Below are positions 1 to 60,312 of a stretch of DNA of 60,312 bases, piece after piece. The notes below the pieces were generated by a model. It did no database searches, was not told the origin of the DNA, and worked only from the letters and a program-made list of their open reading frames with translations. A program made the position numbers and the translations under genes. The stretch covers positions 1 to 60,312 of the forward strand of contig JAOTTS010000013.1 in assembly GCA_029864335.1 (NCBI GenBank), written 5' to 3'. Positions within the stretch are counted from its first letter, which is position 1, and each line of letters begins with the position of its first letter. Origin of the DNA: Candidatus Nitrosopumilus sp. (GTDB lineage Archaea > Thermoproteota > Nitrososphaeria > Nitrososphaerales > Nitrosopumilaceae).

Positions 1-42
1 CTTAACGTTGCACCACGTCTATTGATCAAGGAGAAAATTTAA
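1..42 (+). CDS. rpoB: RNA polymerase subunit B, C-terminal end (partial)
   Basis: The frame is open from base 1 and reads LNVAPRLLIKEKI before TAA at 40-42. A short tail ending APRLLIKEK fits the archaeal RpoB C-terminus, and rpoB normally lies directly upstream of rpoA. The stop overlaps the rpoA ATG by one base, which indicates translational coupling. Only 13 residues are visible, so the call rests on context plus the tail motif. Confidence 0.75.
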   Translation, partial: LNVAPRLLIKEKI

Positions 43-3000
43 TGTCACTTCAAGCAATCAAATCAATTGATGGAATTCGTTTTTCAGTATGGTCTCCAAC
101 AGAAGTTAGAAAATATTCTGTTGCTGAAATTACTGCACCTGAAACATATGATGAAGATGGAATGCCAGTTCAGGGAGGTCTTATGGATGGACGTCTCGGA
201 ACTCTTGAACCTGGACAAAAATGTCTAACTTGTGGAAATACAGCCGCTAGATGTCCTGGACACTTTGGACACATTGAACTTGCAGAACCAATATTGCATA
301 TTGCATTCATTGATAACATCTACAAACTATTACAATCAACATGTCGTTCTTGTGCAAGACTCAAAGTTCCACAAGAAGATTTAGATGAATTCAAAAAAAT
401 CAAAGATAAACATGCCGCATACACTGTAATTTCTCAAAAACGTATTCCAGAACAAATTATAGAAAAAGCAAAGAAAGCAAAAGAATGTCCTCACTGTGGA
501 AAGACACAATATGAACTAGTCTTTACAAAACCAACTATCTTTGTTGAAAAAACAGAGATTGGTGAACATAGATTACTTCCAATAACAATCCGAGAAAGAT
601 TTTCACAAATTCTTGATGAAGATTTATTGTTATTATCATATGATCCTGTTACTGCAAGACCTGAATGGTTTATTCTTCAGGCATTACCTGTCCCACCTGT
701 AACTGTAAGACCCTCAATCATTCTTGAGACAGGAATAAGATCTGAAGATGATTTGACACATAAAATGGTTGATATTATAAGAGTTAATCAAAGATTAAAA
801 GAAAGCAAAGAGGCAGGAACTCCGCCACTCATTGTACAAGACCTGGTTGATTTGTTACAGTATCACTCTACAACATATTTTGATAATGAAGTTTCTGGAA
901 TTCCTCAAGCACATCATCGTTCAGGACGTCCACTCAAAACATTAACTCAAAGACTCAAAGGAAAAGAAGGACGATTTAGAGGATCATTATCTGGAAAGAG
1001 AGTTGACTTTTCAAGTAGAACTGTAATTTCACCTGATCCTAACTTGGATTTGTCTGAAGTTGGAGTTCCTGAACAAGTTGCCATGAAACTAACAATTCCT
1101 GAAATTGTTACAGAATGGAATATTGAGAGAATGCAAAAACTTGTAATTAATGGACCTGAAAAATTCCCAGGTGTAAACTATATCGTTAGACCTGATGGTG
1201 TAAAGATTAGATTGGATTTCGTAGAAGACCGTTCAACCATTGCAGAAACTCTTGAAATTGGTTATCTGATTGAAAGACATCTTACAGATGGTGATATTGT
1301 CCTGTTTAACAGACAACCTTCACTTCACCAAATGTCTATCATGGCTCACTATGTTAGAGTACTTCCAGGTAAAACTTTCAGATTACATCCTTCAGTATGT
1401 CCTCCATATAACGCAGACTTTGATGGGGATGAGATGAATCTACATGTTCCTCAAAGTGAGGAAGCAAGAGCAGAAGCAATTCTTTTGATGAGAGTTCAAG
1501 ATCAACTAATCTCTCCAAGATACGGTGGTCCAATCATTGGAGCACTCAGAGACTTTGTAACTGGTGCATACCTTCTAACTAAAGACGAAACAACACTCTC
1601 TGTTCAGGAATTTTCAAACCTTGCAATGCTTGGTGGTTACAAAGATGCACTTCCAAAACCTGCTACAAAAACAAAAGATGGGCCAGCATACACTGGAAAA
1701 CAACTATTCTCACTATTCCTTCCAAAAGACTTCAACTATGTCCTTACATCAAAATGGTCAAAGGGAACAAATGGTCCTGCAAAAGATGTTGTAATTAAAA
1801 ACGGTGAGCTAATCAGCGGTGTAATTGATAAAACATCAATTGGTGCAGAAGAACCAGAAAGTGTCTTACACAGAATTACAAAAGACTATGGAAATGCAGT
1901 TGGTAAGAATTTCTTAAACTCTATTCTCATTATGGTAAAACAATTCATCACAAGTTATGGATTTAGTTATGGATTCGGTGATCTTGAAGTACCAGAAAAA
2001 GAAAAACAACAGATTCTTGATGATATTCAAGCAACTTATGATATTGTCTCTGATTTGACTGATCAATATGAAAAAGGAACTCTCAAACTCACAAGAGGTA
2101 TGAGACCTGAAGAGGCACTTGAGGCATACATTGTAAATGAATTGGGAAAAGCAAGAGACAAAGCTGGTTCTACTGCAAACCATTCCCTTGATAATTCCAA
2201 TGCTGGTAAAATTATGGCCACAACTGGTGCTAGGGGCTCATCACTAAACGTAGGTCAGATGGCAGGTGCATTAGGACAACAGTCAAGAAGAGGTAACAGA
2301 CTTCATGATGGTTACCACAATCGTGCATTGACACATTTCCAAGAACATGATAATAATCCAGACGCACACGGATTTGTAAAATCCAATTACAGAGAAGGTC
2401 TCTCTGCATTAGAATTCTTCTTTCACGCAATGGGTGGTCGTGAAGGACTTGTAGATACTGCGGTTAGAACACAACAAAGTGGTTACATGCAGCGTAGATT
2501 GATCAACGCATTAGAACATATTAGATTAGAATATGACGGAACAGTGAGAGACCCACATGGTCACATTGTACAATTCCTTTATGGTGAAGATGGAATAGAT
2601 GTTGCAAAAAGTGATCATGGTGAAGCATTCAACGCTCATAGATTGGCTGAATCTCAAACCATGGTTGATTCTGGAAAAAAGGCAACTAAAGATGAGATTG
2701 ATACTTTGATTAAAAAATACACAAAGACATTCAGTCCAAGACTCACTTCACTTGTATCTGAAGCCTTGCATGAATCTAGTCTAAGTAAAGATGGTGTAGA
2801 GGCAGTTTGTAAGAAGGGACTATCTCTTTACAACAAAGCCAAAGTAGAACCTGGACAAGCAGTAGGAATTATCACTGCTCAATCAATTGGTGAACCTGGT
2901 ACTCAGATGACTTTGAGGACATTCCACTTTGCAGGAATTAAAGAAAGAAACGTAACCTTGGGTCTTCCAAGATTAATTGAACTAGTTGATGCAAGAAAGA

Positions 3001-3833
3001 AACCAGTAACTCCAACTATGGATATATATCTTAACAACGAATCAAAGAAATCTAGAGAAAAAGCAATTGAAGTTGCAAGAAATGTATTGCAAACTAAAAT
3101 CAGTGCATTAATTACAAACAGTGAAACTGACTATTCTACTGAAATTAAATTGATTCTAAGTGAAAATAGACTAAAAGAAAGAGGATGCTCAATTGCTGAA
3201 GTTGAAGCATCACTAGCATCAAACAAGAAATTCAAAATGGAAACAGTTGGTGAACTAATTACTCTCAAACTAGTTGAAGAGTCTGACACTGCAACAGTAA
3301 TTGCAATTAGAAATAAAGTTCTAAACACTACAGTAAAGGGAGTTCCAGACATCGAACGTGTAACCCTTGTCCAAAAAGATGATGAATGGGTTATTCAAAC
3401 AACTGGTTCTAATATTTCCAAAGTACTTGAAGTAAACGGCATTGACAAAACAAATGTCCGAACAAACAATGTGTTTGAAATCGCAGGAACTCTTGGAATT
3501 GAGGCTGCAAGAAATGCATTGATTAACGAACTCAATCATACTTTGGGTGATCAAGGATTAGAGGTTGACAACAGATACATCATGTTAGTATCTGACTTGA
3601 TGTGCTCAAGAGGTTACATGCAACAAATTGGTAGACATGGAATTGCCGGTACCAAAGATAGTGTTCTTGCAAGAGCAGCATTTGAAATTACAGTTCCTAC
3701 AATTGCACATGCTGCACTTGGAGGAGAAGTTGAACAACTCAAAGGTATCACTGAAAATGTAATTGTCGGCAGTAACATTCCAATTGGAAGTGGAACTGTT
3801 GACCTATACATGCAAGTAAGCAAGAAAAAATAA
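42..3833 (+). CDS. rpoA: DNA-directed RNA polymerase subunit A, unsplit (A' + A'')
   Basis: Largest catalytic subunit of the archaeal RNA polymerase, 1263 residues. A zinc-binding cluster lies near residues 61-74 (CLTCG...CPGHFGH), with further CxxC pairs near 101 and 149. The catalytic metal-binding loop NADFDGDEMNLH is near residue 456. The bridge-helix/trigger-loop region follows, and the A''-type segment with GIITAQSIGEPGTQM is near residue 945. Most archaea encode A' and A'' as two genes; here they are one continuous frame, a thaumarchaeal and eukaryote-like trait. The start overlaps the rpoB stop (TAATG). No frameshift or missing catalytic residue is seen. Confidence 0.98.
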   Translation: MSLQAIKSIDGIRFSVWSPTEVRKYSVAEITAPETYDEDGMPVQGGLMDGRLGTLEPGQKCLTCGNTAARCPGHFGHIELAEPILHIAFIDNIYKLLQSTCRSCARLKVPQEDLDEFKKIKDKHAAYTVISQKRIPEQIIEKAKKAKECPHCGKTQYELVFTKPTIFVEKTEIGEHRLLPITIRERFSQILDEDLLLLSYDPVTARPEWFILQALPVPPVTVRPSIILETGIRSEDDLTHKMVDIIRVNQRLKESKEAGTPPLIVQDLVDLLQYHSTTYFDNEVSGIPQAHHRSGRPLKTLTQRLKGKEGRFRGSLSGKRVDFSSRTVISPDPNLDLSEVGVPEQVAMKLTIPEIVTEWNIERMQKLVINGPEKFPGVNYIVRPDGVKIRLDFVEDRSTIAETLEIGYLIERHLTDGDIVLFNRQPSLHQMSIMAHYVRVLPGKTFRLHPSVCPPYNADFDGDEMNLHVPQSEEARAEAILLMRVQDQLISPRYGGPIIGALRDFVTGAYLLTKDETTLSVQEFSNLAMLGGYKDALPKPATKTKDGPAYTGKQLFSLFLPKDFNYVLTSKWSKGTNGPAKDVVIKNGELISGVIDKTSIGAEEPESVLHRITKDYGNAVGKNFLNSILIMVKQFITSYGFSYGFGDLEVPEKEKQQILDDIQATYDIVSDLTDQYEKGTLKLTRGMRPEEALEAYIVNELGKARDKAGSTANHSLDNSNAGKIMATTGARGSSLNVGQMAGALGQQSRRGNRLHDGYHNRALTHFQEHDNNPDAHGFVKSNYREGLSALEFFFHAMGGREGLVDTAVRTQQSGYMQRRLINALEHIRLEYDGTVRDPHGHIVQFLYGEDGIDVAKSDHGEAFNAHRLAESQTMVDSGKKATKDEIDTLIKKYTKTFSPRLTSLVSEALHESSLSKDGVEAVCKKGLSLYNKAKVEPGQAVGIITAQSIGEPGTQMTLRTFHFAGIKERNVTLGLPRLIELVDARKKPVTPTMDIYLNNESKKSREKAIEVARNVLQTKISALITNSETDYSTEIKLILSENRLKERGCSIAEVEASLASNKKFKMETVGELITLKLVEESDTATVIAIRNKVLNTTVKGVPDIERVTLVQKDDEWVIQTTGSNISKVLEVNGIDKTNVRTNNVFEIAGTLGIEAARNALINELNHTLGDQGLEVDNRYIMLVSDLMCSRGYMQQIGRHGIAGTKDSVLARAAFEITVPTIAHAALGGEVEQLKGITENVIVGSNIPIGSGTVDLYMQVSKKK

Positions 3834-3846
3834 ACTGGTAATGATT

Positions 3847-4077
3847 ATGGCCGATGAAATTACTAATCTAATGAACAACAGCAAAGATAAGGTAGTTTTA
3901 CTTCGATTAAGAAACACTAGAACTGTTCAAGGAGTTCTAAAAGACTTTGACATTCACATGAATTTGACATTAGAAGATGCTGAAGATGTCACTGATGAAA
4001 GACATGAAAAGATTGGCAAAACCTTACTACGTGGAGATAACATTTTACTAATTTCTCTTCCTGAAGAAGAATCTTAG
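3847..4077 (+). CDS. Sm-like archaeal protein (Lsm)
   Basis: A protein of 76 residues with the Sm fold pattern. The Sm1 motif is GVLKDFDIHMNLTLEDAE near residues 30-47, and the Sm2-like segment LLRGDNILLISLPEE is at the C-terminus. Lsm proteins form heptameric rings that bind U-rich RNA. An ATG two codons upstream (3841) is possible; 3847 gives the more typical MADE start. It lies 13 bases after rpoA and is probably cotranscribed with it. An Lsm gene is not part of the classic rpoA-rpl30e order. Confidence 0.9.
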   Translation: MADEITNLMNNSKDKVVLLRLRNTRTVQGVLKDFDIHMNLTLEDAEDVTDERHEKIGKTLLRGDNILLISLPEEES

Positions 4078-4122
4078 AATTCATCCATCAAACATTAAAT
4101 TCAATCTTTGATAATTTTTGAT

Positions 4123-5304
4123 ATGTATCTTTTTTTCATGATGATTTCATTGATTTTACTTCCTGCATTTGGTGAACCTATTCCTGATTATGAGAAACCA
4201 TACTCTCCAATATTTACAGACAAACCGATATACACTTGGACTGACAAAATAAAAATGACCATCATTGCTCCTAGTTGGAATACTAATAGAGACTTGATTG
4301 ATTCAATTGGGGACACACAAGACCATCCAATTAAAATTTCAACAAGAGAACATTCGCTTGAACCTTATAAATTTACAGAGACTGATGTCAATTCAGGAAT
4401 TTTTAAAGCTGAAATAATCCTTACAGGATTTACACATGACGCAAATGGGGATGGCAATATTGATACAACTCCCAAAACTATGGGCACTGGTCCAACTAGC
4501 GGATTTTTAGAAGTCAATAGGGATTCAGCAGTTACCATATCCTTTGAATTTGCAGACGGAGTAATCTTAACTGAATCAACACCTGTAAGTTGGAATGTTG
4601 GAACTATTCAATTTACCCAGGAAATTTTTCTATTAGATGATATTGTAACTATTCGCATAATCGATTCTGATATGAATCTCAATCCTGAAGCGCTAGATCA
4701 TATTCCGATTCAAGTTTCATCGGACTCTGATATTGCAGGAATTAAAGTTGATGGAATTGAGACATCAGAAAGTTCTGGAATGTTTGTAGCAACAATTTCT
4801 TTATCTCAGACTTCAACTACTAGTGGAAGTCGACTTTATTCAGTACCTGGTGATAAAATCTCTGCAAAATACGATGATTATACTTTGCCAAAACCTTATT
4901 CTGTTTCAGATAATCTTCAGATTGAAACTTTTGCCCTAGTCGACTCTTCTATTCCTCCAATAGAAAGAATAGAAAACCTTCCAATCAAATTCTCTGATGT
5001 ACTTGGACACTCATTACAATCATTTTCACCAGATAATCAATTGCAAATAGTTGGAACTATCGTCAATCAAAATGAATTTGATCAGAAATTTGTTTACCTA
5101 TTTCAAGTAAAAAATGATAATAATTTTGTAGAATCAATCTCTTGGGTTCAAGGTGAATTGTCATCTGCACAAAGTCTTGACGTTTCACAATCATGGATTC
5201 CAAAAAAATCTGGTATTTACAAAATTGAGACATTCGTCTGGAACTCTCTTGGAGATCCAACTGTGCTGGCACCAATAATGTCCACTTTGATCACAGTTGA
5301 ATGA
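4123..5304 (+). CDS. Exported beta-rich protein, surface-layer-like domains
   Basis: About 393 residues. From ATG 4123 the N-terminus is a clear signal peptide (MYLFFMMISLILLPAFG), with likely cleavage before EPIPDYEK; a TTG at 4108 would add five residues. The mature part is beta-rich and resembles the Ig-like segments of thaumarchaeal surface proteins: FTDKPIYTWTDKIKMTI, a DANGDGNID acidic loop that may bind calcium, and two tandem modules with the pattern 'E(S/T)..SG.F.A.I.L' near residues 90 and 225. A final domain (about 290-393) looks like an adhesion or interaction module. No C-terminal anchor is seen. Function unknown; cell-surface location is inferred. Confidence 0.6.
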   Translation: MYLFFMMISLILLPAFGEPIPDYEKPYSPIFTDKPIYTWTDKIKMTIIAPSWNTNRDLIDSIGDTQDHPIKISTREHSLEPYKFTETDVNSGIFKAEIILTGFTHDANGDGNIDTTPKTMGTGPTSGFLEVNRDSAVTISFEFADGVILTESTPVSWNVGTIQFTQEIFLLDDIVTIRIIDSDMNLNPEALDHIPIQVSSDSDIAGIKVDGIETSESSGMFVATISLSQTSTTSGSRLYSVPGDKISAKYDDYTLPKPYSVSDNLQIETFALVDSSIPPIERIENLPIKFSDVLGHSLQSFSPDNQLQIVGTIVNQNEFDQKFVYLFQVKNDNNFVESISWVQGELSSAQSLDVSQSWIPKKSGIYKIETFVWNSLGDPTVLAPIMSTLITVE

Positions 5305-5355
5305 AAAGTATGATTTCTACGTGATTATTAAATACAAAATTACAAAATTTTTTGT

Positions 5356-6978
5356 GTGTTAGGATATTTACTTGGAATAACATTAGTGATAACCGTACTG
5401 TACCCTTTCGTTTTCTCGGACATTTTTGCAGAAACATTTCTTGTAAATACCGATAACCAATCCTACAACACCGGTGATTCCATTACTGTTTCTGGGGAAA
5501 TTCTTGATCTTGGAATGCCAGTAATAGCTATGAGTATCTACGATCCTGATGGAAAAATTTTATCTGCAAACAATTTGGAAATCTCACCTGAAAAAACATT
5601 TGCAAAGACTATTCATCTTGATTCTCCATTTTATGAAAAAACTGGGGAATACCAAGTAAAACTAAACTATGGACAAATCTCTGAAAATCGTTATTTTACA
5701 ATAGGGGACAATTCAGCAGAAACTGAAATCCCTGTTCAGATAAACAAAGAACCAGAAATTTTTCTTCTTTACACGGACAAAAATCAATACGCTAACAATG
5801 ATGTGATATACATCACAGGTCTTGTTTCTACATTGGGTTCTCCTACTGCATTGATAGGAATTTATGATCCATATGGAATGCCTGCGGGATTTTATTTTGG
5901 AACAATAAACTCTGATTTGGAATTTTCAACTAGTTTTCTTGTAAAAGATAGTGTCAATTTTAGAACAGAAGGAACATACTCAATTAAAGCTCATTATGGA
6001 GAATCTGAAGCAATATCATTTTTTGACTATTACAAAGAATCTCAAACTGTTACTGATGAAACAATTGATGAAACAATTGATGAAACAATTGATGAAACAA
6101 TTGATGAAACAATTGATGAAACAATTGATGAAACAATTGATGAAACAATTGAAACAGAAGTTAATAACTCAAAACCAATTGTTGAATCTTCAATTAAAAA
6201 AACTTCACAAAATCCTGAATCAAAATCTGAAAATACTTTGATCATAAAAAAAACTATTCAAGAAAATATTCCCCAAAAAATAAAAATCTTTTATACTCAA
6301 AAAATAAATGAAAAAATTAATCCAAAAAAAATTGCTCCAACTGAAATCAAAGAACAAACTAATCTCACTGTTGAGGATATCGAATTAGGATTAATGCTAA
6401 ACCAAATAAATCTGGAATGTGACAAAAGTGTGTTTACTGATACCATATCATACTATGATGGAATGGGACCTGCATTATATCGATTATGTGAATTTGATGA
6501 ATCTTTGAATTTCTTTAATGAATCCCTAATTGATAATCCAAACGATGTGGAAATTCTCGTAAACAAAGGTTCTGCCTTAGGGAAATTGGGATATTTTACC
6601 GAGGCTATAATGTATTATGATCATGCTATCAATATTAATCCTGACTTCTTACCTGCCAAAAATAACAAGGCAAATGCACTTGCAAATTTGAAAGATTATG
6701 ATGAATCTATTTCACTGTATGAAGAAATTTTAAAGAAAAATCCTAACTATCTTTCTGCTAGAAAAAATCTTGAAATTGCGTTATCTTTAGACACTCCAAA
6801 TGTAGCATTAATGGATGTGCCGATAGAACCAAGTATCAAAAAAACAGTTTACTCTGAATCTGTTTCACCTAAAGTAATTAATCCAATTAATAATGAAAAG
6901 GAAAAACCAATTACTTTTTTTGATGAAATTGGTATTATGTTTTCTACTTTGGGTGCAATGTTTGATTTTCTGAACTAA
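5356..6978 (+). CDS. Exported TPR protein with a (DETI)8 acidic repeat
   Basis: 540 residues from GTG 5356, with an N-terminal hydrophobic signal or anchor segment (residues 2-24). Two similar Ig-like modules follow (about 30-115 and 130-220; FLVNTDNQSYNTGDSITVSG and LLYTDKNQYANNDVIYITG). Next come a perfect run of eight DETI units (residues 234-265) and a lysine-rich stretch. At least three tetratricopeptide-like repeats lie between about residues 375 and 475 (GSALGKLGYFTEAIMYYDHA, NKANALANLKDYDESISLYE). TPRs mediate protein contacts, so this is probably an envelope-located scaffold. The start has little leader and no strong ribosome-binding site. Confidence 0.6.
   Translation: MLGYLLGITLVITVLYPFVFSDIFAETFLVNTDNQSYNTGDSITVSGEILDLGMPVIAMSIYDPDGKILSANNLEISPEKTFAKTIHLDSPFYEKTGEYQVKLNYGQISENRYFTIGDNSAETEIPVQINKEPEIFLLYTDKNQYANNDVIYITGLVSTLGSPTALIGIYDPYGMPAGFYFGTINSDLEFSTSFLVKDSVNFRTEGTYSIKAHYGESEAISFFDYYKESQTVTDETIDETIDETIDETIDETIDETIDETIDETIETEVNNSKPIVESSIKKTSQNPESKSENTLIIKKTIQENIPQKIKIFYTQKINEKINPKKIAPTEIKEQTNLTVEDIELGLMLNQINLECDKSVFTDTISYYDGMGPALYRLCEFDESLNFFNESLIDNPNDVEILVNKGSALGKLGYFTEAIMYYDHAININPDFLPAKNNKANALANLKDYDESISLYEEILKKNPNYLSARKNLEIALSLDTPNVALMDVPIEPSIKKTVYSESVSPKVINPINNEKEKPITFFDEIGIMFSTLGAMFDFLN
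6055..6150 (+). repeat. Perfect 12-bp tandem repeat, 8 copies
   Basis: GATGAAACAATT is repeated eight times without a mismatch, and the unit encodes DETI. The unit length is a multiple of three, so gain or loss of copies keeps frame. The perfect identity suggests recent expansion. The repeat also keeps other frames open, which creates spurious ORFs on both strands. Confidence 0.97.
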
Positions 6979-7010
6979 TTTTTTCTAATACCTTGCGTAA
7001 TTTTTCAATA

Positions 7011-7024
7011 AACCTATAAAGCCC
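7011..7024 (+). promoter_or_regulatory. Putative TATA box upstream of rpl30e
   Basis: AACCTATAAAGCC ends about 31 bases before the rpl30e ATG (7055), a spacing that fits an archaeal TATA element with a short leader. It suggests that rpl30e-nusA-rps12-rps7 can be transcribed separately from rpoA and the two exported proteins. Confidence 0.5.
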
Positions 7025-7054
7025 TATGATGACTATCGATTTAAGGGAACGTAA

Positions 7055-7378
7055 ATGAGTAAAATACTTGAAAAATCATTAAAGGATGCCCAAAAAGAAG
7101 ATCAATTAACAACGGGTACAAAACAAGTTTTGAACTCTATAAAAAATTCCAAGCTAATTGTGTTGTCTCAATCAGTGAGTAAAGAAATGATTGAGAAAAT
7201 TGAATCAGATGCAAAAAAAGAAAAAGTACCTCTAGTCAACTTTCAAGGGACTTCAGTCGCACTAGGAAGATTATGCGGCTTACAATTTAGAATTTCAACA
7301 ATTTCATTCACATCAATAACAGATGCAAACATCAAATCAATTTTAAAAGATACAGAAGCTGAGAAAAAAAATGATTAG
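7055..7378 (+). CDS. rpl30e: Ribosomal protein L30e
   Basis: A large-subunit protein of the L7Ae/L30e fold, 107 residues. The N-terminal part LTTGTKQVLNSIKNSKLIVLSQSV and the core FQGTSVALGRLCGLQF match the family, where a GTS.LG..CG motif contacts RNA. It is followed by nusA, rps12 and rps7, the conserved archaeal order downstream of RNA polymerase genes. The C-terminal lysine-rich tail is slightly longer than usual. Confidence 0.93.
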   Translation: MSKILEKSLKDAQKEDQLTTGTKQVLNSIKNSKLIVLSQSVSKEMIEKIESDAKKEKVPLVNFQGTSVALGRLCGLQFRISTISFTSITDANIKSILKDTEAEKKND

Positions 7379-7441
7379 TTATATTTTTGTTAATGAAAGT
7401 TTAAATGAGACAATTCTGGTCGGAGATAAATAGGATTTCTA

Positions 7442-7906
7442 ATGACACAGTCAATTAAACTCACAACAGATCAAATGCGTATGATGTCACTTTTCCAAAA
7501 TGTAACTGGCGCAACTGCGCGTGATTGTGTCGAAGATGAAAAACAAGATAGAGTAATTTTTGTAGTAAATTCTGGTAAAATGGGATTGGCAATTGGTAAA
7601 GGTGGTGTTCATATAAAATCATTACAAAATATTGTTAAAAGAAATGTAGAATTAGTAGAATTTGACGAAGATCCAGTAAAATTTCTAGCTTCTTTGCTTA
7701 ACTCAAAACTAATTTCTGAAGTAAAAATAAATACACGAGCAGATGGGACAAAACAGGCAATTGTTATGGTGGATCCAAGAAAGAAAGGAATCGTAGTTGG
7801 AAGAGAAGGTAGAAATGCTGAGAAAGCAAGACTTCTTGCAAAACGGTATTTTGGTATTAACAGCGTATTGATTAACAGTCCTGAACGTGCTACTATGGAG
7901 ATGTAA
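7442..7906 (+). CDS. nusA: NusA-like transcription factor (KH domains only)
   Basis: 154 residues. The archaeal NusA homologue lacks the bacterial N-terminal and S1 domains and holds two KH domains. The first contains GKMGLAIGKGGVHIKSLQNI (GxxG loop near residue 53) and the second GIVVGREGRNAEKARLLAKR (near 116). It binds RNA and is thought to act in transcription or rRNA processing. It lies three bases before rps12, in the standard rpl30e-nusA-rps12-rps7 operon. Confidence 0.92.
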   Translation: MTQSIKLTTDQMRMMSLFQNVTGATARDCVEDEKQDRVIFVVNSGKMGLAIGKGGVHIKSLQNIVKRNVELVEFDEDPVKFLASLLNSKLISEVKINTRADGTKQAIVMVDPRKKGIVVGREGRNAEKARLLAKRYFGINSVLINSPERATMEM

Positions 7907-7909
7907 GCT

Positions 7910-8347
7910 ATGAGAAAATCACCACTTGGATTATTTGCTGGTAGAGTTTTAACTACTAAAAAGAAAAGACAGAGATGGGCAATCTCTACATATAAGAGAA
8001 GAAAACTAGGAATTGATAAAAAAGCAGATCCACTTGGAGGAGCACCACAAGGACGAGGCATTGTTTTAGAAAAAGTAGGTATTGCAGCAAAACAGCCAAA
8101 CTCTGCTATTAGGAAATGTGTTAGAGTTCAATTAATTAAAAACGGCAAAACAGTTACAGCATTCTTGCCAAGAGACGGCGCAATGAACTTTATTGATGAA
8201 CACGACGAAGTTCACATTCAAGGAATGGGTGCAACACAAGGTGGTGCAATGGGAGATATTCCTGGTGTTAGATTCAAAGTTTTCAAAGTTAACGGTACAT
8301 CACTTCATGAACTAGTTATTGGAAAGAAAGAGAAACCAAGGAGATAG
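7910..8347 (+). CDS. rps12: Ribosomal protein S12
   Basis: 145 residues of the archaeal/eukaryotic S23-type S12. The decoding-site loop [20 protein letters not shown] and the segment [17 protein letters not shown] are intact. It acts in tRNA selection at the A site. It starts three bases after the nusA stop and ends two bases before rps7, so it is clearly cotranscribed. Confidence 0.97.
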
Positions 8348-8349
8348 AA

Positions 8350-8949
8350 ATGGCACAAACTAAAAACTTGTTATTATTTAGAAAATGGGATTTATCTGAT
8401 ATTGAAATTAAAGATCCTGGACTCAAGACTGCCATCTCTTTGAGAAAACAAATTTTGCCTTACACTTATGGTCGTTCAGCATTAAAACGATTCAATAAAG
8501 CAGACGTTAACATTGTTGAGAGATTAATCAACAAAACAATGCACTTTGGAAAGAAATATGCAAAAAACACTGGTAGAATGACTGGAAAGAAAACCAAACT
8601 TCTAAACACTGTAAAAACTTCTTTTGATATTATTGCACTAAAGACTGGACAAAATCCAGTTGAAGTTTTAGTTAGAGCAATTGAATTTTCTGCACCCAAT
8701 GAGGACACTACTAGAATAGTTTATGGTGGTACTGTTTATCACGTATCAGTTGATGTTGCTCCAATCAGAAGAGTAGACTTGGCACTAAAATTCATCGCTG
8801 ATGCAATCAAAGAGGCAACATTTTCCAATCCAAAACCAATCGAGGAACATATGGCTGAACAACTAATGCTTGCAGCAGCAAATGATCCTAATGCACCTTC
8901 TGTAAAGAAGAAAAACGAGCTAGAAAGAATAGCACAAGCATCCAGGTAG
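8350..8949 (+). CDS. rps7: Ribosomal protein S7
   Basis: 199 residues, archaeal S7 (eukaryotic S5 type). Family features include ALKRFNKADVNIVERLINK, GKKTKLLNTVKTSFDIIALK and the conserved VEVLVRAIEFSAPNEDTTRI followed by GGTVYHVSVDVAP. It nucleates the 30S head on 16S rRNA. It is the last gene of the operon; the convergent tRNA-Gln gene lies about 25 bases downstream. Confidence 0.97.
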   Translation: MAQTKNLLLFRKWDLSDIEIKDPGLKTAISLRKQILPYTYGRSALKRFNKADVNIVERLINKTMHFGKKYAKNTGRMTGKKTKLLNTVKTSFDIIALKTGQNPVEVLVRAIEFSAPNEDTTRIVYGGTVYHVSVDVAPIRRVDLALKFIADAIKEATFSNPKPIEEHMAEQLMLAAANDPNAPSVKKKNELERIAQASR

Positions 8950-8974
8950 ATAATTCAGTTAGAATTTTTTCCAG

Positions 8975-9062
8975 TAGCCCGAGGCAGATTCGAACTGCCG
9001 TCTCCGCCTATCCACTCTTGAGATCCAGAGGGCAGAATCCTTGACCGCTAGACTATCGGGCT
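8975..9062 (-). tRNA. tRNA-Gln (CTG) with a 15-nt intron
   Basis: On the minus strand a full cloverleaf folds: acceptor AGCCCGA/TCGGGCT, D-stem GTCT/GGAT, anticodon stem CTGCC/GGCGG, T-arm GGCAG-TTCGAAT-CTGCC, discriminator A. The anticodon region between the stem halves is 22 nt instead of 7. With CTCTGG read as positions 32-37, the anticodon is CTG (Gln) and a 15-nt intron sits at the canonical 37/38 site. The A1 start and A73 also fit archaeal tRNA-Gln. CCA is not encoded. Confidence 0.9.
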
Positions 9063-9166
9063 ACTTGCAGAAATTTTGCTGTTTTAGAATATATTCATTT
9101 GTTGTTCTGTTTGGAATTTTTATTATGAATTATTTTTGTGGATATTTTAATTGTAATTTTCTGTGA

Positions 9167-9487
9167 TTACTTTATTCTAACTTCGTGAATTGCAGTTGAA
9201 TAATCACACACTGCTTTTAATCGCATGTATGGTATTAATCTATAATGAATTGAATAAATTTCTCCTTCCTTTAACAAAATTCCTTTTTGCATTAATGATA
9301 CTAGTCCTCTTGATGGGACATTGATTGAAACATTTTGTTCTTGACATACTTGTTGACGTTTGTTTTGAAATTGCTTTAATGTAAATGATACATCATTAAC
9401 TTCTAAAACTAGAGGCCAGATAATCTCACTCCACACCCATCTTCTGTTTTGTGTAGCTGAGGCATGCTTTCCTTTTTCACTCAACAT
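9167..9487 (-). CDS. Hypothetical protein, possibly winged-helix
   Basis: About 106 residues from the ATG at 9487 (MLSEKG); starts up to 9502 are possible. The sequence has the alternation of helices and a basic strand-turn-strand (SRGLVSLMQKGILLKEGEIYSIHYRLIPYMRLK) expected of a winged-helix DNA-binding protein, but no family is recognised with confidence. It is divergent from the cysteine-cluster gene at 9523, and an inverted repeat lies in the shared promoter, which would suit a local regulator. Confidence 0.5.
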   Translation of the reverse strand: MLSEKGKHASATQNRRWVWSEIIWPLVLEVNDVSFTLKQFQNKRQQVCQEQNVSINVPSRGLVSLMQKGILLKEGEIYSIHYRLIPYMRLKAVCDYSTAIHEVRIK

Positions 9488-9490
9488 TAA

Positions 9491-9511
9491 TAACATCACC
9501 AAAAGATGTTA
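9491..9511. promoter_or_regulatory. Inverted repeat in a divergent promoter
   Basis: TAACATC and GATGTTA are perfect 7-base inverted arms separated by ACCAAAA. They sit between two divergent genes whose starts are only about 35 bases apart, so the site overlaps both promoters. An operator is the simplest reading, but no protein-binding evidence exists. Confidence 0.4.
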
Positions 9512-9522
9512 TATCTTAATAG

Positions 9523-10227
9523 TTGTCTCAAAACGAAATTGAAGAATCATTAAACTTGTTAGAAAAAGATTGGGATGTTGACCCAATTTTACGTAAATTC
9601 ATGCTAGGAAAAATTACTGATGTATCTGACTATCTGCTCAAAGTCCGGGATGTAGTCTTTCATGTGCCATATCTTAATTCTGAGAAAAAATTCATTTTAT
9701 GGAAATGTTATTGGCCCGACTGTCACAACTGCTGCGACAGACAAGGAAGACTCCCACTAACATCAGATGATTTGATAATGATTGGAAAAGGTCTGAAATA
9801 TCAAAAACCTTCTGATTTTATAAAAAATGAAACTCTCACTGTAACGTATCAGGAACCTGGACCTACAGGGCAACTAACTATAATTACCACCATTAATCTG
9901 AAAAGAAAAAAAGATGAAACAGAAGCTGATGATGGAACTCACATCTCTTGTAGATTCTTAGATGAAAAGGGTGGGTGCAGCATGCATCCTGACAGACCTG
10001 GTGTATGCTATCTTTATCCATTTTCTAGCTGGCTTGAAAACGAAAAAGGTACAGCACGTGTTCATGCCACCTACCAGTTTACAGGAGATTGTCCTGGATT
10101 TTACTTGGCAGATACTCTGGATCCAATGAAAGATGAATTCAAGGACTATTCCAAAACAATTTATGATTACAACATGGCATCAAATAGAACCAATAGAGAA
10201 GGGTTTGGCTCTGTCAGTTTTAGTTAG
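9523..10227 (+). CDS. YkgJ/UPF0153-type cysteine-cluster protein
   Basis: 234 residues from a TTG start. Conserved cysteines fall in two groups: CYWPDCHNCCDRQG near residues 66-79 and CRFLDEKGGCSMHPDRPGVC near 145-164, followed by YLYPFSS. This CxxxC..CC / C(x8)C(x9)C arrangement is typical of the YkgJ family, thought to bind zinc or an iron-sulfur cluster. Substrate unknown. Its stop overlaps by four bases the stop of the convergent flavoprotein gene. Confidence 0.75.
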   Translation: MSQNEIEESLNLLEKDWDVDPILRKFMLGKITDVSDYLLKVRDVVFHVPYLNSEKKFILWKCYWPDCHNCCDRQGRLPLTSDDLIMIGKGLKYQKPSDFIKNETLTVTYQEPGPTGQLTIITTINLKRKKDETEADDGTHISCRFLDEKGGCSMHPDRPGVCYLYPFSSWLENEKGTARVHATYQFTGDCPGFYLADTLDPMKDEFKDYSKTIYDYNMASNRTNREGFGSVSFS

Positions 10228-11282
10228 GCCTTAGCTACTTTCATCAAGTCTGCAATTTTGATGTTCATTCCGAATCTATCTTCGTTCTTCTTCATGTAAC
10301 GAAATATTGCAATAAAATCTGGCAATGCCTTGAAGAAATTAAAGTCCTTGTGAATTTTTGCTCGAACGAAATTAAACACTTTAGCATATACTTTGTAGTG
10401 CTCCTCCACTGCTTTCTCATATGCTTTGAAATCATTCATGTTTTCTAGGAATATCTCAACGCACTGCATTGATGGAATGATTCCTTCACCTAAAAGTGCA
10501 TACACTGTTCCGATTGATTCGCCAACTCCAACTACTTTTCCTGAATAGTATGGTTTACATCTGTCTGGTGTTGCAAGTCTGATTGGTCTGCCCTTTGTTG
10601 CAATGACTTTGCCTCCGTGTTTTTGCAAAAATTCATCAGTTGCCTTTATGTGTTTTTTATTGTAATCCCCTGCTCCAATATGTGCCCATTTCTCTCCTAG
10701 TGGAAAATACCAAAAGTATCCAGACATTCCTGGAAACGGCTCTATGTAAAAGTCATCATAGGGAACGCCGTTTTCATATTCAATCTTATACTCGTATGTT
10801 GGTAAGAAGAAATCTTCCTTTAGCTTTGGCAGATAAACTCTGTTAAAGCCAGTACAATCAACTATCATGTCGTACTCTTTTTCTAGTTCTTCAAGTTTTG
10901 GAGCTTCACCATAAATTATCTTGGAATCTTTTATGAAATCTTTGATTAATCCTAATTTGTTATATGTGCACAATCCTTTCAATCCAATATCAAACTTTAC
11001 GTCATTGCTCATTTTGACATGCATGTTTTTACCATCATGAATTAGAAAGTCATTAAAGTCTCTGCCAGTCTTTTTGCAAAAATCTGCCAGTACTGGTTTT
11101 ATTGTTCCCCATGCACAAATCGAATCATGTTTCTCTTCAGTATTTCTTTCATAACCGACAACATTGTGTTCTGAATCCTTTAGTCTGGCCATGAGATAAG
11201 ATCCTGCAACACCCATTCCCATTACTGCAATCTTCAAGATGTCTTGCAATTTCCTTTTGCCTAATAAATACACTATCTGCAA
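10224..11282 (-). CDS. FAD-dependent oxidoreductase, geranylgeranyl-reductase-like
   Basis: 352 residues. An N-terminal Rossmann motif (IAVMGMGVAGSYLMARL, near residues 18-34) binds FAD; MIVDCTGFNR and VVGVGESIGTVYALLGEGI are the later GD-type FAD motifs of the geranylgeranyl reductase/FixC family. Such enzymes can saturate isoprenoid chains of archaeal lipids or quinones, so lipid or quinone reduction is inferred. The ATG at 11282 adds 15 residues before the Rossmann fold; a TTG at 11237 (LKIAVMG) may be the true start. Confidence 0.72.
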   Translation of the reverse strand: MQIVYLLGKRKLQDILKIAVMGMGVAGSYLMARLKDSEHNVVGYERNTEEKHDSICAWGTIKPVLADFCKKTGRDFNDFLIHDGKNMHVKMSNDVKFDIGLKGLCTYNKLGLIKDFIKDSKIIYGEAPKLEELEKEYDMIVDCTGFNRVYLPKLKEDFFLPTYEYKIEYENGVPYDDFYIEPFPGMSGYFWYFPLGEKWAHIGAGDYNKKHIKATDEFLQKHGGKVIATKGRPIRLATPDRCKPYYSGKVVGVGESIGTVYALLGEGIIPSMQCVEIFLENMNDFKAYEKAVEEHYKVYAKVFNFVRAKIHKDFNFFKALPDFIAIFRYMKKNEDRFGMNIKIADLMKVAKA

Positions 11283-11412
11283 ATTTTGCTAGTGTAAACT
11301 TGATTACCACTAGTAGCAAAAAGTAGTACTGATTAAATATGAAAATTCCATATTGATTGTGAAAGGTAAATCTTTCGTCTGATTACAATAGTTTCAGGCC
11401 TAAAGACAATCA

Positions 11413-11482
11413 CTGTCATCAGGTAACAGATGTTTCTGATCTTAAGCGATGAGCTGTCATCAACACCCTTTCGGGAGTTGAT
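11413..11482 (+). other. Structured leader or small-RNA candidate
   Basis: The 256-base interval between the flavoprotein and nitroreductase genes has no credible ORF. It holds two copies of CTGTCATCA (11413-11421 and 11454-11462) and a strong hairpin at 11459-11482: ATCAAC pairs with GTTGAT, then an A/A mismatch, CCC/GGG and a TTTC loop. CTGA followed by GCGATGA loosely resembles internal D'/C' boxes of C/D sRNAs. No function can be assigned. Confidence 0.3.
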
Positions 11483-11519
11483 CTTAATCTCATTCAACTT
11501 TTCATAAAGTTAAATTTGG

Positions 11520-11536
11520 TAACACGAGTTGTGTTA
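11520..11536. promoter_or_regulatory. Inverted repeat just before the nitroreductase start
   Basis: TAACAC-GAGTT-GTGTTA is a perfect 6-base inverted repeat ending two bases before the nitroreductase ATG (11539). An AT-rich TATA-like stretch (TCATAAAGTTAAATTT) lies about 15 bases upstream, so the repeat overlaps the expected transcription start. A repressor operator is inferred. Confidence 0.45.
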
Positions 11537-11538
11537 TC

Positions 11539-12138
11539 ATGGATACCTTTGATGCAATAAAGTCTCGTCGTTCAATTAAGAGTTTTAAAAATCACGAAAT
11601 TACTAAAGATGAAATTAATCAATTATTGGAAGCTGCAATATTATCACCAACTTCATACAACATTCAAAATTGGAGATTCGTAATTGTAACAGAACAAAAA
11701 CTCAAAGATGAGATATGTCAATTATCCTATGGACAAAGACAAGTTGCTGAATCTTCTTTAGTTATAGTGCTCTGTGCTGATTTGAAGGCCTGGGAGAAAA
11801 ATCCTGAGCGATACTGGAAAAATGTTTCTGAAGAATCTCGAAATTATCTGGTTAACGGCATCAAGCAGGCATATTCAGGGAATGCTGAACTGGAAAAAGA
11901 CCAGGCAATTCGCTCTTGTGGAATAGCTGCTCAGACCATAATGCTTGCAGCAAAATCAATGGGCTATGACAGTTGTCCTATGGAAGGATTTGATTATGGA
12001 AAGGTTGGAAAATTAATCAATCTACCTGATGATCACATTGTTACAATGATGGTAGTAATTGGAAAGTCTGCAAAAGATCCTGCATCACGTGGTGGACAAT
12101 TACCACTATCTAATGTGATCTTTGAGAATTCATTCTAA
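11539..12138 (+). CDS. Nitroreductase-family FMN oxidoreductase
   Basis: 199 residues. The family hallmark RRSIKSFKNHEITKDEINQL near residues 10-29 and the FMN-phosphate contact SPTSYNIQNWRFVIV near 36-50 are present, as is the C-terminal AAKSMGYDSCPMEGFDYGKV segment. The enzyme would reduce nitro-compounds or quinones with NAD(P)H. Its stop overlaps by one base the start of a small broken zinc-ribbon gene (TAATG). A palindrome directly upstream suggests specific regulation. Confidence 0.9.
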   Translation: MDTFDAIKSRRSIKSFKNHEITKDEINQLLEAAILSPTSYNIQNWRFVIVTEQKLKDEICQLSYGQRQVAESSLVIVLCADLKAWEKNPERYWKNVSEESRNYLVNGIKQAYSGNAELEKDQAIRSCGIAAQTIMLAAKSMGYDSCPMEGFDYGKVGKLINLPDDHIVTMMVVIGKSAKDPASRGGQLPLSNVIFENSF

Positions 12139-12263
12139 TGGAATACATTTGCAAAAATTGTGGAACAGGTTGTAGAGCATCTCGTGGCATTGGAAAAAAT
12201 CATTAACTCTGTGATAAATGCGACAAAATTAAACAGAAACAGAAATACAAAAAGCCAAATTAA
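12138..12263 (+). pseudogene. Zinc-ribbon micro-protein gene with in-frame TAA
   Basis: ATG 12138 overlaps the nitroreductase stop. The frame reads MEYICKNCGTGCRASRGIGK then NH, hits TAA at 12204-12206, and continues in the same frame with LCDKCDKIKQKQKYKKPN to TAA 12261-12263. The two halves hold CxxC...CxxC, the four ligands of one zinc ribbon, so the stop separates the two zinc knuckles. A nonsense mutation in a formerly coupled gene is the best explanation; readthrough is possible. Confidence 0.55.
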
Positions 12264-12306
12264 ACTCAATACGCTTAACTTCATTATTCTTATACAAGAT
12301 TTGTAA

Positions 12307-12579
12307 TTGACTTTTATTTGTAAAAGATGCGATACCAAATTTCATGTAGAAACAGATAGAAAATTAATCTGTGTAGATTGTAAGGTTCAGTTAGACCTAC
12401 TAGATAAAGAAAAAAGAGTCAATGATCAAAGAATCAAGAAACTTGAAGAACATAAGAAATCAGAATTGAAAAATCCCACATCAGAAGAAATTATGAAACG
12501 GATAGAACGTAATTTACAAATTGAGTATAAAAAACGTGATGGAATAATTAAAACGATGAATTCTAAAGTTAAATTCTAA
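12307..12579 (+). CDS. Small zinc-ribbon, coiled-coil protein
   Basis: 90 residues from a TTG start. The N-terminus (FICKRCDTKF...LICVDCKVQL) has two CxxC knuckles of a single zinc ribbon; the rest is a highly charged helix (DKEKRVNDQRIKKLEEHKKS). This type of short zinc-ribbon protein is frequent in thaumarchaea and is thought to bind nucleic acid or protein. A TATA-like TTCTTATACAAG lies about 15-25 bases upstream, implying a nearly leaderless mRNA. Confidence 0.6.
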   Translation: MTFICKRCDTKFHVETDRKLICVDCKVQLDLLDKEKRVNDQRIKKLEEHKKSELKNPTSEEIMKRIERNLQIEYKKRDGIIKTMNSKVKF

Positions 12580-12656
12580 ACTCTATTGATTCACTTTAGT
12601 TTAAAAATTAATTTTTCACTAGACTCTCAAGGGATAATCCATAGTATGGTATATTG

Positions 12657-13012
12657 TCAGTAAATTTTTCGATCAGTTCTTTTTTTTAATTTGTACATCT
12701 CTTTTTGTGTTTTCATGTTTGTTAGATGCTTTGGGTTCTGATAATATTGACTTTGCAATTTCTGTACACCGATAGTTAATGGTTTGTCTTTGTTTTTTTG
12801 TTATCACTATAACCTGCCCTTTTAAGCTCGATTCTTCCTAGGTACTCCTCATGATTTGCAATATGTTGGGGTGCGACACTGAGGTATACGTCCAAGTAAT
12901 ATTCTATCATTTCGAAGAGGGGAATCAAAAACCACACTGCAAGTAAATCATGAGGTTTTGTATTATTCACGCTAAACTGATTTCGCGAGATTGTAGTATA
13001 ATTCAGATCCAA
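12657..13012 (-). pseudogene. Hypothetical gene frameshifted at a homopolymer
   Basis: From the minus-strand ATG at 13012, the frame runs through EYLGRIELKRAGYSDNKK and then stops at 12776. If one base is added in the run of seven T (12793-12799, A on this strand), it continues with KDKPLTIGVQKLQSQYYQNP and KHLTNMKTQKEMYKLKKR to TGA at 12657-12659, about 118 residues in all. The charged, helix-rich continuation looks like genuine coding sequence. Function unrecognised. Homopolymer sequencing error is a real alternative. Confidence 0.45.
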
Positions 13013-13020
13013 ATTATGAA

Positions 13021-13182
13021 TTGAGAAAAATAAATCTTGATGTAAAAGACCAGGACTATCTGGATTTGAGCATCTGCATTGAAAAAGAGTTATCAGTTGA
13101 GGAGAATCTCAAGAATATTATTCGCTATCATCTCATCACATACCGAAATAGAGCAAAGATGAGAAATCAGAAACTAGTATAA
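13021..13182 (+). CDS. Small hypothetical protein
   Basis: 53 residues from a TTG start, RKINLDVKDQDYLDLSICIE followed by a charged helical C-terminus rich in R and K. It is divergent from the frameshifted gene at 12657-13012, only eight bases away. Length, charge and composition are like other thaumarchaeal micro-proteins, but no family is recognised. Confidence 0.4.
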   Translation: MRKINLDVKDQDYLDLSICIEKELSVEENLKNIIRYHLITYRNRAKMRNQKLV

Positions 13183-13242
13183 CTGATTTTCAAAATTTGG
13201 AGAAACCGACAATATTTTCTACAAGCTGTTTATCAATTTATC

Positions 13243-13449
13243 ATATATTGTAATAATGTCTGTAAAAAATACATTGCAAAGAGCAATACCATAGAGGGTG
13301 GCAGATATGAGCAAGGTCAAAAACGATGTCCTGAATGTGAAGTATTCATTTCATGGGAAGGCCTATGGTGTCCTTGTTGTGGACGATTACTGCGAACAAA
13401 ACCTCGGGCCAAGAAATTAAAAGGCCGATTGTCTCTTAGCCGTAGATAA
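13243..13449 (+). CDS. Small zinc-finger protein lacking a standard start
   Basis: About 68 residues with CNNVCKKYIAKSNTIEGGRY, then CPECEVFISWEGLWCPCCGR and a basic tail (RTKPRAKKLKGRLSLSRR). The cysteine pattern CxxxC...CxxC...CPCC and the GGRYEQGQKRC core are familiar from a thaumarchaeal small-protein family. No ATG, GTG or TTG lies between the upstream in-frame stop (13180-13182) and the first cysteine; an ATA at 13243 sits where ATG would be expected. Either AUA initiates or the gene has lost its start. Confidence 0.5.
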   Translation: MYCNNVCKKYIAKSNTIEGGRYEQGQKRCPECEVFISWEGLWCPCCGRLLRTKPRAKKLKGRLSLSRR

Positions 13450-13499
13450 AACTCTGAATTTATCAACATACTTAATTTCATAATTATTCCAGAAAACCA

Positions 13500-14518
13500 A
13501 TGGGCAAATTAGTTGCAATAGGAATTGTAATACTTGTAATATTTCTAATAATGATAGGACTTTTTGTTTATTCTTACACTCAACTCTCAGTAAATCTGCA
13601 TGATGTACGATTTCACAGCATTGATTGGGCTCCTTTGTCTTGGAATAAACTACTAAATCTTGGACTCAACTCTTACTGGGAATTGGTTTGGTGCTGCATT
13701 TGAGCTAATTGAGGGTGTGAATTTGAATTTGTTATTTGGAATTTTAAATAATGGCCTTCTTCCAGTATATATTCCTGATTTGTCCTATGACATTTTGATT
13801 AACGGAATTTTGATTGGAATGGGTTTCAGTGATGTAGATCTTACAATAAACCCTGGGCAAACAAAAGTAATCACATCATTTCAAAACATTCACAAAGACA
13901 GTATGGCCCCACTGTTTATTCCATAATAGAATCCCAAGGAGTAATAGAGATTAAGGTGAGGGGGATTGCGTATTTTCAATTCTTCGGCCTTAGCATTCCA
14001 GTTCTCTTTGAGTCATCAAGAAATATTTCAATTTATGATGAAGTACGAGAGCGAATCGATGAGGAAATTCAGAAAAACAAGCTGCAAAACTCTGTGATAT
14101 CATCTGTTAACAAATCAATAGAGAGCACATTGGGAAGTATTGTAAATGATTTGTTTGGAGAGATAAATTGGAATTATCCTTGTCTGGCCAGAAATTTGTA
14201 GACTCTATCTACAAGGTCAATCCTGGAGCATACAGCTATATTGCATTTACTTTACCATGTGAGGCTAAAGTGGAAGGAGGATTTGCAGCAAGTGACATAC
14301 TTGGAAATGACATTATTGTACTAGTTTTAGATGATTACAATTTTAATAAATTTGAAAATGATCAATACTTTACTTCATTTTATTACAGCAGTAATGTAAA
14401 GTCTGGAGGATTTGACTTGACTTTGCAAGCTGAAGATTATTACATTGTAATATCCAATCAATACTCTATGATATCAACTAAAACTGTCCAGTTTCAAGCA
14501 GTATCCCTTTGTGTATAG
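13500..14518 (+). pseudogene. Membrane-anchored LEA14/WHy-like protein, three frameshifts
   Basis: Four overlapping frames add up to one coherent protein of about 335 residues. The first part has an N-terminal membrane anchor (MGKLVAIGIVILVIFLIMIG) and NLHDVRFHSIDWAPLSW. After a shift near 13675 comes LLFGILNNGLLPVYIPDLSY, a WHy/LEA-like beta segment. After a shift at 13923-13926 come IIESQGVIEIKVRGIAYFQF and a charged helix. After a shift near 14165 comes a C-terminal domain ending QFQAVSLCV. Each join needs a single-base indel, and none lies in a long homopolymer. WHy/LEA domains are linked to desiccation or envelope stress; function here is inferred and probably lost. Confidence 0.6.
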
Positions 14519-14552
14519 ATAATTCTATATGCCAAATTCACATATAGTATTA

Positions 14553-14693
14553 ATGGTATTAACTGACAAACAACGTGAACTGCAACAAGAACGCAGATTA
14601 GCAAAACTCGAAAAGCGCGTAGATGCTGATGACAAACGAGTTACAAAACTGGCAAAAAGAATCACTGCTTTAGAAAAACAAGATCTAGTTTGA
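14553..14693 (+). CDS. Small coiled-coil protein
   Basis: 46 residues from ATG 14553: short leader MVLTDKQRELQQERRLAKLE and then heptad-like helix to a C-terminal KQDLV. Nearly all residues are charged or helix-forming, so a single coiled coil is expected. No family recognised. Clean ATG, clean TGA and good composition favour a real gene. Confidence 0.5.
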   Translation: MVLTDKQRELQQERRLAKLEKRVDADDKRVTKLAKRITALEKQDLV

Positions 14694-14710
14694 AAAACAA
14701 AATCTAATCT

Positions 14711-15073
14711 CTAAACTCCGAGAATTAAGAGAATCTTTTGCACTATGGTATTGTGATCTGATGAATTTTCTGTTGATAAAAGTATGAGATCTTTGCCATG
14801 ATACACTGTAATCCACTTTACGTTATCTCTGGATTCTACAGACCAGTTTGTTTTGCCTAGTTTTCCATCAAATACTCTGTTCATTTTTGCCTTGAGTAGT
14901 GCTTCACGATGTACCATCTTTGTCTCAGGAACTGTTAGTTGCGGGATTATTCCCTTTTTTCTGTCATATGCCTTGAGTCTACCGCATTTGCATAATATCC
15001 CTACAAATCTAATTGTCTGGTTAATGCTCAAAATTTCACGGCAAAGGCGATTTTCTGGTCTTAGTACTTGCAC
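14711..15073 (-). CDS. Thaumarchaeal roadblock-like (DUF6659-type) protein
   Basis: 120 residues. The pattern 'C.EILSINQTIRFVGIL...GRLKAYDRKKGI' then 'REALLKAKMNRVFDGKLG' and 'VKWITVYHGKDLILLS' matches an abundant thaumarchaeal family with a profilin/roadblock-like alpha-beta fold. Such proteins are suspected to act in signalling, but no function is proven. Related copies in this window are at 40178-40468 (intact) and, more distantly, the broken gene at 28650-29031. Confidence 0.65.
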   Translation of the reverse strand: MQVLRPENRLCREILSINQTIRFVGILCKCGRLKAYDRKKGIIPQLTVPETKMVHREALLKAKMNRVFDGKLGKTNWSVESRDNVKWITVYHGKDLILLSTENSSDHNTIVQKILLILGV

Positions 15074-15186
15074 TATTTTGATTTATTTTAAAAAATTAGA
15101 TGATGCAAAAACAATTTTCTTGACTAAATGGTATATTCCTTTCTGTTAGTTCGGGGTTTTTATGAGAAAGGCTATTCTAGTATTGT

Positions 15187-15363
15187 ATGGTGCTAGTCTG
15201 GATTGGAATTGTGGTCGGAATTTTGCTTGTGGTAATTTTGATTGTAAAAGCTACCAAGACCAATCCCCGCGAAATTGCCGGAATGACAATGCGCTGTAAA
15301 AAGTGTGGGACTGAGACTGGCGGAATGACGTGTCCCAAATGTAACAAAACATTTGGAGTTTAG
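15187..15363 (+). CDS. Membrane-anchored zinc-ribbon micro-protein
   Basis: 58 residues. One N-terminal transmembrane helix (MVLVWIGIVVGILLVVILIV) is followed by a short linker and a zinc ribbon CKKCGTETGGMTCPKCNKTF at the C-terminus. The topology places the ribbon probably in the cytoplasm. Its size lies below usual gene-calling cutoffs. Function unknown; adaptor or regulatory roles are typical for such proteins. Confidence 0.6.
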   Translation: MVLVWIGIVVGILLVVILIVKATKTNPREIAGMTMRCKKCGTETGGMTCPKCNKTFGV

Positions 15364-15421
15364 ACTTGAAAATTAGATTGTATATTACATACGCTTAAGT
15401 TGATACAAAATTTAGAAATTT

Positions 15422-15655
15422 ATAAACAAGATTAAAGTAATTTTTGGAATAGTTATTGGTGTTATTGTTCTAATTACAATTGTTGGTCATTTTGTAAATG
15501 AATCATATCAAAATTTTGAATCTGGCACAAGTGAGGAAAGTGATGAGGCAACATGGCAACTACAAAAAATATACCTTGATCAAGAGTGCCAAGAAAAATA
15601 CATGGGTCAAACTGATGCCATGGAAGAATATTTTGATAGAGTCAAAGAAGAATAA
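15422..15655 (+). CDS. Small membrane-anchored protein with apparent ATA start
   Basis: About 77 residues. From ATA at 15422 it reads NKIKVIFGIVIGVIVLITIV, a typical N-terminal membrane anchor, then an acidic soluble tail (ESGTSEESDEATWQLQKIYL...). In-frame TAG precedes at 15413-15415 and no ATG, GTG or TTG exists before the hydrophobic helix. ATA takes the place of the expected ATG. A TATA-like TATATTACAT lies near 15381. Either AUA initiates or the start was mutated. Confidence 0.45.
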   Translation: MNKIKVIFGIVIGVIVLITIVGHFVNESYQNFESGTSEESDEATWQLQKIYLDQECQEKYMGQTDAMEEYFDRVKEE

Positions 15656-15755
15656 AGATTGAATCCCCCAACTAAACTTGAACCCTAGATTAACAGTATG
15701 ATGTTACAAATCATTTGGAATAACTATGTAGAACTAGGCAGTTTTTATTTTCCAG

Positions 15756-15800
15756 ATTATTGATTTTATGTCGGCCTTGAGTCAACACAAAATCAATAAT
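15756..15800. terminator. Long perfect inverted repeat between convergent genes
   Basis: ATTATTGATTTT and AAAATCAATAAT form a perfect 12-base stem around a 21-base loop, with CC and GG just outside. It lies between the small membrane-protein gene (+) and leuS (-), whose 3' ends face each other. A bidirectional 3'-end or RNA-processing structure is the most likely role; a mobile-element trace cannot be excluded. Confidence 0.35.
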
Positions 15801-15861
15801 GGCAATCATTAGTTAGAATACATAGCACAAGTCATGGCTCTAGTTAAAAATAAAAAAGCAT

Positions 15862-18741
15862 TTATTCAATCAAAATTGCTGGCTTGAATGGCCTTGCATG
15901 TCTTGCCTTTCCTTTAGGATCATAGATACCATCGTCTGATTCAGAAAAGACATCAATCTCTACACCGAACTCTTTCTTTCCAATATCTGACAATTCATTT
16001 GCAAGGAATTGTTTTTCATCAAACTCTTTTGTTTGTAGTTTGGTTTCTCTGATTTCAGTTGGTTCAGAGAGAATATCTTTGATTGTTTTCTGAACAAAGT
16101 CTGGAATCTTTTTGACATCTACAGTTTCGTGATTTGCAATCAATTCTTTCATTACAATTCCCATGTTGGTTTGACCTGTCATCACTTTTTCTAATATGGA
16201 ATAATAGATTTTAGACTTGAATAAATCAGCTGTGTATATTGTAATTTTCTGTGGTGTAATCTTGGTTACCTTGAGAATGTTTGCAACATCATCAATTGTT
16301 GATTTTAACAATTCTTCAGACTGAATTGCATTGGCATCAAGACTTTGTGTTGAGAACTCTGGCCATGGTGAAGTTGACACCATCTCTGAGTGTCCTAGTT
16401 TTTCCCACATTTCTTCAGCTATGTGTGGTGCAAATGGAGATAACATTGCAACACGTGTTGAGTTTATCTGGTGTAATATTCCTGAAGTGTTTTCTCTATT
16501 TTTGGCTTTGACTCTTTTGTTGTACCAGTTCAAATCAGATTCAAATGCAAACAAAATATCATGTAGTGCTTCACGTAATCTCATCTTTTCAATTGCAGTA
16601 GTGACTTGAGACACCATGCTCTGGGCTTTTGATAAAATCCACCTATCTTCAGCTTCGAGATTATCGATTTTCTCAGGTTTTAGCCTTGAGCATTCATGGA
16701 ATAATGATTCTAGCTTGTTTTGAATTCCTGAAACTGACTCTATGTTAAAGTCCGCATCCTGTAATAGCTCTGCTGAAATGATTATTGCCAATCTTATTGG
16801 GTCTGCACCATAATCCTGTATTGCTTTACGTAATGGAATAATATTTCCCATACTCTTTGACATTTTAGAACCGTTCATCAATACAGAGCCATTAACTACA
16901 ATTTCTTTAGGCCAATTTTTCTCTGGAAATATTGCAACATGATTCAGTACAAAAAATGTCAAGTGGTTTGGAACCAAGTCACGTCCTGAATGTCGTGAAT
17001 CTACTGGATAGAAATATTGGAATTCTTTTTTTATTTCATCGATGACATCAGCACACATTTTTGTAATTTCTGCAACATTACTTACATCACCCTTGTCCAA
17101 AAATATGTGATCAAAGAATTCCTTTGATAGATTGTCTGCAATTATGGTTCCATTGTTTACAAATTTTGAAATGGTATAGTATGCCATATAGATAACAGAA
17201 TCTGACAAACTCTCTACAATCCAATCCTTATCCCATGGAAGTTTTGTTCCCAATCCATGCTGTCTTGCACATGCCCTTTCATGCAACCAACCGATGACAT
17301 ATTGGAATTCTGATTTTATCTCCTGTGGTAAAATGTTCATTTGATCAAAACATTTGGTAGCTAATTCCTTCCAGTCTTTGTCTCCATAGTTTAGGAACCA
17401 TTGATTGTTTAGTACTTTGACTACACACTCTGCTCCACATCTGCACTTTATTGGTGCATTAGTTAGTTCTAGTAAAATATCTGCATGTTTGTTTTCAATT
17501 AGCCATTCTTTGATGGTATCTTTGGCATATGCAACTTTGATTCCAGAGAATTGCTCTGTGTTTTGTTTGAGTTTCCCACCGTAGAACTCTTTTCCATAAA
17601 CTTCCTTTGTTACCTCTTCAAGTTTAGAATCATTTTGAGATGTAACTCCAAATTTCTCAACCGCCTCTTTTGCTGGATTCTCTCCATATCCTTCAGTCTC
17701 TATAATGGAGATAGGCACGATTTTACTCACTTGGGACGCCAAATCTGACTCTAGATTTGTCTTTTTGATGTCCTCTAATGCCTGATAGTCAAATGGTGCA
17801 TGAGCAGGAACTGACATTACCATTCCAGTACCAGTTCCACTTTCAACAAAACTAGCAGGAAGCATTACAATTGATTCTTCTCTGTGGGGAACAGTAACTG
17901 TTTCTCCAATTAACTCTGAGCCCTTTATCTCGCCATCATATGTAATTTTTTTATCCAAAAATTCTAGCTTGTATGCACACTCTGCACTTACAATCCATTT
18001 CTCATTATCCATTGTAATCTTTTTGTAAACTATTTCAGGATTAACCCACAAATTCACAACACCAAAAATTGTTTCAGGTCGTAGTGTTGCAGTTGGAATG
18101 ATATAATCACCGTATTTGAATTTAATTAAAATATATTCAGTGAAATCAGGTTCCACATCTCCTTGTGTATCATGTTGGGATACAGGATTCTGGTCTTTAG
18201 GACACCAACCAACTGGATGGTTTCCCTGAACGATTAAATTTTTCTCACGTAGTGTATTGATTTGCCATTCAATGAATTTAGAATACACTGGATCAATTGT
18301 TGTAAACTCTCGTCTCCAGTCAATAGAGTAACCCATCTCAATCATTCCAGTTTTAATCTCTTCATGGAAATAATCTGCAATCTTTACTGGTTCAACAAAT
18401 GACTTTATTGATTCTTCAGGAACTGAATACAGATTTTTTAAATTCTCAATTAGTTCTACATCTCCAGATTCGACTCTTTTTGCCATGCCAAGAATTGGAG
18501 TTCCAGTGTAGTGAAACGCCATTGGAAACAAAACATTGAATCCTTTCATTCGATAAAATCTAGCATGAACATCAGCTAGTGTGTATGTTCTTCCATGTCC
18601 TATGTGTTGAGGTGAGTTGGGATACGGATATGCAACTGTAATGAATTTTTTTTGTTTCTCATTTGGATTTGTCTCAAAGTCCTTGTTTTGTATCCATTTA
18701 CTTCTCCACTTATTCTCAATTTCTGTCCAGTTTATCTCCAA
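15862..18741 (-). CDS. leuS: Leucyl-tRNA synthetase
   Basis: 959 residues, archaeal-type class Ia synthetase that charges tRNA-Leu. The HIGH motif (PQHIGHGRTYTLADVHARF, HIGH at residues 46-49) and KMSKS (NGSKMSKSMGN, near 630) are both intact. The editing (CP1) domain has the TLRPETIFGVVNLWVNP motif, near residue 218, with the conserved threonine-rich patch. The C-terminal archaeal extension (about 830-959) is present. It lies six bases downstream of alaS on the same strand, so the two probably form one transcript. Confidence 0.97.
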   Translation of the reverse strand: MEINWTEIENKWRSKWIQNKDFETNPNEKQKKFITVAYPYPNSPQHIGHGRTYTLADVHARFYRMKGFNVLFPMAFHYTGTPILGMAKRVESGDVELIENLKNLYSVPEESIKSFVEPVKIADYFHEEIKTGMIEMGYSIDWRREFTTIDPVYSKFIEWQINTLREKNLIVQGNHPVGWCPKDQNPVSQHDTQGDVEPDFTEYILIKFKYGDYIIPTATLRPETIFGVVNLWVNPEIVYKKITMDNEKWIVSAECAYKLEFLDKKITYDGEIKGSELIGETVTVPHREESIVMLPASFVESGTGTGMVMSVPAHAPFDYQALEDIKKTNLESDLASQVSKIVPISIIETEGYGENPAKEAVEKFGVTSQNDSKLEEVTKEVYGKEFYGGKLKQNTEQFSGIKVAYAKDTIKEWLIENKHADILLELTNAPIKCRCGAECVVKVLNNQWFLNYGDKDWKELATKCFDQMNILPQEIKSEFQYVIGWLHERACARQHGLGTKLPWDKDWIVESLSDSVIYMAYYTISKFVNNGTIIADNLSKEFFDHIFLDKGDVSNVAEITKMCADVIDEIKKEFQYFYPVDSRHSGRDLVPNHLTFFVLNHVAIFPEKNWPKEIVVNGSVLMNGSKMSKSMGNIIPLRKAIQDYGADPIRLAIIISAELLQDADFNIESVSGIQNKLESLFHECSRLKPEKIDNLEAEDRWILSKAQSMVSQVTTAIEKMRLREALHDILFAFESDLNWYNKRVKAKNRENTSGILHQINSTRVAMLSPFAPHIAEEMWEKLGHSEMVSTSPWPEFSTQSLDANAIQSEELLKSTIDDVANILKVTKITPQKITIYTADLFKSKIYYSILEKVMTGQTNMGIVMKELIANHETVDVKKIPDFVQKTIKDILSEPTEIRETKLQTKEFDEKQFLANELSDIGKKEFGVEIDVFSESDDGIYDPKGKARHARPFKPAILIE

Positions 18742-18747
18742 ATTTCA

Positions 18748-21417
18748 TCATCCTAAAATCATTGATTTTGCTTTGGCTATTGCCTGCTCCATTTTAGATG
18801 TGTCTTTTCCTCCACCTTGGGCAAATTTGGCACCCCCACCACCAGAACCTCCTAAAATTGAGGCTATTTCCTTGACAATTACGCTTGCATTAATGCCTGA
18901 TTGCTCTCCGGCATACACCATAATCCTGACAGTTGGGCCTGATTCAAAAATCCCACAAAATACGCTGGTATCATCCTTGGCAACTAGTTTTTTTCCAAAG
19001 TTTAGATGAAAATACTCGTCATAGTTTTCACTTGAAGTAAAGTACAACTTGTTTTTGATGGAAATACCCTCTAGTTCTCCTGATTCTACAGATAGAATCT
19101 TTTCTAATAATATTGGAATCTGCTCTCTTGCCTTTTGTTTATTTTCTTCTCTTCTCTTTTCTAGTTCTTCTTTTGCTGCTGTTTCGTGCACTTTTTGTTT
19201 TGAAATTATTTCTTGTTGTTTTACATACTCAAATGCATTAGGACCTGAGACAAACTCTAGACGAACTACGCCATCTTGAATTCTTTTAGTCTTTGTAATT
19301 TTGATTAATTCAATGTCTCCTGTCTTTTTGACATGTGTTCCACCACATGCTTCTATATCCTTGTCTTCAATTGATACAATTCTTACAGACTTTACTGGAA
19401 CAACACCTCCCTGGTAAATTCTAAATCCGTACTTTTGTTCTGCAGTTCCCCTATCAAAATATTCAATCGATACAGGATAATTTCCTTTTACCATTTTGTT
19501 TGCAGCATCTTCAATTTGTTGTACTTGCTGGTCAGTTAATGATGAATGATGAGTAATGTCTAATCTTGCATGATCATCCTCTTTGAATGCAGAGTGCTGC
19601 CAAATCCATGAACCAAGTACTCCTCTTGATGATGCGTTAATGATGTGAGTACTGGTATGATTCTTTGTAATGTTTGCACGTCGTGTTGCATCAACTATAC
19701 ATTTTGCTGTCTCTCCTTCTTTTGGAGTGCCATCTTCTAGCTGATGAACAATAATATCTGCATGTTTGTCTACATTAATCACATTAAATCCTGCAATGGT
19801 TCCATGGTCCGGCTCTTGTCCTCCACCTCTTGCATAAAACGAAGTTCTATCCAATACCACATGATGATCAAATACTTTGATTACTTTGGCATCAAACTCC
19901 ATCGGGTCGTCTTTGTAAAACAGAGTATCAGTTTCAGGCAGTTCATCTAACGGTAATTCTGCAATTGGCTTTTTCTTTTCAGACTGATGCAAGTCTGAAA
20001 GTTTCGAGTAAAATGAAAATGGAATTTCTGCAATTGCATTAACTTCTTTGAGATATTCAGGCGTAATTCCGTCTGATTCGTATAGTGTGATGAGTTCATC
20101 TACAGATGGTACGCCTCTTTCTCTAATCTTTTCTGCCTTTTTCTTCATGTGGACTTTGGATTCCTCATATCTTGTAGATTCCATTTTCAGAATCTTCATG
20201 ACGTCATCTCTTTTCTCATCTAATTCTGGATACGTATCTTTGAGATAATCAATATGGGTCTCAACCAAATCATCAATGTCTAATTTCAGATTTAGCTTGC
20301 TAATTGTAGCATTGATTCTTCGCAACATCATTCTTAGATTGTATCCTCCACCAACATTGCTTGGCAGTGCACCATCCGTAATTGCAAAAATTAGGGTTCT
20401 AAGATGATCTGCAATTAGATAAATTCCTTCTAGTGGGGTTATTATTTTGTTTAGTTGGTCGTCTGTTAATCCTGCTTTCTTTATTGCATGGCGTCTTACA
20501 TCGTTGAGATCCTCATAGTCATCTAGTGCCTTTGCAATTTCTGTAAAGTATTTTCGTAAAATTTCAGAATCCGAATCAATTCCAATCTTTTCAAATAATT
20601 TCTGATTAATTGGACCAAAGCAGCAATCATAAGCAGTAGGTGTACCCATGGTAATCCATGCAAATCGCTCAAGGCCTGCACCCATGTCAATTACTCGCTG
20701 GTCTAATGTTGTGTGCTGTCCTAATTCTCCTTGAAATTCAGTAAAGACTGCATTTCCTAATTCTAAACCTCTGACAAAGTATTCAAGTGACGGACCAAAG
20801 GAGCCTCCTCCTGCCCAGACATCTTCAACAAATACCACTTCTTCTTTTTTAATTCCAAACTGATCAGTTAGTAACCTATAATCCAAATCAACGCATTCAT
20901 CTTTCCAATATCCTTTTCCCTCTGGAATACTGTGCTGTCCAATCATACAGAAACTCGAAAAGTGTCTACCTGTTACTCCAACATTTTCCAAATCCTTGAA
21001 TCTCAAGCAAGTCTGTGGAACTATTAGTGGATTTGCAGGAAACTCAAATACTACCTTGGAGCCCATCACTCTTTGAAAGTCCACAACTGATGCAATTGTA
21101 AAATACAAATCATCTCGCCATCTACAAACTACAGGATATCTGCTAACTGAGGTGTGATTATTTTTTACAAAAAACTCTTCTACTTGTTTCCATGCTTGGG
21201 TGTAATCAAATCGCTTAGTAGTTGGCGGTTCTCCGATGAATGAGTATATGTCATCAGCATCATCTGGACACAAATCTCTTCCTGAATTCAGAGTCCAAAA
21301 AAATCTCCCACATTTGGTACATAATTTTCTGACAAATCCCTGATCTTGGAACAATTTGACATTGTAATATCTGTCAGGATCTGATGAAAATTCTTTTAGA
21401 ATCTCTTTTTTATCCAA
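18748..21417 (-). CDS. alaS: Alanyl-tRNA synthetase (archaeal type)
   Basis: 889 residues. Archaeal AlaRS N-terminal zinc-binding extension (CTKCGRFFWTLNSGRDLCPDD, near residues 33-53) precedes the class II catalytic core. The editing domain shows HTSTHIINASSRGVLGSW (HxxxH) and CGGTHVKKTG (CxxxH), the four zinc ligands used to clear Ser/Gly-tRNA-Ala. A coiled coil and the C-terminal DHHA1 domain with GGSGGGGAKFAQGGGKD follow. All expected domains are present and the frame is intact. Confidence 0.97.
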   Translation of the reverse strand: MDKKEILKEFSSDPDRYYNVKLFQDQGFVRKLCTKCGRFFWTLNSGRDLCPDDADDIYSFIGEPPTTKRFDYTQAWKQVEEFFVKNNHTSVSRYPVVCRWRDDLYFTIASVVDFQRVMGSKVVFEFPANPLIVPQTCLRFKDLENVGVTGRHFSSFCMIGQHSIPEGKGYWKDECVDLDYRLLTDQFGIKKEEVVFVEDVWAGGGSFGPSLEYFVRGLELGNAVFTEFQGELGQHTTLDQRVIDMGAGLERFAWITMGTPTAYDCCFGPINQKLFEKIGIDSDSEILRKYFTEIAKALDDYEDLNDVRRHAIKKAGLTDDQLNKIITPLEGIYLIADHLRTLIFAITDGALPSNVGGGYNLRMMLRRINATISKLNLKLDIDDLVETHIDYLKDTYPELDEKRDDVMKILKMESTRYEESKVHMKKKAEKIRERGVPSVDELITLYESDGITPEYLKEVNAIAEIPFSFYSKLSDLHQSEKKKPIAELPLDELPETDTLFYKDDPMEFDAKVIKVFDHHVVLDRTSFYARGGGQEPDHGTIAGFNVINVDKHADIIVHQLEDGTPKEGETAKCIVDATRRANITKNHTSTHIINASSRGVLGSWIWQHSAFKEDDHARLDITHHSSLTDQQVQQIEDAANKMVKGNYPVSIEYFDRGTAEQKYGFRIYQGGVVPVKSVRIVSIEDKDIEACGGTHVKKTGDIELIKITKTKRIQDGVVRLEFVSGPNAFEYVKQQEIISKQKVHETAAKEELEKRREENKQKAREQIPILLEKILSVESGELEGISIKNKLYFTSSENYDEYFHLNFGKKLVAKDDTSVFCGIFESGPTVRIMVYAGEQSGINASVIVKEIASILGGSGGGGAKFAQGGGKDTSKMEQAIAKAKSMILG

Positions 21418-21493
21418 CGATGAAACTGCCCTATTCCGATATTAAGAATTGTCGATTAATAATACAACAACACAATACAAGATCTGATTAATT

Positions 21494-21625
21494 ATGCCAG
21501 TTCCATACTATGTCATGCAAAGATTCCTTCCATCTCTTTGAAAACAGTATTCACAGTTCAAAAACCAAAAGGATCTGCAAATGTGCGTTAGACACATTCA
21601 TGAAATTCTTCAAGCTCAAGTATAA
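21494..21625 (+). pseudogene. Small ORF interrupted by in-frame TGA
   Basis: ATG 21494 reads MPVPYYVMQRFLPSL, meets TGA at 21539-21541, and continues in the same frame with KQYSQFKNQKDLQMCVRHIH and EILQAQV to TAA 21623-21625. The final TAA overlaps by one base the ATG of the next small ORF, the usual coupled-gene arrangement, which argues that the whole 44-codon frame was once translated. Nonsense mutation is favoured. Function unknown. Confidence 0.4.
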
Positions 21626-21723
21626 TGATTCTTGCATTGATGAATGAAAAAATGCTCCAGGTAATGGTAGAAGACTATGTTGTAGCTCTCAAAAAAGATG
21701 GGTTCCAATTATTTTGGGATTAG
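21625..21723 (+). CDS. Micro-protein, possibly coupled to the preceding ORF
   Basis: 32 residues (MILALMNEKMLQVMVEDYVV...FQLFWD) starting at the ATG that overlaps the previous stop. Amphipathic helix composition. Too short for a family call. The rest of 21418-21910 shows no other convincing gene. Confidence 0.3.
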   Translation: MILALMNEKMLQVMVEDYVVALKKDGFQLFWD

Positions 21724-21910
21724 TTGGTTTTACCTCTCTTGAATTATTACTATATTCTGGTTTGTTTTTAGTTTAGATTATTCGTAATTTGTACTTAGAT
21801 GACGTAAGCTCTGGGTATGAATGCGTACTCTATTTTTCAAAATTTATATCCTCTTTTTATGAAGAATGTTAATTTATTTTGTCCAGAATAGATATACTCA
21901 AACAAATATT

Positions 21911-22039
21911 ATGATACCTGTGAAACCACCAGTGGGAGTACCTGGCAAGGATATTATGTACATTCCAAACTACTGTAGCAACTGTAATAGACATTTTTTG
22001 ATTGATGAAGAATTTGAAAATCATAAAACAACATGCTAG
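21911..22039 (+). CDS. Zinc-finger micro-protein
   Basis: 42 residues: a proline-rich lead (MIPVKPPVGVPGKDIMYIPN) then YCSNCNRHFLIDEEFENHKT and a final TC. CxxC with a downstream His and Cys could form one zinc site of C2HC type. The ATG is preceded by AT-rich DNA with TATAT about 20 bases upstream. Real but unassigned. Confidence 0.4.
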   Translation: MIPVKPPVGVPGKDIMYIPNYCSNCNRHFLIDEEFENHKTTC

Positions 22040-22255
22040 CAGACTCCAAACTGTTCAATAGATTTTGAATTACTTACCTAGAGAAAAGTATCAATTGGAT
22101 ATAATGTGATCCGACTCTTCTAATCTTCCTTAAGATTATGAAATAAATAAAATTGTATTAGATCTTAAGACCAAAAACGATTAGTTGTTTGGTGACAGTT
22201 CTAATACTATTCTAATATGTTTCAAAATAGTATTTAGCCAATACTGATGATTTGT

Positions 22256-22429
22256 ATGAACCAATTCTCAGTGTTGGTTATATTCAAAAATGAAATAGTT
22301 TCATTATGCAATGTTGTCAAAAATGATTCCTATGGACGCATTAATCTTAGGGAAGTTTACGATCTGGTAAACGATAAACTAAATTTGGCACACACAAGAC
22401 AACATTGCAATTTTCAATTATTCTCATAA
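22256..22429 (+). CDS. Questionable small ORF
   Basis: 57 residues from ATG 22256 (MNQFSVLVIFKNEIVSLCNV...). Composition is acceptable and the segment REVYDLVNDKLNLAH looks helical. It overlaps the 3' end of the opposing zinc-ribbon ORF by 16 bases. No family recognised; it may be chance. Confidence 0.25.
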   Translation: MNQFSVLVIFKNEIVSLCNVVKNDSYGRINLREVYDLVNDKLNLAHTRQHCNFQLFS

Positions 22430-22521
22430 TGTGAATTATTTTTACATTTATCGCAAATAATCTGAAAGTTTTCTTCATCAAATACTACAGACACATCAGA
22501 TGAGAATCATCTTGAACACAT
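22414..22521 (-). pseudogene. Zinc-ribbon ORF with TGA at a cysteine position
   Basis: Minus-strand ATG at 22521 reads MCSR, then TGA (22507-22509), then FSSDVSVVFDEENFQIICDK and CKNNSHYENN to a TGA stop. The downstream CDKC knuckle expects a CxxC partner, and TGA sits exactly where the second cysteine of CSRC should be. TGT/TGC to TGA is one base change. Nonsense mutation is favoured; selenocysteine is not known in thaumarchaea. Confidence 0.45.
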
Positions 22522-22526
22522 ACCTG

Positions 22527-22652
22527 TCAAGAATACCAAAACCTCTTATATTTTTGACATAAGGGAACGGTAACGATTCCTTTTTCATTTACTAATACTT
22601 CAGTTGGGAATGTTTCTTCTTGGTTATTGCATTTTTGACATAATCCTATCAT
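22527..22652 (-). CDS. Small zinc-ribbon-like protein
   Basis: 41 residues (MIGLCQKCNNQEETFPTEVL...TVPLCQKYKRFWYS). The first knuckle CQKC is intact; the second reads CQKY where CQKC would complete the ribbon, so zinc binding may be weakened. It lies between two other tiny ORFs on the same strand, five to six bases from each, so a mini-operon is likely. Confidence 0.4.
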   Translation of the reverse strand: MIGLCQKCNNQEETFPTEVLVNEKGIVTVPLCQKYKRFWYS

Positions 22653-22658
22653 GGAAAC

Positions 22659-22766
22659 CTAGTGTGGAATTAAGGAGATTAGAATGGTTTCATTGAATTT
22701 TGGTTCGATCAAGGTCAACAGTTTTTCAGATTCAAAATTATCTACTTTTTCTGTAACACAAGACAT
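22659..22766 (-). CDS. Micro-protein at the head of a mini-operon
   Basis: 35 residues (MSCVTEKVDNFESEKLLTLI...) ending six bases before the next ORF. Helical and acidic. No family can be assigned; the support is co-directional spacing with the two zinc-ribbon ORFs downstream. Confidence 0.3.
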   Translation of the reverse strand: MSCVTEKVDNFESEKLLTLIEPKFNETILISLIPH

Positions 22767-22883
22767 GATTAAGGAACACTGAGTTTATTTGAGATTTAGT
22801 ATCTGGCAACAAATAAAATCATTAAATCGATACTTTGCACTGACAAATAATACATTAAATAGAATACATAACGCACTCTTTTT

Positions 22884-23393
22884 ATGTTTGGCAAGAAACC
22901 TACTCTAAAAGAAGGAGTACATGTTTTCTCCATCAAAAAGAAAGGTGAATTCAACGACTTTATCTTCGGTATAATCACTGGAGTAGACGGACGTAAAGTA
23001 GGAATCAACGGAGTAATTGTAAATCCAATTGGTCTGAAAAACAAGATTACACAAGGAAAAACAGGAGAGCGCTCCCGAGAAATACTAGAGTATCCAACTC
23101 CAGACAATATTGTATTGGCCCTAGTGTATAGAGTAGAGCATGAGAATTTTACAGGGATTTTAGATCTTGATGTTGACAAATGTGATATCTTGCCACCAAA
23201 AATTTATGCAATGCTTGATGGATGGATTCGCGAATCATTACCTGAATTTATCAATGCAGTTCTATCATTGCCCCAAGGAGCTGAGCGAGATGAGGCAAAA
23301 CGAGTATTGCGAAACAGAATGGATACTTTGATTGATAAAAATCTCAAACGAACACTGTATGCTGTTTGTCGAAGTCTGAAGATTTTAAACTAG
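22884..23393 (+). CDS. Conserved thaumarchaeal hypothetical protein
   Basis: 169 residues. The N-terminal half is beta-rich (FIFGIITGVDGRKVGINGVI, near residues 27-46) and the C-terminal half is helical (LPQGAERDEAKRVLRNRMDT). No signal peptide, no membrane helix, no enzyme motif seen. Start ATG follows an AT-rich TATA-like region, and the gene is co-directional with rpl12 65 bases downstream. Complete and well composed, so certainly real, but function unknown. Confidence 0.6.
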   Translation: MFGKKPTLKEGVHVFSIKKKGEFNDFIFGIITGVDGRKVGINGVIVNPIGLKNKITQGKTGERSREILEYPTPDNIVLALVYRVEHENFTGILDLDVDKCDILPPKIYAMLDGWIRESLPEFINAVLSLPQGAERDEAKRVLRNRMDTLIDKNLKRTLYAVCRSLKILN

Positions 23394-23426
23394 ATTTGCA
23401 AATTCTAGGCATGATTTCACCATAGT

Positions 23427-23436
23427 TTTATATTAT
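23427..23436 (+). promoter_or_regulatory. TATA box for rpl12
   Basis: TTTATATTAT lies about 23-32 bases before the rpl12 ATG, the spacing expected for a near-leaderless archaeal mRNA. Confidence 0.55.
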
Positions 23437-23458
23437 GCCCTAAGAAAATTTCGATACA

Positions 23459-23758
23459 ATGGAATATGTTTACGCTGCTTTACTTCTTCACAAACTAGGC
23501 AAAGAAGTTAACGAAGCAAACCTCACATCAGTTGTTAAAGCATCTGGTGCCGAAGTTAATGATGCTCAAGTTAAAGCACTTGTAGCAGCCTTGGCCGATG
23601 TCAACATCGATGAGGCAGTTAAAGCCGCACCTGTAGCAGTTGCAGCAGCAGCCGCCCCAGCAGAGGTAGCTGGTGAAGCAAAGAAAGAAGAAGCACCTAA
23701 AGACGAAGGTAAAACCGAAGAAGCAGCCATGGAAGGATTATCCTCATTATTTGGCTAA
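23459..23758 (+). CDS. rpl12: Ribosomal protein P1/L12 (stalk protein)
   Basis: 99 residues. The N-terminal dimerisation domain ([20 protein letters not shown]) is followed by an alanine-rich hinge, a charged stretch ([19 protein letters not shown]) and the C-terminal LSSLFG. This matches archaeal L12, which forms the flexible stalk recruiting translational GTPases. Unusually it is a lone gene here, about 14 kb from rpl10-rpl1. Confidence 0.96.
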
Positions 23759-23852
23759 ACAACACTTTTTTCAATTAAATTTTTAATCTTTATTTTTTCA
23801 AGCTTGATCTTTTTCATTAATCTTAATTAGTAATTTCCCTCCACTCTATTGA

Positions 23853-24485
23853 TTGGTAGATTTCTCTTTTCCAATAGATGGCTTTATCAGTATTTTAGAT
23901 TACTTGGGGACAATTGCATTTGCAGTAACTGGAGCATCAAAGGCAATATCTTACAAAGCTGACATCTTTGGAATTATTATTTTGGCTACTGTAGTTGGAG
24001 TAGGTGGTGGTGTAACACGTGATGTAATCTTTGGACGATTCCCAACTGCATTTTCAGATCCAATCTATGTTACTCTAACTGTAATTGCAGGAGTTGTGAT
24101 GTTTTTTTTATTTACAAAAATGAAAAAACAGATGAATGTCTGGTTAATTTTTGATGCAGTGGGATTGGGTGTATTTTCTATTCTTGGTGCATCAATTGCA
24201 TATCAAATAGTCGGATTGAATTTCCTTCCAATGCTATTTGGAGGAATGATTACTGCAATTGGGGGTGGAATTCTAAGAGATGTCTTTGTTCGAGAAATTC
24301 CTATTGTATTTGTAAAGGAAGTGTATGCAATTGCATCAATTATTGGAATTATAATTTTTTATATGACATTGTCATCTGGGATAGAGATACAGCTTGCATC
24401 AATTATTGGAATTGTAGCTGCTACTGGAATTAGACTACTTGCAATGAGGTTTAATTGGAATTTGCCCAAAGTACGAGAATCTTGA
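23853..24485 (+). CDS. TRIC/UPF0126-type membrane protein
   Basis: 210 residues from a TTG start, with about seven transmembrane helices. Two inverted-topology halves each carry a glycine-rich signature: GVGGGVTRDVIFGRFP near residues 50-65 and GGMITAIGGGILRDVFVREIP near 129-149. This doubled GG..RD pattern defines the UPF0126 (YadS) family, prokaryotic relatives of trimeric intracellular cation channels. It would conduct K+ or glycine-like solutes; exact cargo unknown. Confidence 0.85.
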   Translation: MVDFSFPIDGFISILDYLGTIAFAVTGASKAISYKADIFGIIILATVVGVGGGVTRDVIFGRFPTAFSDPIYVTLTVIAGVVMFFLFTKMKKQMNVWLIFDAVGLGVFSILGASIAYQIVGLNFLPMLFGGMITAIGGGILRDVFVREIPIVFVKEVYAIASIIGIIIFYMTLSSGIEIQLASIIGIVAATGIRLLAMRFNWNLPKVRES

Positions 24486-24597
24486 ATAAATTCTAGGATA
24501 TCATGTAATTATTTCACTTATAATAGCATTTTCTAATAATTGAATTTTAACCACAATTATATTGTTCTTTAAATTTATTTAATAAAATTGTAAAAAA

Positions 24598-25518
24598 TTA
24601 AAATAGTTTAACATGTTGAATATATTCTTGATAACGGTTACGGATTGTAACAACAGTTATTCCTGCAACTTTTGAAATATTTTGTTGAGACAAATTTACA
24701 CCTGTTTTGATAATTGCCATGTATATCACAGTGGCTGCAACAGCATCAGGTCTTTTTCCCGCAGTTAGTTTTTTCTCTTTTAGAATATCAAAAATGTTCA
24801 TTGCTTCTCGTTTAGTATTTTCAGGGATTTCTAAATTGTTTGCAATTTTCACAATACATTTGACTGGGTCTTGTATGGATGTAGTTAATCTAAGATGGTG
24901 GAACAACATTCTATAGTTTCGTGCAATCGAACTTCTACTTTCTTGAAGATTATTTGAAATATCTTTGATTGTTCTAGTAGCGTTCATTTCTCTACATGCC
25001 ACATACATACAGGCTCCCACTATTCCTTTTATGCTCCTGCCACGAATCAGTTGGGATTTAACGGCTTTTCGATATAAATAAGATGATCTTTCTCCAACAG
25101 AATCAGAAAGACCTAATTTTTCTTTTAATTTCTCTATCTCGGATAAAGCAACTCTTAAATTTCGTTCAGAAGTATTTTTTGTTTGACTTCTTGAATCCCA
25201 TAACCTCATTCTATTCATTGCTTGTCTTGTTTTGTAATCCAGAAGCTTACCTTTAGAATCACAATTAAATTTACCAATGACTGTAGCTAGCCCCATATCA
25301 TGAAATCTTAATGATCTATTTTTTACATGAGTCTCAGTATTTGCTGTATTTCCATTGCTGACTTTATTGTCTTGTAAGATTTTATCTTGTAAAACTATAC
25401 CACATTTTTGACAAATAACCTCATTTGTTTCAAAATCAGTAATTTCAATACAATCCATACATAAAGAATTTCCATCATATCTGCAAATTGCTTTTTCAGT
25501 TATAGGTTCCCTAACCAT
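24598..25518 (-). CDS. tfb: Transcription initiation factor TFB
   Basis: 306 residues. N-terminal zinc ribbon (CMDCIEITDFETNEVICQKC) near residues 20-39, a B-finger/linker region, and two cyclin-like repeats (about 115-205 and 210-305; VGACMYVACREMNATRTIKD and AATVIYMAIIKTGVNLSQQN). TFB bridges TBP-bound promoter DNA and RNA polymerase. The length is normal. Thaumarchaea often have several TFBs; this may be one paralogue. Confidence 0.93.
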   Translation of the reverse strand: MVREPITEKAICRYDGNSLCMDCIEITDFETNEVICQKCGIVLQDKILQDNKVSNGNTANTETHVKNRSLRFHDMGLATVIGKFNCDSKGKLLDYKTRQAMNRMRLWDSRSQTKNTSERNLRVALSEIEKLKEKLGLSDSVGERSSYLYRKAVKSQLIRGRSIKGIVGACMYVACREMNATRTIKDISNNLQESRSSIARNYRMLFHHLRLTTSIQDPVKCIVKIANNLEIPENTKREAMNIFDILKEKKLTAGKRPDAVAATVIYMAIIKTGVNLSQQNISKVAGITVVTIRNRYQEYIQHVKLF

Positions 25519-25763
25519 GAAAAAACTTCAGATAGTAATCTTGTAAAATCAAGTATCAGTCCTTTGACCAATACTCGTAGATATTTTTTTCCTTCTCGAT
25601 TTTTCTTTGTAGATTACTATTGTGTGATAATAGATCATAATCAAATAAAAGTCGCATTTGAGAATAATGTACGTTTGTTTAGTTTTTTTGCTATTATTGA
25701 ATAATTTCAAGGCGTTATGTGATAACAGTAATTTTTAGATATTATAAAATCCAATATTTTCAA

Positions 25764-25931
25764 ATGGTAAAAACAACCAAACTTATCAAACAAAAAAATG
25801 GGGAGTATAAAATAGACATTTCAGAAGAGGATATTTCTGAACTTGGTTGGAGTAATGGATATGTTCTAAAAATTGACGTGAGGGATAATAGAATAGTCAT
25901 TGAAAAATTAAGTGGGTTTATGGGAAAGTGA
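25764..25931 (+). CDS. AbrB/SpoVT-like small DNA-binding protein
   Basis: 55 residues from the internal ATG 25764 (MVKTTKLIKQKNGEYKIDIS); an upstream start at 25719 would add 15 hydrophobic-aromatic residues and is less likely. The swapped-hairpin pattern 'KIDISEEDISELGWSNGYVL' then 'VRDNRIVIEKL' fits SpoVT/AbrB domains that dimerise and bind DNA, often as antitoxins or transition regulators. No toxin gene is adjacent. Confidence 0.55.
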   Translation: MVKTTKLIKQKNGEYKIDISEEDISELGWSNGYVLKIDVRDNRIVIEKLSGFMGK

Positions 25932-25973
25932 TTTTGATTAAATCATTTAATGTCACATTGTTATTAAAAAGTA

Positions 25974-26660
25974 ATGCAAAGAGATAGACTAACTGAATGG
26001 TTTGTTCCAAAATTTGGTTCTAGAAATTTTAGATTATCAATAGGAATTCTATTTTTACCCTATACTGGAATGATAATGTCATTTTCAATATTGGGATCTC
26101 TTTCAGTAGAATTTAGCCTTGTTCGATTAGTATCCATTTGTGTATTATATTTTTTTGCAATAGGTATATCTGCACATTGTCTTGATGCTTTAGGAAGTAA
26201 GAAAAAACCTTGGGGAGAAATATCCAAGTCAAAGCTTTGGCTTGCATCAATAATTTCTTTGATCATTGCTTTTTCAATTGGATTGTATTATGCGTTTTTA
26301 GATTCTTGGTTATTATTTCCAATAGGAATAATAGAAGGGTTTTTTCTTTTTGCATATAATCTAGAATTATTTCATGGTAAATTTCACAATAATATTTCAT
26401 TTGTAATCTCATGGGGAGTTTTACCAGTTCTTGCAGGATCTGTAATTCAATCAAATGCCATGTCCGTTGAAACCATATTATTTTCTATACTTGCAGGTAT
26501 TGTGAGCTATATTTTGATAATTACATCTAGAAAATACAAAGAATTAAGAAAACAAAATGCAAATTACCAAACATACCGTAAAAAGGAAATTCTTCTAAAG
26601 ATCACAAGTTCTGTCGTAATATTTGGCACAATTTTCTTGTTTGCTTTAAGATATATTTAA
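25974..26660 (+). CDS. Integral membrane protein, divergent UbiA-like prenyltransferase
   Basis: 228 residues with about seven transmembrane helices. The first cytoplasmic loop reads SAHCLDALGSKKKPWGEIS, near residues 69-87, in the place of the UbiA motif (ND..D...D..KP...G), with only one of the usual aspartates. A second loop near residues 180-195 is basic (SRKYKELRKQ). UbiA enzymes transfer a polyprenyl chain to an aromatic acceptor. The assignment is by weak motif, membrane layout and its neighbour, a chorismate-lyase-like gene 24 bases downstream. Catalytic competence is unproven. Confidence 0.45.
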   Translation: MQRDRLTEWFVPKFGSRNFRLSIGILFLPYTGMIMSFSILGSLSVEFSLVRLVSICVLYFFAIGISAHCLDALGSKKKPWGEISKSKLWLASIISLIIAFSIGLYYAFLDSWLLFPIGIIEGFFLFAYNLELFHGKFHNNISFVISWGVLPVLAGSVIQSNAMSVETILFSILAGIVSYILIITSRKYKELRKQNANYQTYRKKEILLKITSSVVIFGTIFLFALRYI

Positions 26661-26684
26661 TTCAGTTAAACAACAAAATATTGT

Positions 26685-27122
26685 ATGAATATGTCTTCAG
26701 AATATTTGTTACAGGGAATATTGGATGCCCCTGTAGGTCAAGTAGTCACTGTTCTTGGAGAGGTTCTTAACTGCAAAATACACCTACAAGTAGTAGAGCA
26801 AAATACTGTTGCACCAAATCACTTTGTGAGAAAGGTTGCAATTACTGCTCAGGGATTGCCAGTGATAAAAGCTGATGTGAAATTTGACTCTAGGATTTTA
26901 CCTGAATTTATCATGGCTGATCTATTAAAGAAAAAACGTGGTATTGGGACTATTCTTAATGTGAACGGCATCAATGCTACTAGAAATGTCATATCATTGA
27001 ATCGAAATCCAGATGAGAATAAGGTGACAAGAGAATATGAAATTATTCATAATGGAATAGTTTGGTTTACAATAACAGAAGAGATAAGACTAGGTAATCT
27101 TGATTCCTACAAGAATAGCTGA
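26685..27122 (+). CDS. Chorismate lyase-like protein (DUF98/UbiC fold)
   Basis: 145 residues. The order 'HFVRKVAITAQGLPVIKADV', 'SRILPEFIMADLLKKKRGIG', 'NATRNVISL' and a late acidic 'WFTITEEIRL' follows the chorismate-pyruvate lyase/UTRA-like fold. UbiC makes 4-hydroxybenzoate and pyruvate from chorismate; the conserved arginines and terminal glutamate have plausible counterparts here. It follows a UbiA-like gene by 24 bases, and its 3' end overlaps a convergent methyltransferase gene by 33 bases. Confidence 0.65.
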   Translation: MNMSSEYLLQGILDAPVGQVVTVLGEVLNCKIHLQVVEQNTVAPNHFVRKVAITAQGLPVIKADVKFDSRILPEFIMADLLKKKRGIGTILNVNGINATRNVISLNRNPDENKVTREYEIIHNGIVWFTITEEIRLGNLDSYKNS

Positions 27123-27695
27123 AGAGCCCCATGTCAAATCTTGCTTGTATGTCTTCATTCCATAATTCTTCATATCTTCTTCATATTCTCTTACCCAATT
27201 AGTATCTCTTATCATATGAGGTAGATCAATAAAGACCTGTTTCCAATTAGGGATAAAAAATCCTGCCAAAAAAAGCAGTTTAAAGTAAAAATTCCACATT
27301 TTTCGTACCAACCTATTTTTTGTATACGTGAAATCATGTAAAATTATTTTTCCACCCACATTAAGATGATCAATGCAGTTTTTAATCAAAACTTCATCTA
27401 TGCAATATTTTGGCAAATATGATGCAGTAATACAATCAAATTTTTCGTCTAGATCAAGTTTTTCAGCATCCTGGTTTACAAAAGAAATATTTTCATATAC
27501 AATTAATTTTTCCTTTGCTTTTTCAAGATAGTTTTGAGTAATATCGACACCTATTATTTTCACGTTTGGAATTTTTTCTACAATTTGTTTTGTTAGTATT
27601 ACTGTGCCCCAAGCAAGATCTAACACAGTTTTCTCAGTCAATAATTGTTCAATAATTTTATGTTTCCAAACATTGTCTCTTGCAAAAGTAGTCAA
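27090..27695 (-). CDS. Class I SAM methyltransferase, UbiE/MenG-like
   Basis: 201 residues. The SAM-binding motif I region is VLDLAWGTVILTKQIVEKIP (near residues 25-44); the glycine-rich signature is weakened by W for a glycine. Motif II/post I is IIGVDITQNYLEKAKEKL and motif III is FDCITASYLPKYCIDEVL, then HLNVGGKIILHDF. The layout and the C-terminal hydrophobic/aromatic half resemble UbiE/MenG quinone methyltransferases. Together with the two preceding genes it suggests quinone-like ring metabolism, but lipid or small-molecule methylation is possible. Confidence 0.65.
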   Translation of the reverse strand: MTTFARDNVWKHKIIEQLLTEKTVLDLAWGTVILTKQIVEKIPNVKIIGVDITQNYLEKAKEKLIVYENISFVNQDAEKLDLDEKFDCITASYLPKYCIDEVLIKNCIDHLNVGGKIILHDFTYTKNRLVRKMWNFYFKLLFLAGFFIPNWKQVFIDLPHMIRDTNWVREYEEDMKNYGMKTYKQDLTWGSSAILVGIKIT

Positions 27696-27700
27696 GTATA

Positions 27701-27832
27701 CTATTTTATCATAGGAATTAGCAGTGTTATTAAAAAATCTCGGAACAACATCTTTGGGATATTTTTTAAATGAAAAATTATTGAATCTTCAGTTCCTTCT
27801 TTGTTCTGAATTAGAACATAGGCTTTTATCAT
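27701..27832 (-). pseudogene. Truncated RAM-domain protein
   Basis: 43 residues: MIKAYVLIQNKEGTEDSIIF is the standard start of a stand-alone Lrp-type RAM domain, but after LKNIP the frame departs from the family and stops, giving just over half the usual 75-80 residues. It lies seven bases downstream of an intact RAM gene and six bases upstream of the methyltransferase gene, all on one strand. A decayed duplicate is likely. Confidence 0.45.
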
Positions 27833-27839
27833 GATATAT

Positions 27840-28079
27840 CTATGATTGTCCTGAAATCGTCATCAAGGTAAGAGTAGAACGTACATGCTCAAGTTTTCGA
27901 ATATTCTGAGTAATTGTTTTACTAATTTTTTCTCTTTCAAAATTCTCGATTTTAACAACAATATCAAATGCACCAAAAGTGCCATGAATTTCTTTTACAG
28001 AATCCATGTGCCTCAGTTTTTCAATCACATCCATCTCAGTACCAAGATTGCAATTAACTAAAACATAAGCAGTATGCAC
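27840..28079 (-). CDS. Stand-alone RAM (Lrp/AsnC effector) domain protein
   Basis: 79 residues with the RAM fold only: AYVLVNCNLGTEMDVIEKLR, VKEIHGTFGAFDIVVKIE, and VRSTLTLMTI. There is no helix-turn-helix. In Lrp proteins this domain binds amino acids and drives oligomerisation; single-domain forms are thought to modulate Lrp partners or sense metabolites. An intact partner regulator is at 39416. Confidence 0.85.
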   Translation of the reverse strand: MHTAYVLVNCNLGTEMDVIEKLRHMDSVKEIHGTFGAFDIVVKIENFEREKISKTITQNIRKLEHVRSTLTLMTISGQS

Positions 28080-28201
28080 AAATCAATTCAGCAAAAAAAT
28101 ATTTAAGCAAAACTATAAAAAAAATCAAAATTTGTTAAATTTATCCATTAATAACTAAATAATATTACATATTTTTTCACCATTACTTACATTATATGCA
28201 A

Positions 28202-28360
28202 TTACAAGTATAGAGCAAATGGTAATTTGTCTTTGATATGAAGGGTGGGATTTGAGCATTGCCCACATTTTGGACGAATGATTTCAGCATCGTAGTCAAC
28301 TTCACCAATAGCTTTACCACAGACAGAGCATGATAACGACTTTGTATCATATATATTCAA
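28202..28360 (-). CDS. Zinc-ribbon micro-protein
   Basis: 52 residues from a TTG start: LSCSVCGKAIGEVDYDAEII then RPKCGQCSNPTLHIKDKLP. Two knuckles, CSVCG and CGQC, would hold one zinc ion. The motif CGKAIGEVDYDAE...CGQC looks like a known small thaumarchaeal family of unknown role. Gene is intact except for the weak start codon. Confidence 0.55.
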   Translation of the reverse strand: MNIYDTKSLSCSVCGKAIGEVDYDAEIIRPKCGQCSNPTLHIKDKLPFALYL

Positions 28361-28649
28361 ACCATAATTAGTTAGACGTCATCCTCAATAAAATGGCAGA
28401 TCATGAAAATGAAAATTTATGAATATTCTAGTAAAAAATTAAAAAATTGTTTATGATTTTCCCAATACTGTTTTTATGTCACGATAACATGTTTTCTACA
28501 GATAGTAATCAACTAGTAAAAACATCAATGATGTTGGAACCAGAACATAGAGTTGTCCTTGGATAACTGCTTGGTTTTGATTACTATCTCATTTTTATGC
28601 AATTCACAACATTGATCGTTAATACTTTTAAAACTCTCGAAATATCTTG
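28361..28649. other. Gene-poor interval
   Basis: No convincing gene. A 25-codon ORF at 28489-28566 (+) ends at TAA, and a longer + strand ORF beginning at 28597 is antisense to the broken gene at 28650-29031, so it is treated as a shadow. The interval may be remnant sequence from the same decay. Confidence 0.3.
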
Positions 28650-29031
28650 TCAAATTATTTCAAGATCATTCAATTTAGTCATAAAAATATTCAGAATAAA
28701 CAATAGGTATAGTCTAATATTGAAGTTAACCCAATTGACTATACTGCTGATATTTTTGATGTTTCCAAATTCATCACCTTCCAGACTTACAAACAACAGA
28801 TGATTATTTAGTAGAGGTACTGTGATTCTCTTGATTTTGTCATATGCAACAATTGCATATTTACCATTTCCAATCTTGGAGAATAATTCATTATGTTTTT
28901 TCTCGAATGCTATTCAATAAAATATTGCCATCATGATCACAAATTATTGCAATCCTGGAGCTTGGAATTTCACCTAAGATCATGTTGAGCAGTTTTTCTT
29001 CATTCTCATGGATACCTTGTGTGATAGACAT
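28650..29031 (-). pseudogene. Roadblock-like thaumarchaeal protein, frameshifted
   Basis: Minus ATG at 29031 reads MSITQGIHENEEKLLNMILG then IPSSRIAIICDHDGNILL and stops after REKT. Removing one A from the run of six (T at 28896-28901) restores HNELFSKIGNGKYAIVAYDK then IKRITVPLLNNHLLFVSLEG. Both halves fit a profilin/roadblock-like regulatory family. The single-base insertion truncates it to 46 residues. Sequencing error in the homopolymer is possible. Confidence 0.5.
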
Positions 29032-29131
29032 TACAATTGAATATCATTAAAACAAGTTAATCTTGATGTTTGATTCTTTTTAGGATTGTTTGAAAATTAC
29101 CTACTAGTATGTTTAACAAATTTTTAGATGA

Positions 29132-29659
29132 TTATGATTCTTGTTCATTGACAACATGTAATGTCATACTAGTTTTGATGTTGGGTAATGTACGTATAGC
29201 TTTTATCAGAACATGCTCTAATGTAGTGTTATCAGAGGCCTCAATTTTACAAATAACATCATAAAACCCAAAAACCACATCAGCTTCTTTTACCTCAGGT
29301 ATGTGGCTAAGATTTTTCAATGTTGGATACTCTTCTCCCTTATCACAGTGAATCACCACATATGCTTGTACAAGATTTTGTCTAAGCATAGCTCCAATTA
29401 ATTTCTCAGATGCTTGAAATAATTCCCCTGATTCTGAACGAGTCAATGTTACTGTAGTGTGAATTTTTGGCATTTTACGTATAGTTCCAGTAACAATTTC
29501 CCGAATCTTCTCTTCAGAATCTGATTCCACTTGTACAATTACATCATAAAGTCCAAGCGTTACATGGGCTTCTTTTACACCATCGATTTTTTTCAGTGAA
29601 GTAATGACCTCTTTTTCAGAACCTAAATTACAGGTCATCATGACATATGCTTTTACCAT
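29132..29659 (-). CDS. Tandem double RAM-domain protein
   Basis: 175 residues built of two RAM domains with no helix-turn-helix. Copy 1 begins AYVMMTCNLGSEKEVITSLK (residues 4-23) and ends TTVTLTRSES; copy 2 begins AYVVIHCDKGEEYPTLKNL (near 98) and ends TSMTLHVV. Each carries the 'VKEA.V..G.YDVI..(I/V)E' core. A covalent dimer of the usual Lrp effector module is implied. It probably modulates amino-acid-responsive transcription; ligand unknown. Confidence 0.85.
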   Translation of the reverse strand: MVKAYVMMTCNLGSEKEVITSLKKIDGVKEAHVTLGLYDVIVQVESDSEEKIREIVTGTIRKMPKIHTTVTLTRSESGELFQASEKLIGAMLRQNLVQAYVVIHCDKGEEYPTLKNLSHIPEVKEADVVFGFYDVICKIEASDNTTLEHVLIKAIRTLPNIKTSMTLHVVNEQES

Positions 29660-29757
29660 TTTATTGTGCCTTCCTTTTCAAAAATGAAATATGCTTAAAC
29701 ATCACAACAATCACGTGATAATAGAATAAAAAGACTTCAATAGTGATTATTATTCAA

Positions 29758-29949
29758 TTATATTTTCAAAGGTTTAATGGAGGCCTCAGAGTTTTTTCGT
29801 TTAACTGACTCCATAAGGGTTTCTTTTGAATAATCAATTCCATGCTCATTATTCATATGCTCCCAAAAATCAAAAACTATTTTCTCGGCATTTCCTTTGG
29901 AAACATAATTACATCCAAAACCATAATCGCTGCACCTAAAATTTGCCAT
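29758..29949 (-). CDS. DUF1059 small protein
   Basis: 63 residues. The N-terminal FRCSDYGFGCNYVSKGNAEK with Cys-x6-Cys, followed by a helix holding DFWEHMNNEHGIDYS (two His), gives the C..C..H..H set that defines DUF1059. A metal-binding site is likely. Function is not known. ATG start, with a TATA-like AATATAACTATC region upstream on the minus strand. Confidence 0.7.
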   Translation of the reverse strand: MANFRCSDYGFGCNYVSKGNAEKIVFDFWEHMNNEHGIDYSKETLMESVKRKNSEASIKPLKI

Positions 29950-30130
29950 AATATAACTATCACAACATAAAATAAAAAGATCATTTTAAAAATTCTAAAA
30001 TTTGTTGTCTTTTTTGGATTAAATTGAATAATTGTAAAGAAAAAACAGAGTAAGTAATCATGTTTTTAATTTCATCCCATACATGGGATCAAAAATTCCA
30101 TAATTCCCTTCTTCATTGATGCAAAAGATT

Positions 30131-30493
30131 TTATGATGTCATTGAATGTGGTAAATGCTTATTCTGTTGTCCAAATATGTCAAATATGATCTTGTTTTGT
30201 TGGTGATATGCTTGAATCGACAGTTCAGTCATTTTATGAGTAGTTTGTAGAATTGATTCAGATACATTTGGTAAAAATTCTACATTATTTGCAATTCTAG
30301 TTCTAGTGAAATAGCAGAATTTATCATGGTTTTCTAGGCATCAATATAATTTTGCTGAAGTTTCACTATTGATTGATGATATTTGGGAGTTGTTTTTTAG
30401 TTGCACCAAAAATCTGGCATTGCTTTTTTTAGAAATTGTAAAGATGTTTTTTAGTTCTTGAAGGAATTCGTTCATACATGTATCGTGAATCAT
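30131..30493 (-). pseudogene. Helical hypothetical gene interrupted by TGA
   Basis: Minus ATG at 30493 opens MIHDTCMNEFLQELKNIFTI, runs 50 codons to TGA at 30341-30343, and continues in the same frame for 69 codons (ending HQQNKIIFDIFGQQNKHLPH) to TAA at 30131. Both halves are helical with ordinary composition, so the 120-codon frame is probably one gene with a nonsense codon. No family recognised. The interval 29950-30130 shows nothing else. Confidence 0.45.
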
Positions 30494-30541
30494 GGTTTAG
30501 ATAAGAATGCTTATTGAAAAACTAAACAGATATTCAAAAAA

Positions 30542-30832
30542 CTATGCTGGAACAGACAATTTTTGTAGATAGTCATAATGAGTTCTCAAAAATTCCATAA
30601 TTTTTCTATCTTCATTTTTGTCAATGGGGGCTCCATTTGCAAGAATGCTCAGATATTTTAAATCAGATTCTAGTAAACGGAGTGATTTTTTTATTCCCTC
30701 ATCATATTTCATCCTCAAAAATTCTACAATGTTGTCCTCTATTCGTAAAATTTCGTTTTCTAAATTTTTAATCTCATTGTGAATGTCTGTTGGCATAGAT
30801 AATCTAGCAATAATATTAAAGATAACTTTCAT
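30542..30832 (-). CDS. Coiled-coil hypothetical protein
   Basis: About 96 residues from ATG 30832 (MKVIFNIIARLSMPTDIHNE); 30796 (MPTD) and 30880 are alternative starts. The body is a long amphipathic helix (IHNEIKNLENEILRIEDNIV) and a second helical segment ending FLRTHYDYLQKLS. No signal peptide, metal site or enzyme motif. Composition supports a real gene, function unknown. Confidence 0.45.
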   Translation of the reverse strand: MKVIFNIIARLSMPTDIHNEIKNLENEILRIEDNIVEFLRMKYDEGIKKSLRLLESDLKYLSILANGAPIDKNEDRKIMEFLRTHYDYLQKLSVPA

Positions 30833-31054
30833 TATTTGATTTCTTAATTGATGTAAAAAATATCGAAAAAAAATAAACAAATGTTAATAATTTCTAAATC
30901 ATGTTTTTATTTCTCAATCACATGTGTGGTCTGTAGTAATCAATCAAAGAAAACACCGATGGAAATCATAGTATCGATGTGCAAAGGGTCAAAGGATCTA
31001 AGTTTGTATGATTACTACGTTTTCCTAGTTTTTATTTTTATTCAAAAATATAGA

Positions 31055-31469
31055 GTAGAGGAATTAGTGGCATCACTGCGTGAGGGACTTTAGAATCACT
31101 CCACAGAGAATAGTTATTGTAGATTATCTCTTAAAGACTGAAGAGCATCCCAGTACTGAGTACATTCACAAGACAATTCAAAAAAAAATACCTCATGGTA
31201 AGCCTATCTACAGTATACAAAACCCTTGGTCTTCTAAAAGAGAAAAACTAGTCAATGAGATTGAAGTTGAAGGAGAGACAAGATTTGATGCTCATACAGA
31301 TGAACATATCAACCTAGTTTGCATAAATTGCGGAAAAATTGAAGATATTGATGAGGATTTACTTAAGGAAATTCAAAGCAGGGCTGCAAAAAAATCAAAA
31401 TATCTTATTGTAAAGGGCAGTTTTGAGATGTTTGGTTATTGTAATAGTTGTAAATCTAAATTCAATTAG
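31055..31469 (+). pseudogene. Fur-family regulator with three frameshifts
   Basis: Fur/PerR-type metal-dependent repressor. Segment 1 (31055-31093) gives VEELVASLREG. Segment 2 gives DFRITPQRIVIVDYLLKTEE. An extra A in the run at 31180-31188 then swaps the frame, so the recognition-helix sequence LSTVYKTLGLLKEK exists only in another frame. A missing A near 31245 restores the frame at KLVNEIEVEGE. The C-terminal metal domain is intact (DAHTDEHINLVCINCG, CNSCKSK). No ATG precedes segment 1. A 129-residue ORF from 31080 exists but would lack the DNA-reading helix. Confidence 0.7.
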
Positions 31470-31479
31470 TTTGGACCGC

Positions 31480-32301
31480 CTAGTTTTCAGAATCTTTTCC
31501 TTCCCACACAACTCTTTGTGGGAATGGAATTTCAATACCTGCATCATCTAAAGCATTTTTGATCACTTTGAGTAAATTGGGCATTACTTCAAGTAGATCA
31601 TCACGTGGATACCAAACACGAACCAAAATGTTTACACTGTTATCGGCAAGCTCTGAAATGGAGAATTGTGGTTCAGGCTCCATTAGTGAATAAACTACAT
31701 TTTTCTCAATCGCGTTTTTGATTACTTGAATTGCTTTATCGATATTCTCTCCATATCCTATACCTACTGTTACTTCACTTCTTCTTACTTCTGATAGATT
31801 AAAGGATCGAAGATTTGATGTGAACATTTTTTCATTCGGAATTCTAACAACTGTTCCATCAAATTGCTGAACTTTTGATGAGAATGTACTGATGTCAATT
31901 AATTTGCCCATTACATTGGAATCTACTACTTCAACATTATCCCCTTGTTTTACAGGCTTTTCAATTAGCAAGAACACTCCTGATATCATATTTGATACAA
32001 CTGATTGTGCTGCAAATCCAATCACAATTCCCAAAAATCCAGCTCCTACTACCAAACCACCAAGATCAATTCCTTGACTTGCAGTTGCCGCCATAAGGAA
32101 GATGATGATAATTCCATAATAGATTAACTTGTTCAAAGTTTTTACAGTATGGATTGGCATGTCTGGTGCAAATTTTTTGTTGAAAATCATTCGAACTATT
32201 CTTGCAACAATTACACCAACAAAAACTAGAATTACAGTAATTAACATACTCCAAATACTAACACCTTCAATCAGTTGAGTGTCTAAAATTTCAAGAACCA
32301 T
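31480..32301 (-). CDS. mscS: Small-conductance mechanosensitive channel (MscS)
   Basis: 273 residues. Three N-terminal transmembrane helices; TM3 is glycine-rich and pore-lining (LGGLVVGAGFLGIVIGFAAQ, near residues 74-93), then the beta domain VKQGDNVEVVDSNVMGKLID and the RIPNEKMFTSNLRSFNLS segment. MscS releases solutes on hypo-osmotic shock. It directly follows, with no spacer, a DUF432-like gene on the same strand. Confidence 0.93.
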   Translation of the reverse strand: MVLEILDTQLIEGVSIWSMLITVILVFVGVIVARIVRMIFNKKFAPDMPIHTVKTLNKLIYYGIIIIFLMAATASQGIDLGGLVVGAGFLGIVIGFAAQSVVSNMISGVFLLIEKPVKQGDNVEVVDSNVMGKLIDISTFSSKVQQFDGTVVRIPNEKMFTSNLRSFNLSEVRRSEVTVGIGYGENIDKAIQVIKNAIEKNVVYSLMEPEPQFSISELADNSVNILVRVWYPRDDLLEVMPNLLKVIKNALDDAGIEIPFPQRVVWEGKDSEN

Positions 32302-33078
32302 CTAATCAAATCCCTTTTCCATGCTAAATGATTTATTGTCTTTACTGTCTGAGTATGAAACTAGTTTCCAATCTTTGTCTTTTTTAGTATATTCTTCTCG
32401 ATTTATCTCGATAATCTCATTATTGTTAACTGATTTTATAATTCCTTTGATATCATCAATATGAACTTCAGAAGAATCCTTCGCATAGTAGATTGTATGT
32501 TCAGTAATGGGAAATACCAATTTTCTTACAAATACTCCGTGTTCTAATTCATTGCTTAAAGTAACAATCATTTTTGCAAAAATATATGGGTCTGAATCTT
32601 CTTCTTCTAATAGTTTCACCTTTGAGTACATGCAAAGATTTCCCTTCTCAGGAGTCCCATACAATGCAAATCTTGAATGCATTGGCTCACATGTAAAACA
32701 ATCAAAAAGCTCTTTTGAGTCATCACTTGAATTTATTATAAAAATTCCTATCTCCATTGGAAATTGAATTACAACATTTACTGTAGATTTTTTTTCTACA
32801 AAAATAGATTCAGCTAAACGGAGAAATATTAGATCATTTGTTTTTTTAGCTGGAAGATGAAGGGGTAAGACTGGACACAGTTCAAGTTGTACGTTTTTAC
32901 TTGAATTTGGAATGGATTTTTTTACTTCCTGATTTTCAGAATTCTTTCGATAATATGACAATCTGTCATCTGATTTTCTTTCTATTTTGATTTCTGTCTT
33001 GGGTAATCTTAATTCCAATCTCTCTGAGACCTCATAATGGCCATAGCCAGAATAATCCTCGTTTTGGATATTCTCCAT
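32302..33078 (-). CDS. DUF432-like protein partnered with MscS
   Basis: 258 residues, no signal or membrane helix. The core has VLPLHLPAKKTNDLIFLRLA, FPMEIGIFIINSS and a beta-rich region with CMYSKVKLLEEEDS and EHGVFVRKLVFPI. This fits the archaeal DUF432 family, which recurs next to MscS genes. Its stop and the mscS start abut, suggesting co-expression and a linked role at the membrane; the mechanism is unknown. Confidence 0.6.
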   Translation of the reverse strand: MENIQNEDYSGYGHYEVSERLELRLPKTEIKIERKSDDRLSYYRKNSENQEVKKSIPNSSKNVQLELCPVLPLHLPAKKTNDLIFLRLAESIFVEKKSTVNVVIQFPMEIGIFIINSSDDSKELFDCFTCEPMHSRFALYGTPEKGNLCMYSKVKLLEEEDSDPYIFAKMIVTLSNELEHGVFVRKLVFPITEHTIYYAKDSSEVHIDDIKGIIKSVNNNEIIEINREEYTKKDKDWKLVSYSDSKDNKSFSMEKGFD

Positions 33079-33235
33079 TTTTAATTCGCTCCAATATTGA
33101 AGATTTTTTTGCTGTAATAACGGTATTGATTTGAAATAATATGATGTAATAAAAATACATAAGAAATGTGGCCTAAGAAGGCATCATGTAATTTTCAAAT
33201 GTTAAATATATGCTAAATGCATTGTTGATGAATTA

Positions 33236-33667
33236 ATGAGCCAAACAAAAATTCCTGTAAGTAAATTCATGATGAAAAATTTTAAATCTATTTCTTCTAC
33301 ATGTACCATTGAAGATGCAGCCAAAATATTTTATGATGAGAATATTACATCTTTGATGGTTTTAGAAAATAATGCTTTCATTGGAATCATTACCGAACAA
33401 GACCTTACTGCAAGTACATTGGTGTTTGGACATAAAAAAGACACTCTCGTAAAAAACATCATGACTACGTCTTTGGTATTTGTAGAATCTACTATTTCAA
33501 TAATGGATGCTGCAAATATTATGATTGAAAAACAAATTCACAAACTCCCAGTTATGGAAAATGATCAAATAGTTGGATTGATCTCAGCCACTGATCTCAT
33601 GATTCTCTTTTCTATGATTAAAGAAGAAGATCTTGTAAAAATTATTGGTGCTCAAGCTGGAATCTAA
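33236..33667 (+). CDS. CBS-domain pair protein
   Basis: 143 residues forming one Bateman module: CBS1 from residue 7 (FMMKNFKSISSTCTIEDAAK...NNAFIGIITEQDL) and CBS2 from residue 76 (IMTTSLVFVESTISIMDAAN...QIVGLISATDLMIL). Such modules bind adenosyl ligands (AMP/ATP/SAM) and sense energy state. No catalytic domain is attached, so it acts in trans. Divergent from the DUF432-mscS pair. Confidence 0.9.
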   Translation: MSQTKIPVSKFMMKNFKSISSTCTIEDAAKIFYDENITSLMVLENNAFIGIITEQDLTASTLVFGHKKDTLVKNIMTTSLVFVESTISIMDAANIMIEKQIHKLPVMENDQIVGLISATDLMILFSMIKEEDLVKIIGAQAGI

Positions 33668-33744
33668 AATATTTGGAAATATATTCCAAGTATAAAATAG
33701 GCTCAAAATTCACCCAATTTTTTTAAAAAATAGATGAAAATAAT

Positions 33745-34224
33745 CTAGATTGATTCTAGATTATCTCCTAGTGTATTTATCACCTTGAAGATTTTGACAT
33801 TATAGTCACCTTCAAAAAAATGGATGATATTGTCTTCATCTATTGACAGCAATCGGAACCTGTACTCAAAGGAATTATCTCCTTTCAAGCTAACCTGCGC
33901 AACATGAATAGGGACGTCTTCATCGGCTTTGAAGATTTGAATAATCACAGGGTATCCTTGTGAAGGATCATTTACTTTACCTTTGATTGTTCCCCAAGGA
34001 AGTGTATTTGTTTCAGGAATATTCATGGAAAGACTCGTCTTTTCAAGACTTGTCTCATCATCAAGTTTCATCACTGTAGTTTGAGTTGATTCTGCAAACG
34101 CAGAAACGTCAAACATTAAGGAAGACAAGCTCAACATCATTCCAAAAATACATGATGTTGCAAAACTTTTTACGTTTCCTGTTTTCCGTTTCCTCAGTAT
34201 GTCTGATACAGAAACTACACTCAT
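33745..34224 (-). CDS. Exported small beta-domain protein
   Basis: About 159 residues from ATG 34224 (MSVVSVSD), which overlaps the upstream gene's stop as ATGA; 34239 is an alternative. A hydrophobic segment (ATSCIFGMMLSLSSLMFDV) with AFAES cleavage-like site acts as a signal peptide. The mature part has an Ig-like strand pattern (TLPWGTIKGKVNDPSQGYPV...). Last gene of a four-gene minus-strand operon. Surface or periplasm-like location inferred. Confidence 0.55.
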   Translation of the reverse strand: MSVVSVSDILRKRKTGNVKSFATSCIFGMMLSLSSLMFDVSAFAESTQTTVMKLDDETSLEKTSLSMNIPETNTLPWGTIKGKVNDPSQGYPVIIQIFKADEDVPIHVAQVSLKGDNSFEYRFRLLSIDEDNIIHFFEGDYNVKIFKVINTLGDNLESI

Positions 34225-34418
34225 ACTGATGTGCCACACCTCACTAGATGGCCTCTTCTTGATTTTTTTTGCTTTACAAACAAATCAAAATCATCTAGCA
34301 TTATTTCATTCTCATATTGAAAATTGATACTATCTGAATTCTTGATTTGTTCGATGTGGGCCAGCAGCGAAGATGAAAATCCACCCTTGGAAAATTTTTT
34401 TTTGTTGGTAGGTTTCAT
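34221..34418 (-). CDS. Small basic hypothetical protein
   Basis: 65 residues, MKPTNKKKFSKGGFSSSLLA followed by a mixed segment and a basic tail (KQKKSRRGHLVRCG). It begins one base after the stop of the preceding small ORF and overlaps the next start by four bases, so it is translationally coupled. No domain recognised. Confidence 0.5.
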   Translation of the reverse strand: MKPTNKKKFSKGGFSSSLLAHIEQIKNSDSINFQYENEIMLDDFDLFVKQKKSRRGHLVRCGTSV

Positions 34419-34522
34419 TTAATCATCTCCTCCACACAATCTTGACAATGCAACTGAACAAGATGGGTCGGCATCTTGTTGGACACAATCTGGGCATTTG
34501 AAAAAAAATATTGTGTTTGCAT
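34419..34522 (-). pseudogene. Cysteine-rich micro-ORF, frameshifted at a T run
   Basis: From ATG 34522 the start MQTQYFF is in one frame, while the cysteine-rich remainder KCPDCVQQDADPSCSVALSR and LCGGDD lies in another, ending at TAA 34419. Adding one T to the run of eight near 34505 joins them into a 34-residue CPDC...C...C protein. The lesion is a homopolymer indel; sequencing error is a serious alternative. It sits between two coupled genes. Confidence 0.4.
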
Positions 34523-34523
34523 T

Positions 34524-34691
34524 CTAATATCTCTCCTCAAACAGAACCCATGTTAGCCCCATCAAATCCTCGGTGGAGAAAGTAGGTGTCTTATCTTTAT
34601 GCAAGGATTTTGACACTGCTTTTACAGGGTTGCTTGCAACCTGAGTTTTGGATGGCGAGTGTTGCCAATTGTGCATGGTTTGCTGTTTCAT
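34524..34691 (-). CDS. Small hypothetical protein, first gene of an operon
   Basis: 55 residues (MKQQTMHNWQHSPSKTQVAS...) ending STEDLMGLTWVLFEERY. The C-terminal 'T.EDLMGLTWVLFEE' resembles 'TWEEVAVLSWILLDKEE' of the gene at 39962, so the two may be distant paralogues. It ends one base before the next ATG. Promoter likely in the shared divergent region upstream of 34691. Confidence 0.5.
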   Translation of the reverse strand: MKQQTMHNWQHSPSKTQVASNPVKAVSKSLHKDKTPTFSTEDLMGLTWVLFEERY

Positions 34692-34708
34692 GGAATTACT
34701 GAGGCTGA

Positions 34709-34742
34709 GTTATATATAATAAGAGATACCGTATTACGGTAT
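34709..34742. promoter_or_regulatory. TATA box and perfect palindrome at a divergent promoter
   Basis: GTTATATATAATAAG (about 34709-34722) is a strong TATA element about 20 bases before the ATG at 34741. ATACCGTA-T-TACGGTAT (34726-34742) is a perfect 8-base palindrome with a one-base centre. It covers the expected transcription start and the first two bases of the start codon, a classic position for a repressor operator on a leaderless message. Confidence 0.6.
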
Positions 34743-35598
34743 GCCTTTTGAATCAGATTCTGTATTGGGTAACTTGCAAAACTACAAAATGTATTTGCGA
34801 CCAAATGCCCATATTCATTATGGAACACCCAGTGAAAAGAAATCCAATCTGAATAAACACCAACAAAATGTTCAAACTCTATTAAAAATAATGAGCAAAA
34901 ATGAGTCATTAACTACATGGGATTTGGCAAAAATTTCAATTCCTAATGACATGGCAAGATTACGTGAACGCGAAAAAATTTACAGACGATTACTTGTTGG
35001 AAGAAAAGACAACGAAAAACATTCCAATGGAATTTTGGATTTAGGATTAGCAATCAAAGATGGAAAAAGTCTCAAAACTGGAATTGCTGACAAGTACAGA
35101 TTATCGTTGTATGGAATTTTGTATTGTATCGATGTATTGAATTTTTCTAATAATGAAATCGATAAAATTGCAGAAAAATATTCCAGGGTCTTGCCAAAAG
35201 TTTTTGGAAAATGGGGTTATCTTAAATCAAAAATAGGTGACAGGATTTATGGAATTAAGTTATTAGCAAATGGATTGCTTGCAGACAATCCTCAAATTCA
35301 AGTCCAACCGGGAATTCCATTTTACGAATTAATGTCATACGTGCACATAAAATACCAAAGAAATTTTGAATCCATTTCCGAAGAGCAATTGGCAGAGCAG
35401 ATTTCGTATTGGTTTTATACTAATTTATTATACAATCCAATTGGAAAAAATAATTCAAAATCCAATGGGATAAAAAGTTTAGATGTTGTCTTTGATGATG
35501 ATTCTTATCTAAAAAAATGGTTTCTGATTTTTTTTAGAGATGCAATTAAATATTATCAGCAAAGATATAGCATATTAAAAAAGTCAGACGTTAAATGA
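34741..35598 (+). CDS. Conserved thaumarchaeal hypothetical, possible winged-helix N-domain
   Basis: 285 residues, leaderless start at the edge of a palindrome. Residues about 43-90 (VQTLLKIMSKNESLTTWDLA then ARLREREKIYRRLLVG) suggest a winged-helix DNA-binding domain; residues about 95-120 look like a beta wing. The C-terminal 150 residues are helical with no recognised domain. A transcriptional regulator controlling its own promoter is a reasonable inference from the operator position, not a demonstrated fact. Confidence 0.55.
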   Translation: MPFESDSVLGNLQNYKMYLRPNAHIHYGTPSEKKSNLNKHQQNVQTLLKIMSKNESLTTWDLAKISIPNDMARLREREKIYRRLLVGRKDNEKHSNGILDLGLAIKDGKSLKTGIADKYRLSLYGILYCIDVLNFSNNEIDKIAEKYSRVLPKVFGKWGYLKSKIGDRIYGIKLLANGLLADNPQIQVQPGIPFYELMSYVHIKYQRNFESISEEQLAEQISYWFYTNLLYNPIGKNNSKSNGIKSLDVVFDDDSYLKKWFLIFFRDAIKYYQQRYSILKKSDVK

Positions 35599-35602
35599 AA
35601 TT

Positions 35603-35965
35603 CTAATTTTTTGATTTTATGATGCTATTTAATTCATTTAGATCAAATGGTTTTGTAAGTAATCCAAACAATCCTGATTTCATTGCTTTCTCAAACTCTT
35701 CGTTGTTAATTGTATATGCTGATGTAAAGACTATCTTTGCATCTGGATTATCTTTTTTTATTTTAAAAAATGCTTCATATCCATTCATTACAGGCATCTT
35801 CAAATCCATTAGAACAATATTTGGTCTTGATTCTTTATATTTTTTTATGGCCTCTTCTCCATTTTTGGCCGTGATTACATCATAATTTTCATACTTTAAC
35901 ATGTATTCTGTGGCCTCCAAGAACTGAATATCATCATCTACTAAAAGAATGCGAAAATTTACCAT
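35603..35965 (-). CDS. Response regulator receiver protein (CheY-like)
   Basis: 120 residues, receiver domain only. Acidic pocket DDD near residue 10, phospho-acceptor aspartate in IVLMDLKMPVMNGYEA (about residue 55), switch threonine/serine in KIVFTSAYT and lysine in GLLTKPFDLNEL. No output domain, so it signals through protein contacts. It is on the same strand and 43 bases downstream of a histidine kinase gene, its likely partner. Confidence 0.93.
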   Translation of the reverse strand: MVNFRILLVDDDIQFLEATEYMLKYENYDVITAKNGEEAIKKYKESRPNIVLMDLKMPVMNGYEAFFKIKKDNPDAKIVFTSAYTINNEEFEKAMKSGLFGLLTKPFDLNELNSIIKSKN

Positions 35966-36008
35966 TGTTTTCTCCTTTTTTGATTGCTAATCAATATTGC
36001 TTGAATGG

Positions 36009-37646
36009 TCATTTTGGTAACCTGATTGAGAATTTCACCGGATTTGTAGTGGCAAATATCTCACCCTTGTGTTGTTCTATGATATTTTTGCAACTAGAAA
36101 GGCCTAGACCAGTTCCTTCCAATTTGGTAGTAAACAAGGTATCGAAGATACGTTTTAGATCCTTTGATGGAATGTTAGGACCTGAATTCTCAAACGCAAT
36201 TGTAACATAAGAACTAGTTTCATGCATATTGATATTGATTTCTCCTTTTGTATCTCCAATGGATTGAATTGCGTTTAGTATGATGTTTACAAATACAATG
36301 AGCATTTTTTCATGATCAAATTTTAACGTTACATCATTTTTTGGTGTGATTATCGTAATGTTTTCTGGAATAATTAATGTATCTATTGCTTCTTGAAGAG
36401 TGTGATTGATTGAATATGGTTTAAGAACTAAAGGAGTTGTTCTTACATAGTTTAACACTTCTTCAATTTGATGGGAAATTCGACGTACAGATAGATTTAT
36501 TCGCTTGATTTCTCTTGAAATGATTTCGTTATTATCATTATTTTCTTTTTCAATTATCACTCCTGCATTTTTTATTGTGCCCAATGGGTTTCGTATATCA
36601 TGTGCAATGTTTGATGAAAGCTGCCCAATAACTGTTAATTTTTCTTTCTTGAAGCTTTTTGAGCGTTTAACCAAGAATGCTAACAAAACAATTATTGTAG
36701 ATAACAACAAAAAAACGGTTTGAATCTTTGTGACAAAAATTATTTCATCAATCTCTTTGTTAATTGATTGGGTAGGAGTGACCACTGCAAATATGAATTC
36801 AATTTTACCATTCACTGGAACTGGTATTCCTGTGCTAATTCTCTCCCCAATATCATTATTCAAAGTGAAAATTACTGTGGAAAGGTTTCCTTTGAGTATA
36901 ACTTGGATATGATTATTTAAAAAAGAAGGATTGATAATTTGTTGTTGAATTTCTTCTTCAAAAAAATTCTCTCCTATATTTTCAGTGGCTGGATCAATCA
37001 ATATAACATGATTTTCATCCATGACCATCAAAAATTGAGATTCTATATCGTAAATGTTTCCATGTCTCTTGAAAAATTCGCTTGCTGCAAATGTTACTAA
37101 GAGCATTCCTGATGGCTTGTTTGTTTCCTCATTAATTATTGGAAAAGTGATTGCAATTTCTGGCTCATCAAATAGCAATGTGTTAATTGACAGAATCCTT
37201 GGCTCTGAAATCAAACCATTCTTTTCTGAATCAATTAATTCGGATAATCCCTTAACTTTGGCACCAATAAACGAATTGTGACTTTTACTAGCTTGAGACA
37301 AAACTGTGAAATCTTCGTCAAGTGCAAGAATTTGTGCAGTAGGAGAGATAGAATTGAGACGAATAAATGCCTGGGCAATTAATCTATTCGACTCTACAGT
37401 TCCAATGTCTTTTTGTAGTTCACTTGATTTTGCCAAGTTATCCAATTCAAATATTATTGACTCCAATTCCGAAGTTATGTTCTTGGATATTGATTTTGCA
37501 ATGATTTCTTGAATTTCAATCTGATTTTGTATGATTGATGTTTTGATGTTTTCTTCTTCTATGCTGTAAATTTGAATCGTGGCAATAACTAGTGATATGA
37601 TGATTGCAAAAATGACTCCATACCATGTCCATTTTTTTTTATTCAC
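36009..37646 (-). CDS. Sensor histidine kinase with extracytoplasmic sensor
   Basis: 545 residues. TM1 near residues 10-28 and TM2 near 300-320 frame a roughly 270-residue extracellular Cache-like sensor. The cytoplasmic kinase has the H-box SSNIAHDIRNPLGTIKNAGV, near residue 350, an N-box (FVNIILNAIQSIGD), and the G-box GTGLGLSSCKNIIEQHKGEI. It would autophosphorylate and pass phosphate to the receiver protein downstream. Ligand unknown. Confidence 0.92.
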   Translation of the reverse strand: MNKKKWTWYGVIFAIIISLVIATIQIYSIEEENIKTSIIQNQIEIQEIIAKSISKNITSELESIIFELDNLAKSSELQKDIGTVESNRLIAQAFIRLNSISPTAQILALDEDFTVLSQASKSHNSFIGAKVKGLSELIDSEKNGLISEPRILSINTLLFDEPEIAITFPIINEETNKPSGMLLVTFAASEFFKRHGNIYDIESQFLMVMDENHVILIDPATENIGENFFEEEIQQQIINPSFLNNHIQVILKGNLSTVIFTLNNDIGERISTGIPVPVNGKIEFIFAVVTPTQSINKEIDEIIFVTKIQTVFLLLSTIIVLLAFLVKRSKSFKKEKLTVIGQLSSNIAHDIRNPLGTIKNAGVIIEKENNDNNEIISREIKRINLSVRRISHQIEEVLNYVRTTPLVLKPYSINHTLQEAIDTLIIPENITIITPKNDVTLKFDHEKMLIVFVNIILNAIQSIGDTKGEININMHETSSYVTIAFENSGPNIPSKDLKRIFDTLFTTKLEGTGLGLSSCKNIIEQHKGEIFATTNPVKFSIRLPK

Positions 37647-37727
37647 TACTACTGATAAATTACCGTCTCCTAATTAATTCCACCAAAATTGTTTTGAGTC
37701 TATATTGAAAATTAAAAGTAAATAGGT

Positions 37728-38594
37728 TTATGCTGGTGTGTAGTCTTTTGCTTGGCCTGCAACTGCTTTTGCATGTGCATCTGCTTTTTGCAAGATTTGC
37801 TCCTTTGTCTCATCTGTCATAAATCTTGACTCTACTGATAATGAGTGAGCATATTGGGCGGCCTTGCTGAGAATCTGTGAGATGTTGTCTGTAGTAATGT
37901 ATGCTGCCTCTATTGATAGTGAAACTGCTTCTTGGTGGGCTTGTCCGAACTGTGCTCTTATCTTCTCAACATCAATTACCATCTCTTTTTCTGCATACGT
38001 AGTGCCTTCCTCAAGTGCTGAATAAAGTGAAATTCCAGCCTCTACTGGTTTGATATCTAATTTACCTAGAATTGATGCTAATTTCTCATTGATTGCATCA
38101 CCTTTTAATACGGGTGTACTGTCTTTTGCAATCCAAATTGTTCCTTGATCAATCTTTGTTGGAATACCAGCTTCTTTGAATTCTGTAAGCATTGGTCCTG
38201 GTGCAATCCCTGTGTTCTTTGCAGGTACGACAATATCGATACTTGCAATGTCTCCCCCTCTTGCTGCCATCATTACTTTGTTTTTAGCTAAAAGAACATT
38301 GAGTTTGAATGGTGACATGTTTGTAAACAAGAACATGCATTGACCTTCAAGCTGGTCTGCAATCTCTTTGATTCCTGGAATGTCAATTGAGTTGAGTGCT
38401 TTTTGTGCAACCTTGTCTTTGATTGCAACAAACTCTACATTACCTTTAAGAACTTTTCTTAATGGTAGAATCTGTGAAGACCGTACCTTGTTCATTTTGA
38501 TGATTGCAACTACTTTGTATTTTCTTGGTAGCTCTTGTAATTGCTGATACATCTGAGTTTTTCTTTTAGGATAAGTAGTTCTATTCTCATGCAA
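37728..38594 (-). CDS. rpl10: Ribosomal protein L10 (P0)
   Basis: 288 residues. The N-terminal rRNA-binding domain is MYQQLQELPRKYKVVAIIKM, near residues 15-34, and the archaeal insertion region contains NTGIAPGPMLTEFKEAGIPT. The C-terminal helices that anchor L12 dimers follow. The tail lacks the very acidic LSSLFG-type end seen in some archaeal P0. The start overlaps the rpl1 stop by eight bases; the two form an operon. Confidence 0.95.
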   Translation of the reverse strand: MHENRTTYPKRKTQMYQQLQELPRKYKVVAIIKMNKVRSSQILPLRKVLKGNVEFVAIKDKVAQKALNSIDIPGIKEIADQLEGQCMFLFTNMSPFKLNVLLAKNKVMMAARGGDIASIDIVVPAKNTGIAPGPMLTEFKEAGIPTKIDQGTIWIAKDSTPVLKGDAINEKLASILGKLDIKPVEAGISLYSALEEGTTYAEKEMVIDVEKIRAQFGQAHQEAVSLSIEAAYITTDNISQILSKAAQYAHSLSVESRFMTDETKEQILQKADAHAKAVAGQAKDYTPA

Positions 38595-39264
38595 ATTTCT
38601 TTCTAACCTCTTGAATTTGTTTTATTGGCTTGCCCATTGTAGTTTTAATCATAACTCTTCTCATGTTCTTCTCACCATTTGGCAATTTCTTTTCAATTGC
38701 ATTTAGAACAGTGTGTGCATTGATTGCCAAATCAGCATCATCCATAGTTTCATCTCCAATCTTACATGAAACAGATAGTGATGCTCTTGTTCTTACTTTA
38801 ATCGATGATCTAAATCTTGTCAAAAATGCATCAATTGGTGCATCAAAAGGAACTGGTGTTGGCATCTTTCCTCTAGGACCTAAAAGTTGACCCAAAGTTT
38901 TTCCGACTGTTGGCATTACTTTAGTATCTGCTAAAAAGAAATCATATTTGTTGATGAATTTTCTAGATTCTCTTTTGTTAGCTCCGAATTTATCTAATTC
39001 TTCAGTTCCAATTACAGAATCTGCGTTTGCCTGTTTTGCTTTCTGGCCCATCTCACCTGTTGCCATTACACAAACAGTAGCTGGTGAATTAGTCTTTGGA
39101 AGCTGAACTACTTCATTTAGTGCAAATCCTTTCTTTACATCAATATCTTTGAAATTAGCAATTAGCTCAATTGACTGCGTAAACTTTTTCTTTTTTGTAG
39201 CCGCTTTTGCCTCTTTGATCATATCTACTAGCTGAGACTCTGTAATCATTACGAACATTTTCAA
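38587..39264 (-). CDS. rpl1: Ribosomal protein L1
   Basis: 225 residues from ATG 39264; MITESQ at 39249 is a plausible later start. L1 landmarks are GKTLGQLLGPRGKMPTPVPF, near residues 122-141, and RTRASLSVSCKIGDETMDDA. It binds 23S rRNA at the L1 stalk and in archaea its own mRNA. The gene precedes rpl10. rpl11 is not adjacent but lies 4 kb away on the same strand. Confidence 0.96.
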   Translation of the reverse strand: MKMFVMITESQLVDMIKEAKAATKKKKFTQSIELIANFKDIDVKKGFALNEVVQLPKTNSPATVCVMATGEMGQKAKQANADSVIGTEELDKFGANKRESRKFINKYDFFLADTKVMPTVGKTLGQLLGPRGKMPTPVPFDAPIDAFLTRFRSSIKVRTRASLSVSCKIGDETMDDADLAINAHTVLNAIEKKLPNGEKNMRRVMIKTTMGKPIKQIQEVRKKFA

Positions 39265-39415
39265 AAAAGCCTACTTAAAATCGTTTAGAGATTGCAGTTT
39301 TTAGTTATCGATATTTTTAGAAAAATTACAAATTTTCAATTAAATCTTGTAAATCTAGACGAATTATTTGTAAAAACCTACATATATTAAATCATAAAAT
39401 CTTTTTTCAAATACG

Positions 39416-39877
39416 TTGCATCGTTTTGACGAACTAGACATGAAATTACTTTTTGAATTAACCAAGGATGGCTCGATGTCTGTTCCTACACTATCTAAAA
39501 AACTCGGAATTAACGCATCAGTGCTGTATAGCCGAATCAAGAGATTGATGAAGAAAAAACTAATCAAAAAATTCACAGTGGAAATAGATAACTCTCTTTT
39601 GGGAATTGGTGTCAAGGCCTCAATTGGAATCAACAGGAATCCAAAACACAAGGATGAAATTCACAAAACATTCATGAGCATCTCAGAAGTTGCATCTATC
39701 TCAGAAGTCACCGGTAGATTTGATATGATCATCCAGGTTTATGCAAAAGATCTTGAGGCTCTTCATACTATAGTCATTGAAAAGATTGGCAAAATTCCAG
39801 GCATTCAAAGTTCTGAAACTTTTGTTGAACTACAAAAAACCGATAAGGATCCTGTCTATCTTACTCAAATAATCTAG
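39416..39877 (+). CDS. Lrp/AsnC-family transcriptional regulator
   Basis: 153 residues from a TTG start. An N-terminal helix-turn-helix (DELDMKLLFELTKDGSMSVP then LSKKLGINASVLYSRIKRLM) and a C-terminal RAM domain (VASISEVTGRFDMIIQVYAK...) give the full Lrp architecture. It likely senses amino acids. Single-RAM proteins at 27840 and 29132 could be partners. It is divergent from rpl1 and may act on the shared intergenic region. Confidence 0.92.
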   Translation: MHRFDELDMKLLFELTKDGSMSVPTLSKKLGINASVLYSRIKRLMKKKLIKKFTVEIDNSLLGIGVKASIGINRNPKHKDEIHKTFMSISEVASISEVTGRFDMIIQVYAKDLEALHTIVIEKIGKIPGIQSSETFVELQKTDKDPVYLTQII

Positions 39878-39961
39878 ATATTGAACATTTAACTCAAATT
39901 TTAGGTCCTCAGTTAAAACAAAAAAACTCAAACTGATTTTTTCTATTAGAACCAAAAAGGC

Positions 39962-40177
39962 ATGCCACAAAAAAATAATCATTTCAATATAATACAAGAA
40001 TCTAAAGATAATCTCTCAACAACATTAATTCATAACCACTCTAAAAACAATCAGATTCAGAATCCTCCAAAAAACAAATACAAAAAAGCATTAGCAATAG
40101 AGAATTTGAAACAATTCACCTGGGAAGAAGTTGCAGTATTGTCCTGGATTCTACTAGATAAGGAGGAGGCCTTCTAA
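39962..40177 (+). CDS. Small hypothetical protein
   Basis: 71 residues. A low-complexity polar N-half rich in Asn, Gln and Lys is followed by a compact C-terminal helix NLKQFTWEEVAVLSWILLDK. The stop directly abuts the next start at 40178, so the genes are coupled. Its C-terminal motif resembles that of the gene at 34524. Function unknown. Confidence 0.5.
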   Translation: MPQKNNHFNIIQESKDNLSTTLIHNHSKNNQIQNPPKNKYKKALAIENLKQFTWEEVAVLSWILLDKEEAF

Positions 40178-40468
40178 TTGGAAGTAAAACAAATGAGTCT
40201 TTATGATGAAATCTGTAAAAATATGTGTAAAGTACTTGAAATTAGATTTGCAGTAATGGTAAACAAACGTGAGCGAAAGATCTCTGAGTGTAAAACCCAA
40301 ACAATTCCTTTAGAAAGTGATGAACAAAAAATGAAGATGCTGTTAATGGAAACAACACTTGATTTGTCAATGAGAAAAGAATTTGACAATTCATTTGGAA
40401 AGATATCTGCTATTGTCTCAGTTAGAGAAAACACTACTATGATTACAATTCCATATCCAGAAGATTAA
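40178..40468 (+). CDS. Thaumarchaeal roadblock-like (DUF6659-type) protein
   Basis: 96 residues from TTG 40178, or 91 from ATG 40193 (MSLYDEIC). 'YDEICKNMCKVLEIRFAVMV', a lysine-rich linker, 'TTLDLSMRKEFDNSFGKISA' and 'NTTMITIPYPED' match the same family as the gene at 14711. It follows the 39962 gene without a gap. Role in signalling is inferred for the family only. Confidence 0.65.
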   Translation: MEVKQMSLYDEICKNMCKVLEIRFAVMVNKRERKISECKTQTIPLESDEQKMKMLLMETTLDLSMRKEFDNSFGKISAIVSVRENTTMITIPYPED

Positions 40469-40608
40469 CTGCTGTTGTCCGTTGAACCTGGATTGGATAC
40501 TAATAACACAATTCAGACTTCATACCATTATCTTGTTACTACAAACCCTCATCAAGATAAATCTAGTTAAAATTCCTCAAATAGATTAATTTTCTAAAAA
40601 TTCGGTGT

Positions 40609-40733
40609 ATGGAATTGCCTGATGAGTCATGTAGAAAATGTGGAAGCTGCTATTGGATTATTCGTTATGTGGTAAATGCAAGGGCCCTACACGATTAATT
40701 TGTAGAATTTGTGAAATGATTACTACTGAATGA
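40609..40733 (+). pseudogene. Zinc-ribbon micro-protein, frameshifted
   Basis: ATG 40609 gives MELPDESCRKCG, after which the true continuation LLLDYSLCGKCKGPTRLICR and ICEMITTE is in a different frame, ending at TGA 40731-40733. A one-base loss near 40642-40646 would explain it. Three CxxC knuckles then line up (CRKC, CGKC, CRIC). The lesion is not in a homopolymer. The rest of 40469-40831 shows no gene. Confidence 0.5.
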
Positions 40734-40831
40734 TATCATGTATCTATCTGCTTCAAGATAATAGAGCATGATGAAAAAACTATCAAATTTTCTTTAATAA
40801 GAAAATGGGAAACAACTAATTAATTCATGAT

Positions 40832-42520
40832 TTAGAGTTTGTTTTTTGATTCTGTATTTTCATAATGGCTGTCATTTATGAGCACATTATTTCTCGAATA
40901 ATCCACATCAATTGCAATGATTACTGGTTTGTCTTTGATTTTTTTTGCATCATCCAAAGTCTTTGAAAACTCCTCGGTAGATTTTACTACAAACCCAACT
41001 GCACCAAAACTTTCAGCCAAAGTGATGAATTCCGGATTGTTAAATCTCGTAAAGAAACTTTTGCCAAACTCATTTTTTTGTTTCATTGAAATCATTCCCA
41101 AATCAAGATCACACCACACTACAGTAATAATTCCAAGTTTAAGACGAACTGCAGTTTCAAGTTCTTGAACGTTCATCAAAAATCCTGCATCCCCACACAT
41201 TGCTACCACATTTCTGTCAGGATGGACAATCTTTGCTGCAATTGCTCCAGGAAAAGCAAATCCCATCGAGCAAAAGCCATTTGGAATTATGCATGTGTTT
41301 GGTTGATATGTTTTGTAAATTTTTGAAATCCAAAGCTTGTGAGCACCAACATCAGATAATACTATGTCGTTTTCACCCAAAGCATTTCGAACATCAATAA
41401 CTAATTTTTCAGGTTTTATTGGAAATGACATGTCATCACTAAATGAATCTCGTCTTTCATCTACTTCTCTGATAATTTTTTTAAATAATTCAGGAATTTC
41501 TTTTCGTGGAAAGATGTCTAATTCGGGGTATGATTTTTTTTGGATTTCTAATTCATCTAATATTGCATCTACTGCATATCCTATATCTGAAACTATTTCA
41601 ACTATGGGTCTGTAATAGGTATAGACTTCAGACGGAGTGAAATCAATATGGATAATTCTCTTGTCCAAATTTAGATTCCAATTTTTAGGACTGTATTCAA
41701 CAAGATCAACTCCTACTGCAATTACTACATCTGCTGATTTCATTGCAAGTAAAGCATGATCTGCATCTTTGATGCCGATTGTGTGCAAATGTAGTGGAGA
41801 GTCATCTGAAACAATTCCTTTGCCCATAAACGTATTCATTGCTATAATTCCTGTTTTCTCTACAAATTTTCTGATATGTTGACTGGCATTTTCTCGAACA
41901 CAACCATTTCCTAGTAAAATGATGGGATTTTTTGCTTTAAGAATTAAATGTGCAGCTTGTTTGATTAATTCTTCATTTGGCTCTGATCTATAGATGGGTT
42001 GAGGTTCAATTGGAGGAATATCTGCCTCTCGTTTTGCAATGTCTTGTGGTAATTCAATATGTACAGCTCCTGGTTTCTCTTCAAGTGCAATTTTGAATGC
42101 ACGTCTAATAATTTCTGGAATGTTTTGCGGATTACGTATTGACCAATTCCACTTTGTAATTGGTTTGAACATTGTAATTGCATCCATGTTTTGATGAGAT
42201 TCCTTGTGTAATAGATGCGAATCTGTCTGTCCAGTAATCGCAAGTAATCTTGATCTATCCATGTTTGCATTTGCAACACCTGTCACTAGGTTAGTTGCAC
42301 CTGGGCCTAAAGTTGCTAGACACACTCCTACCTTGCCTGTTAATCTGCCATAAACATCGGCCATAAAGGCAGCTCCTTGTTCATGTCGAGTTAAAATAAA
42401 TTTAATTTTGGATTCTGATAATGACATCATAAAATCCGCATTCTCTTCCCCAGGTATTCCAAAAATGTATTCAACACCTTCGTTTTCAAGGCATTTTACA
42501 AGCAAATCAGAAGCTTTCAC
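40832..42520 (-). CDS. Acetolactate synthase-like TPP enzyme (large subunit type)
   Basis: 562 residues, full TPP-enzyme architecture: PYR domain with catalytic glutamate in TRHEQGAAFMADVYGRLTGK, near residue 47; a central Rossmann-like domain; a PP domain with the TPP/Mg motif GDAGFLMNVQELETAVRLKL. It resembles acetolactate synthase catalytic subunits (pyruvate to acetolactate), closest in style to catabolic AlsS forms. No small regulatory ilvN is adjacent. Other pyruvate or 2-oxoacid TPP enzymes are possible. Confidence 0.82.
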   Translation of the reverse strand: MKASDLLVKCLENEGVEYIFGIPGEENADFMMSLSESKIKFILTRHEQGAAFMADVYGRLTGKVGVCLATLGPGATNLVTGVANANMDRSRLLAITGQTDSHLLHKESHQNMDAITMFKPITKWNWSIRNPQNIPEIIRRAFKIALEEKPGAVHIELPQDIAKREADIPPIEPQPIYRSEPNEELIKQAAHLILKAKNPIILLGNGCVRENASQHIRKFVEKTGIIAMNTFMGKGIVSDDSPLHLHTIGIKDADHALLAMKSADVVIAVGVDLVEYSPKNWNLNLDKRIIHIDFTPSEVYTYYRPIVEIVSDIGYAVDAILDELEIQKKSYPELDIFPRKEIPELFKKIIREVDERRDSFSDDMSFPIKPEKLVIDVRNALGENDIVLSDVGAHKLWISKIYKTYQPNTCIIPNGFCSMGFAFPGAIAAKIVHPDRNVVAMCGDAGFLMNVQELETAVRLKLGIITVVWCDLDLGMISMKQKNEFGKSFFTRFNNPEFITLAESFGAVGFVVKSTEEFSKTLDDAKKIKDKPVIIAIDVDYSRNNVLINDSHYENTESKNKL

Positions 42521-42718
42521 GCCAATCCATTTCTCCTATCTAGGCTTTAAACAATTCTTTTTTTACTAGATCAATTCTTGTGAGAAAATATTTACAATAA
42601 TTGAATAAAATAACTAATTCTTTGAATTCAAATTTGCTGGACTACCAGAATTACACAGTAGTTGCATTAAACAAACTGTAGTTAATTCTTACAAAATAAC
42701 ACTAAATGAATTTGTTCA

Positions 42719-42922
42719 TCAGTAGTGAAACCAATCACGAAAATTATTGGATCCTGCAATCCTCAATCTACCTGAAAGCAATCCTGTATTTTTCTCTGAA
42801 ACTTTTCTAACGTGAAATAACATTACATCCTTTTTGCCCCAAGACAAACCCAAAGATGTGAATCGTAATTTGTCCTCCAAGATTTGTATGTGTTTGTCGT
42901 TGTATAGAGATGGTTTTGACAT
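42719..42922 (-). CDS. Small hypothetical protein
   Basis: 67 residues (MSKPSLYNDKHIQILEDKLR...), with a beta-rich core LRFTSLGLSWGKKDVMLFHV and terminal NNFRDWFHY. Compact alpha-beta composition suggests a small folded domain, but no family is recognised. It precedes rpl11 on the same strand, with a 54-base gap from rpl11's side. Confidence 0.5.
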   Translation of the reverse strand: MSKPSLYNDKHIQILEDKLRFTSLGLSWGKKDVMLFHVRKVSEKNTGLLSGRLRIAGSNNFRDWFHY

Positions 42923-42975
42923 ATTTTATTACAATTTATTTGAGATTAAAAAATCTGATGTTTAGGAAATAGGGT

Positions 42976-43455
42976 TTATTGAAATTTTGAATCCCATTTA
43001 CCTTCATTGATTTCAGATGTAATCTCTTTTGGAGTCTTTCCTTCTACTTTGACTCCCAATGCAAGGCATGTGCCGATGATTGTTTTTGCAACTGATTTTA
43101 ATGATGAAGCATAAGATTTCTCAAGTTTTGTGTTTGCTACTTTGATTACTGCATCCATTGTGACATCTCCTGCCCACTCAGTACCAGAAGCTCCTGAACC
43201 CTTTTGGATTCCTGCTTCTTTCATGATTAATGCTGCAGCTGATGGGATGCCGATTTCGATATCATATTTTTTAGTATCTGTATCAACAATTACTGTAACT
43301 GGAACTTTCATTCCCTCAAAGTCTTTTGTTTTATCATTGATTGCTTGAATAACTTCCATGATGTTGACACCTAGTGGTCCTAATGCTGGGCCTAATGGTG
43401 GACCTGCTGATGCTCCTCCGCCAGTTACAAGTGATGATACTTTTTGTTCTCCCAT
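42976..43455 (-). CDS. rpl11: Ribosomal protein L11
   Basis: 159 residues. The N-terminal signature GGGASAGPPLGPALGPLGVN (near residues 12-31), which binds the GTPase-associated 23S rRNA, is intact, as is the C-terminal RNA-binding domain. It lies 36 bases after nusG and on the same strand as nusG and secE. Confidence 0.97.
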   Translation of the reverse strand: MGEQKVSSLVTGGGASAGPPLGPALGPLGVNIMEVIQAINDKTKDFEGMKVPVTVIVDTDTKKYDIEIGIPSAAALIMKEAGIQKGSGASGTEWAGDVTMDAVIKVANTKLEKSYASSLKSVAKTIIGTCLALGVKVEGKTPKEITSEINEGKWDSKFQ

Positions 43456-43490
43456 GTTAAATCAAACTCAAATTGAAAATTTAATCCTTC

Positions 43491-43949
43491 CTAAGCCTCA
43501 CTTGAAAGTTTTAGATAATTTGCGTCTACTGTTACCGGTAATTGGTATGATGCATCTAGTAAAACCACAGTTGCCTCTTCTTTGTCAACATCAATTCTAG
43601 TAATTGTTGCTTTCATTCCCTTGAATGGGCCTCCTGTAATTTCTACTATATTATCTACTGCTAACTGTGAAACTGTTGATTTCTTAATTAGATATCCTTC
43701 GATATCTTTGAATTCTAATTCTCCTCTCAATTGACCGCGAATATGTCTTACTCCTTCAACTGCCATGTATGCATCACTCGGATTGATTGCTTCAATTACG
43801 ACATATCCCTTTAGATTATCTACTAGAAGTACTGATTGAATGTTAATTTGATTAGCGTTAGCTTTTGCTTCTAATAATCGCATTACCACTTTTTCTTGTC
43901 CTCCAGTGGTTCTGATTGCAAACAAATGTGATTTTATTTCTTCAGACAA
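43491..43949 (-). CDS. nusG: Transcription elongation factor Spt5/NusG
   Basis: 152 residues. An N-terminal NGN domain (FAIRTTGGQEKVVMRLLEAK, near residues 10-29) that clamps over the RNA polymerase cleft, and a KOW domain with NIVEITGGPFKGMKATITRI (near 98). It pairs with Spt4 in archaea. It starts two bases after the secE stop and precedes rpl11: the conserved secE-nusG-rpl11 arrangement. Confidence 0.95.
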   Translation of the reverse strand: MSEEIKSHLFAIRTTGGQEKVVMRLLEAKANANQINIQSVLLVDNLKGYVVIEAINPSDAYMAVEGVRHIRGQLRGELEFKDIEGYLIKKSTVSQLAVDNIVEITGGPFKGMKATITRIDVDKEEATVVLLDASYQLPVTVDANYLKLSSEA

Positions 43950-43951
43950 TT

Positions 43952-44125
43952 TTACCGTCCAAATGTAATTACCGAAAAGACAAACTGTATGGTAAATCCA
44001 ATTGCTCCAACTCCTGCAATTCCCATCAAAACTAGTCTGAGGTGCTGTTGGTACTCATCTTTGTCTGGTTTTTTAGCCATTTTCATGGTATTTGCCATAT
44101 TTTTCAAAGTCTGCCTAGGGTTCAT
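43952..44125 (-). CDS. secE: Preprotein translocase subunit SecE (Sec61 gamma)
   Basis: 57 residues, below usual gene-calling size. MNPRQTLKNMANTMKMAKKP and KDEYQQHLRLVLMGIAGVGA lead into one transmembrane helix (GAIGFTIQFVFSVITFG). The amphipathic cytoplasmic helix with KPDKDEY followed by a single anchor is the archaeal SecE plan. It clamps the two halves of SecY (here 55381). It sits two bases before nusG. Confidence 0.88.
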   Translation of the reverse strand: MNPRQTLKNMANTMKMAKKPDKDEYQQHLRLVLMGIAGVGAIGFTIQFVFSVITFGR

Positions 44126-44164
44126 TGGTGGAAATTAATATGGTGTCCTTATATTCCTTATCTC

Positions 44165-44941
44165 ATGGAACTGTTAATTGTGTATCAAGATGACCCCGCA
44201 GGTCACAACATGGCAAAATTTCTTTCAAAGGAAATGACCAAAGACGGTGATGTTTTTCATGGAAAATATTATGACCTGGTAATTATTCCAACCCCTGCCA
44301 TTTCAGCTGATTGGCTGGAAGAAAAATATGATTATGATGGATTTGTTTTTTTGTCAAAACATGCTGCAGAATCTGGCCAACTGGCTTTGACATGTCACAG
44401 CACTGGAAATTTCTCTGAAGCAAAGTTTGGAGGAAATGACAGACAAGTTGCAATCCCTCATCCTGATCTTCAAAAGGCATATCTTCAAACATTAAAAAAA
44501 AATCACTCAAAGTTTTCAGAATTTCAAATAACTATAGAGGCAACACACCACGGTCCAACTGCATTGAAAAAACCATCAATATTCATAGAGATAGGCACCA
44601 CTGAAAAACAATGGACTGATGAATCTCTATGTAATTCTGTTGCAACTTTGGTTCATCAAGTTCTTTCACAGCCAATTCATGAAAATCCTATGGCGATTTG
44701 TTTTGGTGGAACACACTATCCTTCAAAGTTTACAGATGAATTACTTGATGGAAAATATGCACTTGGAACGGTAATTCCAAAACATGCATTAGAGAATCTT
44801 GATGAAGAACTATTCTCTCATATTCTCTCACAAAACAAAATGGCAATTGCTGCACTTTTGGATTGGAGAGGATTAGGATCTGACAAGCAAAAAGTACTTG
44901 ACTTGCTTGAATCAACAGATCTTGAGGTAATCAAACTTTGA
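44165..44941 (+). CDS. dtdA: D-aminoacyl-tRNA deacylase, archaeal type
   Basis: 258 residues from ATG 44165 (MELLIVYQDDPAGHNMAKFL); an upstream open stretch lacks coding character and overlaps secE. Family marks are ATHHGPTALKKPSIFIEIGT (near residue 131) and AICFGGTHYPSKFTDELL (near 179), both histidine-containing and probably metal-binding. DtdA hydrolyses D-aminoacyl-tRNAs to prevent D-amino acid incorporation. It overlaps the alkyltransferase start by four bases. Confidence 0.9.
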   Translation: MELLIVYQDDPAGHNMAKFLSKEMTKDGDVFHGKYYDLVIIPTPAISADWLEEKYDYDGFVFLSKHAAESGQLALTCHSTGNFSEAKFGGNDRQVAIPHPDLQKAYLQTLKKNHSKFSEFQITIEATHHGPTALKKPSIFIEIGTTEKQWTDESLCNSVATLVHQVLSQPIHENPMAICFGGTHYPSKFTDELLDGKYALGTVIPKHALENLDEELFSHILSQNKMAIAALLDWRGLGSDKQKVLDLLESTDLEVIKL

Positions 44942-45237
44942 ATCTTGAACAAAAAATTTACAAAAAATTACTTGAAGTGCCAAAAGGCCAAATCACAACT
45001 TATGGGGAATTAGCAAAAGCTGTCGGATTAAAAAATGGCCAAAGAGTTGTTGGAAAAATTATGAACAAAAATCCATACCCTGTAATTATTCCTTGTCATA
45101 GAGTTGTAATGTCTACAGGCAAAATAGGTGGTTATGCATATGGGAAGCATATCAAAACAAAGATGCTCAGTGATGAAGGTATTGGGATTAAAAATGGTAA
45201 AATTGTGAATTTAGAAAATACTGTTCATCGGTTCTAA
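44938..45237 (+). CDS. ogt: Alkyltransferase-like DNA-repair protein, catalytic domain only
   Basis: 99 residues from TTG 44938 overlapping the dtdA stop. The active site PCHRVVMSTGKIGGYAYG and the helix-turn-helix 'VPKGQITTYGELAKAVG' match the C-terminal domain of methylated-DNA-cysteine methyltransferases. The nucleophilic Cys is present, so it could remove alkyl groups from guanine; the usual N-terminal ribonuclease-like domain is absent. The stop overlaps convergent rpl19e by four bases. Confidence 0.88.
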   Translation: MNLEQKIYKKLLEVPKGQITTYGELAKAVGLKNGQRVVGKIMNKNPYPVIIPCHRVVMSTGKIGGYAYGKHIKTKMLSDEGIGIKNGKIVNLENTVHRF

Positions 45238-45695
45238 TCTTTTCTCTTTTCTCTGATTTCATCCATTAACAGTCTGAGGTGTGCCTTGTTTCTAACAGTA
45301 TTTCCTCCGACTTTCTTGTAGAGTGCCCAGAATTCTGGATTGGTTAAATCTTTTCTGTCTTTTGCAATCTTTAGTAATCTTCTCAATGAACGAACTTTAG
45401 CGACATAAACTTCTTTTTTACCAACTCTTGCACCATTTCTACCTTGCTTTGATCCTTGAGTTGTACCTCTCTTGTTTTTCTGGTCTTTCTTGAATTGCGC
45501 TCTTCCTCTAGATGTACCTACAAATGGTTTGATTTTGATTGTATTTGCAGTAATTAGACTTCGGATGTTTTCTCTAGTAATTGCATCAGCAATATCATCT
45601 AGATGATCAGTATCAAACTTAATTCTATGAATTCCAACACCTGTGACTCTAGACGCAAGTCTTTTTTTTGCGTTAAGATTTACTACCACTTGCAC
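45234..45695 (-). CDS. rpl19e: Ribosomal protein L19e
   Basis: 153 residues. The conserved VNLNAKKRLASRVTGVG start, RSLITANTIKIKPFVGTSRG and SKQGRNGARVGKKEVYVAKV mark L19e, which bridges rRNA domains near the exit tunnel. It overlaps rpl32e by 23 bases and forms an operon with it. Confidence 0.96.
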   Translation of the reverse strand: MQVVVNLNAKKRLASRVTGVGIHRIKFDTDHLDDIADAITRENIRSLITANTIKIKPFVGTSRGRAQFKKDQKNKRGTTQGSKQGRNGARVGKKEVYVAKVRSLRRLLKIAKDRKDLTNPEFWALYKKVGGNTVRNKAHLRLLMDEIREKRKD

Positions 45696-46077
45696 TCACT
45701 CTTGCATTAAAAATTTTGAATTTATTTTCAATTGCTTTTACAATGATTTCCTTTCTTTTTCTAGTTCCAACACTGTGTCCGAATCTGACACCATCTTTTT
45801 TTGGATCTAGTTTTTCCAAGTCTGATAAATTGAATACTAAATTATCTGTATATCCTGATGGGTGTAATCCTCTTGCATCTTTTGGTCCTCCATATCCGAC
45901 TTTAACGAGTCCTGGACGACCTCTACTCTTTTGTTTTCTTTGATGATGATCGATACCTTTTGGCTTTCTCCAGTTAGTCTGTAATCTAACATAACGCCAG
46001 CTTTCTGGTCTTACAAAGTCTGGATTGTGTTCTTTTACTTCCTGTCTCTTTGCAATCTTGTCCTTGTTGATAGGCAT
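45673..46077 (-). CDS. rpl32e: Ribosomal protein L32e
   Basis: 134 residues. The core FVRPESWRYVRLQTNWRKPK and KSRGRPGLVKVGYGGPKDAR are typical of archaeal L32e. Together with L19e it normally lies in the spc-like ribosomal cluster; here it heads a two-gene transcript next to pckA. The usual archaeal order rpl32e-rpl19e is retained. Confidence 0.96.
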   Translation of the reverse strand: MPINKDKIAKRQEVKEHNPDFVRPESWRYVRLQTNWRKPKGIDHHQRKQKSRGRPGLVKVGYGGPKDARGLHPSGYTDNLVFNLSDLEKLDPKKDGVRFGHSVGTRKRKEIIVKAIENKFKIFNARVSASGSKS

Positions 46078-46140
46078 TATTTTGAGTCTTGAATTTTGGA
46101 ATAAATACGTTCCTAGGCAAAAAAATTATTTCAGATAGGA

Positions 46141-46154
46141 AAAATATAATAAGG
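46141..46154 (+). promoter_or_regulatory. Putative TATA box for pckA
   Basis: AAAATATAATAAGG is an excellent TATA element. The expected transcript would begin near 46168 and carry a short ORF starting at ATG 46179 (MKKPGIDRIIFGGQIL, TGA at 46227-46229) before the main pckA frame. Confidence 0.5.
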
Positions 46155-46330
46155 AAACTTTAGTCGGAACGGTATCTCATGAAAAAGCCTGGGATTGATA
46201 GAATTATTTTTGGAGGCCAAATCCTCTGACTCAAGTAGTAGGTACTGCAGTAACTGACAAATTTTCCTCACAACTAAAGGAATTTGGAATCAATCCATCC
46301 ATAGTCCACAGGAACCTCAGTGTTGAGGAA

Positions 46331-47830
46331 ATGGTTCATCTTGCAGTTGAAAGAAAAGAGGGTGTAGTAAATTCCACAGGCTCTCTTTCAGTCAATACTG
46401 GAAAATATACAGGCAGATCCCCTGATGACCGATTCATTGTATTTGATGATAAAACTCATGATACTATTGATTGGGGAAAAATCAACCACCAATTTCCAAC
46501 TGGCAAATTTGAGAAACTTTTAGAGAAAATGAAAAACTTTATTGATAACAAGGAACTATTTATCTTTGATGGTTTTGTGGGAGCAGATCCTGATACCCGT
46601 TTGCCAATTAGAGTGATTAATGATCATGTCTGGCAAAATATGTTCTCAAGGAATTTGTTTATCCGCCCAACAAAAGAAGAACTCGAAAACCATGAACCAG
46701 AATTTACAATTTTCTGTATTAACGAATTTGTAGCAGTTCCAGAAGTTGATGGAACTAGAACAGATGTATTCATCTTGATTGATTTAACAAGAAAAATTGT
46801 TTTGATTGGAGGAACCGAATATGCCGGTGAAATGAAAAAGTCAATGTTTGGTGTAATGAATTTTCTTCTACCAGAGCGTGGTATTTTCCCAATGCACTGT
46901 TCTGCAAACATTGGAGAAAAAGGAGACACTGCATTATTCTTTGGATTATCTGGTACTGGTAAGACAACTCTTTCTGCAGATCCTAATAGAAAACTAATTG
47001 GTGATGATGAACATGGTTGGTCTGATAATGGAACATTCAACTTTGAAGGTGGATGCTATGCAAAGTGTATCAATCTTAGTCAAGAAGCAGAACCTGAAAT
47101 TTGGAATGCAATTAAACCTGGTGCAGTTTTAGAAAATGTAGTACTCAAAGACAATATCCCTGATTATGATGATAACACATTAACTGAAAACACTAGAGTT
47201 GCATATCCTTTGGATTTCATTCCAGGTGCTGTAATTCCAAGTGTTGGAGGAAATCCTAAAGTGATTGTATTTTTGACAGCAGATGCATTAGGAGTTTTAC
47301 CACCAGTTTCTAGATTAACAAAGGAAGGTGCAATGTTCCATTTCATGTCAGGTTACACCAGTAAACTGGCAGGAACCGAACGTGGTATTAAAGAGCCAAA
47401 ATCTGTATTTTCAGAGTGTTTTGGCGCACCTTTCATGCCTAGGCCAGCCTCAGTTTACGCCAAATTACTTGGAGAAAAAATCAACCAACACAATACTGTA
47501 GTTTATCTTGTAAACACTGGATGGTCAGGTGGCCCATACGGAGTTGGAGAAAGAATCAAGATCAAATATAGTCGCGCAATGGTAACAGCTGCTCTTTCAG
47601 GCGCACTAGATATTGTAAAATACCGTCATGATGATTTATTCAATTTAGATATTCCAACTGAAGTAGAAGGTGTGCCTCCAGAAATCTTAGACCCAAAAAA
47701 CACATGGGAAGACAAAGACTCGTATGAACTATCTGCAAAAAAATTATCTCAGATGTTTGTTGAGAACTTTAAGAAATTTGATAATGTCTCACCTGAAATA
47801 ATTGCGGCAGGTCCAAAAGATATTCTTTAG
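46331..47830 (+). CDS. pckA: Phosphoenolpyruvate carboxykinase (ATP type)
   Basis: 499 residues from ATG 46331. Kinase-type P-loop GLSGTGKTTLSADPNRKLIG and the preceding MKKSMFGVMNFLLPERGIFP are hallmark sequences; TGKYTGRSPDDRFIV is the family N-terminal motif. It converts oxaloacetate to PEP for gluconeogenesis. The frame remains open and protein-like for about 35 codons upstream to CTG 46226 (LTQVVGTAVTDKFSSQLKEF), and homologues probably begin there, so the annotated ATG may truncate the protein. Confidence 0.93.
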   Translation: MVHLAVERKEGVVNSTGSLSVNTGKYTGRSPDDRFIVFDDKTHDTIDWGKINHQFPTGKFEKLLEKMKNFIDNKELFIFDGFVGADPDTRLPIRVINDHVWQNMFSRNLFIRPTKEELENHEPEFTIFCINEFVAVPEVDGTRTDVFILIDLTRKIVLIGGTEYAGEMKKSMFGVMNFLLPERGIFPMHCSANIGEKGDTALFFGLSGTGKTTLSADPNRKLIGDDEHGWSDNGTFNFEGGCYAKCINLSQEAEPEIWNAIKPGAVLENVVLKDNIPDYDDNTLTENTRVAYPLDFIPGAVIPSVGGNPKVIVFLTADALGVLPPVSRLTKEGAMFHFMSGYTSKLAGTERGIKEPKSVFSECFGAPFMPRPASVYAKLLGEKINQHNTVVYLVNTGWSGGPYGVGERIKIKYSRAMVTAALSGALDIVKYRHDDLFNLDIPTEVEGVPPEILDPKNTWEDKDSYELSAKKLSQMFVENFKKFDNVSPEIIAAGPKDIL

Positions 47831-47831
47831 A

Positions 47832-49853
47832 TTATCTTCTTTTAATTATCCCAAACATTCCTATGGCAACTACAATAACTGCAATAATCCCAATCTGTTT
47901 TTCTGGAATGTCAATGTCCCATCTTTGAATATTTTCTGAAATTGTAGTTATCCCAATTGTGTTATATGCACTTGTTGTATTTTGATTTGTTCTTATTTTG
48001 GCATCAATCCAATATTCTGAATTCTCATAGATTTCTACTGTTGCTTTTTTGTTTGGTAACATAGTTGTTGTATAAACTTTTCCGTCTTTACTATTTGTAA
48101 CTGATATTTTTGCAAAATTCCATTCATCTGGATGATAAATCTCAAATGAGAGTTTTTGATTTTGTTGAATTACAGAAACTGAACCTTGTGTATAGTGTAC
48201 CAAAAATGGAATGGTGTAGTGAGTTCCGTCATGATGAATAATTATTTTACCTTCATGATCTCCAAAGTTTTCTTCAGTCATACTCATTTTGATTTGCAAA
48301 TTATTTCCTTCAAGAATATGTGCAAATTTTATGAACTCTGGTCCTTCAAATTTTACATCAAAATTATCTAGCGTACCTTCAATCAATTTCAACACTAGTT
48401 TTTTTTCTGCAATTCGATCATCTAATGAAACACTGATTACAAAATTTGGTGGCATAATGATTATCTTGGCACCATATGCATTTTCTACGTCCAGCCTTCC
48501 TGCACCTGCATCATTTAGGGAGAATTGTTGACCATAGGCATCAGAAACAGGCTTAACCGTTGTTAATAGTAGTGATTTTATCTCATGATGGTGGAAAAGT
48601 GGGTTTTTTTGGAGTAATAGTGCCGCAGCCCCGCTGAGATGAGGTGCAGCATAACTTGTACCACTTGTAAAATTATATCCTGCATTGTTCTGAGTGGTAT
48701 TGATGTATGCACCAGGTGCCACAATTTCTGGCTTTATATAAAATGGTGAAACGGGACCTCTTGAACTAAAATGTGCTACAAAGTCTGGATTGTAAAACAA
48801 ATGCATTGAAGCATGATTCTCTTCTTTGATTGATTCTATGATTTCTAGTCCTTCTGCTCTATCAATTGATACAACTGGAATCTGTGGACTATAATCTGGA
48901 TCCATAAACTCATGAATCAATTCTCCAAGAAAAATTCCTGGAGCATTATTGTAAACTATCAATGCTTTTGCACCTGCATTTGCTGCATTACTCTCTTTGA
49001 TTGAAAAATACAACATCTCTCCTTCAACATCACTTCCTCTCTCAACAATTACAATTGCATCTTTGACGTTAAGATCTTCATAGTCTTTTACTTTTCCATA
49101 TCCTGCAAAAATTATTTTTCCAGTGATTGGATCTTGCAATTTGCTAGAACCAACCATTGGAATTACTGTAAATGGTTTTTCATTAACTTCTAGTGTTGCA
49201 ACCAAGCTTGAAGTAAGATTGTTGTATGTTGCTCCAACTGTAACTGAACCATGATTTCTTCCGGGACTTCCAATTGTCCCTAATCCAGGACCGTCATTTC
49301 CAGCTGCAGTTACTACAAATATTTCTTTTTCTAATGCATGATTAACTGCACGTTCAATTTTTGCATTTGTTTTGTTTACGCCTAAACTAATATTGATAAC
49401 GTCTGCATCATCCTCAATTGCTTTTTCAATTGCCCTAATGATCAAATCTGATGACACCCCTTCACCGTTTTCTGAAACTTTATAGGCAAGAATTTTTGCT
49501 TTAGGTGCAACTCCTTTTGCTTGTCCATCAGCTGCAATTACTCCTGCAACTTGAGTGCCATGACCGTTAGTATCCATTGGTGGTTGACCCTCGTTTATGA
49601 AATTGTGTCCTCCTATGACTTTACCATCAGGTCCCCACCCAAACAAATCTGGATGGTTAAAATCAACTCCTGTATCTATTACTGCTACTTTAATTCCAGT
49701 TCCATCAATTCCATTCATTCTGGGAATTTCGGTTCCAATGTATGGTACGCTTTTGTCCAGATATGTTCGAATTTCATTTTCGCTTTGAAATGACTGAAAT
49801 AAAATAAACCCTACTGCAATTACTGTTATTAATGAAAAAACTAGGAATTTCAC
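47832..49853 (-). CDS. Membrane-anchored subtilisin-like protease (S8)
   Basis: 673 residues. N-terminal hydrophobic signal (residues 4-22), then the catalytic triad: Asp in VAVIDTGVDFNHPDLF, His in MDTNGHGTQVAGVIAA, Ser in FTSGTSYAAPHLSGAAALLL. A PA-type insertion (about 225-355) separates the His and Ser regions, and Ig-like domains follow. A C-terminal transmembrane helix (IGIIAVIVVAIGMFGIIKRR) anchors it with the catalytic part outside. Extracellular protein turnover is inferred. Confidence 0.93.
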   Translation of the reverse strand: MKFLVFSLITVIAVGFILFQSFQSENEIRTYLDKSVPYIGTEIPRMNGIDGTGIKVAVIDTGVDFNHPDLFGWGPDGKVIGGHNFINEGQPPMDTNGHGTQVAGVIAADGQAKGVAPKAKILAYKVSENGEGVSSDLIIRAIEKAIEDDADVINISLGVNKTNAKIERAVNHALEKEIFVVTAAGNDGPGLGTIGSPGRNHGSVTVGATYNNLTSSLVATLEVNEKPFTVIPMVGSSKLQDPITGKIIFAGYGKVKDYEDLNVKDAIVIVERGSDVEGEMLYFSIKESNAANAGAKALIVYNNAPGIFLGELIHEFMDPDYSPQIPVVSIDRAEGLEIIESIKEENHASMHLFYNPDFVAHFSSRGPVSPFYIKPEIVAPGAYINTTQNNAGYNFTSGTSYAAPHLSGAAALLLQKNPLFHHHEIKSLLLTTVKPVSDAYGQQFSLNDAGAGRLDVENAYGAKIIIMPPNFVISVSLDDRIAEKKLVLKLIEGTLDNFDVKFEGPEFIKFAHILEGNNLQIKMSMTEENFGDHEGKIIIHHDGTHYTIPFLVHYTQGSVSVIQQNQKLSFEIYHPDEWNFAKISVTNSKDGKVYTTTMLPNKKATVEIYENSEYWIDAKIRTNQNTTSAYNTIGITTISENIQRWDIDIPEKQIGIIAVIVVAIGMFGIIKRR

Positions 49854-49930
49854 AATTTTTTAACCATTTTTACAAGTAAAAATGAATTGCTTCATAAAGC
49901 AATAAATTGAATTAAACTTTCTTTGAATCT

Positions 49931-50551
49931 ATGGGAAAATACACTCTTCCTGAAATGCCTTATGCATATGATGCACTAGAACCTCACATTGACGCAAAAA
50001 CAATGGAGATTCATCACACAAAACATCATCAAGCATACACTGACAAACTAAATGCAGCTCTTGAAGCATGTCCTGCTGATATTCAAGCAAAAGACATCCT
50101 TGACATTTTGTCTGATATTAAATCAGTACCAGAGGCCCAAAGAGGTGCAGTTAATTTCAACGGTGGTGGATATGATAACCACAGGCTATTTTGGAACAAC
50201 ATGAAAGCGAACGGAGGCGGAGAACCTGGAGGATCAATTGCTGATGCAATTAACAGTTCTTTTGGAAGCTTCTCTGACTTTAAAGAGAAATTTTCATCCA
50301 CTACAGCAGTAATACAAGGTAGCGGTTGGGGATGGCTAGTTTACAATCCTTCTTCAGGAAAGGTTGAATACAAATCAATGCCAAACCAAACAAGTCCAAG
50401 AACCGAAGGACTAGTACCATTGTTGGGCTGTGATGTTTGGGAACATGCATACTATCTCAACTACCAAAACAGAAGACCAGACTATATTACCGCATGGTGG
50501 AATGTAGTTAACTGGGATGAAGTAGAAGATAGATTCTCTAAAGCAAAATAA
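49931..50551 (+). CDS. sod: Superoxide dismutase (Fe/Mn)
   Basis: 206 residues. Metal ligands are His in [17 protein letters not shown], His in NHRLFWNNM, and Asp/His in [20 protein letters not shown]. It converts superoxide to H2O2 and O2, expected for an aerobic ammonia oxidiser. The sequence is complete with no signal peptide, so cytosolic. Divergent from the protease gene with a 77-base promoter region. Confidence 0.97.
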
Positions 50552-50616
50552 AGTTCTAATCTTTATTTTTTTATTCATTCAATGTTTTTTCATTTTTTCT
50601 TCTCTATCTATGAATG

Positions 50617-50628
50617 AATTTATAACCA
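50617..50628 (+). promoter_or_regulatory. TATA box for pfdA
   Basis: AATTTATAACCA lies 22-33 bases before the pfdA ATG at 50650, a near-leaderless archaeal promoter. The following genes pfdA-ftsY-argF likely share it. Confidence 0.55.
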
Positions 50629-50649
50629 TCTGAGAAAGGTTGGTTGTAA

Positions 50650-51075
50650 ATGAGTGAAGAACAGGCAGAGCAATTAATGCAGCAAATGCAAATGTTTGAA
50701 ACATATTTTTCTGATTTATCTCAAAGAGAAGCAACCTTCTATAGTATTTTGAGAGAAGCAACTGCTGCAATTGAATCCATTCAATCACTTGGTAAAAAAC
50801 CTGAAACAGAAACTCTAGTTCCAATTGGAATGGGAACATATGTTCCAACAAAAATTTCATCAAATAGCAAAATCATTTTGAATATTGGAGCAGGAGTAGC
50901 AGTCGAAAAAGACTTTCCTTCAACAATTAATTATCTTGAAGCACGAATTAAAGAAATTGAGATTGCTTTGCAAGATACCGCTGTAAAAAAACAAGATGCA
51001 GGAAATCGATTAGAACAAGGAAAAGCACAAATGAATCAAATGATGAAGGCAATGCAACAACCACAATCGGAATAA
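50650..51075 (+). CDS. pfdA: Prefoldin alpha subunit
   Basis: 141 residues. Two long coiled-coil arms (QAEQLMQQMQMFETYFSDLS and ARIKEIEIALQDTAVKKQDA) enclose a beta-hairpin core (ETLVPIGMGTYVPTKISS, near residues 54-71). It builds the hexameric prefoldin that hands nascent proteins to the thermosome. It ends four bases before ftsY, a common archaeal pairing with SRP-receptor genes. Confidence 0.9.
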   Translation: MSEEQAEQLMQQMQMFETYFSDLSQREATFYSILREATAAIESIQSLGKKPETETLVPIGMGTYVPTKISSNSKIILNIGAGVAVEKDFPSTINYLEARIKEIEIALQDTAVKKQDAGNRLEQGKAQMNQMMKAMQQPQSE

Positions 51076-51078
51076 AAC

Positions 51079-52332
51079 ATGTTTGATAAACTTCGTAGTG
51101 CATTCTCTAATGCAGCGAAAAGTCTTGGTGAAAAAGAACTTAATGAAAAAGACATTGAAGATATTCTTTTTGAATTAGAAATTTCTCTTTTAGAATCTGA
51201 TGTAGCAACTGAAGTAATTGATTCAATCAAAGCTGATCTTAAAGAAAAACTAATTGGTTCTAAAGTTGATAAAAAAAAAATTGAAAAATTTGTCAAAGAT
51301 AGTCTAATTTCAAATATCTCAGCATTATTTGATGCAGCTGGAACATATGATCTGTTTGCAAAAATTGACGAAAAAAAGAAACAAGGAAAACCCTTTTTGA
51401 TTTTATTTGTTGGAATTAATGGAACTGGAAAAACTACTTCATTGGCAAAAGTTGCATATCTGTTACAACAAGCAAAATATTCTGTTGTAGTTGCAGCCGC
51501 AGATACTTTCAGAGCCGGTGCAATTGAGCAATTACAAGAACACACAAATCGACTCAACCTAAAACTTGTTGCTCAGAATTATGACTCTGATCCTGCTGCA
51601 GTTGCAAGAGATGCTGTTCTTTATGCAAATTCTCACAGAACAGATTGTGTTTTGATTGATACTGCAGGAAGAATGCAAACAAGCAAAAACTTGATGGAGC
51701 AAATTGCAAAAATCACCAAAGTTGTAAATCCTGATATGAAAATTTTTGTAGGTGACTCATTGGCTGGAAATGATACTGTAAACCAAGCACGGAAGTTTTA
51801 TGAACATGTAAAATTCGATGCTTCTATTTTGACTAAGAGTGATGCAGATGCTAAAGGAGGAGCTGCTCTATCAATTGTAAAAATTACTTCCACTCCTGTT
51901 CTTTTTGTTGGAGTGGGACAGGAATATCCTGATCTAAAACCTTTTGACAAGAAAACTTTCTTGGAAACTGTTTTTGGTTCATTAGATGATATTGACATAA
52001 AGAAAGTTGCAGAACCAACCCCAGAACCAACCCCAGAACCAACCCCAGAACCAACCCCAGAACCAGAACCGAAAATTTCTTCTGATGATCCATTTGATGG
52101 AATTAAAGATGTTGATATTGCAACTTATTCAGATCTATTTGATGTTCCACCACCTGAAAATGACAACGAAGCAATCAAACTAGGAAATAAAATTCGCCAA
52201 TGGATTAAAAACGGCAGGCCTAAACCTAGTGAATCAAAAGAAGAAGATGATGAAAATGAAGATATACAAAAACATGATAAAGAAGAAAAGCCTAAAAAGA
52301 AACGAGGTCTGTTTGGATTCTTTAAGAAATGA
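51079..52332 (+). CDS. ftsY: SRP receptor FtsY with charged C-terminal tail
   Basis: 417 residues. The N domain is helical (about 1-90). The G domain has G1 VGINGTGKTTSLAKVAYLL, G2 ADTFRAGAIEQL, G3 VLIDTAGRMQ, G4 ILTKSDADAKGG. The NG core ends near residue 310. Beyond it come four PTPE units, an acidic region and a lysine-rich end (KPKKKRGLFGFFKK). FtsY acidic extensions are usually N-terminal; this C-terminal basic tail could serve membrane or lipid contact. It overlaps argF by four bases. Confidence 0.95.
   Translation: MFDKLRSAFSNAAKSLGEKELNEKDIEDILFELEISLLESDVATEVIDSIKADLKEKLIGSKVDKKKIEKFVKDSLISNISALFDAAGTYDLFAKIDEKKKQGKPFLILFVGINGTGKTTSLAKVAYLLQQAKYSVVVAAADTFRAGAIEQLQEHTNRLNLKLVAQNYDSDPAAVARDAVLYANSHRTDCVLIDTAGRMQTSKNLMEQIAKITKVVNPDMKIFVGDSLAGNDTVNQARKFYEHVKFDASILTKSDADAKGGAALSIVKITSTPVLFVGVGQEYPDLKPFDKKTFLETVFGSLDDIDIKKVAEPTPEPTPEPTPEPTPEPEPKISSDDPFDGIKDVDIATYSDLFDVPPPENDNEAIKLGNKIRQWIKNGRPKPSESKEEDDENEDIQKHDKEEKPKKKRGLFGFFKK
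52015..52062 (+). repeat. 12-bp tandem repeat (4 copies) inside ftsY
   Basis: CCAACCCCAGAA is repeated four times, encoding PTPE. It lies right after the NG domain. As a multiple of three, copy number can vary without frame loss. The proline-rich stretch likely acts as an extended linker to the C-terminal tail. Confidence 0.95.
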
Positions 52333-53243
52333 AACTCAAAACAAAAAATTTACTCACTTTAGCGGAACTAACCTCAAAGGAATTTTTAGGATTAATCGAT
52401 GATTCCATCAAACTAAAAAAAGAACTCAAAAAAGGTGCAAACAAACCTATTTTGAAAAATAAAACTTTGGCAATGATTTTTCAAAAACCATCAACTCGAA
52501 CACGTGTAAGTTTTGAAACAGGAATGTTTCATCTAGGTGGGCATGCAATTAATTTATCATCAAATGACATGCAACTTTCACGAGGCGAATCAGTAGAGGA
52601 TACTGCAAAAACTCTTTCAAGATACACTGACTGCATTATGGCACGTGTATATTCACATAACTTGCTAGAAAAACTATCTAAGCATTCTCGTGTACCTGTA
52701 ATTAATGGATTGTCTGATTCTTTTCATCCATGTCAAATTTTAGCAGACTTTATGACCATTAAAGAAAAAAAGAAAAAACTCAATGGATTAAAGATTGCAT
52801 GGATTGGAGATGGAAATAATGTGTGCAACTCTATGATTTACGGTGCAGCATTATCTGGAATAGAAATGTCAATAGCAACTCCAAATAAATTTGAACCTGA
52901 CAAGGATGTTGTTAAAGAATCAAAGAAATCAACTAAAATTGAATTAACATCCGATCCATTCACTGCAACTCAAAATGCAGACGTTGTAGTTACTGATACA
53001 TATTCGTCGATTCATAACAGTGATCTAAAAAGAATCAAAAAATTCCTTCCAAAATATCAAGTCAATCCCAAACTAATGAAGACTGCAAACCAGGATGCGA
53101 TCTTTATGCATTGCCTTCCAGCAAAACGAGAACAAGAAGTTACGTCGTCAGTAATTGACGGTTCTCAATCTGTTGTATGGGATGAAGCAGAAAATCGTCT
53201 ACATACTCAGAAGGCTTTGCTTGCTGCCCTAATTCACGCTTAA
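52329..53243 (+). CDS. argF: Ornithine carbamoyltransferase
   Basis: 304 residues. Carbamoyl-phosphate binding FQKPSTRTRVSFETGMFHLG (near residues 50-69) and ornithine-binding HCLPAKREQEVTSSVIDG (near 258) are intact, with DPFTATQNADVVVTDTYSS. It converts carbamoyl phosphate and ornithine to citrulline in arginine biosynthesis. Its start overlaps the ftsY stop (ATGA). A promoter for rpl18 overlaps its end. Confidence 0.96.
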   Translation: MKLKTKNLLTLAELTSKEFLGLIDDSIKLKKELKKGANKPILKNKTLAMIFQKPSTRTRVSFETGMFHLGGHAINLSSNDMQLSRGESVEDTAKTLSRYTDCIMARVYSHNLLEKLSKHSRVPVINGLSDSFHPCQILADFMTIKEKKKKLNGLKIAWIGDGNNVCNSMIYGAALSGIEMSIATPNKFEPDKDVVKESKKSTKIELTSDPFTATQNADVVVTDTYSSIHNSDLKRIKKFLPKYQVNPKLMKTANQDAIFMHCLPAKREQEVTSSVIDGSQSVVWDEAENRLHTQKALLAALIHA

Positions 53244-53244
53244 C

Positions 53245-53253
53245 GTATATAAG
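53245..53253 (+). promoter_or_regulatory. TATA box for the rpl18 operon
   Basis: GTATATAAG just after the argF stop and about 27-35 bases before the rpl18 ATG (53280). It marks the likely start of the ribosomal-secY-adk transcript. Confidence 0.6.
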
Positions 53254-53279
53254 AGCATATTCAAACTCGGTTTCTATAG

Positions 53280-53762
53280 ATGGCCTATTCGAAAATATTG
53301 CGAAGACTCAGAGAGGAAAAAACCAATTATAAAAAACGTGGCACCATGTTGATGGGCAAACGCGATTTTATCACTGTAAATATTACTAATGAAAACACTC
53401 TAGTCCAAATTCTAAAGCCTGGGATGACAGGCGATAAAGTAGTTGCATCTGCACACTCTAGATATCTCCTTGAGAAAGGATGGAAGGGCTCTAGAAAAAG
53501 TGTACCTGCAGCGTATCTTACTGGATATTTGGCAGGAAAGAAAGCACTTGGTCAAGGTGCAAAAGATGCCATTCTTTACACTGGAACTAGAAGGTATACT
53601 CAAAGAATGGCAGCAGCTCTCAAGGGAGTCATTGATGCTGGAGTCCAAGTACCAGCTAATGAAGAAACATTTCCACCAGCGGAAAGACTCAACGGTGAAC
53701 ATCTTACAATAAAAAACGAAGTTTCAAAAATAAAATTTACAATTGACAGTGAGGTCAAATAG
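53280..53762 (+). CDS. rpl18: Ribosomal protein L18
   Basis: 160 residues of archaeal L18, which binds 5S rRNA. The start LRRLREEKTNYKKRGTMLMG and the core AAYLTGYLAGKKALGQGAKD are typical. It leads rps5, rpl30, rpl15 and secY with three to seven-base gaps or an overlap, as in the archaeal spc operon. rps8, rpl6, rpl32e and rpl19e, normally just upstream, are not here. Confidence 0.96.
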   Translation: MAYSKILRRLREEKTNYKKRGTMLMGKRDFITVNITNENTLVQILKPGMTGDKVVASAHSRYLLEKGWKGSRKSVPAAYLTGYLAGKKALGQGAKDAILYTGTRRYTQRMAAALKGVIDAGVQVPANEETFPPAERLNGEHLTIKNEVSKIKFTIDSEVK

Positions 53763-53764
53763 AC

Positions 53765-54487
53765 ATGAGTCAAACTGCACAATCTAAAGGTAAACCAGGT
53801 CAAAGAGGACGAGGTCCACCAATATATGGAGGAGGCCCACCAGGCGGAGCTAAGGGTGCAAGTGATCGTCCAAGAAGACCAAGAAGAGAATCAGAAGAAG
53901 AAGTTTGGGTTCCAAAAACTCTCTTAGGTCAAAAAGTTGCATCTGGAGAAATCACTTCACTTGAAGAAATTATTGAATCAGGCTTAAGAATTCAAGAATC
54001 TGGAATTATCAAGAAACTACTACCTGATTTAAAAAGTGAAGTTGTAGATGTTGGTATCATTCAAAAAATGACTTCAAACGGGCAATCAACAAGATTCAAA
54101 GCAATTGTTGCAACTGGAAATGAAAATGGTTACTTGGGAATTGGCCAAGGAAAATCAAAACAGATGAGAATTGCAATTGAAAAAGCAACTAGTCAAGCTT
54201 ATCTTAATGTCAACCCAATTAAATTGGGATGTGGCAGTTGGGAATGTAGATGTGATCAAAAACATTCTGTTCCATTCAAAGTTAAAGGAAAAGGTGGAAG
54301 TGTTACAATTGAAATTATTCCTGCACCTCGTGGATTAGGTCTTGTTGCAGGTGGTAAAATTAAACGATTATTGGAACTAGCTGGTCTCAAAGATGCATGG
54401 ACTACTGCAAAGGGCTCTACTCCTACAATGAACTCTACATCCAAAGCAATTTTGGACTGTCTAAGACAGACATTTAGTCAAGGTTGA
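53765..54487 (+). CDS. rps5: Ribosomal protein S5
   Basis: 240 residues. The S5 RNA-binding core NGQSTRFKAIVATGNENGYL (near residue 103) and APRGLGLVAGGKIKRLLELA (near 185) are present. A glycine/arginine-rich N-terminal extension (RGRGPPIYGGGPPGG) precedes it. The CxxxCRC patch (CGSWECRCDQKH) typical of archaeal S5 is present. Placed two bases after rpl18. Confidence 0.96.
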   Translation: MSQTAQSKGKPGQRGRGPPIYGGGPPGGAKGASDRPRRPRRESEEEVWVPKTLLGQKVASGEITSLEEIIESGLRIQESGIIKKLLPDLKSEVVDVGIIQKMTSNGQSTRFKAIVATGNENGYLGIGQGKSKQMRIAIEKATSQAYLNVNPIKLGCGSWECRCDQKHSVPFKVKGKGGSVTIEIIPAPRGLGLVAGGKIKRLLELAGLKDAWTTAKGSTPTMNSTSKAILDCLRQTFSQG

Positions 54488-54493
54488 TAGAAA

Positions 54494-54961
54494 ATGGCAA
54501 ATGCTTATCTCGTTGTTAGAATAAAAGGTCAAGCTGATTGTCCCTATTGGGCAACTCATACAATGACTTTGTTGAAATTAGATAAAAAATACCGTGCAAC
54601 AATATTGCCAGCTAAAGAAAATACTTTGGGCATGCTAAGAAAAGTACAGCACTATGTTTCTTGGATTGAACTTGATGCATCATTGGCAAAAGAATTGATT
54701 GATAAAAAAGCAAGAAAAGGGGGTTATCAAAAAATTACTCCTGAAGATCTTAAAGAACTGGGATTTGCAAGTTCTGATGAATTAGGAACTGCATTGGCAG
54801 AAGGGAAAGCTACTCTATCTAAATTAAAACCTCTAAAACCTTGGTTTGCTTTATCACCTCCAAGACTTGGATTCAAAAGAAGTACAAAGAGACTTTATGG
54901 AAACAAGGGCGTTCTTGGACAAAACAAAGAACTTGACGCTATTGTAAGGAGAATGATTTGA
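54494..54961 (+). CDS. rpl30: Ribosomal protein L30 (archaeal, L7-like)
   Basis: 155 residues. NAYLVVRIKGQADCPYWATH and the L30p alpha-beta core (LKLDKKYRATILPAKENTLG, then LRKVQHYVSWIELD) are recognisable; the archaeal C-terminal extension RLGFKRSTKRLYGNKGVLGQ is present. Between rps5 and rpl15, the conserved order. Confidence 0.94.
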   Translation: MANAYLVVRIKGQADCPYWATHTMTLLKLDKKYRATILPAKENTLGMLRKVQHYVSWIELDASLAKELIDKKARKGGYQKITPEDLKELGFASSDELGTALAEGKATLSKLKPLKPWFALSPPRLGFKRSTKRLYGNKGVLGQNKELDAIVRRMI

Positions 54962-54962
54962 G

Positions 54963-55388
54963 ATGGCAACAAGATTAAGAAAAACAAGACGACTTAGAGG
55001 CGGAAGACACATGGGATGGGGACAAGTAGGTCAACACCGCGCAAGTGGTCACAAAGGTGGTCTTGGAGTTACAGGTATGCTAAAACATCATTGGAGTTCT
55101 ACTTTAAAATATGAACCAGATCACTATGGTCATGATTCCACTAAACCACCTCACCCAAATATTACAAAAACATGGACTAGCATCAGAGATCTTGATGACT
55201 TGTTCCTAAAGTTCGGTAAAGAAGAAGGAGGAAAGAAAATCGTAGACCTTGAAAGTGCAGGTTACGAAAAACTTCTTGGTGGCGGAAAATTAACTAATGC
55301 ATATTCCGTCAAAGTAAAACAATTCACTGCAACTGCAGAAGAGAAGCTAAAATCTGTTGGGGGAGAGGTGTTATCTGATAATGGCTGA
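54963..55388 (+). CDS. rpl15: Ribosomal protein L15
   Basis: 141 residues. RKTRRLRGGRHMGWGQVGQH is the classic basic N-terminus that threads into 23S rRNA, followed by SGHKGGLGVTG. The C-terminal GYEKLLGGGKLTNAYSVKVK segment is present. It overlaps the secY start by eight bases, hence coupled translation. Confidence 0.95.
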   Translation: MATRLRKTRRLRGGRHMGWGQVGQHRASGHKGGLGVTGMLKHHWSSTLKYEPDHYGHDSTKPPHPNITKTWTSIRDLDDLFLKFGKEEGGKKIVDLESAGYEKLLGGGKLTNAYSVKVKQFTATAEEKLKSVGGEVLSDNG

Positions 55389-56811
55389 AGGTAGTATTAC
55401 CGCAATTATTCGAAAAGTTGTTTTCAAAGCAGAACCATATCTTCCTCAAGTTCCAAAACCAAAAAAGAAAATTCCACTTCCTACCAGATTGTTATGGTGT
55501 GGAGTAGCATTACTAATTTACATGATAATGGGTCAGACTCCGTTATTTGGAGCAACAGCACCACAGTTTGACTTTTTGGCATTTGCCAGAGTAATTTTTG
55601 CATCACAACAAGGAACTCTTGTTGAATTAGGTATTGGACCGATAGTTACTTCTGGACTCTTGATGCAATTACTAAGAGGTTCAGATATTCTCAAATTTGA
55701 TTTTAAAAAACCTGAAGAAAGAGGTATCTTTCAGACAGCAACTAAAATTGTAACATACATTGTAATTGTTGCAGAATCTATTGTTTATGCTGCTGCAGTA
55801 TATGGGCCTGGAGTTACAGAGCCATACTTTTTGTATGTGATGATTGGGCAGCTGATGGCAGCATCAATTATCATTATGTTCTTAGATGAATTAATTCAGA
55901 AAGGCTGGGGTCTGGGTAGTGGAATCAGTCTTTTCATTATGGCAGGTGTTGCTCAGCAAATTCTTTGGAGTATGTTTAGCCCGTTGCCTGCAGGTGATGG
56001 AGGAACGATTGGTATCATTCCGTATATCGGCCAGTCCATAATGGGTGGCGACTTGTCAAACATTCTATTCCGTTCAAATCAACTTCCAAGCATCTTTGGA
56101 TTGTGTCTTACTGCTGGAATCTTGTTAATCCTTGTATTTACACAAGGTATGAAAATTGAGATTCCAATTGTATCTACAAAATACAGAGGCTTCTCAGCAG
56201 TTTATCCTATCAAATTGATGTATGTTTCTAACATTCCTGTAATTTTGGCATCTGCACTTACGGCAAATGCTGTTTTCATATTCCAAATGTTGTGGGCAAA
56301 CATGAACCCGCGAAATAATAATTTCTTCATGAACTTTATTGCGCAGTTTGATCCTACGAGCCCCTCTACTCCAATAGGTGGTATCATCTACTATATCACT
56401 CCTCCAAGAGGTTTGGATGTGGCAGCATTGGATCCAATGCGTGCAGTAGGTTACGTTCTGTTTATGGTGGGAATTGTAGTTGTGTTTGGTAAATTATGGG
56501 TAGAGCTTGGAGGTTTGTCACCAAAGAGTGCAGCTCAGAACTTACTTGATGCTGATGTGCAAATTCCTGGATTTAGAAGATCAAACGCTCCAGTTGAAGC
56601 ATTATTGAATAAGTACATTCCATCAGTTACAATTATTGGCTCAATGATTTTGGGTCTACTAGCAGGCGTATCTGATGTTCTTGGTGTATTTGGTTCTGGA
56701 ATTGGAGTTTTACTTATGGTAGATATACTCATCAACTATTACACACAGTTAGTTAGAGAACAAGTAGAAGTCGTCATGCCGCGTTTGGGTGCTTTACTTG
56801 GAAGGAAATAA
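55381..56811 (+). CDS. secY: Protein translocase subunit SecY
   Basis: 476 residues from ATG 55381 (MAEGSITAIIRKVV); an earlier start at 55357 is unlikely. Ten transmembrane helices. Landmarks are TM2-plug region LFGATAPQFDFLAFARVIFA, the cytoplasmic loop EIPIVSTKYRGFSAVYPIKL, and the C-terminal QEVV-type ENMPRL-like VREQVEVVMPRLGALLG. It forms the export channel with SecE (43952). Strand-coupled to rpl15 upstream and adkA downstream. Confidence 0.97.
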   Translation: MAEGSITAIIRKVVFKAEPYLPQVPKPKKKIPLPTRLLWCGVALLIYMIMGQTPLFGATAPQFDFLAFARVIFASQQGTLVELGIGPIVTSGLLMQLLRGSDILKFDFKKPEERGIFQTATKIVTYIVIVAESIVYAAAVYGPGVTEPYFLYVMIGQLMAASIIIMFLDELIQKGWGLGSGISLFIMAGVAQQILWSMFSPLPAGDGGTIGIIPYIGQSIMGGDLSNILFRSNQLPSIFGLCLTAGILLILVFTQGMKIEIPIVSTKYRGFSAVYPIKLMYVSNIPVILASALTANAVFIFQMLWANMNPRNNNFFMNFIAQFDPTSPSTPIGGIIYYITPPRGLDVAALDPMRAVGYVLFMVGIVVVFGKLWVELGGLSPKSAAQNLLDADVQIPGFRRSNAPVEALLNKYIPSVTIIGSMILGLLAGVSDVLGVFGSGIGVLLMVDILINYYTQLVREQVEVVMPRLGALLGRK

Positions 56812-57376
56812 GCGAATAATTCTTGTAGGAATTCCCGGTGTTGGAAAAACTACCATTTTGACTAAAATGGTAGAAGTTCTTAAAGATCATCATAAAACTG
56901 TCCATGTAGTAAGTTTTGGAACTTTGATGTTTGAAGTTGCAAAAGAAAATGGTCTTAAAGATAGAGATGATCTTAGACATTTACCTGTAAATGAACAACA
57001 ACATCTCCAAAAAATCGCTGCCGAAAAAATTACTGCATATGATGAACAAGTAGTAATTGTTGATACTCATGCATTTATCAATTCACCAGAAGGCTACTAT
57101 CCTGGATTACCAGAACATGTTTTGAAAATTATCAAACCTACAAACTTTGTTTCAGTTTCAGCAAAACCTGAAGAAATCTACAACAGACGAATGAAAGACG
57201 AAACACGAAATCGAGACAAAATTACTCTACCTAATATAAATAAAGAACTAGACATTCAATCAGCAATGATTTCAGCTTGCACTGTACTTACAGGCTCACC
57301 TGTGAAACATATTCTTAATAGAGAAGGAAAGATTGATGAAGCCATAGACAAAATAATTAATGCGCTAGGACTGTAA
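56798..57376 (+). CDS. adkA: Adenylate kinase, archaeal type
   Basis: About 192 residues from TTG 56798 (overlapping the secY end by 14 bases); GTG 56789 is an alternative. The Walker A motif is RIILVGIPGVGKTTILTKMV; HAFINSPEGYYPGLPEHVLK is the AMP/lid segment of archaeal AdkA, and RRMKDETRNRDK contains the arginines. It equilibrates AMP, ADP and ATP. It sits in the conserved secY-adk position. Confidence 0.94.
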   Translation: MEGNKRIILVGIPGVGKTTILTKMVEVLKDHHKTVHVVSFGTLMFEVAKENGLKDRDDLRHLPVNEQQHLQKIAAEKITAYDEQVVIVDTHAFINSPEGYYPGLPEHVLKIIKPTNFVSVSAKPEEIYNRRMKDETRNRDKITLPNINKELDIQSAMISACTVLTGSPVKHILNREGKIDEAIDKIINALGL

Positions 57377-57379
57377 AAA

Positions 57380-58009
57380 ATGGATTTTAACTTTATTCTA
57401 CTATTTCTCGATTCAATACACCTACAATTTGATATCTTTGGTGGCGAAAACAGACAGGCCCTCGGTAGTGATGACCCAATCATTCAAGGATTAATCCTTT
57501 CAATGTTTGCAGTTTCTGCATTTGGCATTGTATTGAATCTCTTCAATGCTGGAGTTAGAAAGAAGATGGTGGACCAAACAAAGCTAAAACGAATCATGAA
57601 AGAAACACGCGGATGGCAAAAAGAAAGAATGGCTGCAATGAGATCAAAAGATCAAGCCAAAATTAACGAATTGAGCAAAAAATCATCTTACATGAACAAA
57701 ATGTCAATGGAGATGATGCAGATGAACATGCGTCCAATGATGATTACTTTTGTACCTTTAATTTTGATATTTTATTTTGTACTGCCTTATTTGTTTTCTT
57801 ACACTGTGGCCCTATCTCCAATCCCACTAAATGTAATCCCTGGTGATTTCTTTCAACTAACATGTACTGCAGAACAGGCTTTGGATGAAGGCCATGTTTG
57901 CTATGGTCACGAAAATGCATTATATCTCTGGGCTTGGTACTTCCTTTCATCAATTGCATTTAGTGGCATTATTATGAAACTGACGAAAACCTCAATGGAT
58001 CTCAGTTGA
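57380..58009 (+). CDS. EMC3/TMCO1-type (DUF106) membrane insertase
   Basis: 209 residues with three transmembrane helices: near residues 38-56, 118-138 and 182-200. Between helices 1 and 2 lies a long charged coiled coil (KKMVDQTKLKRIMKETRGWQ) with the DUF106 pattern and a methionine-rich stretch (MNKMSMEMMQMNMRPMMITF). This belongs to the Oxa1/YidC superfamily, inserting proteins into the membrane along with SecYE. It is in its usual place next to adkA and cmk. Confidence 0.85.
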   Translation: MDFNFILLFLDSIHLQFDIFGGENRQALGSDDPIIQGLILSMFAVSAFGIVLNLFNAGVRKKMVDQTKLKRIMKETRGWQKERMAAMRSKDQAKINELSKKSSYMNKMSMEMMQMNMRPMMITFVPLILIFYFVLPYLFSYTVALSPIPLNVIPGDFFQLTCTAEQALDEGHVCYGHENALYLWAWYFLSSIAFSGIIMKLTKTSMDLS

Positions 58010-58566
58010 CAAAATCTATAGTAATTTCTGGTCCTCCCGCAGTAGGCAAAACGACTGTTGCTAAAGGATTGGCAGAAGAATTTCACCTAGAATATCTTAG
58101 TGGAGGTGATGTTCTAAAAGAGATGGCGATGGAGGAAGGTTTTGATTCTGATGGAGATGATTGGTGGGATACTGAAGATGGAATGAGATTTCTAAATCAG
58201 CGTGAAAAAGATTCAAAATATGACAGAACACTGGATGAAAAATTAACTTTAATCTTCAAAAGAGGAGGAGTAGTAATAACTAGTTACACTTTACCATGGC
58301 TTGTCAAAGATGGAATAAAAATTTGGTTAGAAGGATCACATGAAAGTAGTACTAAGAGAATGCAAACAAGGGATAACATGAGTCCTCAAGAAGCTTATGA
58401 AGTTACAAAAGAACGATTTGATAAGAATAAGGCATTGTACAAAAAACTTTATAATTTTGATTTTGGTGATGATAAATCTGTGTTTGATTTAATTATTAAC
58501 ACTGATAATCTTTCAGCACAACAAGTAATCGATGTTGCAAAAGAAACTGTAAGAAAACTACTATGA
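58006..58566 (+). CDS. cmk: Cytidylate kinase
   Basis: 186 residues from TTG 58006, overlapping the upstream stop by four bases. The Walker A is IVISGPPAVGKTTVAKGLAE, followed by the GDVLKEMA segment; a lid region includes STKRMQTRDNMSPQEAY. Archaeal CMK phosphorylates CMP/dCMP. The conserved archaeal order adkA-DUF106-cmk-truB is kept but without rpl34e between. The stop overlaps the truB start. Confidence 0.93.
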   Translation: MTKSIVISGPPAVGKTTVAKGLAEEFHLEYLSGGDVLKEMAMEEGFDSDGDDWWDTEDGMRFLNQREKDSKYDRTLDEKLTLIFKRGGVVITSYTLPWLVKDGIKIWLEGSHESSTKRMQTRDNMSPQEAYEVTKERFDKNKALYKKLYNFDFGDDKSVFDLIINTDNLSAQQVIDVAKETVRKLL

Positions 58567-59564
58567 TGCTAAAACAACTAGAAAATCTAATTGAAATTGA
58601 TCAAGACATCACTGATGATGCATATGGAACCTATTATGACAAAAGATCACTTGAGCAATTACTAAACTACGGAATCATACTATTGGACAAGCCTCCAGGT
58701 CCTACAAGTCACGAAACAGTTGCATGGGTAAAACGAATTTTGAAACTTCCAAAGATTGGTCACAGTGGAACTCTTGATCCTCAAGTTTCAGGAGTACTGC
58801 CGTTAGGATTAGGTGAGGCAACAAAAGCATTAGGTGTCTTACTTTTAGGTCCAAAAGAATACGTTGCATTAGGACGAGTACATTCTCTTCCATCAAAAGA
58901 AAAACTTACAGAAATAATCAATTTGTTCAAAGGAGAAATATTTCAAAAACCCCCACAACGTTCAGCAGTTGTTAGACAAACAAGAACAAGAGCTATCTAT
59001 GAATTTGAATTAATAGAACAAAAAGAAAGACTTCTCTTAACTCGAGTTCTATGTGAATCTGGAACCTATATTAGAAAATTATATTATGATATTGGAGAAA
59101 TTCTAGGATCTGGTGCTACAATGATTGAGCTTAGAAGAACCAGAGTAGACCAATTTTATGAATCTGATGACCTAGTTACTCTTCATGAACTAGCAAATGC
59201 ATTTGCATTATGGGAAGAAAACAAAGATGATTCTAGATTAATGAAAATGATTAAACCTGTAGAGTATGCTCTAAGTGAATTAAAATCTGTAATGATTCGT
59301 GACTCTGCAGTAGATGCAATGTGTCATGGTGCTCAGCTTGCAATTCCTGGCATTTTGAAAATTTCTCCAAATCTAAAGAAAGGTGATCTAGTTGGAATTT
59401 ACACTCAAAAAGGAGAAGCAGTAGCTTTGGCTGAATCTATAATGTCTGAAGAAGAGATTCGTGATGCAACAAAGGGATATGCATTTGAAACAAAGAGAAT
59501 CATTATGGCCCCAAACACATATCCTAAAAAATGGAGAACAAAACCAACTTATCCAAAGGATTAA
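58563..59564 (+). CDS. truB: tRNA/rRNA pseudouridine synthase TruB/Cbf5
   Basis: 333 residues. The catalytic aspartate is in HSGTLDPQVSGVLPLGLGEA (near residue 79); the KPPGPTSHETVAWVKRIL motif precedes it. The C-terminal PUA domain (about 240-320) reads VMIRDSAVDAMCHGAQLAIP and LVGIYTQKGEAVALAE. The archaeal enzyme is the Cbf5 of H/ACA RNPs, and also acts on tRNA U55. No rpl14e lies before it. Confidence 0.96.
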   Translation: MMLKQLENLIEIDQDITDDAYGTYYDKRSLEQLLNYGIILLDKPPGPTSHETVAWVKRILKLPKIGHSGTLDPQVSGVLPLGLGEATKALGVLLLGPKEYVALGRVHSLPSKEKLTEIINLFKGEIFQKPPQRSAVVRQTRTRAIYEFELIEQKERLLLTRVLCESGTYIRKLYYDIGEILGSGATMIELRRTRVDQFYESDDLVTLHELANAFALWEENKDDSRLMKMIKPVEYALSELKSVMIRDSAVDAMCHGAQLAIPGILKISPNLKKGDLVGIYTQKGEAVALAESIMSEEEIRDATKGYAFETKRIIMAPNTYPKKWRTKPTYPKD

Positions 59565-60034
59565 CATCAAATAATTGTTCTGAAGACATGTTAGTGAAAA
59601 GCCTGGTAATTTTTATTGCAATTGGAGTGGTTTCAGGTTTTGCGTATGGTGTTTACTTGATGGATGTAAAAAATACAAATCAACTGGTATTTGTTGAAGG
59701 CCCTTCAATATCTTTAGTTACTGAAAAATTTGATTTTAAAAAAGGTGAGGAGATAAAAATTCAAATTGTAAATTCTGGTACAACTCCTCTAACTTTCACT
59801 GATACATCTTATGGTCTTAGAATTACCGGATTATCTGGAATATTGATGTATACACCAGTTAGTGCACAAGTTGTTTCCCATCTTGATCCTGGTGATGAAG
59901 TTGAATTATTATGGGATCAAATAAAAAATGATGGTAATGTTGCATTAGATGGTCTATACAAAATCTCTGCAAAGGGAATGGATGATCAAGGAATCCCTGT
60001 AGAGAAATCCACTACTGTTACAATTTGGAAGTAG
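59531..60034 (+). CDS. Membrane-anchored exported beta-domain protein
   Basis: 167 residues from ATG 59531, overlapping truB by 34 bases; ATG 59588 (MLVKSLVIF) would remove 19 residues and leave a short signal/anchor. The helix SLVIFIAIGVVSGFAYGVYL is followed by an Ig-like domain (VTEKFDFKKGEEIKIQIVNS then TPLTFTDTSYGLRITGLSG). This resembles thaumarchaeal extracytoplasmic proteins of unknown function. Confidence 0.55.
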   Translation: MENKTNLSKGLTSNNCSEDMLVKSLVIFIAIGVVSGFAYGVYLMDVKNTNQLVFVEGPSISLVTEKFDFKKGEEIKIQIVNSGTTPLTFTDTSYGLRITGLSGILMYTPVSAQVVSHLDPGDEVELLWDQIKNDGNVALDGLYKISAKGMDDQGIPVEKSTTVTIWK

Positions 60035-60053
60035 ATTTTCAAATAAGTAACAT

Positions 60054-60064
60054 AATTTATAATC
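60054..60064 (+). promoter_or_regulatory. TATA box for tRNA-Ser
   Basis: AATTTATAATC lies about 35-45 bases before the mature 5' end of tRNA-Ser, the expected place for an archaeal tRNA promoter with a short leader. Confidence 0.55.
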
Positions 60065-60098
60065 ACATTTTACCGAGTACTTTTGTCGTTAGACTTGT

Positions 60099-60199
60099 GC
60101 CGGGGTCGCCTAGCCTGGTAGGGCGCGCGCCTGGAAATTATTAACCATAAAGCGCGTTCTCGCAAGGGAACGGGAGTTCAAATCTCCCTCCCGGCGCCA
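60099..60199 (+). tRNA. tRNA-Ser (GGA) with a 14-nt intron
   Basis: Acceptor GCCGGGG pairs with TCCCGGC (discriminator G at 60196; CCA encoded at 60197-60199). D-stem GCCT/GGGC, anticodon stem CGCGC/GCGCG, T-arm GGGAG-TTCAAAT-CTCCC. The loop CTGGAA...A plus 14 extra bases places GGA as the anticodon and an intron after position 37. A long variable arm (TTCTCGCAAGGGAAC) confirms a class II tRNA and hence Ser. Confidence 0.92.
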
Positions 60200-60256
60200 T
60201 CTAATTAGAGAAAATCCAGATACGCCGTTATGGATTAAGACTAGTGCTAACAAAAT

Positions 60257-60312
60257 TTGGCAAGAGTCTCAGACACTGAAGGTAATATTATTGGTATTTG
60301 CAGACTTACTGC
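60257..60312 (+). CDS. Possible start of a gene cut by the window end
   Basis: TTG 60257 opens ARVSDTEGNIIGICRLTA-like sequence to the last base, after an in-frame TAA. Only 18 codons are visible, so identity cannot be judged. It may be the next gene of the downstream operon. Confidence 0.3.
   Translation, partial: MARVSDTEGNIIGICRLT

Follow-up and report, generated by a model that had tools for sequence, protein, structure and literature searches.

A UbiA-fold membrane protein with replaced Asp-rich motifs, linked to a UbiE-like methyltransferase and often to a DUF98 protein, in ammonia-oxidizing archaea

Gene content of the locus

The region studied is a 60,312-nucleotide stretch of DNA, hereafter called the window, which is part of an archaeal assembly of 1.95 Mb in 58 contigs; close relatives of this genome carry the names Nitrosopumilus and Nitrosarchaeum. 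Two genes lie on its forward strand, encoding a UbiA-fold membrane protein of 228 aa (25974-26660) and a DUF98/chorismate-lyase-like protein of 145 aa (26685-27122). They are met on the reverse strand by a convergent frame, probably a pseudogene, for a UbiE/MenG-like C-methyltransferase (27090-27764). A geranylgeranyl-reductase-like FAD protein, whose start codon is uncertain, is encoded 15 kb from this trio (10224-11282, reverse strand). The original prediction had described three neighbouring genes of the UbiA, UbiC and UbiE types. The families, the neighbourhood and the co-occurrence are borne out by Pfam, by fold comparison and by a survey of the order, but the methyltransferase is not the working 201-aa gene starting from a TTG that had been proposed.

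The UbiA-fold membrane protein

Searched against Pfam UbiA, the window protein gives a superfamily match (E 7e-7) whose 29.3 bits remain below the cut-off of 34.2, while orthologs in two other genomes (G045 and G075) exceed it with 39 and 35.5 bits. A search of the PDB by sequence with the family profile returned nothing useful, and matches were obtained by fold comparison alone. The AlphaFold model, built from an alignment of 55 sequences, has a pLDDT of 93.4 and a pTM of 0.90. Its nine best rows in VIA all belong to the UbiA superfamily (Z 13.7-15.4, compared with about 11 for soluble prenyl synthases), as do the top 12 chains in Foldseek (best E 3e-3, prob 1.00); the superfamily includes AfUbiA (4tq6), ApUbiA (4od4), DGGGP synthase (7bpu/6m31) and MenA. 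Membership of the UbiA superfamily is thus confirmed at the level of the predicted fold.

The protein differs from the enzymes of the superfamily by its size (228 aa, eight predicted helices) and by a shorter motif-1 loop, and above all by its motifs. As the original prediction had noticed, the canonical aspartates are lacking: motif 1, NxxxDxxxD in UbiA enzymes, is replaced by AHxLDAxGxKxKPWG, and motif 3, the second Asp-rich motif, reads SRxYK, compared with PDHDAD in the MenA-like paralogs. The family therefore carries H68xxD71 and SRxYK, and the Mg2+/diphosphate ligands of canonical UbiA prenyltransferases are absent. Structure prediction, which had been suggested as a check of the active site, recovered the UbiA fold, and the alignment shows a different conserved set in place of the catalytic motifs. 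W9, H68, D71, W80, E131, H138 and Y188 are invariant in the 55 aligned sequences, and R5, E8, S185 and K189 nearly so. Since the fold is kept, both tests for catalytic motifs failed and the family has an invariant set of its own, we consider it a UbiA-fold protein under strong constraint of its own; judging from the alignment, the residues H68, D71, W80, E131, H138 and Y188 look like a new active site.

Identity with canonical UbiA, MenA, heme O synthase or DGGGP synthase was rejected, as the corresponding NCBIfam equivalogs do not match the protein. Three canonical UbiA genes, two heme-O-synthase-like and one MenA-like, are found elsewhere in the genome. The hhalign comparison of the family profile with the MenA-like paralogs gave a probability of 94 over 216 columns, and that with the heme-O-synthase-like pair was negative. 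Decayed extra copies of the UbiA-like gene, with several stop codons, were seen in two genomes of family f47 (G243:C1:1196300-1196856 and G255:C6:50792-51175).

The DUF98 protein

Taken alone, the window protein gave no significant match in Pfam. Its orthologs from Nitrosocaldus and Nitrososphaerales exceed the cut-off of PF01947, the Rv2949c-like chorismate pyruvate-lyase family (33.3 and 28.9 bits against 22), and sequences of the Nitrosopumilaceae branch have diverged too far for this model. A profile of 7 sequences retrieved 2nwi (AF1396, a DUF98 structure) at E 2e-4; with 36 sequences the E-value fell to 2.6e-12, and 2nwi was the sole match up to E 10, with no match to the UTRA domain in that range. 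The model (pLDDT 91.8) matches 2nwi with a Z of 17.6 and E. coli chorismate lyase (UbiC, 1fw9) with 11.2; UTRA effector domains reach up to 12.5. The HMM searches and the modelled structure agree with the UbiC-like assignment made originally, and the chorismate lyase fold is confirmed on the predicted model.

Q39, R49, A63, G88, Y118 and E132 are invariant in the family. R49 and E132, conserved in 43 of 43 sequences, align with an Arg and a Glu of 2nwi and would be the counterparts of the catalytic residues of UbiC, which we take to be R76 and E155. The fold is common to the window family, AF1396 and UbiC, and the profile match with the invariant Arg and Glu connects the window family with AF1396; chorismate lyase is a candidate activity. 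In five genomes (G045, G075, G021, G387 and G408) DUF98-like genes occur apart from the UbiA-like gene, in its absence, or, in G408, in two copies, so DUF98 may also have an independent role.

The methyltransferase and its second copy

The open reading frame at 27090-27695 (reverse strand) matches Pfam UbiE/COQ5 (PF01209) with 58.9 bits, compared with 79.3 for the Nitrosocaldus ortholog of locus L115 (cut-off 20.1). Two intact orthologs match TIGR01934 over their full length with 104 and 108 bits, and a Nitrospirota methyltransferase (L168) reaches 117. The HMM search for UbiE/MenG thus succeeds with PF01209 and in the extent of the TIGR01934 match, but misses the TIGR01934 cut-off of 158. The MpqE identity (NF052510) was rejected, the scores of 64-103 bits being far under the cut-off of 335. 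Intact orthologs also share with UbiE/MenG the SAM motif I and the N-terminal FFxxTxxSYDK, and remain below both NCBIfam cut-offs.

In the window, homology to the family covers 27096-27764 (324.7 bits), so that the frame runs beyond 27695 to about 27764, a segment devoid of ATG, GTG or TTG. The N-terminal start reads CATTTAAAA, compared with CATGATTAAAG in an ortholog. SAM motif I reads LAWGTVIL instead of LACGTGIL, the two altered positions being shared by more than 93% of the other aligned sequences. These two features, the loss of the start codon and the GTG to GTV change in motif I, make the window copy probably a pseudogene; an error of sequencing or assembly could also account for them. 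Its dN/dS is about 0.23 to 0.35, synonymous change exceeding non-synonymous change, and any loss would therefore be recent. In genome G174 the ortholog has an in-frame TAG.

Upstream of the frame, translation in three frames revealed by eye an AsnC/Lrp-like N-terminal remnant (27765-27832, reverse strand, MIKAYVLIQNKEGTEDSI...), which resembles the start of the AsnC/Lrp ligand-binding domain; similar genes lie at 27840-28079 and 29132-29659.

A second, intact methyltransferase is present in the same assembly on another contig (C53:1305-1976). The locus to which it belongs (G000:C53:1305-2192, L137) is the mirror image of that of the window: the methyltransferase is accompanied by a truncated DUF98 gene with a TAG, and the UbiA-like gene is missing. 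This could be a partitioned duplicate or the contig of another strain. Contamination of the assembly is given as 3.47%, and the G+C content is the same (0.341 and 0.342). If C53 belongs to the organism, its methyltransferase could replace the probably dead local copy.

Linkage across the order

The distribution of the trio was surveyed in 250 genomes of the window's order (methyltransferase matches at E <= 1e-25, adjacency defined as within 2.5 kb). Among the matches listed, 143 genomes have the UbiA-like gene, 131 of them with the methyltransferase, and in 125 of these 131 the two genes are adjacent. DUF98 accompanies the UbiA-like gene in 78 genomes and adjoins it in 75. The Fisher p-values of co-occurrence are about 1e-46 for UbiA-like with methyltransferase and about 1e-19 for the other test of the set; neither takes shared ancestry into account, and they serve as an indication only. 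A better argument for linkage is that adjacency survives three arrangements: the methyltransferase lies upstream in the same direction in 69 of the 125 pairs, and the pairs are convergent in 28 and divergent in 28. The convergent position outside the operon, noted originally, is correct for the window but is one of three layouts in the order. Neighbourhood and co-occurrence go far beyond chance, and the link between the genes is stronger than could be known from the window.

By family, the UbiA-like gene is present in the genomes of f2 and in the majority of those of f47, whereas f1, to which the window belongs, has it only patchily. The methyltransferase is missing from 12 of the genomes that carry it, and DUF98 from 65 of the 143, including the Nitrosocosmicus loci (L126 and L127), where adjacency is limited to the methyltransferase and the UbiA-like gene. 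At the level of loci, 80 of which were taken from named genomes, the family methyltransferase was found in 66 and DUF98 in 43. One branch of Nitrosopumilaceae (29 loci) has a cupin-like gene in the neighbour place of DUF98, upstream of and divergent to the UbiA-like gene; it never occurs together with an adjacent DUF98, and the methyltransferase is sometimes missing there. The cupin-like protein, of about 131 aa, is conserved (L083:7513-7908 and 28 other loci). On one contig labelled Planctomycetaceae (JAJDEI010000015.1, L066) we observed a trio with 72-91% identity to the Nitrosopumilus type, and this contig is therefore probably misbinned.

Isoprenoid neighbours and possible transfer to Nitrospirota

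The original prediction had pointed to the reductase-like protein at 10224 as a possible partner, and isoprenoid genes do lie near the trio in some genomes. Three Nitrosopumilus loci (L060, L070 and L110) have a member of the same reductase family next to the trio, and one Nitrosocaldus locus (L118) has both a polyprenyl-synthase gene and a geranylgeranyl-reductase-like gene near it. The window protein has 86-88% and 37% identity to relatives near trios and scores 52 bits against TIGR02032, under the cut-off of 158.8; it may simply serve membrane lipids.

A similar layout has been published as cargo of ICE-2 of Ca. Nitrosocaldus cavascurensis, drawn with UbiC, UbiA, UbiE, GGPS, CHLP and RmlB (PMC5797428, Fig. 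8). In the portion of that article consulted here, quinone words are confined to the figure legend, the cluster is drawn without a proposed function, and neither the loss of the Asp motifs nor the conservation of the trio across the order is mentioned. In both Nitrosocaldus loci (L115 and L118) the trio stands behind an ATPase gene, VirB4/VirD4-like by eye, in agreement with the published element, and an SDR epimerase gene lies between the methyltransferase and the UbiA-like gene; L076 and L078 have a member of the same SDR family close to their trio.

Outside the archaea, the UbiA-like gene is present in 12 of 295 Nitrospirota genomes. In four of the loci read (L166, L168, L169 and L170) the methyltransferase adjoins it directly in convergent orientation, in two others (L159 and L165) it lies within about 2 kb, and no DUF98 was seen in the Nitrospirota loci read, where the UbiA-like gene persists. 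In the trees of both proteins (FastTree, midpoint-rooted) the Nitrospirota form one clade nested among archaeal sequences, which suggests that the pair moved from archaea into Nitrospirota. Methyl-plastoquinones are produced by Nitrospira bacteria (PMC12324825), which offers a lead limited to the Nitrospirota cases.

Menaquinone genes

Nitrosopumilus contains menaquinone, and the trio had been proposed as its route. We examined 23 genomes of ammonia oxidizers, both with and without the trio. PF02621 (MqnA/D family) occurs in each, along with a pair of UbiD genes and two or more canonical UbiA genes, including a MenA-like one, and 12 of the 23 lack the UbiA-like gene. The futalosine and MenA genes are thus independent of the trio. 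UbiD was also rejected as a partner of the trio, with its two copies in each genome tested and no correlation. One of the Nitrosocaldus UbiD genes is identified by TIGR03701 as a menaquinone biosynthesis decarboxylase (559 bits, cut-off 496) and adjoins MqnC, a partial protein with 412.6 bits against TIGR03699 (cut-off 428). As most genomes have a single PF02621 match, a complete futalosine pathway is putative here; futalosine enzymes of Thaumarchaeota have already been published (PMC3914697). No published account of any quinone besides menaquinone was found for these archaea in the literature searched.

Proposed function and alternatives

We tentatively favour, at a little less than an even chance, a conserved module of the order in which the UbiA-fold protein and the UbiE-like methyltransferase, often with DUF98, act on an aromatic isoprenoid, quinone-like compound of the membrane. 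In many lineages the DUF98 protein would supply a chorismate-derived ring, e.g. 4-hydroxybenzoate, formed by elimination of pyruvate. The UbiA-like protein might prenylate this substrate in a non-canonical step; alternatively, prenylation would fall to a canonical UbiA paralog, of which there are three, and the UbiA-like protein would act later. The ring would then be methylated by the UbiE-like SAM C-methyltransferase, working on the membrane compound together with the UbiA-fold protein and its rebuilt active site. Rather than the main menaquinone, the most likely product is an aromatic lipid or quinone of a secondary kind. The linkage of the genes across the order and in several Nitrospirota, the intact methyltransferases, R49 and E132 of DUF98 and the isoprenoid neighbours agree with such a module, and the missing Asp motifs, the genomes devoid of DUF98 or of the methyltransferase, and the cupin-like gene in the place of DUF98 oppose it. 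The simple series first proposed, from chorismate to 4-hydroxybenzoate, prenylation and methylation, is not supported as such, with a UbiA-like protein deprived of both metal/diphosphate motifs and many genomes lacking DUF98; for these same reasons we regard the UbiA-like protein and the methyltransferase as the functional core.

A rather unlikely alternative, though one to be taken seriously, is that the UbiA-like protein is catalytically dead and serves as a carrier or scaffold, holding a prenylated intermediate (quinone or lipid) for the methyltransferase while the chemistry takes place elsewhere. Loss of the Asp motifs with retention of the fold and of the adjacent methyltransferase is what such a carrier would leave. 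However, the replaced positions are non-random, the six putative active-site residues being invariant in all 55 sequences, and the protein also occurs where there is no methyltransferase to serve. We find it somewhat harder still to believe that the target of the module is an isoprenoid lipid, or another small membrane molecule, unrelated to quinones, with DUF98 as a ligand-binding (UTRA-like) protein or acting on another substrate. The DUF98 fold is indeed also that of the effector-binding domain of GntR/HutC regulators, and the frequent absence of DUF98, like its exchange for the cupin in one branch, would fit; but its profile finds a DUF98 structure and not UTRA, no DNA-binding domain is present in the protein, and the methyltransferase is closest to UbiE/MenG. 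The DUF98 relatives whose function is known make 4-hydroxybenzoate, which is not known as an intermediate of menaquinone synthesis. That the trio makes or finishes archaeal menaquinone, for which the family names agree with the step types and the group is reported to contain menaquinone (Elling 2016, cited in PMC12324825), is very improbable, and this route was rejected in view of the independence of the futalosine and MenA genes in the 23 genomes and of the TIGR03701 decarboxylase beside MqnC.

The aromatic-isoprenoid module could be extended to a horizontally transferred pathway common to ammonia-oxidizing archaea and a few Nitrospirota. Its product would be a benzoquinone or aromatic isoprenoid derived from chorismate that has so far escaped detection, and its UbiA-fold enzyme would dispense with the aspartates for Mg2+/diphosphate; we regard this extension as doubtful. 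If the module is what we propose, these abundant nitrifying archaea would possess, in addition to menaquinone, a second membrane compound, one derived from chorismate, and this would bear on the coupling of ammonia oxidation to electron transport. The known scope of the UbiA superfamily would be widened by a member whose active site has been rebuilt, and the patchy distribution of the trio in Nitrosopumilaceae provides natural with/without pairs for lipidomics.
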